Below are positions 1 to 64,000 of a stretch of 64,000 bases of DNA, in pieces. The DNA lies in contig BCKT01000010.1 of assembly GCA_003116875.1 (NCBI GenBank), positions 1,029,342-1,093,341 of the forward strand, in the 5' to 3' direction. The notes under the pieces are model-generated. The model saw only the letters and a list, made by a program, of their open reading frames with translations. It searched no databases and was not told where the DNA came from. The position numbers were made by a program, and so were the translations under genes. The stretch comes from Takashimella koratensis. Its lineage: Eukaryota; Basidiomycota; Tremellomycetes; Trichosporonales; Tetragoniomycetaceae. Position 1 is the stretch's first letter. Each line of letters opens with the position of its first letter.

Positions 1-471
1 AAACCCGCTTCCTCCCCTTCCCATTCTCTAACGGTTGTTTATCTTGCTCCCTTTGCTGGATCTTCTTCTTTTTGATGAAAATACGAATGAATCGATACCT
101 TTCAACGCGTTAATCAGAGACTTGCCTGCCTGCTATTATGGGATTCAGGATACATGCTACTGAGACGTCTATATAACTCTGGACTCTCAGATATGTGGTC
201 CACCTCAGGAGGGTTTGAATCATGGGCTAAGCTACAAGAATGCGCGTGTGAAATTTAGGTCACTACTCGTAAGAGTTCCTCGACAACAAGTTTCGGTATC
301 TTGTTAACAACTCGATTCTTCCCCTCGTCACTCTTACTCCTCGCTCCTCAAGTTCCAAGTTCTCCGGGTCCGGGTTCACGATTCCCTTCACTACCGCACT
401 CTACCTCCAGCTTCTCCATCTCCTTTCTCTCTTCCACCTCCCTCTCCACTCAGTCTTCCACCTTGGCGACA
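1..471. other. Window-edge region downstream of the GRR1-like gene
   Basis: No convincing gene is visible. The right part, from about 300, is pyrimidine-rich on the plus strand and lies just beyond the stop codon of the minus-strand GRR1-like gene, so it probably holds that gene's 3' untranslated region. Open frames here are low-complexity Ser/Pro-rich shadows. Confidence 0.5.
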
Positions 472-3400
472 CTACCACATCCACTGTTTCCCAAACCACC
501 CATTCCCTCTTCCATTCCCATCTGGTTCTTGACTCCTCTCTCCCTCCGCCCTTCTCCCTGGCTGCCCATCACCCACCAATCCGTTTCCACCTGCTCCACT
601 TGCTCCACCTGTTCCACCTGCTCCACCTGTTCCACTTGTTCCACCTGTCCCTCCCACCGCTCCAGAACCCCCCGCCCCCTCCCATCGATAGTACCCTCTC
701 CCATCCTCATGTATTCTCCCCCACGCTTGTGTATCCGGGTGTCTTCTCCCTTCCCATACCCCCACTCCCACCCCGGTCCCTGCCCCCCTCCCGTCCCCTC
801 CACCAAGCCCTGCACCAAACCCTGCACTGCCCCCGCCTAGTCCATACTGCTGAGCACCCAGCCCAGCCGCAGGACTAGGCGACGCATACCCTCTCGACCC
901 ATGCGGAGTCACTGTGCTCTGTGACCGTTGAGATCCTGAGCCCGTGACCGAGTCGGGATCGTCATCTGACCCTGGAGCAGGTCGAAACGAAGTCTGTCCC
1001 CGGATCTGCTGCGGTTGCTGGAGCTGCGCCTGGTGTTGGTGTTGAGCCTGGTGATGGTGGTGGTGCTGGTGATGCGGATGCTGGTGTTGGCTTTGGCGCG
1101 CATCTGGAGCTCTCCATCCCGCCCCATGACCCGCTTCCCAGCCTGTGGCGCTGATCGGCCCCCCAGACCCCGGCTGTACGACTGCTCCCGCCGCTCCCGC
1201 CGCTCCCAGGCCCGACGGTCCCGACGTCGACCCGGCGCGTCTCGACGGCGTGGCCGGGTACTGCTGCGGTACGGGAAACCAAGCGTTCGTCACGCGGACC
1301 GACGGAACAGCGGACGCCGCACTATGTCCTCGCTGGTGGTTCGAGGCGGTACTGTACACTCCCCCACCGCCTCCTATCTGTCCCGAAGATCTTTGTCGTA
1401 GCCCCACATCATCGGTTGATGCCATTGCTGTCCCAATCCCCATCCCACCGCCTCCCGCCGTCGACTGGCCCGAGGAGGACGACGCCGTCATCTCGTCGTC
1501 AGGGAACAACCGCCTCTGCGCCCGGCTCGACAAGTTTGGTAACGACACCCTGTGCAGACCGGGCGGGAGCATCGTCGATGACGGAGATGGAGATCGGTTC
1601 CCGCCGTTGTTGTTACCTCCAGGAGCAGTGATGGAGGACAGCGAAGAGGTGGATTCGCGGCCAGTGGATGTGCCGTCAGATGCAACACGAGCGGCAGCGC
1701 GGGAGTTGAGGTAGGTTCGGAGAGACTTGATTCCGTGGCCTGAGAAGACGCAGAACGATGCTTGCTGGTGTTCGTTGAATTCCTGTGTGCGTATTAGTGA
1801 AAGCTCACATGCGAGGTGATTCGCAAGGTACATTGACTTTGAGGGAGCAGAGTCGTACGCCGTGGGGAGGAAAGGTATAGATGAGGTGGATAGACTCACC
1901 GAAGGCGGCGGGCGACAAAATTGTTGAAGTTCTGGCTTCTTGAATGACGATACACCCGTCAAGCTCAAATGCGTCAAGAACGCCATTCGATTGAGCATAA
2001 ACGTCACCGCGTCTACTGTGATATTATTACAATACGACAGATGTAGACGCTCGAGGGTATCCCATCGGTCGTTGAGTGCGTACAACGCTTCGTCGGTGAT
2101 TTTCGTCACCTGCGTGGTGGGTTAGCTCTTGGTGATTCCGTGTTCGCACAGGAACCATGGGCGACCGTAGCGCGGGGGATGGAATATGGAGGAGATGGTA
2201 TTGGGACTGGAAAGAAGGGGACGGACCTTGACTAAACCGATTCGTCGAACTTTGGTGAGGTTTGAAGCGATTTCAAACACGCTCAGATCGGTGAGGTTTG
2301 AACAGCCTGAATAGAGGTCAGCTACGGTACACTCCCGAATGGATTGTAAGAACATATATAGGTAGCTCTACCCCCAGGTGCACTCACATGCTACGTCAAG
2401 GTATCTTAGTCTCGAGCAGGACTGTACGATCCTCGCGACTCCTGCGTCCGACAACCTATCACCCAAGCAATCAGCACTCACTGTACGATCCCCATTCCAC
2501 CCGAAATCCACTCCAGTCACGCTTTCTTTCCTGACTTACCGCGAGACATGTCCCAAGTGTAGGTAATGGAGATACCTCCCCAATCTTCCTATACTCTCCG
2601 CGATCGCGTCGGTGAGTAACGGACACTTGGCCAGTGTCAGGCTGCGTAGTTTGGGTGCGAGTCGGGTAAGTTTATCGATAGCTGCGTCGTTGATCGAGGA
2701 GCAAGATGTGAAATCAACGAGGCGAAGGTGGTCGAATGATGTAGTCACTGGTCGTAACAAGCTAGCCAGCTGTGGCTGATTTGTCTCCTCTGCCCCATCG
2801 ACATCCATTCGTCGGTCTGTTCGTTGATCTTGAGACTGAGACACTCTCACTTCCTTTTGCCACTCTGCAACCGCCTTGACACTCTCCACATACCCTGCTG
2901 GGAACTCCCCTTCCCCTTCGGCACCCATTACCTCCTCATCAGTCATCTCGCTGATCCTCGCCAACAAAGGGAAGCCCGCGTCCGTGATGTTCTTGTTATG
3001 GTTCATCTTGAGTTCGCGGAGGTGCGAGAGGTTGGAGAAGATGAAGAAGAGAGAGAGGTCGGTGATTAGGTCGACGTCGACTAGGTCGAGTTCGAGTAGG
3101 TAGGGACAGGATCGAGCGAGACGGGTCATTGATACGTCGGTGATTAAAAGGCATTTGGCGAGTTTAATCTGAAGAAAGCGTCGGTCAAAATTCCATGTCT
3201 GTCACGACCACGATGCGACTTACCCTCCTGAGTAAAATGCAGTACCTCGCTAGCGCGGTCACACCCTCATCGTTGACCTGTTTACACCCTATCAAATTAA
3301 TCCCTTGCAACTTGCCCCCTGCCTCCGCTGCCACTGGGATGACACTGTGATGTAGCGTCCCAATATGACTCAGATCGAGGCCTACTAGACCTGGCAGACT

Positions 3401-4325
3401 CTTAAGCAAGCTTTTCAGTGCGTCGGGCGATACCCTCGTCGCTGAGGACAAGACGAGCCTCTCGAGCCTCGTGCACCGGGTCAGACCGAGGACGTGTTCG
3501 TCGGAGAGTACGGGCGCGACAGGGGTGAGGATCAGACGCCGGACAGCGAGAGCCCAAGGGAGCGTAGGAGATGGGTTGGAGACGGACCGAACGAAAGAGG
3601 TGAAGTGGTCAAGAGAGGTGAAAGTAGGTCGGTGCCATAGCAAGGGATAGGCAGCTAGGCAGGAAGATCGTGAGACAAGAGCGGCGGACGCAAGGTCACT
3701 GGGTCGGGTTAGGTTGCCGAAGATCTGGAAGCATCAGCGTATGATAAAACAGGCCACCGAGCGGATTGCCGCTAGACTTGACCAGTTGACGCTTCATTGT
3801 ACTCACTCTTAGAAGAATCTCCATCGGCAGATCTTCAAACCCAACTCCGCTCCCTGTCCCACCCCCACTGGCTGCGCTCCCACTCTCCTCTCTCCCTTCT
3901 CTCCCCTCTCTTGCACCCCTCTCATCAACCCACTCCTTCACGTCCGATGCTGCGACCGCGACGACCGCCGCGTTCGCTGCGGCTCTCCCGTCGTCGAGTT
4001 TATCGTCGTCTTCCCCATCATCGTCGGAGACGCTGGTTGTCGACGGTGTCACACTACGTCTGCGCCCTCCGATAGCGCCAATAGCGCCAATGGCAGGGGC
4101 GGTACTTGATCCTGCAACGGCAGTTCCACTTCCTCTCGCTCCGCCGGGTGCAGACGGACCAGCGCTAGACCCTACCCCGGCGACAGATGGAGGTAGGCCC
4201 GAGTCTGGAGGGGTTCGGCCGGTCCAGAGAGAAGAAGGGTTTAGGGCGCGGTTGATCCGGTCCACGAGAAGGTCGGGCTCGCCTGCGTCTAGCCGCTCGA
4301 GCGATTCGCGGGTCAACGGCGACAT
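472..4325 (-). CDS. GRR1: GRR1-like F-box / leucine-rich-repeat protein of an SCF ubiquitin ligase
   Basis: Substrate receptor for an SCF (Skp1-Cullin-F-box) ubiquitin ligase; in yeasts the Grr1 family links nutrient sensing to turnover of cyclins and glucose-response regulators. The spliced product is about 1,090 residues in about seven exons. An acidic/Ala-rich N-terminus precedes an F-box (FEDLPMEILLR, residues about 163-173, interrupted by an intron). At least ten AMN1/GRR1-type leucine-rich repeats follow, with typical C-N-(I/L)-T-D turns such as HLSYCNNITVDAV. After the repeats comes a family-typical segment, FCRPPP joined across an intron to EFNEHQQASFCVFSG. The roughly 400-residue C-terminus is low complexity (His/Gln runs, Gly/Ala/Thr repeats) and predicted disordered. 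I start at the ATG at 4325 because it opens the exon carrying the F-box; the stop is TAG at 472-474. The family assignment is firm, but which targets it recognises cannot be read from the sequence. Confidence 0.88.
584..650. repeat. 9-bp coding minisatellite in the GRR1-like C-terminus
   Basis: About seven imperfect copies of a 9-bp unit (TGYTCCACY on the plus strand) lie in the last exon of the GRR1-like gene. On the coding strand they give a Gly-Gly-(Thr/Ala/Ser) tandem repeat. Copies differ mainly by C/T changes. Copy number is likely to vary between strains. Confidence 0.85.
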
Positions 4326-5210
4326 CGGGAAGAGCTACTGGAGGGGGGGAGGGAGGGAAGAGGAAGTAGATGGAAGATGAAGAGGAGGTGGAGATGAGGT
4401 GGAGAAGAGCAAAGTGCGTCGCAAGTCGGACACGGAGGGGACTGAGACGGGTTCGAGATTGACTGGGAATAAGGTTCGCGACGGGGCGGACGATTCGTGG
4501 ACGATTCTTGGAGATGGTCACGCTATGGGCCGAAACCAGTACCAATTTTCCGCCTGCCCTCGTTGTATCTATCGCGTTTCTCCTGGCTCGCGAAATCAAC
4601 TTGTCTTTCTTGTCTTCTTCTTCTTCAACAACCTTCTCCGCCCAATCCACTCCCGTATTGCTCAGCGGCAACCAATCAGTCGATGGTACACTTTCCACTT
4701 TCTTCTCGATATATGGTTTGAGCGCCCTCGTCGCTGTCTTACGCCAAGACGATGGATTCGATGAGCGGTAGTCTGGATGTCCAGGGTGCGATGCGATAGG
4801 ACCGGATAGGTAGTGAGCTTGGAAAATGATGAGAGGTGAAGACGGGGATAGATGACCAAGTTAAGAGCGGTCGAGGAGAGTGCGATCAAGTGGAGTTGGT
4901 GTTTGGAACCGGGGCCAAGGGACAATTGCCAATCATGCTCTTTGATTAGGAAAAGGGAAGCACGGGGCTAATGCATTTCCCACGTGCCTCCCATTCTGTG
5001 ATTACGGCTTGATTAGAATTTGATCTGCATCCGAGTTACAGTACAAAAGTGTCTACTGGGCCTCCAAGGGTCGATCGCATGTGCAAGCATGTGCAGATGC
5101 AGCCTACTCTCCGAGATATCAAAGACTCTCCCACCCTCTCTTTTCCAATATCTCAAGTCCCTCAATCCCCCGCTGCATCGCCTCATGATCCAAACTTTCC
5201 TTGCCCTCGC
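4326..5210. other. Intergenic region between the GRR1-like gene and NEO1
   Basis: About 885 bp holding the GRR1-like promoter and 5' leader (left) and the 3' end of the flippase gene (right). TTCTTC-rich tracts occur near 4615-4630. No supported gene is seen; open frames on both strands lack domains and splice-supported extension. Confidence 0.5.
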
Positions 5211-8200
5211 CTAGATACCCGAGACCTTGGCGTACGCTGCGGGCTTGAAACGCTGATTGAACGCTTTGATGACGTATAGTGGCAGACTTGAGACAGCGAC
5301 GATGACAGCGACCTTGTACGCGAACGCCGAGGAGAGAACAAACGTGAGGTCTGTTTGGATAGAATTGTCATTAGCGACGTTTCTGATGTTGCGGATATTG
5401 ATAGAAGGTGAATTTCAGCTCACCAAAGTACGCTGGCAACACTGCCATGGACCCAAAGTAAACCGCCGCAGTACCGATCTCGGACAAGATCATGTACGAG
5501 TGCCACTTCGTGATCTCCAGCGCCACCATGATAAGTTCATTAACCACGAGAGCAGTGTATGAGATGGCGACGATGTGGAGGAACTCGTTCTCAAACAAGA
5601 GGAGGGAGAGGAGCATGATGATCCCGCCTAGGACGTGTCAACACTCATTATCGGAGAAAGACTTTGGCAGATAAATCGTCCTGCGAAAACCAGTCTGTCT
5701 GGTTCTTCCGTCCTGAGACATTTGCTCACCTTGGTATACGCTAATCGTAAGCCATGTGAAGAACGTCTTGTAGCTCAACGATCGGCCCTTGATCATTAGC
5801 AACCATTGCTGCCCGAAGAGTTGCCCACCTTTGTGAGCTCCTTGTACAGCTCTGGATAGAGCAGAGCGAGGTCCTCGTTCACGTCTCGGTCGAGCACGAG
5901 AGAGAACACTGGCGCCATGGTATACAGTGTCGCGTAGCCGACCTGTAGCCAGCCTTGGTACAACGCGATCGCTGCGTAGTGTCAGCGCTGAACCAAGCCG
6001 AAGGGGTAACCTCTGGGTCGAAGGTTTACTAGGCCACTTACGAGCAAAGAAGAAGATTGAGCTAAACACTGCTTGAATAACCGCAATGATCAAACCTCGA
6101 TGAATCACAAACTGAGACAATTTTGCTGATCGCTTATACGAATTCCTCCCATGCCACAAGAGTAGTTTTGTGAGGTATGAGAATTGATTGATTGAGAAAT
6201 CCGCTGCCAAGCTCGCTTGTTTCCCTTCTTTACCTACGATCCCGACACCTACATCGGCGGCTTGGATCATACTGACGTCGTTACCGCCATCACCGATACA
6301 GCAGACCGTCTTCTTTGTGAATTCACGAATAAGATGCGCAACGTCGGCTTTTTGAGTAGGCGAACATCGACACGCGACGACGGCGGGTAGTTGCGTGGCT
6401 AGGATGATGAATTCGGTACGGAAACTGTCCAGGCAGAGTTGTAGAGATTCTCCATCGATCACGAGGCAACAGTCGAGTTTGGCAGAGACGAAATCGAGCA
6501 TGTCGTGGACTTGGTGAGACGTTTTCACTGCCTACGTTAGCAAGTGCACAATCCGGGCCCCCTTCTTCACTCACATTTAGCCACTTGGTGGATGTATTGA
6601 TTCCTCGCGACGAGTTTCGAGGAAACTGCGATATTGGTTGCCGTCTCAATCTTGTCTCCCGTCAACATCCAAATCTTCAGCCCTGCGTTCCTCAATAGCT
6701 CCAGTGTCGATTTAACGTCCTCTTGCAATTTATCCTCGACCCCTGTCAACGCCAGGAGTTCCAAATCCACCTCCAGGCACTCGCTAACGACCGCCTGCAT
6801 TGCCTGTGCTCTTTCGTCGCCGACCACCAACTGAGCTTCCCGATACCGCCTGTCAAACTCTGCAACAGCCTCGTCCGTCATTCGTTTCCGACCAAGCACT
6901 AGCGTCCTCAACCCTTCTCTCGCCATATTCCCGCATTCCTCGTCCAGCCAGTCGTTCTTCTGCACAATCTTGCTCATAATCACGTCGGCACCCTTCTGAA
7001 CAAACGTCGTCGTTCCTGTTGCGCGCTCGCGGATGATGATCCCCATACGTTTCGATTCGGACGTGAATGGGAAGATGGAGAGAATGTCAAAGGTGAATGT
7101 GTGGCCAGTATTGGAACGGAGCGTCATGCTGGTTCGATCACGCGCGACGAGCGCGACACCGACGGATTCGGTCCACTGGACAATCGCGACTTCATCTGGA
7201 GAGGACGCTTGGTATGTCACAGACCCGTCGTCATTCGTCACGGGTGTGACCTGGTATTAGGACATGATCAAGCGGTGTGACCTACATTGTGACAAGTGGC
7301 GAGGGCGATGACAGCGTCTCGTACACGCGCAGTCATATCTCGCCGCCCTCGTGCAGTCGCCACCGAGCTCTGCCGCCGACCATCTATTATCAGCTCGGCC
7401 ATGCAGATTACTCACGACTTTCATCACTGAAGCTCTGGATCAAGAGCGAGGCCACTTCGTCCATCGAATCCCATGCGAATACCACCGTCCCCATATGTAG
7501 TTTCTTCAGCTCCATCTCTGGGTCATTAGCATCCCAATTTCAAGCTAGTGCATACCATTCCTTGTCAATGTTCCCGTTTTGTCGCTGAGGAGGTACTCGA
7601 CACGACCAAGCTCCTCAGGAAGAGTGCTCGTTCGCACAATTGTCTCTGGGATCTCGGCGTCGGTCTGTATTTGCCGTGCATACACGGTCTTGCCCATATC
7701 GAGGTTCACACGAAGACTGGCGTCAGCTGGGGAGGACACGAACCATCTTACCTGATAGGGATGATGGAAGAGAAGAGAATCAGGAAACGGAATACGTAGA
7801 TGGCCCACTGGCCTCGGAATCCGTTAAGGGCGACGAGGAAGACTGAGAGAGCGAAAGTGACAGTGCAAAGAATCTGTAAAAGTCAGTTCAGGATTTTTGA
7901 GCTACGACAGCTAACTAACCTTTGCCATTTTGTTGACCTCTCTCTCTAGAGTACCCATCTTGGTTTCTGGCTCATTGGTATTGAGTACAGCCCTCGTCTC
8001 CTTCCCCGTGTAGACCACGAGGCCGACCGCTGAGCCCGCTGCAAGGACTGTGTTCGCCCACAACACGTTCTCCACTGAGAGCGGGAACGACGTCTCTGCC
8101 TGTGGTCCCGGTGCCGTCGATCTGAGCGTAAGAACACCGTAGAACGTGTGGATATCCTTGATCGGTGGGTCGGCTAAGATATCAGCTTCATCTCAACCCA

Positions 8201-9392
8201 ATTACTCACCATATAGTTTCCCTTCGATTCCTCCGACACCCTTCTCACCCAGCGCCTGTGTCTCGCCGACCGCGACTTTCAACTTCCAGTCCGTTTCCCC
8301 ATCCAGCTGGTCTGTGCGGATAAAGCACGTGCCCTCTTCTTCACTGGTTGTGAGGAGGACCATATCCGCGGGCACTCGTTGATTCTTCTCGAGGAGGACC
8401 ATGTCGCCAACTTTGATCGACGAGGAAGGGGTCGAGCGGGTCTGTGGGCGCGGCAGGTCGGCGTCGGTGCTGCGTCGAGGAAGAGAGTCGTCGGTGTCTT
8501 GAGCGAGAGACGAGGGGGTTTCGGGAGGGTGAGGGAGGAGAACGAGGTACCGAGTGGAATTAGCTTCTCGGTCACGGCGGTATCGCGAGTAGTCGTCAAA
8601 AGCCTCTTTGCCCATCGTGATTGCAAGAACGAATGCGAGTGGCGCGATGTACGTGACAATGTACCCTGGGGTCGTCAGTTACTACGCCCAAGGACAAACG
8701 GGAGAACGGGAAAGTATAGACGCCGATCTCACCAATCTTGAGAGCGGGGACAAACTGGCTCAGCGCAACGACGAGGAAATAGAAATTGAAGAAGAATTTG
8801 AATTGCTCGTAAAAGACTAGAGGGAGGAACGAGAAGACTGTGTATTTCTGGTTTCGCACGACGTTGGCAGGGTAGGACGAGCGCGAACCTGTCGCGGAAA
8901 GGTCGAAGAAGGGTTGAGGTTAAGTGGTCAGCTTTAGTATCCCAGTGATGGAAAGGGCGACGGCTCACTTGGTGAGGGGATGGAGAGCGTTCTTGATTGG
9001 GGTTGACCACGGCCTGCTTTTGTCCGCTGTTCCTTCGGTGGCTCCTGTCGATTCGCATCAGCACCACCTCTCTTCGTCATCTCTTTTACACTCACTCCAC
9101 CAAACAGCGGCTCCTGTACGTTATCCCCTTGATCACCCAATAACGCCTCTTCTTCATCTGCTGTATCCTCTACATCGCTCTTCCGCTTCTTCTTCACTTT
9201 CCCCCCTACTCCGCCTGCCCCGCCAGTCAGCGTTGCGCCACCTCCGTACCCTCTACTTGACCCGGCGGCGCCTTGTCCGTCGCGGTCCGGCTCGAGCCTG
9301 GGCATGGTGAGCGAGGAGATAGAGGTGCGATGGGAGAGAGTGGAGAGGGGGTAGTCGCTTGCGCTGGGTTGAGATGACGCGCGCGGCGGCAT
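5211..9392 (-). CDS. NEO1: P4-type ATPase, NEO1/ATP9-like aminophospholipid flippase
   Basis: Moves aminophospholipids to the cytosolic leaflet of Golgi/endosomal membranes, powered by ATP; yeast Neo1 is essential and works without a Cdc50 partner. The gene has many exons. A charged, disordered N-terminus (KKKRKSD) leads into the family signature [20 protein letters not shown] and the first two membrane helices. Next come the actuator domain ([12 protein letters not shown]), the phosphorylation motif DKTGTLT near 7,570-7,590, the nucleotide-binding domain ([10 protein letters not shown]), the hinge [21 protein letters not shown], and C-terminal helices ending AYAKVSGI before TAG at 5211-5213. 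I place the start at the ATG at 9392; a downstream in-frame ATG at 9305 is also possible. The gene faces the p23 gene across a 413-bp shared promoter. All core catalytic motifs look intact. Confidence 0.9.
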
Positions 9393-9805
9393 GGGAGCGC
9401 GGGCGGCGAGGATGGGAGCCGAGGTAGGGCTTGTGCGTGAGCGCAGGCGGAGAGTCGGGGAAGGGCGGAGGCGCAAGCGGCGGGTTGGGCGGGGGTCTGG
9501 GCTAGGAGATAAGGTGAGATGCGCTTAGGCCGCTGAGACGGGACAGGAGAATGTTGTTGCCAACGATGTATCTCAACGTGGACAGCTACGTAAAGGTCAC
9601 GTGGGATGCAAGCTATTCTCAGTCCCCCTTCCGGGCAAGAGTTGCTGACTGTCACACTTTGTCTCCTCATCACGTGACCTTTCCGTCATCGTCTCCAGCG
9701 TGTTCTTCAACCTTCGATCCTCGTGTCTCCCTTCTCTTTCTTGTCTCTTGTCTCTTCAGCATCTCCTCATCCCTCACTCCCCCATCCACTCCATCCATCA
9801 CAACC
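9393..9805. promoter_or_regulatory. Bidirectional promoter of NEO1 and p23 with two CACGTG boxes
   Basis: The 413-bp space between two divergent start codons must hold both promoters. It has two palindromic CACGTG elements, at 9598-9603 (context GGTCACGTGGG) and 9671-9676 (context ATCACGTGACC), 73 bp apart. CACGTG, especially TCACGTG, is the core site of fungal bHLH factors such as Cbf1. The p23 5' leader is pyrimidine-rich (CTCTTTCTTGTCTC type). Binding of any factor is inferred, not shown. Confidence 0.55.
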
Positions 9806-10955
9806 ATGTCTGTCGCCGTCTCTCACCCCGAGATCACCTGGGCCCAGCGCTCCTCCACCTCGGAGCCAGAAAAGGTTTGTCTTGTCGTGGTTTGCTTGGT
9901 CGTCATCTCTCAACCTTGTCCTGGTGCTTCCTTTCTAGTCTCAAAGTGACTGCAATCCTGTCCTTGGCCAGATCAAACCTTGACCGACACTGACATTTGA
10001 CTCTTCTACTCTTGTCACAGAACATCATCTACCTCACGATCAATGCCCCAGATATCCAGGGCGAGCCCAAGCTTGACATCACCGCCAACCACATCACCTT
10101 TGAGGCCAAGAGCGGCGGGTGAGTGATGGCTACCTATTTAGCTCCAATATCTCATAAATCTCAACCGTGCTGATGATACCAGTGCCAATGGCGTTCCCGA
10201 GCGCTCCCTCGCTTTCGACTTTGACCTTTTCGACGAGATCATTCCCGAGGTGAGCTAGCCTAACTTACCTGTATATCAGCTCCCACTCCCATTAACCCCC
10301 GTACAGGAGACGAAGAAGCAGGTGACCTCCCGTGCGATTGTTCTCATTATCCGCAAAAAGGAGCTCAAGATTGAGTACTGGCCTCGTATCACCAAGGAGA
10401 AAGTGAAGAACCAGTGGATCAAGACCGACTTCTCCAAGTGGGTCGACGAGGACGAGCAGGACGAGGGCGCGGCGTTTGACGAGTCCGAGTTTGGAGGTAT
10501 GGGCGGCGGGATGCCCGGTATGGACATGGGGGGGATGGGTGGGATGCCGGGTATGGGCGGCATGGGTGGTATGCCCGGCATGGGTGGCATGGGTGGTATG
10601 GGCGGCGGCATGGACTTTGTGAGTACTGCGGCTGCTCGCCAAGACCGAGCAGGGCATTCGAGGACGAAGGTGCTGACAAGTTTCTAGGCCTCCATGATGA
10701 GCCAAATGGGCGGTGCGGGCGGCATGGGCGACATGGACTTCAGCAAGCTCGCTGCGCAGATGGGTGCCGGCGGGATGGGCGAGGACGACGACGACGAGGC
10801 CGGCGAGGTTGAGGAGGAGGGTGAGCCCGCGGACAAGGGCAAGGCCAAGGAGGCGTCGCTCGTGAGTCGGTCGAGCGCGGAGGGATCTCAGGTCGCTGGG
10901 ACGTTGAGACGGTAGTGAAAGGGTTCTAACATGAGTTCAGGACGACGTCGAGTAA
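9806..10955 (+). CDS. p23/Sba1/Wos2-like Hsp90 co-chaperone (CS domain)
   Basis: Binds the ATP-bound, closed form of Hsp90 and slows its ATPase, stabilising client complexes in cytosol and nucleus. The ATG at 9806 opens an exon encoding SHPEITWAQRSS. Further exons complete a CS/p23 beta-sandwich, including NIIYLTINAPDI, LTITANHITFEAKSG-like strands, RAIVLIIRKKE, and the diagnostic YWPRITKEKVKNQWIKTDF motif that contacts Hsp90. The tail is long and flexible: a Gly-Met-rich stretch built from MGGMPGMGG units, then a DDDDEAGEVEEEGE acidic segment, ending KEASLDDVE at TAA 10953-10955 after a last short exon. At least five short introns are present. Assignment is secure; Gly-Met-rich tails also occur in fission-yeast Wos2-type proteins. 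Confidence 0.92.
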
Positions 10956-12732
10956 AAGCCAGATGCTGAGAAATCGTCAACCCGGCTGCATCTGAGCGGG
11001 TGTCTTCGTCCTCGTGTGGAAGTAGATGTTTAAGCTGGAAAACAGCAGCCGAGAGGATATTTGTGATACGAGATATCGATTGTGGAGTGAGGAGGAGAAG
11101 AAACGAGACGAAGCAGCAAAAAGCAGAGCGAGGAGAAGTTTGACCTTTACCCTCCAAACGAGTTATTGCATACCTCCATAGGTGACCTGTTCATACACTG
11201 ATTGTCTGAGAATGAACCAGTGTTGCTGTCGACTGTGGCTTGTCCCCGCTGCGCTCATTGACCGGTTTTCACGATGACGAGGATTGGGATGAGCAAGGGC
11301 CGGCCGGGTATGGTGAAATGTGCCACAACACGCGAAACGCCGGTGACCAGCTAGGGCAGTGGGTTAATGACCTGTGATTGTTAATTAACATGAGGCACAG
11401 TGGTTATCAGGGATAGTCTTGGCGCTGGACTAGCCTGGATGGAACTGTAAAGATATCCAAGTGGGTCGCCCACAACAGTTTTTCTCGTATCTGTAGAGGA
11501 TCGTATCCGTGGAAGGCATAGCCGACCGAGTCGCTATCACGGCTAGACCCGAGTGACTCTTGAAGTCTTGGCCAACGACTGCGTTTTACCGCCTCCTCCC
11601 GACATCCCTCATCCCATAGTTCACATCCCAACAATGGGGTACCGTATCAGCGGCACAGACTTATCCTTGCCCACTCTTCACATTTCCACATTTCCACATT
11701 GAACGAGGGATGTGGGTCTTGATCACGTCAGAAGAGGACGTGCGATGACGACGTCGCGCGCGTTGAGTGAGAGTGAACAAAAAGACCAAGACTGTGGTTT
11801 TGGTATCGCCCGAGTATGCGGAGTCTTGTCGCCTTTCTCCCACATCTCCACATGATGCACCGACCTGGGAGGAGCCGCGCCAAGCTTTCCGACGAGTGTG
11901 GGTAGGTGTGGGTAGGGTTGGGTGTGGGAGGAGTCGGGACAGCTCGTATCGTACCTGCCTGCCTGCCTGGGCCACAAGCAAGAGGAGCAAAGACGAGCCC
12001 AGCAGGCGAAGGGGATCTGGGTTTTCTGCCCTGAATCGAAGACGATCCTCCCCCTTCCGCCCACATTTCCACCACTCGCCCACATGGAATTACCCAGCCC
12101 GCCCGCCTGGACTCCACCGGACAAACAAGTTTCGACCCTTACTCAATGACTCCCATAGCTCCTTTACCCTGTCCCCTGTGTTCCCCTGTCCCATATTCTT
12201 CCGCAAGCAGACACCTTGTCGCGTATTTTTTTACTGCATCTCGCTCTCGTCGCCACCGACACCTGCCTCCCTCCCTCCTGCTGTGATCCTGTGATGGGCA
12301 TCTGAGCCTGCGGGGAGGAGCGGGCGGATCAGACCTGACCCCGCAGACGCAGACGTGCTCAGGATCTCTCATGCAAGATATCAAATGCGATAGATAACGT
12401 GCTCAGTTTCTCAAGTGGGGGATGAAAAGTGGAGAGAGGCGGCAAAATGGACCTCGTCTCAGTCAAAAACATGATAAAGAATTGCAGCACAACATTGGGG
12501 TGTAAAAAAATGCAGTATATATTACTCTAGCTCTCGACATCTGTTCAACCCCTCCCGCCCCCCCCCGTGTTCTCGTATTCTCGTCTGACTGTCCCCCTCC
12601 CCCCCACCTTTCTGGTTCTTCCATCGTCCTTCTAGCTCCGGCTACCCCTGCCTACCCTTACCTCTACCACCTCGCCCGCCCCCGGCTCTACTTTTACTCA
12701 CCAGCCTAACCCCCACCTTTGATCCCCACACC
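10956..12732. other. 1.8-kb gene-free region upstream of the MFS transporter
   Basis: No supported gene. It holds the p23 3' untranslated region (left) and a long promoter and leader for the transporter (right). Features seen are a G-rich, telomere-like run at about 11896-11930 (GGGTAGG and GGGTTGGG units), repeated CCACAT motifs (separate entry) and a C-rich pyrimidine leader from about 12550 to 12720. Open frames on both strands overlap each other and look like chance. Confidence 0.5.
11686..12085 (+). promoter_or_regulatory. Cluster of CCACAT motifs upstream of the MFS transporter
   Basis: Six plus-strand CCACAT hexamers lie at 11686, 11694, 11840, 11848, 12061 and 12080, arranged as three close pairs 8 to 19 bp apart. 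The pairs share the context T(T/C)(T/C)CCACAT. A role as a transcription-factor array for the downstream transporter is inferred from position and pairing only. Confidence 0.3.
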
Positions 12733-14903
12733 ATGTCCGAGAAACGCTCTATCGGGAGCAAGATCTCCCGGATCGTATGGGACTGCGACGACAAGCCCGA
12801 GGAGGAGCGCAAGTTTGTCCAGCGTCTCGATCTGGGCCTTATGAGTGAGTTGTTTGTGTTATTTGGTGCGGTTTATTTATTGGGTATGGTGGGGTAGTGG
12901 AGGTCGTGGCGTTGGGGGTGAAGAGTTGGCCGTCGCTGCTGGGGCGTGGACCAGGGGAGTAGCGAAGTTATGGGCAGAAGTGGGATCCATCTGTAGATCG
13001 GGGAGCTGACTGCCTTCCCTAGCTATCGCGTGTCTCGGCTACTTTGTCAAGTACCTCGACCAGGCCAAGTGAGTCATCCCACAATCGACAACCCCAGACT
13101 GCTATCTTTTCTGCTCCACTGCTGACACCTCCCCAGCGTGACCAACGCCTACGCGGCTGGTATGCAGACCGACCTCGGTTTCGAGGGTAACGGTGAGTGA
13201 TTACTCCTCTCTGCTCACTCTTGGTCCCCGTCTCCCACCTTCTTTCGACCCCCGACTGACTCGTTTCGCAGACTACAACACCTTGCTCTCCATGTTCACT
13301 GCCGGTTACGTTATCGGCCAGTTCCCTGGTACCATCCTTATGACCATTGTGTCTCCTGCTATTTGGTTGCCTGCTTGTGAAGTCTTGTAAGTTTACTGAT
13401 TCTTCCGCTCTGCTCCACTACTTCACCTCGGCCTCCCTTCCTCCTCCACCGACTCAAGCTAACCCCCCCGTAGCTGGTCGATTCTCGTCTTCGCCTGTGC
13501 TGGATGCCACGACCGCCACCAACTCATGGTTCTCCGCTTCTTCATTGGTCTCGCCGAAGCCACCGCTTACCCCGGTATGCTCTGGTGCCTTGGATCGTGG
13601 TACAACAAGATGGAGCTCGGCAAGCGTGCAGTCATCTTCCAGTCCTCTTCGTCGGCCGCATACATGTTCTCGGGTTACCTCCAGGCTGCGACGTTGCACT
13701 TGGACGGAGTTAATGGACTCAAGGGATGGCAGTGGTTGTTCATCATGGACGTGAGTAGCGCACGAGGATCCTCGGGGGGAGGGGGGTGGGGGGGGGGGGG
13801 GGGGGGGCTTGGAGGGCTTTCCTCGACTTCATCTCCACTTTCAACCCCGCCCCTTTCAACACTTGACCAACCTTTTGTCTCTCTCAAGAGTCGTTTCCTG
13901 ACCTATCCCAGGGCGTCATCTCCATGCCCATCGCCATCCTCGGATTCTTCATGATTCCCAACACCCCGAGCCGACCCAACAAATGGGCCGAATTCTGGCT
14001 CAAGCCCGCAGACTTTGAGTATGCTCGTCAACGTATGGCCAAGATCAAACGACCTGCTCAAAAGGGATACACTTGGTCTACTTTCAAAAACGCTTTCTTC
14101 GTCTCCCCTTGGGCCCTTCTCTTTATGGTTCCGTACATCTGCTACGTTGTTGGACTCGGTTCATACGCCTACTTCAACCTCTACTTGAAAGCCGTCAAGT
14201 ATTCCGCCACCCAAGTCCAGGTCATCCCTACCGCCGGCTACGGGTTGTCCATTGTCTGTGCGCTCGGTTACTCTTGGACCTCGGACGCGATCGGCAAGCG
14301 TTGGCCCGTCATCATGTTTGCCGGTACTATCGCTTTCGTCGGTAACATTATTCTCTCCGTTTGGCCCGAGAGCAACTCTGGCAAAGTGAGTTAATCCCCC
14401 ACCCCTACACAAGTCCCTCGACCGGGGCCTACCTGTTAACATGCCTTTTCTCGCGCATCATTCGCTGACGTACACCCCAGTTCGCCGGTTTCTTCCTTTG
14501 CTACACCGTCACTGGGTCCGGTGCGCTCATGCTTGCGTGGGCTAACGAGCTCGCTTCGAAATACGGTGCCGAAGAGCGTTCCATCACTCTTGGTTTCCTC
14601 AACACCATCTCCTACGTCTTCAACTCTTGGGTTCCCAACCTTGTCTGGCCCGCTTCGTCCGCCCCGCACTACCCGGTCGGATACAAGGTATCGACTGCGT
14701 TCTTCGGGATTTACGTTATCGGCACCTTTGTCATTTTCTTGATCACGAGGTACCGTGCCAACAAGGGGCTCGATGGGGAGGACGAGGACGAGACCGTCGC
14801 TTCGCAGAACGACACAAGCAGTGAGAGCGAGAAGGCAAACCCCGCCGAGGGTTTGCCTGCGCTCGAGGCAGTCGAGGGCGCCGCCACTTCGGCCGGTCAC
14901 TAG
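12733..14903 (+). CDS. MFS transporter of the anion:cation symporter family (allantoate/pantothenate/vitamin type)
   Basis: A plasma-membrane proton symporter for a small organic anion, of the Dal5/Fen2/Tna1/Liz1 (ACS) branch of the major facilitator superfamily. The start is ATG at 12733 (context ACACCATGTCC). The N-terminus KFVQRLDLGLMTIACLGYFV is typical, followed by KYLDQANVTNAY, GYVIGQFPG, RFFIGLAEATAYPG and WFGxW-like LGSWYNKMELGKRA, all ACS hallmarks. A cytosolic loop (FEYARQRMAKIKRP) separates two halves of six helices. The C-terminus is acidic (DEDET) and ends EGAATSAGH at TAG 14903. About 500 residues in seven or so exons, the family norm. The substrate cannot be told from sequence; pantothenate, allantoate, nicotinate and biotin precursors are all candidates. 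One intron contains an unusual poly-G tract. Confidence 0.87.
13774..13807 (+). repeat. Poly-G tract inside an MFS transporter intron
   Basis: A G-rich tract with a pure 20-G run at 13788-13807 lies just inside an intron whose donor is GTGAGTAGCG at 13751. It is one of three long G runs in this window, two of them certainly intronic. It may form a G-quadruplex in the nascent RNA, and its length should be treated as uncertain. Confidence 0.9.
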
Positions 14904-15562
14904 ATACACAGGTGATAAGAGTATAGAAGGGATAGGATATGTGTCACTACTGTTTTGTCACTTGTCGATGAAGGCTGGAAGATTTTAGACTATGCTTTGA
15001 ACAGTATTTCAATACGATCTTCGTGGGTAGATCATGGGTCTTTAATGCATGATCTCTTGATCAGTCAATGATACCAGTGTCGTCACTGACCAACATCACC
15101 ACATTCGTTGGTCTACTGACTTGAAAGGAGAGACTTTGGGCGTCTGACATACCGAGAGTAGGTCAGGGTGGAGTACCTCCACAGACGTGGGTAGAATAAG
15201 ACCTCGAATTCATACGTGCGTATATATGTATAAAGAAGAAGGGAAAGGGGGGGATCGTGATACGTGTGTGTGTTTCACCAACAAGCAGTCAATCTGTCAT
15301 CTTTGTCACTTTTTTTTCTCTGGTTGTTGGTCCGCTTTCTCCTCCATAAGGAACGTTTTTGGACACTTTGACACTGGAGTTTGTTTTTTTTCGTAATTCG
15401 CCTGGAAAAATCTCGTCTCACAAGTCGCCTTCCTGTGCTACGCTCGATGATACTTTCCTTGTCGTGGAATGGTTACTTCCCATTCTTTACTCCTTGCCAA
15501 CCTCCGCCCTCCATGTCTTCTTCCCCGCCCTCGCGTAAAGACGCGCCGACACTGCCCCGGTC
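14904..15562. other. Convergent 3' region between MFS transporter and TPS1
   Basis: About 660 bp between two stop codons of converging genes, so it should contain both 3' untranslated regions and polyadenylation signals. It is more AT-rich than its flanks, with T runs near 15308 and 15384. No gene is supported. Confidence 0.5.
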
Positions 15563-17900
15563 CTAGGCGACGGCAGCAGCCTTGGACGCCGGGGGTTGCG
15601 AGTACCGTCGCTTGATGCTGGCCTTTGAACTGGTCCGGCTAAGCGAGCCCGACTTGCGTCGTTGCATCCCCCAAGGCGAAGGTGCGCGGCCGGTCGATCG
15701 TGTGACTGACAGCATATATCAGCTCTGACGCAAATTGTCTGCGGGCCCGAGATAAGTCGTAAAGCCACTCACGCTCGTTCATGAATGACACACCCCAAGC
15801 CTCGGCGGTAAACTTCTTCACGTACTGAAGAGTTGTTAGCTGTTGGCGACACATCATACCCAGCAACTACTCACGTTGAAAAGCTTGTCCCAGTTGGACT
15901 TGCGTGTCTCGGCGTTCATAGTGAGCGCGGCGTGGATCGCGTCCGCGGTGCTTTGCACATCCCCTGTTGATATCTATCAGTTTCCGCAACATTGCGTGTA
16001 GCTTGAGACCACTTACAAGGGTTGATGAGCAAGCTCCCGTTCAAACTCTGCGCGGCACCTGCAAACTCGGACAGAATCATCGACCCGTGTCGCTCCGCTT
16101 GACTCGAAATGTACTCGTACGCGACGAGGTTCATCCCGTCCCTTGTCGACGTGATGAGACACGCGTCCGCGAGCGCGTACATTGCCGTCAATTCGTCGAA
16201 TGGTACCGACTTGTGCATGAAGTGAATCGGCATAAACTCGACGGTCCCGAACCGACCGTTGATTCGTCCGACAAGCTCGTTGACGCACGCTCGGAGGTTC
16301 TGGTACTCCTCGACATCCTGGCGAGACGGGATGGCGAGTTGGACCAGCACGACTTTCCCGATCCACTCGGGGTGCTGGGTAAGGAATACTTCGAGCGCGT
16401 GAAGCTTCTGCGGAATCCCCTTGATGTAGTCGAGTCGATCGACACCAATGAGGATCTTGCACCCCTCGAAACGTGCTTCGAGCTGGCGAAGGCGAGTCTG
16501 GATTTTGTCTGTCTTCAGGCCGTTGAAGAACTGCATGGGCTCGATACCGATTGGGTAGGTCCCGACTTGCACGTAGCGGCCCTCGAACTCGATACCGTTG
16601 GGTTGCGTCTCGATGCCGAGAATTCGCGTGCACGAGGACAGGAAGTGTCGCGCGTAGTCGTACGTGTGGAATCTGGGGTCAGTGATATCCTTACGGCGAG
16701 ACTTACCCTACAAGGTCACATTGCAGTACGCCGAGTAAGATCTCGCGTCGAACGGGTAGAACGCTGGATATTAGCATGTGATTTCCCACTTCTAACTCAC
16801 CGGTAGATCTCGCTCGAGGGGAATGGCGTGTGGAGGAAGAACCCAATGCGCACGCCCTCCTTGCCCCGCTCCTTGGCCCGGAGCTCTTGCTGTTGGAACG
16901 CGCTGAGACCACGAGCAATCCCTGGCCGCTTACTCCCTCCGTGGGTAAGCACCTCGCCTCCTTCCTCTTCCACATCCTCTAACATCTCGACGCCTTCATC
17001 CACGGGCTGAGCAACGCCCTGACCCATCCCCATCTCTTGGACCACCGCATCCGAGACACCCTCCTTTACTCGGCCCATCTCCATCCTCGTCATCTCGCCG
17101 TGCGCGGACTCGCCCGAGATCATCGTGCGCAGCAACATCGGCAGCAACATCAGGTGATAGTCCTGGACCCAAACGACGTCTCCGGCTTGAACGAACCCAG
17201 CTACAACGTCGGCGAATCGCATGTTGGCCTCACGGTAGGCTAACCAGTTCTCCGAGTCAAAGTTCATCTCTCCAGGGTGGTAGTGGAACAGCGGCCAGAG
17301 GATGGAGTTGGAGAAGCCTGCGAGGTTAGCACGTGTCTGTGTTTGAGGTTAATTCACCATTGTAGTGACGCTCCGCAAGCTCATCCGAGAGGTAGACCGG
17401 GTAGCATTGGTACTCCTCGAGAAGACGCGAGTTGACCTTCTCGCGGTCCTTGACGGGGATCTGTGGAAGTTAGCAATGTAACACTCTTGGTCTGAGACAC
17501 TCACGTCCTTTCCAGGCCAGCCAATCCATGTAAACGACATGGTCTTTTTGCAACCCGACAGCGCCGAGACCAGCCCACCCGAGGACATCTGCGCAGCCGC
17601 TCCCATGTCAGCACGTTCTCCCCAGAAGTAGCTGTGACATCAGATACAACCCACCTTGAACGTGTACTCTCCATTCGCGTCCTTGCTGATCGTCACCGGC
17701 AACCGGTTACTGACGACAATCAACCTGCCTTGCTTCTTCTCCTTCTCCTCGCCGTTGCCGTTCGCTGGGGCCGCGCCATCTGCAGTCGGAGTCGGTTGGG
17801 ATTTGGGGGACGCAGTGAAAGGCATGGTAGGGGAGGTATGAGTAGTCGGGGATGAAAAGCTGGTGGGATATGGCTGACCGGTGGGCGCGGTAGCCGGCAT
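15563..17900 (-). CDS. TPS1: Trehalose-6-phosphate synthase (alpha,alpha-trehalose-phosphate synthase, UDP-forming)
   Basis: Joins UDP-glucose and glucose-6-phosphate to trehalose-6-phosphate in the cytosol, the first step of trehalose synthesis, needed for heat and stress survival; a GT20 glycosyltransferase. The N-terminal linker leads to RLIVVSNRLPVTI (about 59-71), then the glucose-6-phosphate site GGLVSAL, WIGWPG, the acceptor segment WVQDYHLMLLP, HTPFPSSEIYR, VGFHTYDYARHF, GVDRLDYIKGIPQK, and TSTRDGMNLVAYEY with SEFAGAAQSL, all intact. An acidic, Met/Glu/Gly-rich insertion of about 90 residues (about 209-298) separates LLPMLLR from IGFFLHTPFPS; Cryptococcus Tps1 has a disordered insertion at the same place. 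I start at the ATG at 17900; the upstream in-frame codon at 17930 is GTG. Stop is TAG at 15563-15565. The C-terminal tail is basic and Ser-rich. Confidence 0.94.
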
Positions 17901-19105
17901 GGTCTGGGTGTGGAGTAGAACGACGGGCACGGGGTCGCGTCGGGGCGGTGACTGGGGGCGGGGGAGTATGAGAGGAATGAAGGTTTGAGTAGTGGTTGAG
18001 GGAGAATGGAGTCGGGTGGGAGTCGGGGTTGGAGGTCAGGTGTCGCCGTGAGTCAAAGGGGCGAGGGTTTTAAGTGCCGAGTGCGAGTGCAGGGCGTGAG
18101 GGTCGTTGATGTCGTGGTCGTTGAGGTTGAGGAATGTAGCGGTGGTGGGAGAGAGATGACCAGATGAAGGAGGTGGTGGTGGGTGGTGGTAGGGGAGATG
18201 GATGTGGACGGGAGAAAAGGTGTACCGAGGATTTCAAAGGGTAAAGGATGGACCCAAAGGATGATCTAAAACGTAAATGACGGCTATCCACAGACCCAAA
18301 GGATAGGGGGTTGACAAGGGGAACCAGGGGGGAACAGCCAAAGGATCAAGTGACGTATTGATTCTTTTCCACGCAGCAAATTCGCCAGGAACGGTGTGTA
18401 CAGTACAGTGGGTGGTTGAGTGATTACACCCAGGAACATTTCTACAGAACCCAGTGACGCTGTGACGTCCATCCATGCTGACGCTTCTCTCACCACTGCC
18501 CCTCTAGCTCATGCACCCGCGCCCTGCTTAGGAATCCGCCAGGTCGAGAACTTGCGTCTCTCTTGGCGCTCGATTCTTGTCGCTTCTTGACTGACCTCTT
18601 GTCTTCTCAGAACCAGACGGAAACCCGCCCCACCCCACTGAAAAACAAGGTCCGGGGTAAAGGGCGCAAAGGCGCTCCCAGGGTCCTCCTCTCACGGCAG
18701 TCGGAACACTGACGGATCGGCGGATGTAAACCTTCACCTCTGGGCGGTTTCGCCATTGGCCATCGGAGCAATCCGGGGGTCCTCACTGCCCAATCTTCGG
18801 ACCGGTATTCGCGAGCTCATCATCGCGTCGGGTCTTGGACTGGAGCGGTGATTCCCACAGTAAGTGGCGCCCTTCTGCGCCTTCTGTGGGATCTTGCTAG
18901 ACGCACACAAGGCACTCTACACCCATAGAAGGAGGCAGAAGGACTCGCGCGACTCCTTTGTTGGCTGGAGAGACCGGTATTGCGCCATGCACGAACTATG
19001 GGGACGGATGCATCCTCCCGTGATTACATCGGTTCTATGATGATGACACACAGCCCTTTGCCCGTATCATCAGCCTCGTCAACTACCACTGGCTCACTGA
19101 CCCCT
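17901..19105. other. TPS1 upstream region and 3' flank of the next F-box gene
   Basis: About 1.2 kb with no supported gene. The left part is the TPS1 leader and promoter, strongly purine-rich on the plus strand (pyrimidine-rich on the coding strand), with stress-type AGGGG elements listed separately. The right part precedes the stop of the minus-strand F-box gene. Confidence 0.5.
18305..18332 (+). promoter_or_regulatory. Three AGGGG stress-response-like elements upstream of TPS1
   Basis: AGGGG occurs at 18305, 18317 and 18327, three copies in 28 bp about 400 bp upstream of the TPS1 start. AGGGG/CCCCT is the STRE core bound by Msn2/4-type zinc fingers in yeasts, and trehalose synthase genes are classic targets. 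The local DNA is purine-rich, so chance contributes; function is inference. Confidence 0.35.
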
Positions 19106-20940
19106 TCACTCAGATTCGTTACAGCCATCTAGCATTGATGCAATCCCTTCGTACTCCTGATCCATCTGCATGTAGTACTCGTCCACGCACTCGTCCAGGA
19201 TCTCCCAGCCAGCTGACGGCATCTCCAGCTCGCGACCGCCGTCCAACCACCTCTCGTCCTCCTTCAATACCTTGTAAACCGCTTGCAGAGCCGACTTTGA
19301 GATGACCACCCTCCTGTAGATGGCGAGGTCGGACCAGTGTCTGACGCAGCGCTCGCTGGTTCCGAACGACATAGGCCCAAGAGTGCTCGAGCGGATGTGG
19401 AAGAACGTCCCGCGCCCGCCCGGGTGACCTACGTACGTGCGAATGATGCAGCCATCGATATTGTGCTTTTCCCACTGCGAAGGGTGCATCCCGGCATCTT
19501 CGCACCCGTTCCACACATAGTTGACCACCACCAGCGACTTGGCATCGACGAGCTGATTCAGATCCTGGTCGCCTCGTGCATCCCACTGAGGTGGTACGTA
19601 GACGAGATACTCGTCCGGCACAGTCTCAAAGTGTCCGTCCTTGCAAAGCGAGATGAAGTAGGTCAATCGAGTCATGAGAGGAAAAGGTGGGATGCTGTGC
19701 AGCTGCTCTTCCGTCAGCGACCTGTTGTTTGGGCAGGGGAGAAGAATCGATACCAACTCTGATATCGATGGGGCCCTTGGGGCGCTGCCTGGAATTCCAC
19801 GACTTGGTCTCCAATGCGGTGAAGCATGGTCGTAAATCATGCCAAGCGAGATGATCAATGTCCAACCCATCTACGCGCAACGTCTTGAGGTTCCTGTGCA
19901 CGTGAAGCGCCTTGGCAAGCCGTTCAAAAGTCAAGAGCTCCGGCACAAACTCGTTTTCCTGGTCTCTCTGGATATGGAGGAACTCCAAGTTGGGAGCCGC
20001 GGCGAGGAACGCTGCGGGAAGGCCTGGAGAATTGCAGCCGTCGTACCGCAACCAGCGAAGGTGCGGGAGCCGTGGCAAGTCGGCGGTCTCGAACCCGGGT
20101 TGTTGGTCGTTCCATGCCTCGAAGAAGGTTTCTAGAGTGAGGCGTCGAACGAATGGAAACAGCGATAAGAGGGCACGTAGGTGTCCCATTTGAGTTACAG
20201 GGATAGCCAGGTCGACCATCCGAGGAAACTCGCGTCCCTCGGTGAAGAACAGGAGGCGACGGTAGAACCTCTCCAGCTGCGGTTTCGAGTTCAAGGCGCC
20301 GTCGCCGAGGTGAAACCGGCTGAGCGTAGACGAGCAAGCGTGGAAGATCCCGACAAGCTCCCGAACGCAAAAGATGGGGATACCGCCATGCAGGTCAAAG
20401 TGCCGCATTGAGCTTCGAATGAAGACGTTTCGGCGCACTTGGGCAAGACTCCAGACAACGAACGCGTCCTTGCCCCCTGAGTACGTCAGTACTCTTCCAA
20501 TCGAATCAATGGGTCTCATCGCAGCCCTCCATGATCGTGGTGGTACTATTTGAGGATCTCACTCGCTCACCTTTGCACAAGTTGGGGTTTTCGCCATCGC
20601 CGTCCGCTTGGTCGTCCTCCTCGTCCTCTTCCCAGTCGTCCTCCCACTCCTCAACGTCGTCGTCCACCCGATCCTCGAAGGAGATACTAAGCGTCGACCA
20701 ATTGGCAGCGGTCCCTGCGTGTCGCCATGCTCGGCAGGTGAGCGCGAGGTTGGGGCCGTCGGCGGTATCTACGAAAGATGCGATGGCGAACTTGACCTCG
20801 AGAGGGAGGGTGGTGAATGTGGCGAGAGGGGAGACGGTACGGGTGGGCGGGGAGAGAATGCACAGGGCGGAAGCGCAGGGAGCAAAGGTGTGGACGGAGC
20901 CAGGAGAGCCTGGGATCGACAAGACCGACTCAGTCGACAT
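19106..20940 (-). CDS. F-box-like protein, lineage-specific, with leucine-rich C-terminal region
   Basis: Probably a substrate receptor of an SCF ubiquitin ligase. The ATG at 20940 begins MSTESVLSIPG; the codon just upstream in frame is GTG. The F-box-like segment is TLPLEVKFAIASFVDTADG followed by LALTCRAWRHAG. Next is a strongly acidic stretch (VEEWEDDWEEDEEDD). After an intron come loosely leucine-rich repeats (LPHLRWLRYDGC, APNLEFLHIQ, HRNLKTLRVDGLDIDHL). A further intron of about 52 nt (from about 19764, GTTGGT donor and GAG acceptor) restores the frame into the last exon, ending MLDGCNESE at TGA 19106-19108. About 550-600 residues. Basidiomycetes carry many such divergent F-box proteins; the target is unknown. 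Confidence 0.62.
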
Positions 20941-21413
20941 CACGCTTGTTCAGCGCGGTTTTTGTGTCCCCTGCACCCGTTGAGGTTGCGAGGATGGAGA
21001 AGAAAAGAGAACAAGAGGTCGGCACAGATTCGGTTATATGCACCCGTTGGGTGGCAAATTACAAGTTGGTGGCAAAAAAAACAGGTGCAGCGAGTCAGGG
21101 TGGATGGTGCAGCGAACGATACGTGTCGAGTCGAAATCGGCTCCGGGTGGCGGTGAAGTGTTACGGCACTCGCGTGAAGGTGAGGACGAAGCAGAACTCG
21201 AACGTAGAAAGTGTATGGACAGTGAGGACTCTATATACATGTGTATGTGGAAAAGCGGTCATGAACGGACAGACTCGAGTCGATTCGTAGCGGCGATTTC
21301 TTTTGTGGTTTTTGAATTTTCGGTAAACGAACAGAACGAAAAGGGACTATGGACAAACGAAATGGACCTGTGTACAAAACCTCCTTCCCTCCTAACTCAG
21401 ACATTGTCACATT
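20941..21413. other. Intergenic region between two F-box genes
   Basis: About 470 bp containing the promoter of the F-box gene at left and the 3' flank of the next gene at right. AT content rises near 21300-21400. No gene supported. Confidence 0.45.
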
Positions 21414-23117
21414 CTACTGCCTATACTTTTCCCGAGTTTCGACCACCTGCTTTGCAAGCCACTCCGCGTCGGTTTCGGTGTACTCAAAATTCCTCCCTCC
21501 TGTGATCCAGTCCCACGTTCCCCTCGTCCTTGATCTCCATATGGAAATTCTCCATGGTATTCTGTCGAAAAGGGGTCTTCGTGACGGTGTCCCAGCCCCA
21601 AAGTGTGGCGACGAGTTTGCGAGTGTTCGTTTCGTCTCGCAGCACCAAGTGAGAGCGGATAGAGAATAACGATCCGTACTGGCGGAATACACCTTGAGAA
21701 CCGTTGTTTACTCGTCGTCTTGAAATCGGGTAAGCAGTCGGCGGCCACTCGTATAAATTGTCCTGTGACCTGTATGTGTAACTCGTCAACTTTCGGTTCT
21801 TGGTCAATTTCTTGAAGAATTTGATCAAAGTTTCGGACGTCTTTGGGTTTTTGGGTTAAGACGAACGCATGGATCGGTACCCTTCGCAAGACTCAGAGGC
21901 GATGTCGGACCGCGGTGAGGGGCATCAGACGAGAAACATGAGTAATGTTCAATTTGTTCGAGATCAGGTAGTGAACAGCCCTTTCGAAAAGGAAAGAAAA
22001 TTAGCCAATGGCACATGTACCAGGACAGGCAGAAGTGAAAGGAGTAGGGTTGACGTTGTAGGTGAGATTTGCGAGTGGAGAAGAAAGCTCACCAGGACTT
22101 TGAATCGGGGCGAAAACGTCTCGATCTCGGCTGTATGTTCAAGAGCCTGAAATTGAGACAAGCTGCTCAACCCAGTTTCAAGCAGTTTTATTGGGCAATC
22201 AGATCTGAACATTTGCAGATTGGGTTGATCGCTTAAAATTTCCAAAAGCTCCAAATGCTTCTTCTCGCCAACCTCCCATCCAACGCCTCTTACAGAGAGT
22301 GATCTCAGAGCATCGTCGGTCGATGAGAAATTCCTCAGCTGGGCAAGATCTTCACGCGATATCTTCCCATTCCATGAGAAATGTGTGACTGCAAGCGCCG
22401 GCAGCTCGTCAGTTTCCACCCAGCTGAAGACCTGTTGTGTGTTGCCCGTGAGCGCCAGCGAAGTGAGATTTTGAGGCGATAGGGAAGTCTTGAGCTCTTG
22501 GACCGACTGGACGGGAAGTGCCAGAGCCTTAAGCAGTTTGCTGTTGTTCACATTTTTCTGTAGTGTTTCGAACCTCTGACCCGAATAACTACTGTATGCG
22601 TGGCAATCGGAGAATTTGAACCACTGGAGACTCGCTGGGTATCGTTCGGGAATTTGGTTGACAAGGGCGTTTGGGCCGACTTGCTGAAAACTAACCGACA
22701 ACATCTCGTAGCACTTGATGGGGACTGTGCGTGTCCCCTGGACGGTATCTTTCCCAAGTCGAGAGGCATGTTTAGTGGCGACCTCTGCCGTGTTGAAAAA
22801 AATTCAGTGAAGGCCAATTCTTGGGCGAGACGGAAAACACCCACCGCTGTGCCTGCTTCGTCGCCATTTCCCCTCTTCTTCTTGTGTTCCTCGGTCACGA
22901 AAGTCCAAATAGACTGTTTCTTTTCGGTAGGGTAAGTCAAGGTGTCGAAACAATCGACAGGTGCGGATGGCGCTCTCGAGATCTTCTCGATCGTCGCGAC
23001 CGTCCACCTTGCCGATCTCCTCGAAAATCATCCCCCAGAGCTCGAGGGAAGTTCGGTCAGACACGAGTTCGCGTCGGTGGTCGAGGCGTTGGCAGTGGGA
23101 GTCAGAGATTCGGCCAT
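21414..23117 (-). CDS. F-box-like protein, lineage-specific, with apparent frame breaks
   Basis: Probably a member of the same broad F-box class as its neighbour. An ATG in strong context (ACACCATGGCC, 23117) starts MAESLTPTANAS and runs to TELP. The matching F-box continuation ELWGMIFEEIGKVDGRDD then appears one frame away. The two halves of the motif (LP and LELW) meet exactly at a CCC run (23046-23048, coding strand), as if one C were missing. Downstream, a 60-nt intron with donor GTGGGT joins WRRSRHS to EVATKHASRLGK. A long exon follows with leucine-rich pairs (QNLTSLALTG, LRSLSVRGVGW). The last part needs more frame changes to reach the plausible end TWDWITGGRNFEY...KYRQ at TAG 21414-21416. 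It is either a decaying gene or an intact gene with base-call indels; intron placement near the 3' end is uncertain. Confidence 0.5.
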
Positions 23118-23868
23118 GGTGTCGATGTCGAGATGAAGATTTTGTAACGGTGCTGTGCGGTGAAGTAGTAGTGCGGTGCTGCCGAAAGTACTGTTTGGTG
23201 CGTTTGTATGAGTAACGTTGCAAAAAGAGAAGAAAAGGGGGGAGGGGAAATCATAGTCATCTGTACATGTGACAGCCCAACCGTCCCCAAAGCGACGTCT
23301 TGTCGACTGTTCGCTTCACTGGGGTAAAGGATGGACACCGAGGGCATTAAAGGAAAGGGCACAACCGCAGGCCTCAGTCTCGGCTATGTGGTTCTCTGCT
23401 AGCTCGGGTTTGGTTAAAAGAAAGGGCAAGAGCCGAGGCTAACCTGCGAGACTCAAGCCTTTTGATGATAGAGAGGAGGTAGAAGACCAAACCTGCTCAA
23501 CCCTCAGAGTGTCAGGAGGGATGAGCAGAGGTAGCACCGACCGATGTGAGAGCATTGAACAACATGTAGTTGAGGTAGCCCACCTATTCACTCTCCGCCC
23601 CAGTCGGCCGTCATGGGGAACGAGGTGTATAAAAGTTGAACGTCGGCCGAAGACAAAGGTGAGACCAGTGGCAGAGTTTCGCACCTGGGTTATCGATAAA
23701 AGATTGAAATTCTCGGCCGAATCCTTGTGGTGATAGCAGGCATACCAAAAATCATGTACGGCTATCATATTGGTCATCACAGTGGCTTTACTGTACTGTA
23801 AAGTACTACCCTACTTCGCGTAGGCTCACGTCTCAACCCAGTGACCGAGTACAACGTTCAGACAGAGC
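23118..23868. other. Intergenic region between F-box gene and sugar porter
   Basis: About 750 bp with the F-box gene promoter at left and the 3' flank of the sugar porter at right. No supported gene; the short open frames are unrelated to known families. Confidence 0.45.
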
Positions 23869-25978
23869 TTACACGCTCTTCTCAACAACGTCAACGACCT
23901 CTCCTTCGTCAGAGACCATGACTTTGTCGACTTTGAGAGACGCCCTGACGGGGTTAGGCTGGTCGTACACCCAAGCGAGCTGTTCCATCGTTCGGCCCTG
24001 AGACTCGACACTGCAGAGGATATGTCAATATGGCAGGTTTTGTCAATGGGGTGTCGACTTACCCGAAGAAGTACCAGCACAAAGTCTCGAGGAGGTCCCA
24101 GCCGACGAAGACCCAGATGTACTTGTAGCTACGAGAGTCAGAACGTGATCTTGATGAGAGCAGTGTGACTTACCCAATGTTGCCAAGGGCAATGGGGCCG
24201 CAGAACTGGTTAATGAACGAGAACAAGGAAGTGATGATGTTGCTAGTAGAATGAGATTTTATCAGCTTGATGCGATTTTATCAGAGGAGCAGACTCACGA
24301 CAACGCCAATCCCTTGGCCCTCATGTTGTTCTCCAGAGCTTCACTTGGGATAACAGCCTGAAGCGGTGTGTTGGTCGAGTAGGAGCCAAACGAGAAGAGG
24401 AAATACGAAGCCAACGCCGCCTGACCGATAGGTTTCGAGAACGAGCCCGTCGCGTCGATTTGGTCATTCATAACCTTTGACGTAGCCGCATTAAGTGCGA
24501 GCATACAAGTCATGAAGAAAGTCCCGATCACAAGGATACGACGACGCGGGATCCGGTCGTTAAAGTAAGTGAAGAACATGGCGCATACGCAGCCGAGAAT
24601 CGAGATGAGTAGGTTGTACCCGAGTTGTTGGGCGACAGAGTTGACACCGATTTGTTCAAAAATGACAGTGTTGAAGTAGCCGAGACCGTTGCCGGAGAAC
24701 TGAGAGGCGACAGACATCATGACAACTTGGATCATACGCCATCGTGCGTTGTGGGTAGAGAACAAAGGGCGGTCTAAGGTGTTAGCTTTATCATGGCTAG
24801 TCCCGACTTACAATCCCACCAACGAGTGTCCTTGGTGTTGGAAACCAAGATCGACTCCTTCATCTCGTACATCTCCAAAGCGACCAACTTGGAGTTTGGG
24901 TTGTTGTTCCCGTCTGACAAATGAGTATTTATTCACTTGTGGCATAAAACTCCCCTGACTCACGGTACTTGACGAGGAAAGCGTGCGCTGCCTCCTCTTG
25001 ACCGACAGCCAACTGCCAACGGGGACTTTCAGGGATGAACCACACAAGGCCAAGAATGAGCAATGCGCCGACGGCCTGGAGGATGAGAGGGATTCGCCAG
25101 GCATAGTTGTTGGTCATGTAGTTGGTTCCGAAAGTCACTGCGGCCGAGGGGATAGATCCAACAAACCACCCGAGCATGCTAGAAGGACATGTTAAGCGCG
25201 TTGTCACGAGTGGTGTTTCGTGACCACAACTTACTACAGACCACCGAATCGGCCACGCCACTGAGGAGGGGCAATCTCAAGGCAGTAGGCCGCGGCACCC
25301 AGCATGGAGGCCTGAGCACCTGCGCCAAGGAGAAGTCGACCAACACACATTTGAGCGACGGTGTTTGCCGTGGACGTGAGGAGCATGCCAACAATAACGA
25401 TGACAGCGCCGACGAACATGATCATGCGGCGTCCATACCGGTCAGAGATGATCGCGGCGATAGGCGGGACGATGGCGCCGCCGCTAGCAAAACATGAGCG
25501 ACGGCCATTACCCCGCGTGAGTTCACTTACACAGTGTAGATACCGAAGATGAGACTGATAGTCGGGCCGGTGGGGCCGGTGTTGAAGTGTTCCTGGAAAG
25601 GAGCCATAGCGATCAAAGCGGTCATCAAGGTACCGTCTGCGATGATCAGCCAAGGCAGGAAGTGAAACATAGAGGTGAAGACTCACCATAGCCGGCGACA
25701 GTGATACACAAGAGCGACACAAAGGTGGCGACTAGGCTATTAGCTTGATACCACCTCCAATGACCCACAGTAAAGGTGCCTCGTCTCTTTACTCCAGCTG
25801 GCGGTTGGCGCCTCCTGGAGGGCTGCGAAGAGCTCTGCCTGGGGACTGTCAACGGGGTGCCACTTTCTTTACTTACATTATGGACGACCTTGGTGGTGAC
25901 GTGGGCTTTGAGGTTGACGTCTTCGTCTACTGTTTCTACCTGTTCTATGACGGGCTTGGACTCGAGGGGGATGGACAT
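23869..25978 (-). CDS. MFS sugar transporter (sugar porter family, Lac12/lactose-permease-like)
   Basis: A twelve-helix proton-coupled sugar transporter at the plasma membrane. The ATG at 25978 starts MSIPLESKPVIEQVETVDED; after an intron the first helix follows (LVATFVSLLCITVAGYDG). Sugar-porter signatures are present: SDRYGRRMIMFVG in the first half, GRLLLGAGAQ and YCLEIAPPQWRGRFGG, PESPRWQL at the mid-loop, QFSGNGLGYFN in helix seven, DRIPRRRILVIGT as the second-half signature, and WVFVGWDLLETLCWYFFG near the last helix followed by the E-S-Q-GRTMEQL motif. The end is DVVEKSV at TAA 23869-23871. The QFSGNG variant is usual in the lactose-permease/Lac12-like clade rather than in hexose transporters (QxxGxNxxxYY), so disaccharide or other sugar uptake is likelier than glucose. 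About 520-530 residues, normal length. Confidence 0.88.
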
Positions 25979-28900
25979 GGTGCTGGTCGATAGCCTTGGT
26001 GATGCGCGGTCGAGGGGAAGAATCTGGGGCTATACGGGGCCTCGATCCTGAGAATAGTCACTGCCTTTTATCGTCGATCTACCCCGGACGAATCCGTCCC
26101 GAACAACTAAAGACACCTGCCAAGTACCCGGGTCAGAGGGATGGGGAAATCAGCGACGGTATGCAATTGCTCATGCGTCGTGAGCACCGGAAAAACGGTT
26201 GAGATAGTCGGCAAGGCTTCACCTCAGATCCCACTAGGCAAACGTCTGAACGACAAACTCCCAAACCGTGCCTAGAGTCGATTGGTGCGGGCCGATTCAA
26301 GCCACATTGCTCCGCACAGAGACGCCGCACCGCCGGGGCCAGCCAGGGAGCATACCAAATCGACCCAAACTTGGTGCGGACGAACCGTGCGGAGCTTTGT
26401 TCACATGGGACCACGATCCGACGTCACGTTGAGCCGAGAGGGTAGAAATAGCTCCCCATGACTGGTTGTCAGGCCAAAGCTTTCTCAGAGTGGCGCCGAA
26501 AGGGGTCGGCAAGACCTAGCCGGAAGACACCGCGGACGGACTTCGCGGAGTCTCAAGATGACTGGCTTTTCCGAGGTTCATCCAGGCTCGAGCTGACAAG
26601 GACCAACTCCTCTAGCCTCGAACGCCCGGGGTAACATTGTCCCAAGCTCCTATTGCTTGCCCAATGCCCCGCACGTCGACTGGGGGTCACTAGGCACTGC
26701 TGTCAGACTACCCCGTGTGCCCCCAGCCACAAGTCCGACAGGTCGGTTTTCACGTGTTGGAACTTGGTCCCCGCCATTGTCTATGGAGCAGCGTGTAAGG
26801 TTGCCAGAGGTGACTACTAGTAAGACCGCCGGGGTCGGATATAATACGGAGGAGCTCGAGCGCCGCTGACGAATATGGCCAGCGGCAGCGGTCGGTCAAT
26901 TAGGGGTCGGCGCGTTGTCGGGAGGTTAGCGTATTCTCTGCTTCGGCACATGCCGAGTCGGGCGTAAGCTATCAAGAACAGGAGAGGTGCGGCTTCGCCT
27001 GTGTCCCGCCGAGCAGGCCTCCTTTGCTCTTTTCAACCGAGAGTTGCCTTCAATCCTCAATGTTGAAACCCAAAATAGGAGCAAGTTCTCCCATGAGTAA
27101 AGCGAAGATGCGCGCTCCGTTCGGAACGCGATTGATCTGCACTCAAGTCTCGCGATCGTGCTAAAAATGTAGCCGTTGACATTCCCCTGCGTATGACCTG
27201 CAGTCAAGAGAAGGGATTTCAGGATCCAGTCACTAAAGGTATATAGCTCTTCTCCTCCGTTCACCTGGTGCGTACCTCCATCCCTTGTACACTGTGACAA
27301 GCATGTCGTGCCAGTGATGTCGTATTCGCTCGAGTCCGGCGCTGTCATTCAAGTCTCAGCATTGAATCTTGCCCAGCTACCACAAGTCAGGGAGTTGCTT
27401 TCACTCCATGACTTGCGGAGGATGGAACCATCAATTCCGATGAAGGCATGCCTGTGAAGCGTGAAGGGGCAAGAAAGGTCATCACGTTGCCTGCTCAGCT
27501 TCGCGGTGAGTATCAGGGGGAGGAACCCCTTTCGCTCGTCTTTAGACCTGGGTAGCTCATGCTGCTCGCGAAAATTGGCTACGTTATTGGTGACTCATGG
27601 GGGCATCACCAAGAATTCGCAGTCTGCCGAAGCAATTGCCCTCATCCCTGCCCTGCCCTCGTGCGAAACGAGGTCACTGGTGTACAGCGGAGGCGATTTG
27701 GCTTGAGCAGAACACTTACGTACTGCTCACTGAAAACCAAACCATCGATACAGAGGATACTCCCGTATGTTTGAGACAATGAGCAATCGCAGGTTTGATT
27801 GGATGTTTGCGCAGCTTTTGGCTGTTTGTTTAGTGCGATACAGGTTGAGCAGGGCGCCCCATGGAGTCCACACCTCCCCGTTTGGGAGATTTGTTGACCT
27901 CGGGTTTGCCCCGGACTCCTGGGCGAACGAGGGACGGGCCGGTATCCGCCACCGGCTCATTATTCGCATGCTTGAAGAGGGGTGGGAAGGGCGACCCGAA
28001 GAGGAGAAGACCAAGAGTGGCTTCAGCCAATGACGAGAAGTGGGCGAGGAAAAACAGAGCCAGAGTGAGGAAAGAGCGAAACCCTGATCCCGAAGGTACC
28101 ATCGACCCCTAATTATGCCGATGCTCACGTCCAAGATCCCCAAAGAAACCAACAAATCGTCGAGAGAGAGAGTCAACAAGTGAGAGTTGGATTTGGCGGT
28201 TGGCAGTGATGAGCAGTGGCAGTGGTTTGTTGACATTGACATGTGGTCGCGGTATGCATGTGATGGTGTTTGTGGAGCAAGAGAGCAGGAGGGGGTGCAG
28301 TGGTGCGGAGGTGGGAGCTGGGCAGACCGACGCTAGGTATCGTCACATGCCGAGGATTGGGGTCTCTGGCGATATGCCGTGCACCAATGTCCACCCCGGG
28401 GACTTTTGGCTTTCAGGTAGGGGCCGGTTCAGGGAGAGAAATGAGGAGAGAGAGGGGGCCATGTAGGCAGTGGGCGGTTAGGGGAGGATGGAGGCTTAGA
28501 TGTCCGAGTCAGGCAGACAAGGACGATGACGATGACATGAGCAGATGGATCCTAGGTCCCTGTTGGTCATCCCTGTTCCCATTCCGACATCGTTCTGTCT
28601 CACTCTCACCTCCTTCACCACTCTACCCCCGATCCACAAGAGGCAGACGGCCAAGTCCAGCAGGGCTCAAGCGCAACAAGCACCAACACGAGAGCAAACA
28701 GCCTGCCTGCCCTCTCTGCCCCAAGAGCCGCAACCTGAACCCCTGTTCACCGAGCAAAAGTCCCGACGACTCGACTTGCATCTTTGTTCTTTGATAAACA
28801 ACCACCACATCTTACTCGACCTCATCAACGACCTCCACCCCACCACTCCCTACTCCTCGACACACACCTCCAACGTATCGCCGCAGCCGACTCCCTCGTC

Positions 28901-29385
28901 AATCTTACGTCCTCTGCCGCAGACTTTGACGGTTTCCTCCGACATCGCTCCCCTCGCCTGTCGGCAGCCTCGGTCCGGCCTATTTGGTCAATTCAATCGC
29001 TGGTTAAACGACCAAGGGAGACTCTGAACCTCGACATTTGACTTGCTGGGCCGCTGCTTGACTGCCGCTTGACCCTGCGAGTGCCGACGGCTGTGCATAG
29101 TATTCATTGCGCTTTCGGTTGTTCATTGTTCATTGACGGCAATCGGGTCCTTTGAACGGCATCTCATCCTCGCTTTCGGCCGTCATCATCAACCATCCTC
29201 GATCCTCGACATCTCACTCAACATCCACACCAATCTTCATCTTCACCATCAACAACCACCACCTCATCGCATCGGTTCTTCTCTCACTCATCGACGCCGG
29301 GACCCACCCGACTGCATCCGCACCTCGCGGACCGCCCTAAACCCAATCCCCTGTCCTTCCCCCCCAACACCATCCCCCGCCCGCC
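25979..29385. other. 3.4-kb gene-poor divergent region between sugar porter and glycogenin
   Basis: The largest space without a supported gene in the window. It must hold the promoters of the divergent sugar porter (left) and glycogenin (right). The right end (about 28,560-29,385) is a long C/T-rich leader typical of highly expressed fungal genes. Open frames up to about 170 codons occur (for example 27727-28242 minus and 28545-29027 plus), but none shows a domain or supported splicing. An unrecognised non-coding RNA or diverged orphan gene cannot be excluded. Confidence 0.45.
26284..26392. promoter_or_regulatory. Cluster of five GTGCGG/CCGCAC motifs upstream of the sugar porter
   Basis: Five copies of GTGCGG or its reverse complement CCGCAC lie within 109 bp: plus orientation at 26285, 26374 and 26387, minus orientation at 26312 and 26325. 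Two plus copies share the longer context TTGGTGCGG. The cluster is about 300-410 bp upstream of the sugar-porter start. CGG half-sites are typical of Zn2Cys6 fungal regulators, which suggests a sugar-responsive control region; this is inference from position and sequence. Confidence 0.45.
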
Positions 29386-32204
29386 ATGTCCCTCCCCAAC
29401 GCCTTTGTTACCCTCCTCACCACCTCCTCCTACCTCCCTGGAGCACTCGTCCTTCTCCACTCACTGCTCGCGCTGCATCCGGGGCCGAGGGACTTCAAAA
29501 CCGTCTGCTTTGTCACTCCCGAGACGGTGGATGCGCGGACGATTGGAGAACTCCGAAAGGCCGGATATGACTTTGTGATCGGTGTCGAGCCCATCGGCTC
29601 GGGTGTTCCAGGCCAACAAGGCCTCGAGCTCATGGGTGAGTCCAAGACTACGACCTACTTGACCACTGCTGACTGCTTCAGGCCGACCCGACCTCAACCT
29701 CGCCCTGACCAAACTCCACATCTTCCGCCTTGCCCCACTCTTCTCCACCATCATCTACCTCGACGCCGACACTCTCCCTCTCCGTCCCCTCTCCCATCTC
29801 TTCACCACCACTGCCCCACACGTCCTCTCTGCCTGCCCCGATATCGGTTGGCCCGACTGCTTCAACTCGGGTGTCATGGTGATCCGCCCACGCGAGTCAG
29901 ATTTCCTCGCTCTCCGCCAGATGCTCAAGGACGGCGCAGAGGAAGGAGAGCTGTACAAGGGTAACGGCAGCTTTGACGGTGCCGACCAGGGTCTATTGAA
30001 CGAGTACTTTTCGCCAGAGGGCGCAGGTGGTGACTGGAATCGATTGCCCTTTACGTGAGTTGCCCCGGTGGAACGTAGCTAATGGATCAGGTACAACACC
30101 ACCCCGACGGCAGCGTATCAGTATGCACCGGCGTACAAGCGGTACGGACACAGGATCAACGTCGTCCATTTCATCGGTCCTCACAAGCCATGGTCCAACC
30201 TCTCCAGCCGACCGGCTGGCATCTCTACCCCGAAAGGCAAAGAGCAGGCTTACGACTGTAAGTTGGCTCGTTCACCGTCCGGGACACTCGCTGACTACTT
30301 CAGACCCCGCACTCATCGACCGCTGGTACGCCATCTACGACAGCTACGTCCGGCCTACTGCTGCACACGCCCCAGACGTCTCGCAGCGCTTTGCTGTCCC
30401 CGAGACTGTGGCCGTGTGGAACCTCGCCTCGGGCGTCCCTCAACAGCCCGAGGACCGACTCGACCTGACCGACCTCAAGTCAGCGACCGAGCGCGGGGTG
30501 ACGGCTCTCAAGCCCGGGCAATACATGTCTCTACCGCTCGAGGGCCGAGTGGACCTCATCATGCCCAAGCCTCAGCCACTTCAGAAGACTGTCTCCCCGC
30601 CCAAGAGCCCATCAGCACAAGACGCTCCACCGTTGTCTTCCGCCCCGCCGCCGCAGGAAGTACAGCAGCAAGTTGAGCAGCCCAAGACATGGGACGCGGC
30701 GCACTTTGCTCCACCTCCGGGTCTGGGCCCCGAAATGGCGATCCCGATGAACACGTTCTACCAACCAGCATGGGAACAGCCTACTCACACACACTCGACG
30801 TACTTTGCCGCCCCGCAGCCACATCAAGAGCCGCAGTACCCGACCCTCCCCAGCAGCGTGACCAGTGACGCATGGTACAAGGACTACACGGGCCTCGTAC
30901 CAGACCGCGCCAACGTCCAGCCCGTGTTCCCATGGGAGAAACAACAATCCCGTCAGCCTGCGCGCGTCTTTCCCCGCGGCGACACCCCTCCACCTCAGGC
31001 TCAACCCCAATCGCTTCGAGCTCCACACATCACGTTACGTGAGGCGACGCCCGATATTCAGNCCCCNCCCCGCGCCACCGCCGCTTCCTCGTCGACCCCT
31101 TCGCCTCCACCGCAGCTCTCGTTTGCCGAGTCGATGGCGTCGTACACTAACGCATGGGACGATATGCCCGGTATTGCGCGATACGCTACCCGTTTGACAC
31201 GGTTGGGGATCGGCTCGCAATTCCCGCAACCGCCTCCGGTCCGACCTACCGCGCCATCGACGCCGGTCCTCGCTGCCCCGCGGCCGAGGCGCGAGCCGAG
31301 CCTCGATAACCGCTCCGAGGGGAGTAGGGATGGCGATGACGAGGGCGACGCCGGGGACGATAGCGATGATGGATCGCCCTCGGGTAGATCTAGAGAGTCT
31401 TCATCAGGTTACAACAACGCTCGGTACCGCGATCGCCAGGCGCAGACGGATCGCGTCGAGTTGTCCGACGCCAAAGTCCAGGCCGTCCCAGGTGGCGGTG
31501 GACCGTCGCCTGCGATTCGGACTATCGAACTCCCTTCGTCCGCTGGTTTCCAACCACGGCGTAAAGTCAGCTTTGGCCACTCGGCGCAGCAGGTCTCAGC
31601 AGTCGCGAGGCCGCCTCCACCCCCTGCTCAGTCTCAAGGCCAAGGTCGAGGAGGTGGCTCAGCACAAAGTTCCCGCCGATCCTCGGTCGAGTCGAAACAC
31701 GTGATGACCCCTCCTTCACCGAGCGTGGCGACACACCAAAGGCGGACGTCGGCTTCCTCTGCCGCCGCAGCAGGGTTCGCATTCACGCCTGCTTCTTCAG
31801 GGACTTTTGCACCCGTCAAGCAACAGGTACAGCCGACTTCGCTCAACCTCGGGTACGCTAGCGGCGGGTCGGGAGCTGTCCCGCCCAACTCGGTCCCATT
31901 CCCTGGTTCGACCAGGAGAGGGTCGGGGTCTGGATCGGGCACGGGTTACGGGCTGGGTATGACCTCTATGACATCGACAGCGACTTCACCTACCCCACCT
32001 CAGTCGAGCGTATTCAACAGCCTCGCCGCGGTTGGACCTTCGGGCCCAGGATCCAACGAAGACCCATCACTCGCTAGACACTTGGCGAGTAACGCAGGAA
32101 GGTCGTGGGATCCAAACACGGATATCGATGTGAGAAGGCGCGATACTCAACAGGTCTTGAATCGGTTCATGCAGGTTGGAATGGGCGGAGGAGCGCAGCG
32201 ATAG
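29386..32204 (+). CDS. Glycogenin, self-glucosylating initiator of glycogen synthesis (GT8)
   Basis: Attaches the first glucose units from UDP-glucose to its own tyrosine, giving the primer that glycogen synthase extends in the cytosol. The ATG at 29386 (CCGCCATGTCC) opens a GT8 domain: NAFVTLLTTSSYLPGALVLL, KLHIFRLAPLFSTIIYLDAD with the metal-binding DAD motif, FNSGVMVIRP, GADQGLLNEYF, and HRINVVHFIGPHKPW. The catalytic part ends near residue 300 with WYAIYDSYVRP. A disordered Pro/Ser/Gly-rich C-terminus of about 400 residues follows. It closes with WDPNTDIDVRRRDTQQVLN, resembling the conserved C-terminal helix of fungal glycogenins that is thought to bind glycogen synthase. Stop is TAG at 32202-32204. 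Three or so introns interrupt the catalytic part; the tail is one exon. Two N bases at 31062 and 31067 lie in the tail but keep the frame. Confidence 0.9.
31061..31070 (+). other. Two ambiguous bases in a C run
   Basis: Positions 31062 and 31067 are N, in a run otherwise made of C, inside the glycogenin tail. The reading frame stays open through them as given. They mark a place where the base caller or assembler could not resolve a homopolymer. Confidence 0.95.
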
Positions 32205-32941
32205 GTCAAGATTGGAATGAGGGTGGAAGAAAGAGGGTGGGTCGAATGGGATCCGAGTTGATAGGGCAGGTGCGCGAGGGATGGGGAGAGTGAGAGGTGA
32301 GAGAAACACGAAGGAAGGCAAAGCGGGAGAGTGAAAAACAAGGAAGTAGTGGGAAGGAGAGGAGGATAAGGGAGAATAGGAGGGTATGAAGCGGTGGTAT
32401 ACTACTCAACTGGTCTCGCAGTGGTCTGAGCATCTCAACATCTAGTCTCGTGGGCTTGGTTCTGGTTCAATATGGTTTAATTTCTGGCCTTTGGTCTCTG
32501 GTCTCTGGTTTCAGGCGTCTCGGATGCCTCTTCTCCTCGTTCCTCACATCGCTCTCCTCTTTCCTCTCTCCTCTTCCCTCTTCCCTCCTCTTTCTCTCTT
32601 CCTGGTCTCTTCTGTTCAATACCTTTCCAAGCTCATACATAATGCAAACCAACCAAAAAAAGTACCCTTCATTCATTTGACCATCTCATACTTCTCCTTC
32701 CCTACTCTACTTTCAATATCGCATATTTTTGTTTCCATCAACACCCCCATTTTTTATATCTCGTTTCCTGTTTTCCTGTTTTCCTGTTCTCCTGTTTTCC
32801 TCATTTTTTCATATTCCCTCGGTCTCCTTTACACCTAGTCTTAGTCCGGTTTCCGCGACACATGCATAAGCATCGGTCTGTGCTCATTGACGAGGTCGGT
32901 CGCCTTGGACACTTTTTTGGGGACTAAGGGGTTGAGCTCGA
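32205..32941. other. Convergent 3' region between glycogenin and dienelactone hydrolase genes
   Basis: About 740 bp between two stop codons. The plus strand is first purine-rich, then strongly pyrimidine-rich (about 32,530-32,830). It should contain both 3' untranslated regions. No gene supported. Confidence 0.5.
32764..32800. repeat. 8-bp tandem repeat TTTCCTGT
   Basis: About 4.6 tandem copies of TTTCCTGT, with one T-to-C variant, in the pyrimidine-rich convergent 3' region. It is a simple-sequence repeat and a possible length marker between strains. Confidence 0.85.
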
Positions 32942-34306
32942 TCAGAGGGTGTTGTTGAAGAACTGGGCGAGTACACCATAAGCGTCGGCGAACGCCTCTC
33001 GGCCCTCTTCGTCGTTAAGCTGTAAACCAACAAAGAGGTGAAAATCAGCAAAAATAAAGGTAGACACTCCAACTCTAGACCGTACAGACTGCTCTACTCA
33101 CGTCAGCGCGGGACGCGGCCCAACCGTGTTTCATGTGCTTGTACCATTTGAATACGCATTGTTTAGCAAACGGCTTGGTCTCCATGACCTTGTGGAAACC
33201 TTCCATCTGCACGGGGAACCAGACACATCAAAGACACCAGAGACCCCAGAGACAGATGGAATAGAGGTAGAAATCAGCTTTGTCCTTGGCCTCTCGGCGG
33301 ATGAGGGGAAAAAAAAAACGCACCGACGCTTCGTCCTCGTTCATGGAAGGAAGGAGACAAGTGGGGACGTTGACTTGTTCCGCAGAACTCGGGTTGACCG
33401 CGGCGCTGTTCATTGATCAGTACCCATTGGTCACCGAACACAGAATTCGGCTCGAAAAGGGAGAAGGGGAACGGAAGTAGGAGAGGAACTTGCCCTGGGT
33501 GAACCATGGCGATCGCGTCGAAGATTGGGTACTGGACGAGCAAGTTACCTCCCCTGTGATATCAGCTTCACTTCCATCTTTGAACACAACACCCTGCACC
33601 CCATTCCCACCCTCCCGACCTCTAGCCTAACGACATAGTGACTACGCCGACTCACCAGCAGAAACCAGCGGCGCCGACTCGCTCGTACCCCTTGCTCTTG
33701 AGCTGAGCGAGGATATCGTGAACCGCTTCTTTCTGGGACTCGAGAGCGCCCGGAAACCCGGATCGGAAGGCGGTTCGATAAGTCATTCTGCGGGTTGTTA
33801 GCCCCGCCTAAAGGTGGTGGAGGAAAGACTACCCGCTCTTCCGGGGTGACAAAGTTGCTCCTCGGCTTTCGACTCCGGCAGCAGGGTAAGAAGATGACAA
33901 GGTGAGAAGGTGAGACTCACGCATCCTCTTGACTCATAGTAGCCAACTTTGTCTGATCCAAACTCCCTCCGTCATGCCAATCAACCACGAACACGTCACT
34001 TCCCGTCTCCTTTGCGAGGACGTCGGCGCCTTGCTCGTTCTGAGGACAGAACCCGTAGATATCGTATACGTATACGATCGCTTTCTTGGATGTGGTAGAT
34101 GAAGAGAGAGAAGCGTAGGATGTGTAGGTTTTCAAGTTGCGAAGGAAAGTAGGGGATTGAGACCAGGTCCCGAGTGGATTGTAGGATGGAGAGATACGAG
34201 GTAGGACGTTGCATGCTAGATGGGAAAGAGGTTAGGTGTTAGCGAGAGGATGGATAGGGGTGGAAGTTGTACCTTGTTCCGAGGAGAGGGAGGCGATGTT
34301 GGCCAT
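32942..34306 (-). CDS. Dienelactone hydrolase family alpha/beta hydrolase
   Basis: A soluble alpha/beta hydrolase of the carboxymethylenebutenolidase family (yeast Aim2 is a homologue); exact substrate unknown. The ATG at 34306 starts MANIASLSSEQACNVLPRIS. Then come KAIVYVYDIYGFCPQNEQGADVLA, the typical early strand and helix, and VFVVDWHDGGSL. The nucleophile elbow GFCWGG carries the catalytic Cys characteristic of the family; VNVPTCLLPSMNEDEA matches the strand before the acid residue, and KHGWAASRAD holds the catalytic His (family form HGF/HGW..R.D). The C-terminal helix REAFADAYGVLAQFFNNTL ends at TGA 32942-32944. About 260 residues in six or so exons, normal length. Cys, His and an acidic candidate are all visible, so the enzyme is probably active. 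Confidence 0.85.
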
Positions 34307-34980
34307 CGTGACGGTGGTGTCGAGGGTGTAGGTGATGACGATAGAGACGGTGATTGTGAGAAGGGGTGATGAGTAATGAGTAATGAGTGGTGAGCAATGC
34401 GACGGGGTAGTAGACGATGGTGGTCTACCCGTGTCTATAATTAGGATAAACCCTCGGTTCCCCGGCTACTTTTAGTCATCTCGGACCTGCCCGACCCCAT
34501 GCGTGGGTCCGGCGGGACTATCTCTACCAGTCAATGGTCTATCGTCAATCAGTCACCAGCCAACGACTAATACAACGACAAGAGTGACAGTTAACCCCGC
34601 TAAGACCTCTGATTCAGACCAAGAATCGAACAAGGGAAACATGCTATATCATCGTTCAGTTTTGTACAATACATTCTATACGACAGCAAGTCATAGTCAC
34701 AGTCTCGGACGCTGTCGCTGTCATTCTCACCGTTCAAGCAAGATCACGAGGTCGTCTTTCGGTTAAATTGTAGACGCAGAGGGGTGACGCAGAGGAAGCG
34801 GTAGAGACAAAGGGAGAGAGAGAGGAGCAAGAGAGCAAAGCAGGAGAATAGCAGACTACTTTGATACAACGGGATATCATCAAATCAACTCCACCTCCAC
34901 TCTACCCCAACCCAACAGCTTCCCTCCCTCCCACTGCTACCTTCTGACTTTTCATCTCGCCCCCCTTCCCTACCACCAGC
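34307..34980. other. Intergenic region between dienelactone hydrolase and ClpX genes
   Basis: About 670 bp: hydrolase promoter at left and ClpX 3' flank at right. A short direct repeat of the type TGAGTAA/TGAGTGG lies at about 34369-34396, close to the hydrolase start. No gene supported. Confidence 0.45.
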
Positions 34981-37077
34981 TCACCCCGTCGCACGCACCT
35001 TTTCCTCCTCCTCCTCATCCTCCTCCTCCCTTTCCAGCCCTAACCCACCACCCCCTCCACCCGCACCCAAGCCCGGATACCCCACCCCTCTCCGGTCTCC
35101 CTCGACAGCAGCGAGGAACGCCTGTCTCTGACCTCTTGAAAAGTACTCTGCACCTGATCGATTACGCACCGTCTGTTCCGTGATCAAGCAGTAACGCACG
35201 GACTAACCATATCGAAAGATGAACATATCGATGAGTAATTACCCAATGTCAGCAACGCCCAAGTCTATCATCTAATCTCAACCCATTACCCCCGGGCGAG
35301 GTTGCCACGGCATGACTCACCGAACCAGGTACTTCAAACATGGCATCTGTCAAGACCTCCTCCAATACCCCTCTCAAACCTCTCGCTCCACCCCCTCTCT
35401 CCATTCCTTCCCTCGCCACCGCGCCCACTGCATCGTCCGTAAACCTTAGATCCGCGCCATACCGCTCAAACAGCGCAATGTACTGCTTAAGCAGCGCGTT
35501 CCTCGGTTCTGTCAGGATCCGTTTCAAGTCCGCGAGGGAGAGAGGTTGGAGGGTTGAGAGGACAGGGAGTCGGCCAAGGAATTCAGGAATGAGACCGTAG
35601 GTTGAGAGGTCGGGGGTAGAGACGCCTTTCAACGGCTCGGTACGTGGAGGCGGGAGCGAGGGGGAAGTAGGTAGTGGAGCGCCAAAGCCGATCGACTTCG
35701 TAAGAGTTAGCTCAAGATCCCACAAGGGTGAACTAGAAGCTACTCACCCCCTTGCCTAGCCGACGCTGCACGATCGAGTCGAGGCCGACAAACGCGCCAG
35801 AGAGGATGAACAGGATGTTGCTCGTGTCAACGACAAAAGTCTCTCCTTTCCCGCCTGCCAATCATGATCAGCACTTCACTCCAAATCCTTCACGTCTAAC
35901 ACCACACCAGAACCTACCTGAAGGCCCGCCACCGCCGCTGTACCCCGGCAGCCCCTCTCGTACTCCTCTCCGTCCCCCGGCTGCCCCGAACCCTCTCGAC
36001 ATGGGGTTATTCGGATCCCAAGATGGGGGCTCAAACGGACCCGCTCCGTTCGTACTCCCGCCTGCACCCGGTGTACTTCCTGTCTCCGCCCCGCTCCTAT
36101 CCGCTTTGGCACCACTACTTCCACTTCCTGGTGCAGCCGGCGGCGCCTGCGGAGGTGGGGCGGACGAGCCTGATGGTGGCGTGGACGTGATAGGTGGTGG
36201 TTTGGCAGAAAGGACAACGTTGGTGCCTTCGAGTAAACGAAGAAGAGCTTGTTGCACACCTTCACCACCAACATCCCTCCCTCCGCCCCAGGAACCGGCT
36301 TCGCCCCCACCCCGCCGAGCAAGCTTGTCAATCTCGTCAATGTGGATGATCCCGAGTCTGCAGCGTCAGCAACCCAAGGTATTGGAAACGCTGAATGGGT
36401 AAACTCACTCGGCACGGTTCACGTCGTATTCTGCTGCTTGTAGTAATCGCAAGACGCAATTCTCCACGTCATCGCCGACGTCTGGAATGGTTGTCAGCTA
36501 CCAAGAAAGAAGGGTATTCGTGAATAACTCACATCCGGCTTGGGTGTAGGTGGTAGCGTCGCACGAACTGTTGATATGTCAGCTTGGGCCGAGTTAGGAT
36601 TCAGAACTGTCGTTACTCACGCAAACGGCACGTCCAGAGCCTTGGCCAAAGTCTTTGCCATCAATGTCTTTCCCGTACCCGTTGGTCCACTGCACCAGAT
36701 CAGCACTTCCTCCTACACACCCAACCCTTTGTCCGACCTCGACCTACATCATCAAGACATTACTCTTCTCAATCGTGACCTCCTCTTTGCTTTTTGGCGG
36801 ATCAATGGCCTCTTCCAATTCCTGCCTTGCTTTCACCTTACTCTCCTCATCCAAGAACCTCTGCCTCATTTCCCTCTCCTTCTCTTCGTCCTCTTTCCGC
36901 CGCTCACGCTCCGCCGCGTCGTCAGGTGACCCCCGACGCCGAGCGGGTTTCGATGTTGACGTCCGGGAAGAGAAGTAGCCGTCTCCACGTGCTTGCGTCA
37001 ATATCAGCGGGGCCGGAGGGTGGGTGATAAGAGGGGGAAGGGGGAGGGGGGGGGGGGGGGGGGGGGGAAGGGGGGGG

Positions 37078-37141
<64 letters not shown>

Positions 37142-37895
37142 GGGGACAAAGGGAGGAGAAAGGAGGAGGCGCGGAGCTGGAATTGGGCAAAGATAAGGTG
37201 GTGGTAGTGGTGGTGGTTGTATGGTGAGGTAGAGAGACTAGCACGGAAAAGATGACTCACCCCACCTGCCCTCGCGCGAGCGTAGGTCATGTGTCAATGT
37301 TGGATCTCCACCATCTTCAGCCCCAGTGACCCTCGTCGCGTCCGCGACCTCTTCCACTCTTGACGGATCCCACCGAGACGTCTCGTATCGACCACCTTCC
37401 TTGTCGCCCTCTCCTGCTCCTGAGGCTAAACCCGGGACACGGTCTCGATCGGATTTAGGAGAGGTTTTGGGCCGTGAAGAAGAGGATTGAGGCGGAGGTG
37501 GAGGAGGGGGTGCAGAGAGTGGGTCGGCAAGTCGGTGAGATATCCGCTGGTAGTGGTTGAACACGCTGGAATGGGTAAGCTGCTGTGTGCATCTACGGAT
37601 GGTAAGCAGGACTCACGCAACGGAGAGGATTCGCTTGGCTCGTTCTTGTCCGATAATGTACTGCGACAAGTGATTGTACAACTGGGTCGTGTCAGCGATT
37701 GCTCATGACCGGGTGGGCTTGAAACGGAACGGGTGAGTGACCTACGTCTTTGGGAGATTTGAACGCGGTGTCGGCGGATGAGGAAGCGAGCCTGCGGGCG
37801 AGGGAGAGAGGGAGGGCCAGAGGAGATGTGAGCCATGTGGTCCGAGACTGTCGAGGCTGCCTTTGCCTGAAGACAAAGCTACGTGGGCGCAGCAT
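34981..37895 (-). CDS. Mitochondrial ClpX-type AAA+ unfoldase
   Basis: Hexameric ATP-driven unfoldase of the mitochondrial matrix; alone it remodels proteins, with ClpP it feeds them for degradation. The N-terminus ([18 protein letters not shown]...LARRLASSS) is Arg-rich with no acidic residues, a clear targeting presequence. The bacterial zinc-binding domain is absent, as usual in fungal forms. Conserved parts are [19 protein letters not shown], Walker [17 protein letters not shown], Walker [23 protein letters not shown], sensor segment [19 protein letters not shown] (the ClpP-docking IGF loop position), [10 protein letters not shown], and [21 protein letters not shown]. Two disordered insertions are present: about 150 residues before Walker A, and about 100 Pro/Gly/Ser-rich residues after LLRLLEGT. 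About ten exons; the ATG is at 37895, the stop TGA at 34981-34983. The tail is Glu-rich. Confidence 0.87.
37032..37144 (+). repeat. Very long poly-G (coding-strand poly-C) tract in a ClpX intron
   Basis: A nearly pure G tract on the plus strand, with an uninterrupted 60-G run at 37081-37140. It lies wholly inside a 269-nt ClpX intron (36992-37260) whose donor reads GTGAGT and acceptor GCAAG on the coding strand. In RNA it is poly-C, directly in the region of the polypyrimidine tract. True length is uncertain because such runs are hard to sequence. Confidence 0.92.
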
Positions 37896-38228
37896 GGTGA
37901 GGTGGGTGAGGTGGGTGAGGGGATGAGGAGGAGTGAAGGAGGAGACATGCGAATCGTGTTCAAGTCATTCATTGCCGGGGGGGTAGGTAGGGTAGGTAGG
38001 ATTCTATTTTCCCACGGTGGCAGAATCAGAACATTCCCACGGTGCACCCCCTCGCCTGCCTGGGGTGGTTCCGACCTCGCCGTTATCCCTGGCGTCCTCC
38101 CCTCCTCCCCTCCTCCCCTTCTCCTCTCCTCCTCTCCTCCTCATCTCCCCATCTCACACCACCCACCTCATCCAGTCCACCTCCCCGCCTACCTCACCGC
38201 AGCACGTACCCCGCCCACATCCCGCGCC
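37896..38228. promoter_or_regulatory. Bidirectional promoter of ClpX and histone deacetylase genes
   Basis: 333 bp between divergent start codons. The right part is a pyrimidine-rich leader (CCTCCCCTCCTC type). Near 37980-38010 there is GGGTAGGTAGGGTAGGTAGG, a short 4-8 bp direct repeat, and a short CCCACGGTG repeat occurs at about 38011 and 38037. No known factor site is certain. Confidence 0.45.
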
Positions 38229-41120
38229 ATGTCGTTTGCCGGCAAAGCCTCGTCGCGCGAGTCGTCCGCCGTCGACGCTGATGTCGATATGAACAAGCCC
38301 GCTCGGAGAGTCGCTTAGTGAGTGGCAGCTTTTTCACCGTTTGCACTAGAGTTCAGAGGTAGTCTCAGAGGCAATCCACGGTAGTGTCGAGTACTAGCTG
38401 ACCCCATCTCATTAGTTTCTATGATCGTAAGTCACACATGCAACGATCCACGCCTCACAGCGAAGATTCAACCATACACTGTCCCTTCTCCCTATTCAGT
38501 CTACACCAACTAACCTCCACCCCTTCCTTCCTTCTTCTCCCCCTGCAGCCGACGTCGGTAACTACTCGTACTTTCTCGGCCACCCCATGAAACCCCATCG
38601 AATCCGGATGACCCATAACCTCGTCACCAACTACGGTCTATGCGATGAGGAGCTCGAAGACGCGCCCGAAGCAGCGGGAGAAGGGTCGAGAGGGGTTAAC
38701 GGGTTCCAGACGGGCGACGATAGGGGTTTGGCAGAGGCTGTCAAGTGGGAGAAGGCGATGATGAATGGTCCACGAGGCAAGGCCATGCAGGTGTTTGTGA
38801 GTGACTCTTTCTCCACTGGATTATCGATGGGATGAGGAAATGGTGGAAGGGGGATCTGGTCCGTTGTTGAGGGACGGATCAGCAAGGGAAGCTCGACGCT
38901 GACGGTTTTGCCTATTTACTCAACAGAAACCCCGCCGGGCAAAAGGATCCGATATGACCCGTTTCCACACCGACGAATACGTAGAGTTCCTCGAACAAGT
39001 GACGCCCGAGACGGCAGAGGCGTTGACCGGTGGCGGTACTCGATGTGAGTTGGGTTCCGCTGGATCCTTTTGATGAGTGTTGGTAGCTGATTCTCAACCC
39101 AGGTTTGACGGGGGAGGATTGTCCCGCTTTCGACGGAGTTTTTGAATTCTGCTCAATATCCGCCGGTGGATCCATCTGTACGTGTACACCCCCTTCAAGC
39201 AAAGCCGTTAGCTTCCAATGAGAAGAGCTTCAGCTGACAGCGACTTGCAGGCGCGGCTGAGAAGATCAACACGGGAGCTGCGGATATCGCCATCAACTGG
39301 GCTGGAGGGCTGCACCACGCGAAGAAGACGGAAGCGAGTGGGTTCTGTTACATCAACGATATGTGAGTTGGATTGAAGAGGCGGCTCGAAATTGGCTATT
39401 AACTGCTGGAAAGCCAATACTGACAACGCGCTCTTAGTGTTCTCGGCATTCTCGAACTCTTGAGGTGAGCTCCTTGAGATGTGACTCCGAAAGATTGAGC
39501 TCGCTGACAGACCACAGAATATATCCACGTGTCCTCTACATCGACTGCGACGTCCACCACGGTGACGGTGTCGAAGAGGCATTCTACACCACTGATCGAG
39601 TCATGACCTGTTCCTTCCACCGATTTGGTGATTTCTTCCCGGGCACCGGTGACATCCGCGTGAGTTTTGCCCAGTCCTATAGCGGTCATGATTACACGTA
39701 ATTGACCCCTGACAGGATATTGGAATGAGACGAGGCAAGGGGTACGCAGTGAACGTCCCTATGCGTGAAGGTATCACGGACGAGACGTTCCACAGCATCT
39801 TCAAGCCGGTGAGCTTTGTCGATACATTCTCTGTCAGTAAAGCTCACTCGTAACAGATCATCAAACACATCATGGACTTTTACCGACCAGGCGCAGTGGT
39901 ATTGCAGATGGGTGCAGACTCGTTGGCAGGAGACAAACTCGGTACTCTCAACATCTCGCTTGAAGGTGAGCAGAACGCAAGGGAGACAGTTGAAAAAACC
40001 CATGACGGAGAATACACGCTGACGATTGTAGGACACGCCGAGTGTGCACGGTATCTCAAGACCTTTGATGTTCCCGTCATGATGCTTGGAGGAGGAGGGT
40101 ACACCATGTGCGTAGGCTTGGGTCTGACACAACCGGATAAGGGCTGACTTGGTTCAGTAAAAACGTCGCCAAGGCGTGGACAAAGGAGACCGCAATCATG
40201 TGTGGGCGTCAGTTGCCCGAGGATCTGCCATACAATAACTAGTGAGTGGCTGGCAGCGCAGATCGCTTGGATTAAGCTTCAGTCACTGATGGGCGCAGCA
40301 TGGAGTACTTTGGACCACGGTACAAGCTTGAGGTGTTGCCGACCAACGTGGACAACCGTAACTCTCCCGAGTACCTAGAAGCTATCAAGTGAGTTTACGC
40401 CTCATGGTTCAGCTACATCCATCATGTCACGAGGGCTGGTAGCTGATCCCTATCAGACGCAACATCTTTGAGAACCTTCGCGACTTGCCATTTGCTCCCA
40501 GTGCGCAGATGCGGTCAGTACCGAGCAAGCCGCTATCGGTTGCGCTAGGGATGAAGGACGACGAGGATGATGATCCGGACAACGAGCTCGAGGGGAGGAT
40601 CAAGAGTGCGTATAGCTTCGGGTCTCACATATTACTATCCATCCGTCCGGTCTTTTTCTTCTCTTTTCCCCATACTCGCCCCACTGACACCCACTCAGAG
40701 CTCATGAAGCAGCGGCAAAACCTACTGTCCGATGATGAATCCGACGACGACGACGATGATCACGGAGCATTTGCTCGTCCCCCCCGTGCTCGTCGTCAAG
40801 GCGGCATCTCCCTGCGTCCCAACCCGGCCCCCTCTGCCCGCTCCCACCTCTTCACCGGCAAGTCTACCGACGATCCATCTCACCCTCACCCTACCGACGA
40901 GCACGACGACGATCATGCCGAGCCATCGAGGAAGAAACGAAACTTCTTTGTCGCAAAGGCAGGTGACGGGTCGTGGACTCCTACAGCGGCGGCGAAGAAT
41001 GGGATGGGATCGATCGTGGCGAACGGAGCGAATGGATTAGGAGATGCAGGGAAGAAGAATGGGTTAGGGTCAGGGGACTGGGCACCGAGTCGAGCGGCGA
41101 GCCCGATGAGTGTGGTCTAA
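38229..41120 (+). CDS. RPD3: Class I histone deacetylase, Rpd3/Clr6/HDAC1-like
   Basis: Zinc-dependent removal of acetyl groups from histone lysines in nuclear corepressor complexes. The ATG at 38229 starts [13 protein letters not shown]. Two splices around an 11-nt microexon (38416-38426) build the conserved start [20 protein letters not shown]. The core follows: [32 protein letters not shown] with the tandem catalytic His, [11 protein letters not shown] with zinc-ligand Asp and His, [29 protein letters not shown] with the second Asp ligand, MLGGGGYT and [12 protein letters not shown]. About 13 exons. An insertion of about 45 residues (from about [11 protein letters not shown] to FKPRRAKGS) replaces the short linker between NYGL and FHTDEY of other Rpd3 proteins. 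The tail is acidic ([10 protein letters not shown]) then basic. Stop TAA at 41118-41120. Catalytic residues are all present. Confidence 0.93.
38416..38426 (+). other. 11-nt microexon of the histone deacetylase gene
   Basis: The eleven bases TTTCTATGATC lie between an AG acceptor at 38414-38415 and a GTAAGT donor at 38427. They encode the F-Y-D of the family-conserved YFYDPDVGNYSY segment. Skipping them would shift the frame. Both flanking introns have proper ends, so the microexon is well supported by protein conservation. Confidence 0.85.
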
Positions 41121-41672
41121 AGTGGGAAAGGAGCTAGGCTCAGACAATAGCTAGTCACTGAGCGTTCATTCCTGTGGTTTCTATACCTCTGTCCAATCAA
41201 TCTCTCATCATAAAATCCAATCGATCATTCCCCCCTCTCGTCTTCCAAGTTCCCATCTGTACCCGTCATTCCCCTTCACATGGTCTGATCTAGTCAACGT
41301 TTGATTCGCAAGATTTGTTAAACTACCCCGCAGTTGATGTGGACGATTCGTTCTGTGTTAGTCTCTGTTCTCTGTTTTCTGTTCTCTTTTCATTATCCGT
41401 TAGGTTCTCGTCAGAACCACTTCATGCACTAGTTTCTTAGCAGAGGCTGCAATGAGACCCCTCCAACATGGTTCTCGCTGATGCCGTTTGCTGCACTCTC
41501 GTCGTCGTCATTGTCGATGCCAGAGTTGCCAGAGTTGCAATTTTTGCTTCCGCTCTTGCCCTGCCCGTCACCTGCTGTTTACAAAATCCGATCGACACTG
41601 GACTCCCTTTCTCCCTTTCTCCATCTCCCATCTACCCCTACCCACCCCACCTCTCGCCTCCTCGACACGATC
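41121..41672. other. Intergenic region between deacetylase and nucleoporin genes
   Basis: About 550 bp with the deacetylase 3' untranslated region and the nucleoporin promoter and leader (CTCCCTTTCTCCCTTTC). Two close short motifs GTTCTCTGTTTTCTGTTCTC occur near 41367. No gene supported. Confidence 0.45.
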
Positions 41673-44113
41673 ATGGCCGCTCAGCAGGTGTGCCGCGACT
41701 ACCTCGCCGGGTGAGTCTGGCCTCCGCTTCCCGGGCTCCAGGGATTTTTCACACCTAAGCCTCCGTCTTTCTCGTTTCGTCGTCGCTGACTTAGTCTTGT
41801 CTACAGCCATTGCCGGTTCGGTAACAGCTGTCGATACTACCACCCACCTCGTAAGCTCAGCTCAGCTTGACCCATCCCATACTGGGTTCAAGTAGCTGAC
41901 AGCCTCTTCTTTTGGGTGACAGGGAATAACGCACCTGTGGGCAACGGTCGGTCTTTGTCAAATTCCAACTCAACTCCACTAGGAGCGCGCCTAGGTCCCG
42001 CTGTGAACAAATACAACTTCAAGTAGGTCAAACATTGTGACCCTCCTGTCTCCAATTTCACTCGCTTCCATCTTCTTTCGTCTTCAAGTCTACGAGTCTT
42101 TGGCAACACCGAAATACCGGTTCTGATAGGCTCTAACATGGAACCCTAACCCTTGTAGCAACGAAACAATTTCTACGGATCTAGGACCGGAACGACCGAT
42201 TTGGTTCGCATCGACCTATGGAGCAAGTAAGAACGAGCCAAATTTGATTGGGATCGGAGGCGGGACGTTTAGCCCAGAGGAGATGAGGTGGAAGAGCCAT
42301 GTCGCGTTGGCTGAGAACCGGCCTGCAGACTATGTAAGTCACCACCACCTACTTCTACCCCTTTCCGCCAACTGCCTCCTGCCTGCGTCCTTTTCTCACC
42401 ATCTCCTTGGTATCACTTCGAGAGAGTAAAGACCTGACGTTTTAATTTTGCCTTCCGGACACAACACAGATTAAAGAAGAAGAAATCGTCTTCGCGACCG
42501 CACGTAACAACATCCAATCCGCGTTGGGAGATATCAACAAGACCCGACAAATGGCTGAGAAGCTTCACGACGCGCGATACCCACCCGGTACGGAGGTTGG
42601 TGGACCACGGCCTCCGACATTCGACGAGTCCGCCGTCCTTGCATCGGCTAACGCGTCGTCGGGCTTTGGAGGGGGGGGAGGTTTCGGCCAAACGGTTGGA
42701 GGTGGAGCAGGGTTTGGGTCGTCATCTTTCGGCGCACCGGCAAGCGGGAGCGCGTTTGGTGGTGCCTCGGCTGGCGGGGCATTTGGAAAGTCGGCATTTG
42801 GTGGGGCTGGCGCAGGAGGAGGTGCGCAAGGAGGCGGGTTTGGACAGAGCGCGTTTGCATCGGGGGCAAGTACCTCTGGGTCGGCATTTGGCTCTGGCGC
42901 AGGTCCATCTACTTCTGCATTCGGCAAGTCGGCATTCGGCGCGAGCCCATCAACATCCATGGCACCTCCTACCGCCGCTCCCTCATCTTCTGCGTCTCCT
43001 TTTGGATCCTCAGCCTTTGGATCTAAACCATCAGCCTTTGGATCGTCCGCGTTTGGGTCAGGACCGGCCTCGTCTCCATCTGCGCCGAGCTCATTCGGGT
43101 TCAGTGCATTCGGAGGGAACGCAGCGGCAGGTGGACCTGGGGGAGGGTCAGCGTTTGGCCAGTCAAGCTTTGGTTCGAAATCTGCAGGCGCGAGTGCGTT
43201 TGGGTCTAGTCCAGCGGCACCTGCAACTGGATCAGCATTTGGGTCGACACCTACAGCAGCGGCGGGGTCGGCGTTTGGAACATCGGCGTTTGGAGCGGCC
43301 CCAGCTGGTGGATCAGGAGCTGCACCGACAGCATTCGGGTCATCTGCCTTCGGAGCGCCAGCAGCGTCAACGGGCGGCGGCGCGTTTGGGTCTTCTGCAT
43401 TCGGCACGAGCGCGTTTGGAGCGACATCAAACCCTGCTTCAGGCGCAGGACCGGGGTCAACAGCTTCGACAGCGTCGCCTGCAGCTACAGGCGGAGGAGG
43501 GTTCGGGTCCAGTGCGTTTGGACAACCACCGGCAGGCGCGAAGACGAATGCGTTCGGAGGGTTCGGGACGAGTCCGGGCGGGTCGGCATTTGGAGCCGCA
43601 ACGACGGCGTCGGCGACAGGGGCGGGAACGGGAGGCTCAGCCTTTGGGTCCGGGTCTGCGTTCGGGACAGGTGCAGCGGCAGGGGCCGGGGCAGGGGGTG
43701 GAACTACGGCGTCACCGTTTGGAGCGCCGGCTTCGTCCGGGTCGGCGTTTGGTGGGTTTGGCGGAGGAGGTGGTGGGACGTCGGCGTTTGGAGCATCTGC
43801 GCCTGCCCCAGCGGCGGGGTCTGCGTTCGGTGGTGGGGCAGGCGTTTCTGCGTTTGGAGGTGGAGGTGGTCCCTCAACTTTCGGGCAAGGCGGGTTCGGA
43901 TCACCTGCAGGAGGATTTGGAGCCGCAGCGACAGGAGGTGGAGGTGGAGTACTGGACACGTTCGCAGACCCGTGGTCCTGGGCTTTACCGACCCTCGAGG
44001 GGACAGGACCAGGTGGGAAAGTCGCCGAAGAGGAGATTGCGAAGTTTGGGAAAGAAGTGTTTGGGTGGGGAGAAGTACCTGTTCTCCCACCGCCCCTTGA
44101 ACTCAGGGGATGA
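41673..44113 (+). CDS. Nup42-like nucleoporin: CCCH zinc finger, FG repeats, Gle1-binding tail
   Basis: Cytoplasmic-face nuclear pore protein that docks Gle1 and helps release mRNA. The ATG at 41673 begins MAAQQVCRDYLAGHC; two splices complete a CCCH finger of form C-x7-C-x5-C-x3-H (CRDYLAGHCRFGNSCRYYH). A short middle region (IKEEEIVFATARNNIQSALG) precedes a long exon with dozens of FG units, mostly SAFG and GGFG spaced by Ala/Ser/Gly/Pro linkers (about residues 170-600). The C-terminus KFGKEVFGWGEVPVLPPPLE matches the (I/V)PxxPPPxELR end of Nup42 proteins that binds Gle1. Stop TGA is at 44111-44113. Order and ends match the Nup42/NLP1 family. The GC-rich FG exon produces long false open frames on both strands. 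Confidence 0.87.
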
Positions 44114-44498
44114 GGAGAGAGCACAGGGCAAGGAGAACAGAAGGTCAAGTGATGTTGTACAGTACTCGAAAGCATTGGGTCAGAAGAGAAGTCATCGTAT
44201 AGTAAACTCAAATCATCAGCATGGAGAAGAACAAGTATGTATGCAAGTATGCGACATCATGAAAAATAATCCAATTCATCGTCAAGGGCTGTATGGTACG
44301 TTGAAGCTCCGCACAGAGTCTGGCAGGCTGTATGTTGTGATACAGACTGATATCAGAAGAAGAAAAGCAAAACAATCGCTCAGAACAACCAAACCCCTCA
44401 GAGGATCTCAGTCGCCACTCGCATGCCTGGCCGTGTTGTTCTCGGGTCGACGGCCGGTCCCTGTTCAGCAAAGGGGAGAACAGGCGCAAGCGTCGCGG
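44114..44498. other. Convergent 3' region between nucleoporin gene and orphan gene A
   Basis: 385 bp between stop codons of converging genes; more AT-rich than the flanks. No gene supported. Confidence 0.45.
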
Positions 44499-45174
44499 TC
44501 ATGCGTCAAGGTCCATTGGAGTCGGCTCGTCACATGCGACATCGGATGGGACGACATCAGAGGACGCAAGATCGGTAGAAGGTCTCACGGTATTGGAAGA
44601 GCCCGCGTCTGAATGTTCCTGTTGTGTAGAACCAGCCACTAGGAGAGTCAGACTTTCTCCGCGGTCTGCTATTATCCTAACAAAGAGACCACTTACACTT
44701 CCTCTGGCGGAGCTCATTGCGGACTGAGGTGATGAGCATTGGGAATCCTAGCCAAGACCGACGATTGGCGGGAGCCTCGTCAATGGATTTGAGAAGCAGA
44801 GTGGCGTACTCGGAAACTGTCTGTTCTGTCTTGATTCGATTGTAGTTTCCTCGGAGGTACAACAAGCCTGTGTGGATGCGATTCTATTCTCAACGTTTCA
44901 GTCACTATTGAATCTGGAGAGACTTGGCCTGTCACATGGTTCAAGGTACACTCCTCCCCCTCCCAAGACTTACCCTGATTATCTGCTGGTCCTCTGGGAT
45001 GTCGAGATTCCACAGCACGTCACTTTGATATCCGAAGAGCATCAAGCAGGAATTGTTCAAGTTTGTCATTGCGTCTTCTAGCTTTCTCAAAGCTTCATCC
45101 ACGCTGTAACCTTCGGTTGAAGGCATAGACGGAGCCGCCGAAGCGTTGTCGTGGCTCTGCCCGCCGGACGACAT
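44499..45174 (-). CDS. Orphan small protein A of a same-strand gene array
   Basis: I do not recognise this protein. Three exons splice cleanly: 45174-44974, 44883-44697 and 44638-44499, with donors GTAAGT and GTAAGT and acceptors ATAG and CTAG, giving 175 residues. It has no signal peptide or membrane segment. After a Ser/Ala/Pro-rich start comes a helical part, EALRKLEDAMTNLNNSCLML, then YLRGNYNRIKTEQ, YATLLLKSIDEAPANRR and FPMLITSVRNELRQ. The C-terminus is acidic and Ser-rich, ending CDEPTPMDLDA. It is the first of five small minus-strand genes of similar size and exon number up to 50.6 kb. A helical scaffold or regulatory role is possible but not shown. Confidence 0.6.
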
Positions 45175-45904
45175 CTCGTGCAAGACACGGGACTCTGTGA
45201 ATGTGGAATGGGTTTGAAGGTGAGTATCAGCTGTATGGTAAACTGTGAGTGAAAGAGATAAGATCGAAGAAAGGTCTTGGACAAAGGGGGGGGGGGGGGG
45301 GGGGGGGGGGGTGTATTCATACCTTACGAGTCGTCCTGCACCCCCACAGATCCTCCTCAACTCGCCTTCTCCCCGGTCCGCTTTGCCTGAGTCAGCACCC
45401 TCAATCCTCTTTTGTAGTGGAGCTTTCAGCTTCAGCCCAAACGTGAACGAGTACACCGTACCTCCTTTCCATTCCTGCACCGCTCTGCGGTCGCCGTGGG
45501 GCAGTAGAGGACGGCGAGGGTTGCCCGGCGCAATGCCTGAGGACAAGTTGGACGGCGGAAGGCGGGAGGATTGGGATGGTGCGTTGGCAAGCTCTGCGCG
45601 AGCTTGTAAAGTACAAGTTGCGTGCTTTTAGGTGATCACTTTCTCCGTATAAGAATACATTGCTGTGAACTGCCCATTGAAGTGCAGTGCAGAGTCTCAC
45701 GCAGGCTGTATGTTGAGCTACAGACCTGTACAAAAACGAGATAAAAGAACGGCAACTTCAGAATCACTCAGAATCACTCAAAGATCAGAATCAATCAAAC
45801 ACCTTTCAGTTTGAACCAGACGCTACAGCTCAAAACTCTCGTCGCTCGATCGGAAAAAGTCAATCGTTGTAGCCCTTCGGGATGAGCTGAAAGCAGGAAA
45901 CTCA
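45175..45904. other. Spacer between orphan genes A and B with a poly-G run
   Basis: About 730 bp. It holds the promoter of gene A, with a 26-base G run, and the 3' flank of gene B. A direct repeat CAGAATCACT occurs twice near 45762-45780. No gene supported. Confidence 0.45.
45286..45311 (+). repeat. 26-base poly-G run upstream of orphan gene A
   Basis: Twenty-six uninterrupted G at 45286-45311, about 110 bp upstream of the gene A start codon. It could lie in the promoter or in a 5' leader intron. It is the third long G run in the window. Confidence 0.92.
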
Positions 45905-46549
45905 TCATGGCGATCTGTAGGTCGCAGTGGACTGGTTGTAGTAGCCGGTGGTAGACTCTGCACCTGAGCTCGCACCGGAGGTGGCTATTGTAAAAAATGT
46001 GTTAGGACACTGAATGTAAGGGAAGGGACAAGGTTTCAGAATGTGCTTAGAAATGTATAACTCACAAGGCATGGAGACAGTCTCTGGGCTGGCGGGGTCT
46101 GCCTTGAGCAAATCCTTGACGTCGAGGATTGCCCTGGGGAAGTCTTTTCCGAAGGGCTGCGTTTTGCCCGCACGGAGTCGAGCCTCCTCAATGCGTTTGA
46201 CAGCGACAACGAGGGCGGCGGACGGGGTCGAAGTAGCATTGACCCAGGCAGTCGCATCCTGCAGAAACTTCGAGGCTGTAACGGTACCCGCCTATTGAAA
46301 AGGCACAAAATCAGCTACCATTCATCCGTTGTTTTTAATGTAGGTACTTACATACAGCTTGGCATGACTGGGCCAGCACGTGGCCTCGTGAATCTTTGCC
46401 GATGGTTTGGAGAAGATGCCATTGCTTGTCTTGTTCAAGTCCGAAGTAGCAGCGAGCAGGTAGCTCAGGAGTAGGTTCTTGGACGACGAGGACCGAACGC
46501 CGGAAGTCTTACTTCGGGCGGTGACTGAAGTCCGCTTGCCTGAAGTCAT
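45905..46549 (-). CDS. Orphan small protein B of a same-strand gene array
   Basis: Not recognised. Three exons starting at ATG 46549 (MTSGKRTSVTARSKTSG) encode about 170 residues. A basic, Ser/Thr-rich N-terminus is followed by a helical segment (NLLLSYLLAATSDL), an exon with WPSHAKLY at its end, then KFLQDATAWVNATSTPSAAL, VVAVKRIEEARLRAG and FPRAILDVKDLLKADPAS. A last short exon gives a Ser/Thr/Gly tail ending STATYRSP at TGA 45905-45907. No signal peptide or membrane helix is evident. Size, exon number and orientation match the neighbours A, C, D and E, but similarity in sequence to them is weak. Confidence 0.55.
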
Positions 46550-47528
46550 AGCGGTCGACGAAAGCGTAGACAGAGTTGGCGGCTTGGTGTGTAGATCTGG
46601 TAAGCGGCGTGATGGGATGATGAGGGAAGGTCAAGGAGGATGAGAGGAATGTAGGGGAGAAGTCAGCATCTTTTAAGTCTTGTGGCCAGACATTAGTCTC
46701 CCACATCTGCACCGAGCTCGTCTTCGTGTCTATCGCGTGCTATTGGCAAAGCCCCACCATCTTCATCGGCAAAAGGACACCCTCCTTTCGTCTCCCACGA
46801 CTTCCAGACCTACTCGTGCTCGCAAACTCTAGCACATCCTTTACAAGCCTACGATCCATTATGGTGTATCTGGACGAAGACTGAAAAAGCCGACGAAGGC
46901 TGCGGCCAATCCGCCGGTAGCTGTACCGGGGAGCTCGCCGTAATTGGCAGGTGATGTATAACGAATCCTTCACGCCATCCTGCGAGCTACGACGTGAGAG
47001 ATTTGGAAGACCTTGTATTTCAAATCAAAACGCAAGGGTACTGTATACGCTTTATGCCTAACACACCTGACTCTCGCTCCCACCGCCCGCGTACTGAGTG
47101 CCGGCAGTCGATGATTGGATGCATAGAGTGAACCGCAAACACCAAAAACAGACACCTCCAACATGTGTCACACAACTCCGCCTCTATCACCCCGCGTCAA
47201 CCATATTTTCATTTCCTTCGATGTCGAGTGGGACAATGAGGCTGACCGTGTGGTACGAGTGGAAATGTGGTGTTCTCATGAGTGTCGATGTCCTTCGGAG
47301 GGATCATTTGGTTTTGCGCATCGATTACAAAATCGGAGAGGACATAGGGAGCCTCAAGCGAACATGCCTCGTTACCTGGGGCGATGATTCTGCCAGAACG
47401 CTTTCTTAAAGCAGGGAAGCCAATGCATCACCCAGCACAGCGGACCGCTGCATGCCACACCCCTCGTTTGAAAAGGAAATAACGGATATCCTACAAGATT
47501 CTGCACCCGCAAAAACACTCTTTCGAAG
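46550..47528. other. Spacer between orphan genes B and C
   Basis: About 980 bp with the gene B promoter at left and the gene C 3' flank at right. A plus-strand open frame of 103 codons (47098-47409) has no domain and no splice support. Nothing else seen. Confidence 0.4.
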
Positions 47529-48300
47529 CTAATCGCCAAGTCTTGAGGGCTCCTCGGGGGCTTGTGGGTAGGTCAAGCCTTGCCAAACACCCTCATTCAC
47601 CTGATATAACTGATACGATCTGGGTCCTAGCAAAGCAGCTTAGAGAGGTTACAACCCATATTACTGTCTACTTACCTATGATCTTTGGAGGTTCGTAAGA
47701 GTCCTCGGCAAACTTGTGTGACATAATGCTGATGATGACACTTCCAAACTCTTCAGGGGAGAGTTCGGGTACGTTTAGCCTTTTAGCTAGTGTTGACGCC
47801 AGCTCGCGCGCGTAGGTGCTTTGAGCAATCATCTCAGAGTTAGGAGGTCCAAGATCGAGGGCATCGGTAAATCGCGTTTGATATTGTTTGATGAGGTTTC
47901 GATACTTGACGAGCTCTTCTGCTCGAATGCACTGAAAGCGTTACTTTTGTCAGCGCCATCTCTCTCGGCTGGGTCGAAGATTACTCACACCGAAACATGT
48001 TTGTGAAGCCTGCGAGCTGTCCAGGTGGGCTTGCGGTGCCGCTTCCGTGGAATCTGCGGCGTGAGTAGGACAGGACGTCAGTCCTAAACGGTCCATCTCA
48101 GTGCAAATCCGGGATAGGGTCTTCTTGACCTCTGCGTCTCCCGTAGCCTTCTCATTTTCTTCTTGGATCTTACGCCGATTCGCCTCGGGCATCTGATCGT
48201 ATGAGGGTTGAGAATTGGTATTTGTCGCATCGTCTACAACGTGCGATATGTCGCCATAATCGTTGTTGTCATCCCAGTTGTCTTTGGTCAAAGGCGCCAT
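47529..48300 (-). CDS. Orphan small protein C of a same-strand gene array
   Basis: Not recognised. The ATG at 48300 starts MAPLTKDNWDDNNDYGD, an acidic Asn/Asp-rich N-terminus. A helical stretch (ANRRKIQEENEKATGDAEVK, KTLSRICTEMDRLGL) leads to a GTGAGT intron. Exon 2 gives CIRAEELVKYRNLIKQYQTR, TYARELASTLAKRLNVPELS and FGSVIISIMSHKFAED; a second GTAAGT intron joins the tail YQLYQVNEGVWQGLTYPQAP and EEPSRLGD at TAG 47529-47531. About 205 residues. The C-terminal NEGVWQ segment resembles ENVWTR and PDVWTR of the neighbouring genes E and D, the best sequence link between these genes. Cytosolic or nuclear location is inferred from the lack of a signal peptide. Confidence 0.58.
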
Positions 48301-48763
48301 TCTGTGCTTCAAATTCCTGGGCAAGTGTAGGAAGGTGATGAAAAGTGAGTCAAGAAAGCAGTGGCAAGGCTTTGGGGGAATAGTTTACCATGATATACGC
48401 ACACTAAGCACTTTCTAAGCGGACCGGCAGTTGACCTCCCTTCAAAACCTGATCTAAAAGGATGCTACACTCATGGCTCTCACATTCTGTGCACAATGAC
48501 GTACTTGAATGGTTGTGTGAAAACCAGCGCAGAAACGCTGCGCCGCTTTACCCGTGCAGCTTTGGCTATGTCTGGAAGAGACAAAAGATCGATCAGACGA
48601 TAGCCGAGCAACCCGAAAAAAAAAACTTTTTCTTGGAGAGACATGTACATGCAGCAGCTCTCTTGCCTAGCCCAACACCACTTGCCCACCTCTTGCCGTC
48701 CAAACCAACTTCCTTTCACTTCTCTCCCTTGTTGGCTGTCTCGTCGAGAACGTCGAGCTTGCA
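48301..48763. other. Spacer between orphan genes C and D
   Basis: About 460 bp with the gene C promoter and the gene D 3' flank. An A run (48619-48627) is present. No gene supported; the plus-strand frames are shadows. Confidence 0.4.
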
Positions 48764-49437
48764 TTACGTCACCGAGGAAGACGTGGTCGTTGCAGGCTGG
48801 ATGCTTGTTTCCCTCGTCCACACATCCGGATTGATCGTGAGGTTCTCGGTCTCTGCAAGCCAGAGGGCACTTCAGCGCTGATCCGCCAATCTCCTGGAGA
48901 GAAGCGAGCACTCACCGCTGGGCTCCTGTAGCTCAGACTTGCCTTTCATGGAGTTGCACGACTCTTTGAACCTCTTTTCCATGGAGCAAACGAACTCTCG
49001 CCAGGACTCGCTACCCGATGGGCCAACCATGGTCCTGACAAACTCGAAGCCCACGTTCAAAGTGTCGATTGAGGGTCCCTTCTTGCTCAACTTCGTATGG
49101 AGTGTGCCAACAAGCCGCCAACAGTCATCGGCTGCAAAGATTGGAGCGCACAGAGGAATATCAGCCACATTGTTTCTCAGACTCACAGTGGGGCAGTCCA
49201 ATTCAAGCGACTGGTGGTCTGCGCAGCGGCGGGTTTCTTTGAGGGTGTTGAGAGTGGTGTGAATCTGTGCAACCGATGAGATCATCTGTTGTCTCAAAGT
49301 AGGGGGCGCCTCTTTGCCGAATTCGTCACCCTAGTCGCTGAAGGTGAAGAGGAGTCCCCGTTCTCTGTCGAAAGGGGTTGCAGAGCCCTGAGGGCGTTTT
49401 TTTTCTTCCTTCGCTCTTCAGGAGTCGAAGGTGGCAT
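48764..49437 (-). CDS. Orphan small protein D of a same-strand gene array
   Basis: Not recognised. The ATG at 49437 starts MPPSTPEERRKKKNALRALQ, a basic N-terminus that could be a nuclear signal. The frame then changes at a CCCCC run (49302-49306); one more C, or a 44-nt intron with a weak GTGACG donor, would continue into QMISSVAQIHTTLNTLKETR. The body is helical (CWRLVGTLHTKLSKKG, FEFVRTMVGPSGSESWREF, CSMEKRFKESCNSM). A GTGAGT...TTGCAG intron joins LQEPS to ETENLTINPDVWTRETS, ending TSSSVT at TAA 48764-48766. A further possible 55-nt intron (ACT|GTGAGT...TTTGCAG) lies within the body but would break the frame. The tail resembles that of gene E (DENVWTRKS), so D and E are probably paralogues. 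Confidence 0.52.
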
Positions 49438-49881
49438 TGTGGCCCGTTTGGAGTTGAATCGAGCTGGGGTGGTAGCAGAGCTGTTTGCAAATTGTATGGC
49501 TGAGCAGAGACGAGAAAGACAGATGTTTTGCTTACTGTTCACCAACGGGAAGTAGAGCTACTGCTCGGACACTCGTTCCCCCTGCCTAACCCTGATCAGC
49601 TCTGTCCTACACTGCAGCTGGATTCCAGTCCCTCCCTTCATCCCTCACAGCAATCAAGCCGGCGCACGAGGAGAGACCCTCACTTGCTTACTCATTCCCG
49701 TCTCCGTCCGGCCAACCCTTCCTCGGTCCTAGCCGCCCAGCATTCGGTTAGACAGATCTGTACAGAATCCTCCTTTCACCACCAAGCGTTCTAGCATGCA
49801 CCAGAGGCTACAAGAGCTGACTTGTCAAAGATGTGAGAGACATATACATGTGGCATCTCTCTAACCTAAACACCAAGTCAA
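49438..49881. other. Spacer between orphan genes D and E
   Basis: About 440 bp. Near 49530 an AACAGTAAGC context could be the donor of a 5'-leader intron of gene D. No gene supported. Confidence 0.4.
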
Positions 49882-50599
49882 TCAAGCCAAATCCTTGTCG
49901 TCATCAGAACTCGCATCCTTTTTCGGCTCTCCTTTTTCGTCACGCTCATCGTTGAGGACCCAGTAAGCGGGTTATGTCAGCCCGTGGATGAAGTTCCTGC
50001 CGGAGCAGGCTCAGTAGGCGATTTCCTCGTCCACACGTTTTCGTCCAAGGCAAAGCTTCCCGAATCCTCAGAATCTGCAGTGCGCGGGCAAACTGGTAAT
50101 GAATGAGGTAATGTCGTTGGCTTTCCTCGAAGCCGCGGAAACGCGACTCATGAAGTCGAATCCCCACAACTGACCAGTGTCATCTGACGACGGCGACGAC
50201 TTGATTTCTTTGAAAGCGGATTTGACGAGCCCTCGGGCTTTCCGCGAAGCGATGGTAGAGCGACACTATCAATGTCAGCAGTTGCATTTTAGTGCGACGT
50301 ACGTTGTAGCAGAATTCAAGGTTGTCTTCGCTGTGTTCTGAGCACCGAATCACTTGAAGCCTGGCAATCAATGCGCTGATTGGCTTGTCCATCTTCGATT
50401 CCAGTACGTCGTAGGCGGAGCTGCGTTTGCTCGTCGACACCGGTGTCACTTCAGCAGCAGAAAAAGTGCCCGAAACCATGTCCGCTTCTGAGGATGGCTC
50501 GTCTTTCGGCTTTTTGGGCTGCTTCGGCTTCTTGAATGGCGGTTTCTGTGCCTTGCCTGGTGTTTCCGTCCCGTCAGGGTAATCTTCGTCGAACGGCAT
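49882..50599 (-). CDS. Orphan small protein E of a same-strand gene array
   Basis: Not recognised. The ATG at 50599 starts MPFDEDYPDGTETPGKAQKP and runs into a Lys/Pro-rich segment (FKKPKQPKKPKDEP) that looks like a nuclear localisation signal. A helical part follows (YDVLESKMDKPISALIARLQ, CSEHSEDNLEFCYN). Introns with GTACGT and GTCAGT donors lead to STIASRKARGLVKSAFKEIK, then a tail SFALDENVWTRKSPTEPAPA. The tail may stop at TGA 49977-49979, or a further splice may replace it with DEKGEPKKDASSDDDKDLA ending at 49882; I give the longer span. The DENVWTRKS segment matches PDVWTRETS of gene D, also at DNA level (GTGTGGACGAGG in both). If that string is instead a conserved intron donor, the protein similarity would be only apparent. 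Confidence 0.52.
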
Positions 50600-51245
50600 G
50601 GATAGGAAGGGTGATTACTGTCTGCTTGGGGTGGATGATTGTAGCGAAAAGGCAAGTTGCAAGGTGAGGCGTTTCTGAAGCTTCAGCAGGGATATTTGTA
50701 TTCCCTCACCCCCCCCCCCCCTTTTTTCCCCCCCTCTTAACCCCTCGAGCTTGTCTTCCACCCGCTCCTCTTCCAGCCCCGCTCCACAAAGTATACCTTC
50801 TGTCATACACGTACATGTACAACCACGCGTAAATGATTGGATCCCACTCGCTTAAACACCGTCGTCTTCACCCAGGCGACCTATACAGAGTTCCACTCGG
50901 GGAAGCCACAACTCCACAGATCTGTCCTGGTGTTATCCTTTCATTTTACATCTTCTAGCAAGCCTCACAGAGCGCCCGTCTCCACAAACTCACATTTGCT
51001 GCTTCCTCTCTTTTCATGCTGCCTCCTAGATCTCTCGAGCAGCTGGGGCTATGCTATTTAGCCAACGACAATTCACTCAGTTGAACAACGCTCTCAAGCT
51101 CGTTCGAAGGCGACATTTACAGATTTGCATAGCACTTGTTGTTCCTCCAAAAACACGACGAGTCAAGACTCTCCAGCCCACGTTCCCTTCTGAAGACTCT
51201 AGCCTTCTTGTTTCACCAAGACAATTTCTGATCATTTCCTCTCCC
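50600..51245. other. Intergenic region between orphan gene E and the coronin-dUTPase gene
   Basis: About 650 bp. Contains a C run (50709-50721) next to a T6C7 tract, within the promoter of gene E, and the 3' flank of the fusion gene. No gene supported. Confidence 0.45.
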
Positions 51246-54104
51246 TCAGATAACGCGAGAGACGGCGCCGAAGCCGCCAGTCGAGCCAAAGCCACCTGCG
51301 CCACGAGTGGTCGCCTCGAGGTCCTACACTGTCAGTAGATAGAAAGGAGGGGTGATACTCACGTCGACTTGCATGATAGGCGCCATGCGGATCTCCTCGA
51401 GGATAAGTTGGGCGACACGGTCTCCGGGTTGGACTAGGTGACGTGTCAGTGGGAAGGTACATGTATGGCGTAAGAGCAAGCTCACTGGTGAAGTCGTTGT
51501 CAGACAAGTTGAAGAGGAGAACCATGACGGGTCCACGGTAGTCGGCGTCAATAACACCGGCTCCGCAGTCGATGGAGTGCTTGGCAGCTGGGATGGGTCA
51601 GTCGAGAGCTAGACGAAGACATCGTGACAGTACTCACCGAGACCGCTGCGAGGCGCTATCCGACCGTAGGTACCAACAGGAATAGCAATAGACAATTGCA
51701 AATCGATAAGAGCCTTGCCACGCGCCGGAACGACCTTCTCCTCGGCGCTGTAAAGGTCGTAGCCCGCAGCAAGGGCGGAGCCACGGGTGGGGACCTTGCC
51801 CTTGTTGGACAAGAGCTTGACGAGCAGGTAGTCGGATGGCTTGAGCGGGGTTAGCTGAGGTTCATCGAGCTCTGACGCGCCAACTTACCGCGGTGACAGT
51901 TGGTGCCTCAGAAGTTGGAGCGGGCGCAGCGACGGGGGCGGGCTCGGGGGCTTTTGCCGCCGGGACAGGCTCCTCCTCCTCATCGGGCTGCTCAATCTCG
52001 AGGTCCTTTGCCTTGATCTCGGGCTCCGAGACTGGGGCGGGGACGACGACGGGTGCAGGGGTGGGCTCGGGTTCAGGCGCCTTGGGGGTGGGTGCTGGCT
52101 CAGGCTTGGCGACGACAGGCTCAGGCTTGACCTCCGCCTTGGGTGCGGGCGTAGCAGCAGCAGCGATCGGAGCGGTGTTGGCCGAGGTAGCGTGAGTCTC
52201 GAGATCGACGAGCTTGGGGCGGGCGGTCTTGCCGGCGAAGAACTCCTCGGCAGTAAGCGCGGATTCGATCGAGTTGGCAGGAGGGAAGATGCTGGTCAGG
52301 GTTAGCACATGTATAAATAAGACCTAGAGATGAATAGAGCGGCTCACTCAGACTGGAAACTCTCGGCCTTGCGCGGGACGATGAAGCTGAGGGGCTCGAT
52401 GGCGCCGCCGGCGAGCTTGAACGCGCGGGCAATCTCGTTCTCGGAGACGTCCAGGCTGCGACGCGGGATGAAGCCCATGCCTCGTTCTAATGTACCAGGT
52501 CAGCCACACGTATGAGATTAATGGCAGGTGCGGAGCTGGGAGAGATCTTTGTCAGGACTTACGGGGGTCAGACGTCTTGTGCTCGTTCAAGAAGTGGAAC
52601 TGGTCGCCCTCGAACTCGTAGTATCGGATGTTACCGTCACCCTTGCCCGCGAGGAAAAGAACGTCGTTGCCCTCGGCGAAGAAGGGCATGAGGATACCAC
52701 TACAAGCGTAGCCCGAGTTCGTCAGCTTCTTCTGTGTGCTAAGACATTCTACAGGATGGCTAAAGACTCACGCGCTCGAGTCGAGACTGTTCGTGTCAAG
52801 GTTGCCGAGACCACCGGTTTCCCAGAGGCAGAGCTGACGGTCGGACATTTTGCTGAACTGTTGAGACTGTCAGCGCCTGCGCTATGGATCGCCAAGTGCT
52901 GACACTCACGCCGGTGGTAGCGATACGGTCCCTGTCACCGAGCCAGACGACACGGGAGCCCTTGATACCGCTGTGCCCGTCGGCGACACGGACGGCCTCG
53001 GTGCCCGCACGAGGGTCGAAGAGACGCAACTTGCGGTCCCTACACGTCTGTTCATTGTCAGCGGAATACAGAAGCCATGTCTGCAGACACGAGCAGACCC
53101 GGAATCTCTCATGCGACATACCGTAGCAAGGGTTGTGCCGACCGAGTTCCAGCAGAGACCCTGGATAGTGTCGTTGTGGCCCGTCAAGGTAATGTGGGGT
53201 GCGTCCTGGCCGTGTTCAATGTCCCAGAGGCGGACAAGGTGGTCGCCGGATGCGGAGGTGAGGACATTAGACGCGGCGGGGTGGAAGATGACTTGACCGA
53301 CTTTGCTACCAGGGTGTTAGCGCTGAGGTCATGTAAGGGGGTGAGGACGAAGACTCACCGGCCACCGGCGTTGAGCTTGCCAACAGGGCTAAGGTCAGTT
53401 GGCGCCCATCCGTCCTCGCCCCAGCCCTCGAACAACGAGTCCTCGATGTTCCACAAGAAGACTATGTGATGTCAGCTGCAGCCGTTGCGCACAAGTATCC
53501 AACTTGGTGAACGTCAAAACAACTCACTCTTTCCATCTTCACCACCCGAAACCACGAGGCTGTCGTCAAATGGCGACCACGCAGTGTCGAGACTGGCGAG
53601 GAGTCAGCTGCGAACAAGCAACGAGGAAGACATAGCTAAGGATGATTTCAACAGCACTTACACCGGCGCAGTGTGTCCACGGGCAAGAGGGAGGATGTCA
53701 GGGAGCTTGGCTGGGACACCCGACGGCGGAGGGGTGAAAGGGGAGAACGATGGGAGGACGGCAAAGGCCTGAGCGCGAGTAGAAGGACAAGAGGTAGCAT
53801 TATCGTCAGCGTGACCATCATAGATCACAACCTCAGACTTCTGACAAGCTCGCCTGCACTTACCCCACCGCCCGAGACCTGCCAGTTGATAGCAATGTAC
53901 TTTCCGCCCGCAGTGACGAGGTCCGTGTCCCATGCGGATCCGCTGATCTTTGCGTTCTCGTAGTTGACCTTGGACCGGTTCCCGAAGACGTGGCGGTATT
54001 TGGACTAGAGGGGTCAGCTGATACAAGGGTAGCTGGAAGATGGATGCAGGGATGGGTCGGGCTGGTTTGAATGGAAGACTCACGGGGCGGACGAAGCGAG
54101 ACAT
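51246..54104 (-). CDS. Coronin fused to dUTPase (WD40 actin-binding protein + dUTP pyrophosphatase)
   Basis: Two activities in one predicted protein of about 655 residues. The ATG at 54104 gives the coronin hallmark [15 protein letters not shown] (across an intron), then a WD40 propeller ([54 protein letters not shown]) and the coronin extension ([27 protein letters not shown]) to about residue 373. A disordered Ala/Pro/Glu linker follows. A 49-nt intron (GTAAGT...CTAAC...CAAG) then joins VTA to [15 protein letters not shown], starting a complete dUTPase with all five motifs: [48 protein letters not shown]. Stop TGA 51246-51248. No Met precedes motif 1 and no stop follows the coronin part, so a separate dUTPase gene is unlikely. 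Coronin binds actin filaments; dUTPase removes dUTP to protect DNA. The usual coronin C-terminal coiled coil is not seen. Confidence 0.85.
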
Positions 54105-54753
54105 GGTGAGGAGGTTTCAGAGCAAGACTACAAGGGAGACAAGAAGGCAGGGCAGACAAGGGTTGGGATGCGGTGCGGTAGATCCGAGTGGTCTAGATAT
54201 AAGTAGGTGGATGTAGGGACCGTGGTGGGTGGATGTGTGAGATGATAACTATAAGGTGGACGCTATCAATGACCAGGTCGGGCCCATCCACTACCACCAC
54301 CCCGACGCGTCCGGTTCATCTCCGTTTCACATGCGCCAGCCACCGTGGGAAACTGAAATGCCCCCCACCGCACAGCCCCGAGTGGCGGCCTCTCTTCGTG
54401 GCAGACCAAAACCCTCCAAAGTCAACCCTGCTCCAGACGGCCGAGTACATGGTCGCCCGGGATATGAGACTCACCTTTGAGCACTTGGTATGCTGTTTGC
54501 GCTGGAAGGCTCTCTCCTTTGAGTCTTTGGTCGAAGGAAGCAACGCCCAGCAAACGACCCTCCTTTCTGCCACCGACCAGTCGCTCAGTTGTTGTAGCCG
54601 GTTTATGCTACGAACAGCATTGGGTTTACTTTTCAACTCCCAGCCCCCCTCAAACTTTTATCTCTATCCCATCGAATCACTATATACATTTACACACCCT
54701 CAGCCTGTTGTCGTCTACCACTACTCTTTGACCCTAAACCAAACTCAACATCA
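54105..54753. promoter_or_regulatory. Divergent region between coronin-dUTPase and orphan gene F
   Basis: 649 bp between divergent start codons. A TATATA element at 54681-54686, 68 bp upstream of the gene F start, is a plausible TATA box. The coronin side is purine-rich on the plus strand. Other plus-strand frames (for example 54233-54832) overlap the promoter and show no domain. Confidence 0.45.
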
Positions 54754-55808
54754 ATGGTCGTCTTGGACACCTCAGACCCGGAGAGCTCTCAACTCAGTAG
54801 CGGGCTTCCGGCAGGGTTGCAAGACTGGGTGAAGCAGCAAGACCAGATCGATCTTACTGTCTACGAGAACATGCATTGGGCTCCACACAAGTTTCCAGAA
54901 ATCGTGTCGTTCTGTCAGACAAGCTTTCGAGAAATGCTAGCCGCTCACATAGACAGTCTGCCTGCCTCCACGTTGACTCAAGGCAAGGAAGCCTCTCTTC
55001 CTGCCTATAGGAATCAGGAGTCGTCTACCCCACAGAATGTGAAGAATAACTCTTCAGATGTCGTTGTTTCTATGACCGCTCAGTATACCATCGAGTAAGA
55101 TAAGTTGATCACAAACCTTGCTCTCGGTTCGCTCCTCCACAAGTTTTCTGAAGGAATAAATTCCGCCCACAAGAGCATGACTGAAGCCCACCAGAGATAC
55201 GATGACTCCCTTTCCAATACACGGCAGCTAGTGAATGACGGATGGCTACCAGAAGAGCGTCTTCCCTCACGAAGAGAGGGTGCACGTCTTGTTCTGGACC
55301 ATGCCAAGAAGAAGCTCGAGAGCGAATTCGACGCCGCTACGTTTGATCCCCTTCGAACTCGCATGGTCGACACCCTCAAGGCTCTCAAGTCCCTTTTGCA
55401 GTGAAGACAGACGTACTCAAGGTGCTCCTGCCATTGACGGTGGTGCTTCGAGATATTGCGACCTGCAAGACCATTACTCAAGTGCAGTGTTCAGATGCGT
55501 AAGTGCACCTCTCCGATCGTGCTTGTTTGATACGATAGCGGTACTGATCGTCTCCTAGTTGGCAGGTGTTTAAATCAGTTCAAGGGCTCTGGGGTCGCAC
55601 AACCCCACCACCCACCATCATCGAGCCCCTCGATTCGACCGAAGAGGCTGGAGAAGGCAAGCACAAGCGGAAACAGCTCCGTGAAGCTTTTAGCCATACC
55701 GACCTCAAGAGGAATATGGAGAGGCTCGGGGACAAGCTCACCGGTAGGCTCCATTTGGGACGCAAGAAATCCCGAGACAATGACGGCTTTCTTTCAACGA
55801 GCAGTTAA
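54754..55808 (+). CDS. Orphan helical protein F, interrupted frame
   Basis: Not recognised. The ATG at 54754 (CATCAATGGTC, after a TATA box) starts MVVLDTSDPESSQLSSGLPA; FPEIVSFCQTSFREMLAAHI is helical. The frame meets TAA at 55096 but continues in phase as DKLITNLALGSLLHKFSEG; a 66-nt intron (GTGAAG...GATAAG, a multiple of three) could remove the stop. A second frame change sits at a CCC run (55391-55393): one more C joins LKALKS to PFAVKTDVLKVLLPLTVVLR. A well-formed intron (GTAAGT...CCTAG) then leads to WQVFKSVQGLWGRTTPPP, a Lys/Glu-rich segment and the end DNDGFLSTSS at TAA 55806-55808. Long amphipathic helices (EGINSAHKSMTEAHQRYDDS, LVLDHAKKKLESEFDAATFD) recall BAR-like or coiled-coil proteins, but this is only a resemblance. 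A helical coding-like piece at about 55940-56033 may be a further exon. Confidence 0.45.
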
Positions 55809-56306
55809 GCTGCTTAAGCTGCCGAACGTCCTAAAGCGAGGTTGGACAGTAGGGAAGGTCAGTGAAAGAGTACCTGGTAATACGATGAATTTTGCATGCA
55901 AGATTCAACGTCGAACATGCCCGAGTAATCAACTTGCGTGAAGGATGCACTGGAAGCGTATCTGGAGATGCTCCAGTGCTGGCAGGACATTGCCCAAAAC
56001 AAGATGATCACAGTCTTGGAAGAGGGGCGGTGAATCACAAAAGCCACTGTTTCGCTGACTGGGTCAACTGGCAATCATTTATGGACGAGGGTGCCGAGCA
56101 TCTATGGAAGTGATAGTTGATGTGGCGGGGACCAACTTGCGTTGGGAATCTCCTTTTCATTGGAGATGGTGTTGCTCATAGTAACATGCATTGTCCAAAG
56201 TATGTCAGTCGTACGAAAGAATCATTGTCCGATCTCTCCTCCTTTCCCCATCTCCTCAACAATCCCCACACTCTGTACTTGAAACAACCCTGCCACTTTC
56301 TCCTAC
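55809..56306. other. Convergent region after gene F, with a possible leftover exon
   Basis: About 500 bp. On the plus strand, 55940-56033 reads KDALEAYLEMLQCWQDIAQN then KMITVLEEGR and a stop, which looks coding and helical but is not joined by clear splice sites. It may be a last exon of gene F or a remnant. The right part is the 3' flank of the mannoprotein gene. Confidence 0.4.
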
Positions 56307-57968
56307 TTAGAAGACCGCAGCGGCACCGACGACACCTGCAACGGCGAGAGCGAGCATACCCCAAGTGGTAGCGACCTTTGCCTCTGCGCCGCTGGCCTTG
56401 GACGCCGAAGCCGACGCCGAGGCAGCGGCGGCAGCGTTACCTGCCGAGCCCGAAACGACCGCCGACGCCGACCTAGAGGTGGCCATTGATGCGCTTGCCG
56501 AAGTAGACGAGACCATGCTCGATTTCGATCCCGAGGCGGAAACGCTCATCGAGGTCGAGACGACCACACTCCCGCTACCGCTCGAGCTCCCGCTAGAGAC
56601 AGAGGAGGTGATGGATGCGGAAGTAGAGGTTGAGACGGGTGAAGCAGTGGTAGAGACCACAGCAGCGATCGCGTTGATGTCAACCGACCCACCACCGATG
56701 GTGTTGAAAGTAGTGCACTGAGAAGTCGCACCAGCAGGGTGGGCAGTAGGCGTGGTTGCGTCGCCTTGGTAGAAGGTCGAGCCAGAGTAGACTCCAGGCT
56801 CCTCGGCAGCGTCACCGAGACAGTTGTCAAACCCGGCGTCCTGGGAGAATGAGCAAAGTGACCAAGGAGAAGAAATGATAGGGGAGGAAGAGGGAAGACT
56901 TACAAAGGAACCCGGGATGGTGAAGGAGCAACCAAGCTCGTCGTAGATGTGCTGACACCACCCAGCGGCGTCTAAGATACTGCATCAGCCCAATTCCAAT
57001 TCCTAATCCTTCTTATCCTTCCTCGAGTGCACTCCACTTTACTCACTAGGACCATCGCGGCAGAGTCGGATACAGAAGTCGGTGGACGAGATGAACGAAG
57101 TCCATTCGTGAGTCTCTTCCCACTGGCCAGAGAAGGCGTTGGTGAACGTCAGACCACCCTGAGGGTTACCGAGCCCGGTCCACGCTGGTAGGTGTTAGTT
57201 ATCGTCGAGAAGGCAATGAGGCAATGTGCGTGGAGGGAATGATGGAGATGGTGAGAAGGTTGGAAGCTTACAATGAGGCTAAAGAAGAACGTCAGCTCAG
57301 TCTCTCCATGTTTCCAGCCCGATAGCAACCAACCAAGTCAAGAGGTATGGAGTAATGTGTAAGAGAAAAACGAGAAGCTTGAGTATCAACTCACGTCAAG
57401 CTCGCCACCGTTGTCGCCGGCCGGGATGTTGATTTTGGTGAAATCACCCGAACCCGTGACTTGGACATATGAGACGTCGGCGGTCTCGACTTTGACAAAG
57501 TGGGCGTTGGTGATAGTGCCCTGGGGGATGAGGCGGGTACCGTAGCCGTCGTTGAGGCAGTAGCTGGTTGAGTCAGCTCGGCCGTCTTCTTTAGATCAAA
57601 CCGGTACTTCCTCTCCCCTTGTTCTACTTTTTGAACGCATCTTGCGCCCTTTGGTATTCTCCTGGCTTCCATTCGCATAGCTCTGTTCTGATCACTCACG
57701 CAACGACAATCTCCTCGACGTTGCCAATCTTGCTCGTCCCGTCACCGAGGGGACTCGTGGTACTCGGTGGTCCCCAGACACAGAAATCATTGACCGAGTT
57801 GACAAAGACGTTTTGGCACCCGCTGGTCTGGGACGAGGCGGTACCGCAGGCGTTTGTCCCGCTTTGGCCCTCTTGCGAGACGGCGGGAAGGTTGAGCGGG
57901 TTGTAGGTCGCCGTGTACTGCGCCCGGACGGTAGGGGTGAGGAGGAGAGGGAGGAGCGGGGCGATCAT
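56307..57968 (-). CDS. GPI-anchored secreted mannoprotein, MP88 / macrophage-activating glycoprotein family
   Basis: A cell-wall or cell-surface protein of a basidiomycete family that includes the immunoreactive Cryptococcus mannoprotein MP88; molecular function is not known. The ATG at 57968 starts a signal peptide (MIAPLLPLLLTPTVRA, cleavage near VRA-QY). The mature part opens QYTATYNPLNLPAVSQEGQS, then Cys-rich VNSVNDFCVWGPP, YCLNDGYGTRLIP, HFVKVETADVSYVQVTG, WTGLGNPQGGLTF, FCIRLCRDGP, AGWCQHIYDELGCSF and a final FDNCLGDAAEEPGVYSGST. A Ser/Ala/Thr-rich stalk of about 90 residues follows and ends in a hydrophobic tail (WGMLALAVAGVVGAAAVF), a classic GPI-attachment signal. Stop TAA 56307-56309. 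About seven exons, roughly 400 residues. The Ser/Thr stalk should be O-mannosylated. Confidence 0.78.
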
Positions 57969-58932
57969 GCTGCCAAGGAGAAACGCGGGTAGGTGAAGGA
58001 AAGAAGTAGGAGAAGGGGGGAGGAAGAGGATGTCGGTCTCTTCCTGGGTGTTTTAAGTATAGGGGGAGAGGATCTGGAGACCCGAGGTAGCACCGGGTGT
58101 GCAGGGGCCATCCATTTCCTCGTCCGTGTTTGTCAGATCATGTTCCGATCTGAGTGTGTGAGGGTGTATGGGTAGGAAGGGGTGAGGGCGTGCGGGGCAG
58201 TGCTGATGCCAAACCGCCGAGTCCGCCCAAGACGCCCAGCCAGTGAATTTTGATCATGTTTTCACGATTTTCAAGCCTTGGCTTGACCCATTCGATGAGA
58301 CAGGGACCGCCACAAATAGCCAAATACAGCCCGTGCGGTGGGACCCAAAGGAAGGGGGTCGAGGCACACAAGCAAAGGACCCCTCGGCTTCCTTTCCCTG
58401 CCAGGCACGTGTGTGCACGGATCCTGTTGTTTACCTCGGGTCTGTCCACTTCTGTCTCCTGTCTCGAATCAAGCATCCCCGCTCTTGCAGATCCGCAGCC
58501 CAGCCCCAAGTTGCACAGCAGCGCCAAGCCACACCCCAGCTCATCCCCATCCTCTCCCATACCCAGTCTCAAAGCCCACACGTTCGCAATCCCTGCTATG
58601 CCAATATACTGTATGATCGATACACCACAGACCTGTATATAGTCTACCTAGATCGTCCACAGTCTGTTTCACGTATTAAGAAAAGACAAAGTTTACTATT
58701 GATTCGGCCGCACCGCTATCCTCATTCACCTGACTCCTTTCCTTCCCCTTGTCGATCGGTCGACTGGTTCTTGTCCAACTGCGCGGTTCTTGGCTTTCTC
58801 TCGGTCCAATTCATTCTAGCGGCTCGGCACGGGTTCTCGGCGGGGGTTCTGTCTGCTTGAACAAACTCGCCGAGCCCCTTGTTTCCTCCTTCGACATCGG
58901 AACGCCACCCACTTGCTCTCACACCGCCTCGT
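57969..58932. other. Intergenic region between mannoprotein and PB1/retropepsin-like genes
   Basis: About 960 bp holding the mannoprotein promoter (left) and the 3' flank of the next minus-strand gene (right). The plus-strand open frame 58243-58860 (205 codons) is Pro/Ser-rich with no domain. No gene supported. Confidence 0.4.
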
Positions 58933-60555
58933 TTAGGTGATCGTGATGATATCCCCCTTGGCGTCGCGCAGGACCACCAAGTCGCAAGGGATCGACTCGC
59001 CCGTGTCCATATAAGTAAGCGAGGTCGGGTCGAGTGGGTCGACTCTGGATAATGAGGGGGAGGTTGTGTGAGCAAGCATCCTTGCCCAAGTTGCAGACCC
59101 CGTGGGGTACCACGCGGTCTAGTCCTGTCGCCTGCTCTCCACTCACTTTACGCTCATGCGCTCAATCCATTGCCGGCCAAGGACGACATCAAAGTGTGCC
59201 TCCTCTGACAAGAGTGCAGGATGCAAACCCGTGTGCGAGCCGACAGTGATCGGCACTTGACCGAGGCTGAGCAGCCCGGCATACCCCGAAGAACCCAGGG
59301 CGTACTGCAAAGTCAGCGATGGGAACGGGTATCACCGGTAATTGAAGTTGAAAGGTTGGAGGCAACTCCTTGTGATGTTGTGAGCACTCACCTTGGCTGG
59401 GATGAGACCGTTCTCAGCAGCAAAACGGCGGGATAGGTACACCCCCTTGTATCCAGACTTGAGTAACATGCGGACTGGGGCTGTCAGTGCTGCTCTATCC
59501 AAATGGGAGGGGGAAGAGCAGTGGATTTAACAAGTGGCCAGAATCAGCGCTCACCGTTGGGAACACCAGCGACCTTGCCCATGACTGTACGCACGCCGTT
59601 ATTCGAGTGGAACTGGAGAGAGATAGTCAGCCGAGGTCATGCTGTGCTGTTGTCGACTATTTGCGCCCTTCTTCCGAGGACTCTCCTGACCACCCTTTCT
59701 CCCTCCACTTCCCCTTTCCACCTCTAGCTGCCTTTACCGCCTCCACTCTCGTCCACGGTCCATGTCACACGACCTCTACCACTCACGTCATTCCATTCGC
59801 GACGCTTAACGTCTCCCAACGGCTCGGCGTCGTCGTCCCCCCACTTGCTCCTCCTGCTCTTCGTGCTCATGACCGACTTTGCGCGCCTGCTCCCTGCCCC
59901 ATTCCCATTCGCGGCAGCCGGTTCGCCGTTAGCTGTGGCGAGAGAGACAGAGCGCGGTGCACGTTTGTTGGCGTTGGGCACAGCGAGCGAGGTGGATGCT
60001 GTCAGTGCTTCGTGAGGGTGAACGCGGGTCCGAGGGGGCTGCGGAATCGAAGCGAGGGCGGACTCGGAGTTGGGAGATAGGTGGAGAGTCGTTCCGTGCG
60101 ACGAAGGCGGAATACGAGAGAGGAGAATCGCGAGGTCGTCGTCTGGTAAGGTGAGCAAAGGTGTTGAACACGGTTGAGGTAGAGTAGGGAGCTCACCATC
60201 TTCCAAACTCCATCGCTGACCGTCAAACTCGTAGACGACGGAGAAATCGAAAGGTTCAGCGATACCGGCTTTGGAGTAGATCCGCTTAGCTAGGGACGCA
60301 TAGGACTCGCCGTCTAGGAGGGGAACGAAATGTCAGCGTGCCATGTATGCTTTGGAAGGATAGTGTAGATGGTTGTGAGGAGGTGAGCGCTGTCAACGAG
60401 GAGCCGGCTGCGATCGAGCCGGAGGACGACTGCGGCTGTGACTGCGACTGGCCGATCGCTGGCGGAGGACGAGAGGGAGAGAGCGGCGACGGACCTTTGT
60501 AAGTCAGGGCGAATGTCTTTGTAGGTGCGTGAACGTTGTAGATGAAGAGACTCAT
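58933..60555 (-). CDS. PB1-like plus degenerate retropepsin-like domain protein
   Basis: An uncharacterised intracellular protein with two recognisable folds. The N-terminus from ATG 60555 (MSLFIYNVHAPTKTFALTYK) splices to DGESYASLAKRIYSKAG and VVYEFDGQRWSLEDDDDLAI. That is a PB1-like ubiquitin fold with the acidic OPCA-type motif (YEFDG..WSLEDDDDL) used for pairing with basic PB1 surfaces. A basic, disordered linker follows (SRRAKSVMSTKSRRSKWG). The C-terminal part matches a retropepsin-like fold: GYKGVYLSRRFAAENGL, LGQVPITVGSH, HFDVVLGRQWIERMSVK and a last strand set ending DIITIT at TAA 58933-58935. The catalytic D-(S/T)-G is replaced by K-S-G, so protease activity is unlikely. About 360-380 residues, five or so exons. 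Similar proteins are common in basidiomycetes; the role is unknown. Confidence 0.62.
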
Positions 60556-62634
60556 GGCGATGATGGTGGTGAGGTAGGGAGGAGAGGTAAAGATGAGGAT
60601 GAGGATGGAGATGGATGCAACGATTAAAGGGGGAAAAGAGAAAAGGGGCCCGCTAGTGTCGTCATCCGGGAGAGACAGATGAGCGCAAGGGGCAAGATCA
60701 GGGCAGCGCAGCCAAGAGTTAGGCCTGCAATCGGGACGGGATGACTCATGCGCCTATCCTCTGAGCTGGTCTGCACGCCTATCCCATTGGCAAATTCCTC
60801 TTGAATGGTTACCCACAACGTCAACATGACCATCAACATCGGCACTCAGCCCAGCCCAGCTCGCAACTCAGCACAAGGTGAGTCCCACAACGTCCATTAC
60901 CCCGTACCCACCCACTCCACCCACCTCCAGAGATGAAGCAATTCTGGTAATCCGCAACACCTTCGACCCCAGGCGAGGCTCGTCTTCGTTTGGTGTTCGA
61001 TCCACATATACCCACCCGCCCGGGCGAAAACTCGGTGCTGGGTGTGAATGGGGAAGCAAAGGCGAGACTGAGGAGGTGGTCCATGTTGATCAAGCAAGAG
61101 TAGCAGCTAACAGATAGACTTGTATCTTTAGGTGGTTGTCTCGTGGATCGCTGTCCCAGTCACGTCACCATGTATCAATCACTGTTGTACCCCAGCTCTT
61201 CGCTCAAAACCTGTTCCACCACCTCACATTCGCAACTTGCCATGTCATACTCGAGTAGGACGGATGACGGATGGACTAACCGACTGATCGACTGACCGTG
61301 CAACACCTTCCGCGTATCCACTCCCATCGTCACCATCTTATCTTCTCACCTAGTTCTGGTCTGTTCAACACAAACATTATCGATATCATGATACCCCCTG
61401 GCTACACCAGACCACCCACCATTGTTTAGATCCAATTCCAATATCGACCGTATCTCTTACCCTTTGTCTACCAGGTTCCAACGTCAACCACGAGTGTCCA
61501 ACAATGGCAACGGGTGCACAACACTCGACATGCGCAGCGTCTGGCATGGTAACTCGGTACCTGTCCGTTGCCCATTGCCCTCTGCGGGATCGCGCACGTG
61601 AGGCGGATCCAGTCCACATGTTTGCATACCCTTCCTCGGCACAGTTCCTAGGACACAACCAAACAACCAGAATAGCACACTGGGCTCTCTTACCCCGCTA
61701 CGTATTGATGATTACTCACTCATTGCGCTGCACACTCCACGTGCTCGACATGAGGAGACCCAGGCAACATATGTTGACACTTGTTTCGATCGAGCCCGAC
61801 CGTTACTTCCTCTGGGTCCGATATCGCTATCCTCTACTGGCCCGGTCCCACTCTCGGTGGTGATGCCCTAACCCTGAGCTCTATCTTCGGCCGTCTCTAT
61901 GATCTCTCGCCGTCTACCTCCACGATGACCCGGGCTCGACTCTCGGCCGGACCAGTGCATTGCTCTACTGCATTGCTCTCGGGATCCTGGATTCGCAGCC
62001 TGGCGTCCAGCCATACGCAGCTTACCAGCCGGCCCAGTCGGTTCCGAACCCTAACCCCTCGTCTCCGGCGGCACTTGTCTGCTTCTCTGCCCAAGCCCTT
62101 CGATTCGACCGTTCTCGAAGGGTCTGTAAACAACGGACAGCTGCCTCCCAGCCGAGCAAATGAGCAGCCAATTGACCTCTAACGCAAACACCTAGGGATC
62201 CAGACGATCGCATCGTCCACATGTCCCGACCAATAAAGTAATCAACCGACCAACCGACCAACCAAACAAACAAACAACAAACAGACCAGACTGCGTGAGG
62301 CTGGTCCCGCACCTACTCATCTACCCGTGTGGCTCCCCTATCTCTCGGCGGTATATCTACCCCCAACTCAAGTCTTGGCCTTTTCTTCGAGTCGTCCACC
62401 CCCGTCTCTTCTTCGTCCGTCTTCTCATTCACATCGCTGGCGTCGACCGCTGGCTTATACCTTTCCACCGACTGTATCTCAACCCCTACCTTATCGACTC
62501 TGCGCAACTGTATCGACCACTTTCAACCTTCATTCGTCTGCTTTATCCACCGTCGCCTTACAACCTTCCCCAAGGTTCTTCAACTGCCTGGTGCAGCGTT
62601 CTTCCCCTGTTCTACTTCACACCACTGCGCCATC
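60556..62634. other. 2.1-kb divergent promoter region
   Basis: Separates the PB1/retropepsin-like gene (minus) from the secreted-protein gene (plus) and should hold both promoters. Short tandem units (CCAAC/CAAACAAACAAAC) occur at about 62,240-62,285. The last about 300 bp form a C/T-rich leader before 62635. Several open frames up to about 130 codons overlap one another on both strands and show no domain. Confidence 0.45.
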
Positions 62635-64000
62635 ATGCGTTCTACCACCACTCTTTCACTCCTCCTCCCCATTCTTCTCTCCTCTTCCGCCCTCTCCGCT
62701 CCTCTCCCTTTCAAGCTCCTCTCCCGTTCTCCTTCTCCCCAACTCTCCGACCTTACCGGTTTTCTCTCCTCCTCCTCCTCCTCATCCTCTTCATCCTCCG
62801 GTCTATCAGGCGACATCTCCTCCGCCGTCTCCGACACCTCTTCTCTCCTCGGCTCCGCTCTCTCGCTCGATATCCCCGGTGTCCTAGGGTCCACCTCTTC
62901 TCTCGTCGGAGACGTGAGCAACACCGTCTCTGACCTCACCGCTACCCTCGGGATCACGATCGACCTCCTCACCCCCACAGAGCTCTTGTGTGCAAGTGTC
63001 AATGCCACGTTCAGTGACGTGTTGTATACCCTCGACTGCGCGTGCATTGGGACTCAGGGGCTGTTGCTTGAAGTCGAAGCGCTGGTGAACGTCGCTGGAC
63101 TCGAGGCGTTCCTCGACGCGCAGGTAAGTGTTGCGGCGAGATGGCTCTTATCGCCTACTTCCCCGCATCTGAGAGTCACGCTGATACCTTCCAGATTCAA
63201 TCCCTCGGAAGCAGCTTCACCTACCCTGCCGCCTCCTGGCCCACATGCGACGGTAACGGCGGCTACACCTGTACCTCTGGCACCGCTTCTGACGGGGTAA
63301 GTCGAATCGTGTCGCGTCAAATCGAGTCTCAGAGTAAACCTCTGCTGTGTCTCTTCTTACCATTTAAACCACTAACACCCACTAGACATGCACCAACTCT
63401 ACCAACTCGTTCTCCCGCGGACCGGTGTACCTCGCATCTACCTCTGCCTCATCTGCCACCGACTCTTCTACCCCAATCACCATCACCGCCGCCTCCTTCA
63501 CCCCTACACCCACCCCTACACCCACACCCACGCCCGCTCCTGCTCAGATCTCACTCTTCAACGTCCCGTACGCCTCTTCGTCCATGACCTCCTCGGACGA
63601 CTGCGACGACGACGAGTACGAGACCACGAGCTATACCGCGACCGCGACGGTGACTCAGTTCAACTACGTCACCTCGGCTTCGGACGGTGGTTTTTACCCT
63701 TATGATAACTTTTATACTCCCAGTGATGCGGTGACTACGCCAGTTACGACGACGACGGCGACTGCGACTGAGACGGACTGGGATACGGAGACGGTATCTG
63801 TCCCTACCACTGTTTACGTGAGTACCTCCCGTTCCTCTGCCCCTGCCCCTTCTTCTCCCTCCATCTATCTCCCTTTGCCTTCGTCCTTTCCATGGCTGAC
63901 CCTCCGCCTAGGTCCAGCAAATCACCGTCACCACCACCGTGACCTCCACCGCTACCGACACTGTAACCATCACCTCCACTGCCCCTTGTGCTGCCACCCC
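62635..64000 (+). CDS. Secreted Ser/Thr-rich cell-surface protein, 5' part (runs off the window)
   Basis: Probably an O-mannosylated cell-wall or adhesin-like protein; family not recognised. The ATG at 62635 starts a signal peptide (MRSTTTLSLLLPILLSSSALSA). The mature part has a poly-Ser stretch ([17 protein letters not shown]), then VSDLTATLGITIDLLTPTEL, LLCASVNATFSDVLYTLDCA and CIGTQGLLLEVEALVNVAGL, a Cys-bearing amphipathic segment. A GTAAGT intron after DAQ joins IQSLGSSFTYPAASWPTCDG; a second leads to TCTNSTNSFSRGPVYLAS. After that the chain is Thr/Pro-rich (TPTPTPTPTPTPAPA) with an acidic SSDDCDDDEYET and T/V repeats. A third intron precedes VQQITVTTTVTSTATD. The stop is beyond 64000. 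An in-frame ATG at 62329 would add a segment without a signal peptide, so I prefer 62635. Confidence 0.7.

What the first reader, a model, noticed from the sequence alone, without database searches (positions are those of the whole stretch)
51246..54104. Coronin fused in frame to a complete dUTPase
Seen: a full coronin (MSRFVRP start, WD40 propeller, coronin extension) runs through an Ala/Pro/Glu linker and a 49-nt intron with perfect GTAAGT, CTAAC and AAG signals into a dUTPase that has all five catalytic motifs. There is no stop at the coronin end and no Met before dUTPase motif 1; the only nearby ATG (in the intron) is followed at once by TAA. Known: coronins normally end in a short trimeric coiled coil, and eukaryotic dUTPases are homotrimers. 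Inference: the dUTPase trimer may have taken over the trimerising role of the coiled coil, and may place dUTP removal on the actin cytoskeleton. If there is no other dUTPase gene in the genome, this essential enzyme exists only as a fusion. I know of no described coronin-dUTPase protein, though I could not search.
Basis: partly seen in the sequence, partly recalled or inferred. Interest (0 to 1): 0.92.

Follow-up and report, generated by a model that had tools for sequence, protein, structure and literature searches.

The report
Coronin fused to a dUTPase enzyme
A yeast-like fungus carries an actin-binding protein (coronin) joined to the enzyme that keeps uracil out of DNA; the join was published in 2011 for this fungal class, but in this genome the joined form seems to be the only copy of the enzyme.

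Summary
On the minus strand, 54104..51246, fifteen exons with consensus introns encode one 658-residue protein (69.9 kDa): coronin (residues 1 to about 395), a Pro/Ala/Glu-rich linker, and a dUTPase with all five motifs. No ATG tested could start a separate dUTPase. The fusion is not new: Eckert et al. 2011 (PMC3203266, passages) described it in Tremellomycetes with EST support and proposed that the dUTPase replaces the trimeric coiled coil. In the protein search, 29 of 120 listed proteins, from at least eight genera, carry both domains. That paper reports a further dUTPase in Filobasidiella (Cryptococcus). Here, five searches of the 25.1-Mb genome, two with separate tremellomycete dUTPases, find dUTPase only in this gene. 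The genome's tandem coronin seems to carry a D-glycerate 3-kinase, again with no second copy found. The likely reading: the fused enzyme is active, trimerises the coronin, and is the cell's sole dUTPase. Any benefit of placing it on actin is unproven. A known kind, with a testable twist.

The parts
51246..54104 (-). Coding region of the coronin-dUTPase gene, 15 exons, 658 aa
   Evidence: spliced model, all 14 introns GT-AG; Pfam hits for coronin parts and dUTPase
52292..54104 (-). Exons 1-10 and their introns: coronin beta-propeller and start of the conserved extension (residues 1 to about 374)
   Evidence: DUF1899, WD40, WD40_4; closest solved structures coronin-1A 2aq5 and coronin-6 7kyx, E about 1e-84
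51889..52291 (-). Exon 11: end of coronin extension and Pro/Ala/Glu-rich linker with the motif LEIEQPD; no coiled coil seen
   Evidence: linker 396-508, 60% A+P+E; crude heptad score 0 for the linker
51840..51888 (-). 49-nt intron at the coronin/dUTPase junction (phase 0, between Ala508 and Pro509); if retained, a stop follows after 8 codons
   Evidence: VSWRVRAR then stop; TGA at 51864-51862
51638..51839 (-). Exon 12: dUTPase N-terminal part with motifs I and II
   Evidence: six-frame hit E 1.1e-36
51486..51587 (-). Exon 13: dUTPase motif III (GVIDADYRG)
   Evidence: the only match of the motif III DNA pattern in the genome
51363..51433 (-). Exon 14: dUTPase motif IV (GDRVAQL)
51246..51323 (-). 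Exon 15: dUTPase motif V ([10 protein letters not shown]) and C-terminal tail

Best explanation
The gene makes one 658-residue protein: a short coronin whose C-terminal trimeric coiled coil has been replaced, probably in an ancestor of Tremellales and Trichosporonales, by a complete dUTPase of the homotrimeric kind on a roughly 110-residue linker. Shown from sequence: the reading frame, the intact catalytic motifs, no sign of a coiled coil, and the same layout in relatives. Inferred: three chains assemble through the dUTPase, giving a three-headed coronin that can crosslink actin and, at the same trimer, three dUTPase active sites hydrolysing dUTP to dUMP and pyrophosphate. In this genome no other dUTPase was found, so this protein is probably the cell's only one, tying an essential nucleotide-pool enzyme (essentiality recalled) to an actin regulator. 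That actin localisation itself regulates dUTP removal is speculative (my estimate 0.2).
For: Complete gene model and domains. Both domains in 29 of the 120 listed proteins (Kwoniella, Cryptococcus, Papiliotrema, Dioszegia, Naematelia, Tremella, Kockovaella, Cutaneotrichosporon and unnamed metagenomic proteins). Published EST support across the fusion in Filobasidiella (PMC3203266). Motifs I, II, III and V in 27 of 27 examined fusions and IV in 26 of 27; the 27 leave out P0109 and P0114. The residues just before the dUTPase are Ala-Pro in 20 of 28 (this protein plus the 27). Crude heptad score (penalises Pro and Gly): 0 to 0.18 in 8 fusions (this one and 7 of the 27), 0.85 in the 4 coronins without dUTPase that I gave it. 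dUTPase domain E about 1.4e-55 to solved dUTPases 4oop and 2pc5. Only one dUTPase in the genome by five queries. AlphaFold2 model of the Kwoniella relative P0077: block means 61-89 over residues 531-660 (dUTPase), residues 416-527 (linker) below 50.
Against: No expression, oligomer or activity data for this species. The AlphaFold model is weak (mean pLDDT 57.9, pTM 0.52, 26 close relatives only); parts of the coronin itself (1-36, 324-385) are also below 50, so a low value does not by itself show a flexible linker. The best-scoring relative in the coronin part, Vanrija pseudolonga P0241, is annotated without a dUTPase, though its model ends within the linker. The strict published trimer motif is no test here: 0 of 27 fusions but also only 1 of 93 non-fusion coronins; the relaxed motif is in 73 of 93 non-fusions and also at the linker's start in 17 of 28 fusions. 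A first dUTPase tree rejects one clade of fusions (p-AU 0.002); a second without long rows does not (0.245). A family search missed the uracil-DNA glycosylase that a second model then found, so absence by search is not proof.
Confidence: 0.72

Rival explanations
1. The locus makes isoforms: retaining the 49-nt junction intron ends translation 8 codons on and gives a 516-residue coronin without dUTPase, so coronin-only and fused proteins coexist and splicing sets the ratio. In some relatives a start inside this intron may give dUTPase alone.
For: Retained intron gives a stop after 8 codons. The Vanrija pseudolonga coronin model P0241 ends ...SSVAKCK, as reading into a GTAAGT donor could give (by eye, no DNA seen). 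Cryptococcus bacillisporus P0123 (157 aa) matches the fusion's dUTPase domain with a two-residue MQ start where the junction intron would end (by eye).
Against: A stop in a retained intron is common by chance; both gene models could be prediction errors; no transcript data here. In this gene no tested ATG can start a dUTPase-only form.
Confidence: 0.2
2. A separate dUTPase gene exists in this organism but was missed (assembly gap, small exons, or divergence), so the fusion is an extra, as in Kwoniella and Cutaneotrichosporon.
For: Separate dUTPases in Kwoniella and Cutaneotrichosporon; the 2011 paper reports one in Filobasidiella; the exon-wise Pfam search missed UNG; completeness of the assembly is not given.
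Against: Queries with two such separate enzymes found only this gene, apart from one E 1.79 match on C14; the motif III DNA pattern hits once in the genome, at this gene, control 0.
Confidence: 0.17
3. The fused dUTPase is kept only as a trimerisation scaffold and has lost or does not need catalysis.
For: It sits where the trimeric coiled coil sits in other coronins.
Against: All five catalytic motifs intact here and in 26 of 27 relatives; the genome shows no other dUTPase.
Confidence: 0.05
4. Gene-model artefact: two adjacent genes read through by chance.
For: A short intron separates the two parts.
Against: 29 relatives with both domains, published EST support, no ATG for a second gene.
Confidence: 0.03

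Closest known systems
Tremellomycete coronin-dUTPase fusions (Eckert, Hammesfahr and Kollmar 2011, PMC3203266)
   Same: Same domain order, dUTPase in place of the coiled coil, all dUTPase motifs, same trimerisation proposal (passages read).
   Different: That paper reports a further dUTPase in Filobasidiella; none was found in this genome.
Short coronins of other basidiomycetes (for example Phaffia rhodozyma P0244, Coprinopsis P0276)
   Same: Same propeller and extension, 60-66% identity in the 93 such rows.
   Different: No dUTPase: none of the 93 holds the motif III core or the motif V core. The four tested have a C-terminal coiled coil, and 91 of 93 show its sequence by relaxed motif (73) or by eye (18).
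Trimeric eukaryotic dUTPases (solved chains 4oop, 2pc5, 3f4f)
   Same: Full-length domain match with all five motifs.
   Different: Stand-alone enzymes, not joined to a cytoskeletal protein.
Class-3 tandem coronin with D-glycerate 3-kinase insert (PMC3203266, section 8 passage)
   Same: A second coronin-enzyme fusion, apparently also present in this genome on C20.
   Different: Different coronin class, different enzyme, enzyme between two propellers.

Membership tests
Short coronin | N-terminal DUF1899 plus WD40 propeller and conserved extension | tested here: met
   Pfam DUF1899 3-61, WD40, WD40_4 357-399; coronin-1A 2aq5 over residues 3-391, E 1.2e-84
Short coronin | C-terminal trimeric coiled coil | tested here: not met
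   crude heptad score 0 in the linker; strict motif absent after the coronin domain. This is the feature that the dUTPase replaces.
Trimeric (all-beta) dUTPase | five conserved motifs | tested here: met
   aligned to solved dUTPases
Trimeric (all-beta) dUTPase | homotrimer with shared active sites and dUTP hydrolysis | not testable with these tools
   needs purified protein; the trimeric state of the family is stated in PMC3203266
Tremellomycete coronin-dUTPase fusion (Eckert et al. 2011) | coronin domain followed by dUTPase in one reading frame, in a tremellomycete | tested here: met
   in the coronin tree it sits in a 7-row set with Vanrija and Cutaneotrichosporon, 99/96
Tremellomycete coronin-dUTPase fusion (Eckert et al. 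2011) | a further dUTPase in the same genome (reported for Filobasidiella; not a defining feature) | tested here: not met

The most novel reading that the evidence does not exclude
In this lineage both coronins have captured a metabolic enzyme (dUTPase on the short coronin, D-glycerate 3-kinase inside the tandem coronin) and the stand-alone genes for both have been lost, so the cell's whole dUTPase supply is built into an actin-binding trimer; coronin and dUTPase dosage, turnover and location can no longer be separated.
Probability: 0.55. Interest if true: 0.65.

Novelty: new member of a known kind. Interest (0 to 1): 0.42.

Why it matters
The fusion itself was published in 2011. If it is the only dUTPase in some species, then an enzyme held to be essential (recalled) is permanently tied to a cytoskeletal protein. 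That gives a natural test of whether an enzyme trimer can replace a coiled coil in coronin, and of whether dUTP removal needs or gains from actin binding. It also shows annotation trouble: the same protein is called coronin by one source and dUTPase by another (for example P0077), and several gene models of it look cut or mis-spliced.

Tried and rejected
Artefact of two neighbouring genes: rejected on conservation, published EST support and lack of a start codon.

Published strict trimer motif as a test: uninformative in basidiomycetes, 0 of 27 fusions and 1 of 93 non-fusions; relaxed form 73 of 93 non-fusions, and 17 of 28 fusions through a match at the start of the linker. Of the 20 non-fusions that miss it, 18 still show the coiled-coil sequence by eye and 2 (P0324, P0330) have odd ends.

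dUTPase trees (137 columns): with 69 rows the fusions are not one clade (p-AU 0.002), with warnings on long branches (P0010 above all); with seven long or odd rows removed (P0010, P0098, P0112, P0111, P0228, P0217, P0224) one clade is not rejected (p-AU 0.245). Three rows (P0107, P0110, P0033) were dropped before building because the domain could not be cut out. In both trees this protein lies next to the Kwoniella separate enzymes (97/90, 93/79). I draw no origin from these trees, except that fusions and the Kwoniella and Cutaneotrichosporon separate enzymes group away from Agaricomycete enzymes (100/99). Whether the separate copies came from the fused one is open.

Junction count: the script gave 'AP' in 21 of 28, but one (P0095) was a match further up; at the exact place it is 20 of 28.

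Retrotransposon dUTPase as source: PMC2864245 (passages read) reports dUTPase in some fungal Gypsy elements; the dUTPase searches of this genome found none besides this gene.

Other dUTP-removing enzymes: MazG-like PF12643 no hit, weak as evidence since the same kind of search missed UNG.

Literature: ten searches of the open PMC library. Among the papers listed, I saw only PMC3203266 on the coronin-dUTPase fusion; some searches listed only part of their hits (20 of 35, 15 of 32, 10 of 22, 6 of 13), and most listed papers were seen as listing only. Passages of PMC9952340 concern a coronin identified by a Fusarium entry and do not bear on this. In PMC11651612 (section 20 read whole) CNAG_05301 'Coronin' is in table 6, a C. 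neoformans septin Cdc3 pulldown at about 25 C (logFC 2.49), and not in table 7 (37 C); I did not check that it is the fusion.

Full report
What is there. The minus strand from 54104 to 51246 holds one gene of 15 exons. All 14 introns are GT-AG, with donors of the GTRAGY or GTATGT type. The product is 658 residues, 69.9 kDa. Pfam finds DUF1899 (3-61), WD40, WD40_4 (357-399) and dUTPase (521-649, E 1.4e-42). The coronin part matches coronin-1A 2aq5 at E 1.2e-84 over residues 3-391. The dUTPase part matches solved dUTPases 4oop and 2pc5 at about E 1.4e-55. All five dUTPase motifs are intact. The linker, residues 396-508, is 60% Ala, Pro and Glu.

Could the two halves be separate genes? No Met lies between residues 331 and 597. 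I kept or removed the four last introns in all 16 combinations and listed every ATG from position 53000 on that reaches motif I in frame. Only three do, all inside the coronin domain, and only with the junction intron removed. The intronic ATG at 51865 reads AAC CTC AGC and then stops; an out-of-frame ATG at 51983 also cannot serve. Non-ATG starts were not tested. If the junction intron is retained, translation ends after VSWRVRAR, giving a 516-residue coronin.

Relatives. A search of 5.8 billion proteins with the dUTPase part, limited to proteins of similar total length, listed 120 of 581 hits; 29 of the 120 carry both coronin and dUTPase domains. Named sources are Kwoniella, Cryptococcus, Papiliotrema, Dioszegia, Naematelia, Tremella, Kockovaella and Cutaneotrichosporon. 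A search with the coronin part listed 120 of 3159 hits: 24 carry the dUTPase; of the 96 without it, three group with the fusion-bearing rows (P0241, P0242, P0293) and the other 93 include Phaffia rhodozyma and many Agaricomycetes; none of the 93 holds the core of motif III or V. The three exceptions look like cut or mis-spliced models. Saitozyma P0242 keeps only the dUTPase's end (by eye). P0293 carries a frame-shifted dUTPase: 64 of 79 positions are compatible in one shifted frame, against at most 44% in the next best listed placements. Vanrija pseudolonga P0241 stops within the linker, as reading into a GTAAGT donor could give (by eye). Twenty-seven of the 29 fusions were examined further; P0109 and P0114 (C. 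deuterogattii) were left out because their models lack the stretch with motif IV. Motifs I, II, III and V are present in 27 of 27 and IV in 26 of 27. The junction is alike in most: Ala-Pro just before the dUTPase in 20 of 28 including this protein; four others have Val-, Pro- or Thr-Pro, and four (Cutaneotrichosporon spelunceum and three unnamed relatives of it) differ.

Placement. In a coronin tree of 35 rows this protein pairs with Vanrija pseudolonga (88/65), inside a 7-row set with Cutaneotrichosporon (99/96); Phaffia, on a long branch, lies outside the 29 fusion-group rows (98/97). So the species is probably in Trichosporonales (order recalled), and the fusion probably arose after the split from the Phaffia line (inference). 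dUTPase trees are too short to fix the origin; see Tried and rejected.

Prior publication. [quoted passage not shown] section 11 on oligomers read whole). They also state that Filobasidiella has a further dUTPase.

What goes beyond it. In the window's own genome (25.1 Mb, 24 contigs) dUTPase sequence was sought with Pfam PF00692, this protein's domain, a separate dUTPase of Cutaneotrichosporon oleaginosum, one of Kwoniella dejecticola, and a degenerate DNA pattern for motif III (one hit, control 0). Every match below E 1 is an exon of this gene; one search also gave one match at E 1.79 on C14. Thymidylate synthase was found. A caution: PF03167 missed the uracil-DNA glycosylase, which TIGR00628 then found on C12 in four pieces, none over that model's cut-off, so an exon-wise search can miss a gene. 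All five Kwoniella separate enzymes listed lack the motif IV glycine that 26 of 27 fusions keep, which suggests that the fused copy may be the main enzyme even where both exist (inference).

A second enzyme-coronin fusion. The only place in this genome with WD40_4 matches over the cut-off is on contig C20; the matches at this gene are split by an intron and fall just below it. Weak DUF1899 matches also lie on C16 and C20 (E 0.08 and 0.15). At C20 (L023) two coronin-type frames (Pfam WD40_4 in each) flank a frame, 4220-5485, that matches the D-glycerate 3-kinase 6ckg at E 5e-50 over its residues 3-232; Pfam finds nothing in this frame or the one before it. The weak C20 DUF1899 match lies further on in the same open frame, which points to one protein, but I did not build the spliced model. 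The 2011 paper describes such a protein in Filobasidiella, with an additional kinase gene. Here a search with 204 residues of the kinase frame found only itself. Both stand-alone enzymes may have been lost in this lineage.

Mechanism. Coronins of other basidiomycetes end in a coiled coil: crude heptad score 0.85 in the four tested. The eight fusions tested score 0 to 0.18; the score penalises Pro and Gly, of which the linkers are full. An AlphaFold2 model of relative P0077 is modest (mean pLDDT 57.9, pTM 0.52): dUTPase residues 531-660 have block means of 61-89, the linker 416-527 is below 50, but so are 1-36 and 324-385 of the coronin. dUTPases form homotrimers in which all chains contribute to each active site (stated in PMC3203266), so an active fused enzyme would by itself make the coronin a trimer. 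That step is inferred. Localisation to actin, and any benefit of it, is speculation. In a C. neoformans septin pulldown CNAG_05301 'Coronin' was enriched at about 25 C, not in the 37 C list (PMC11651612), but I did not verify that it is the fusion.

Verdict. The kind is known since 2011. The probable lack of any other dUTPase in this genome is the part worth following.

Noticed in passing
L023 (G000:C20:143500-152500), frames 2163-3536, 3509-4096, 4220-5488, 5777-6499: Apparent tandem (class-3) coronin with a D-glycerate 3-kinase-like domain between its propellers (6ckg, E 5e-50); no second copy of the kinase found in the genome. Spliced model not built.
   Followed up: partly
P0121: A protein listed under the bird Spelaeornis/Elachura formosus groups with the Papiliotrema laurentii fusion's dUTPase (100/98): probably yeast contamination of a bird assembly.
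   Followed up: partly
P0123: Cryptococcus bacillisporus 157-residue dUTPase matching the fusion's dUTPase domain with an MQ start where the junction intron would end: a split gene model or an internal start.
   Followed up: no
P0192, P0193, P0194, P0207, P0208: Five Kwoniella stand-alone dUTPases have Lys in place of the motif IV Gly (KDRIAQL), and P0207 also differs in motif V, while 26 of 27 fused copies keep all the usual motifs.
   Followed up: partly
G000:C12:265209-266089: Uracil-DNA glycosylase found with TIGR00628 but missed with PF03167: an example of a false negative of exon-wise family search.
   Followed up: yes
P0103-P0106, P0241, P0293: Linkers of Cutaneotrichosporon-, Vanrija- and related fusions carry an Ala/Gly-rich stretch (such as AALGAASVVAGGAALGAAAMAA in P0106) that this protein lacks (by eye).
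   Followed up: no
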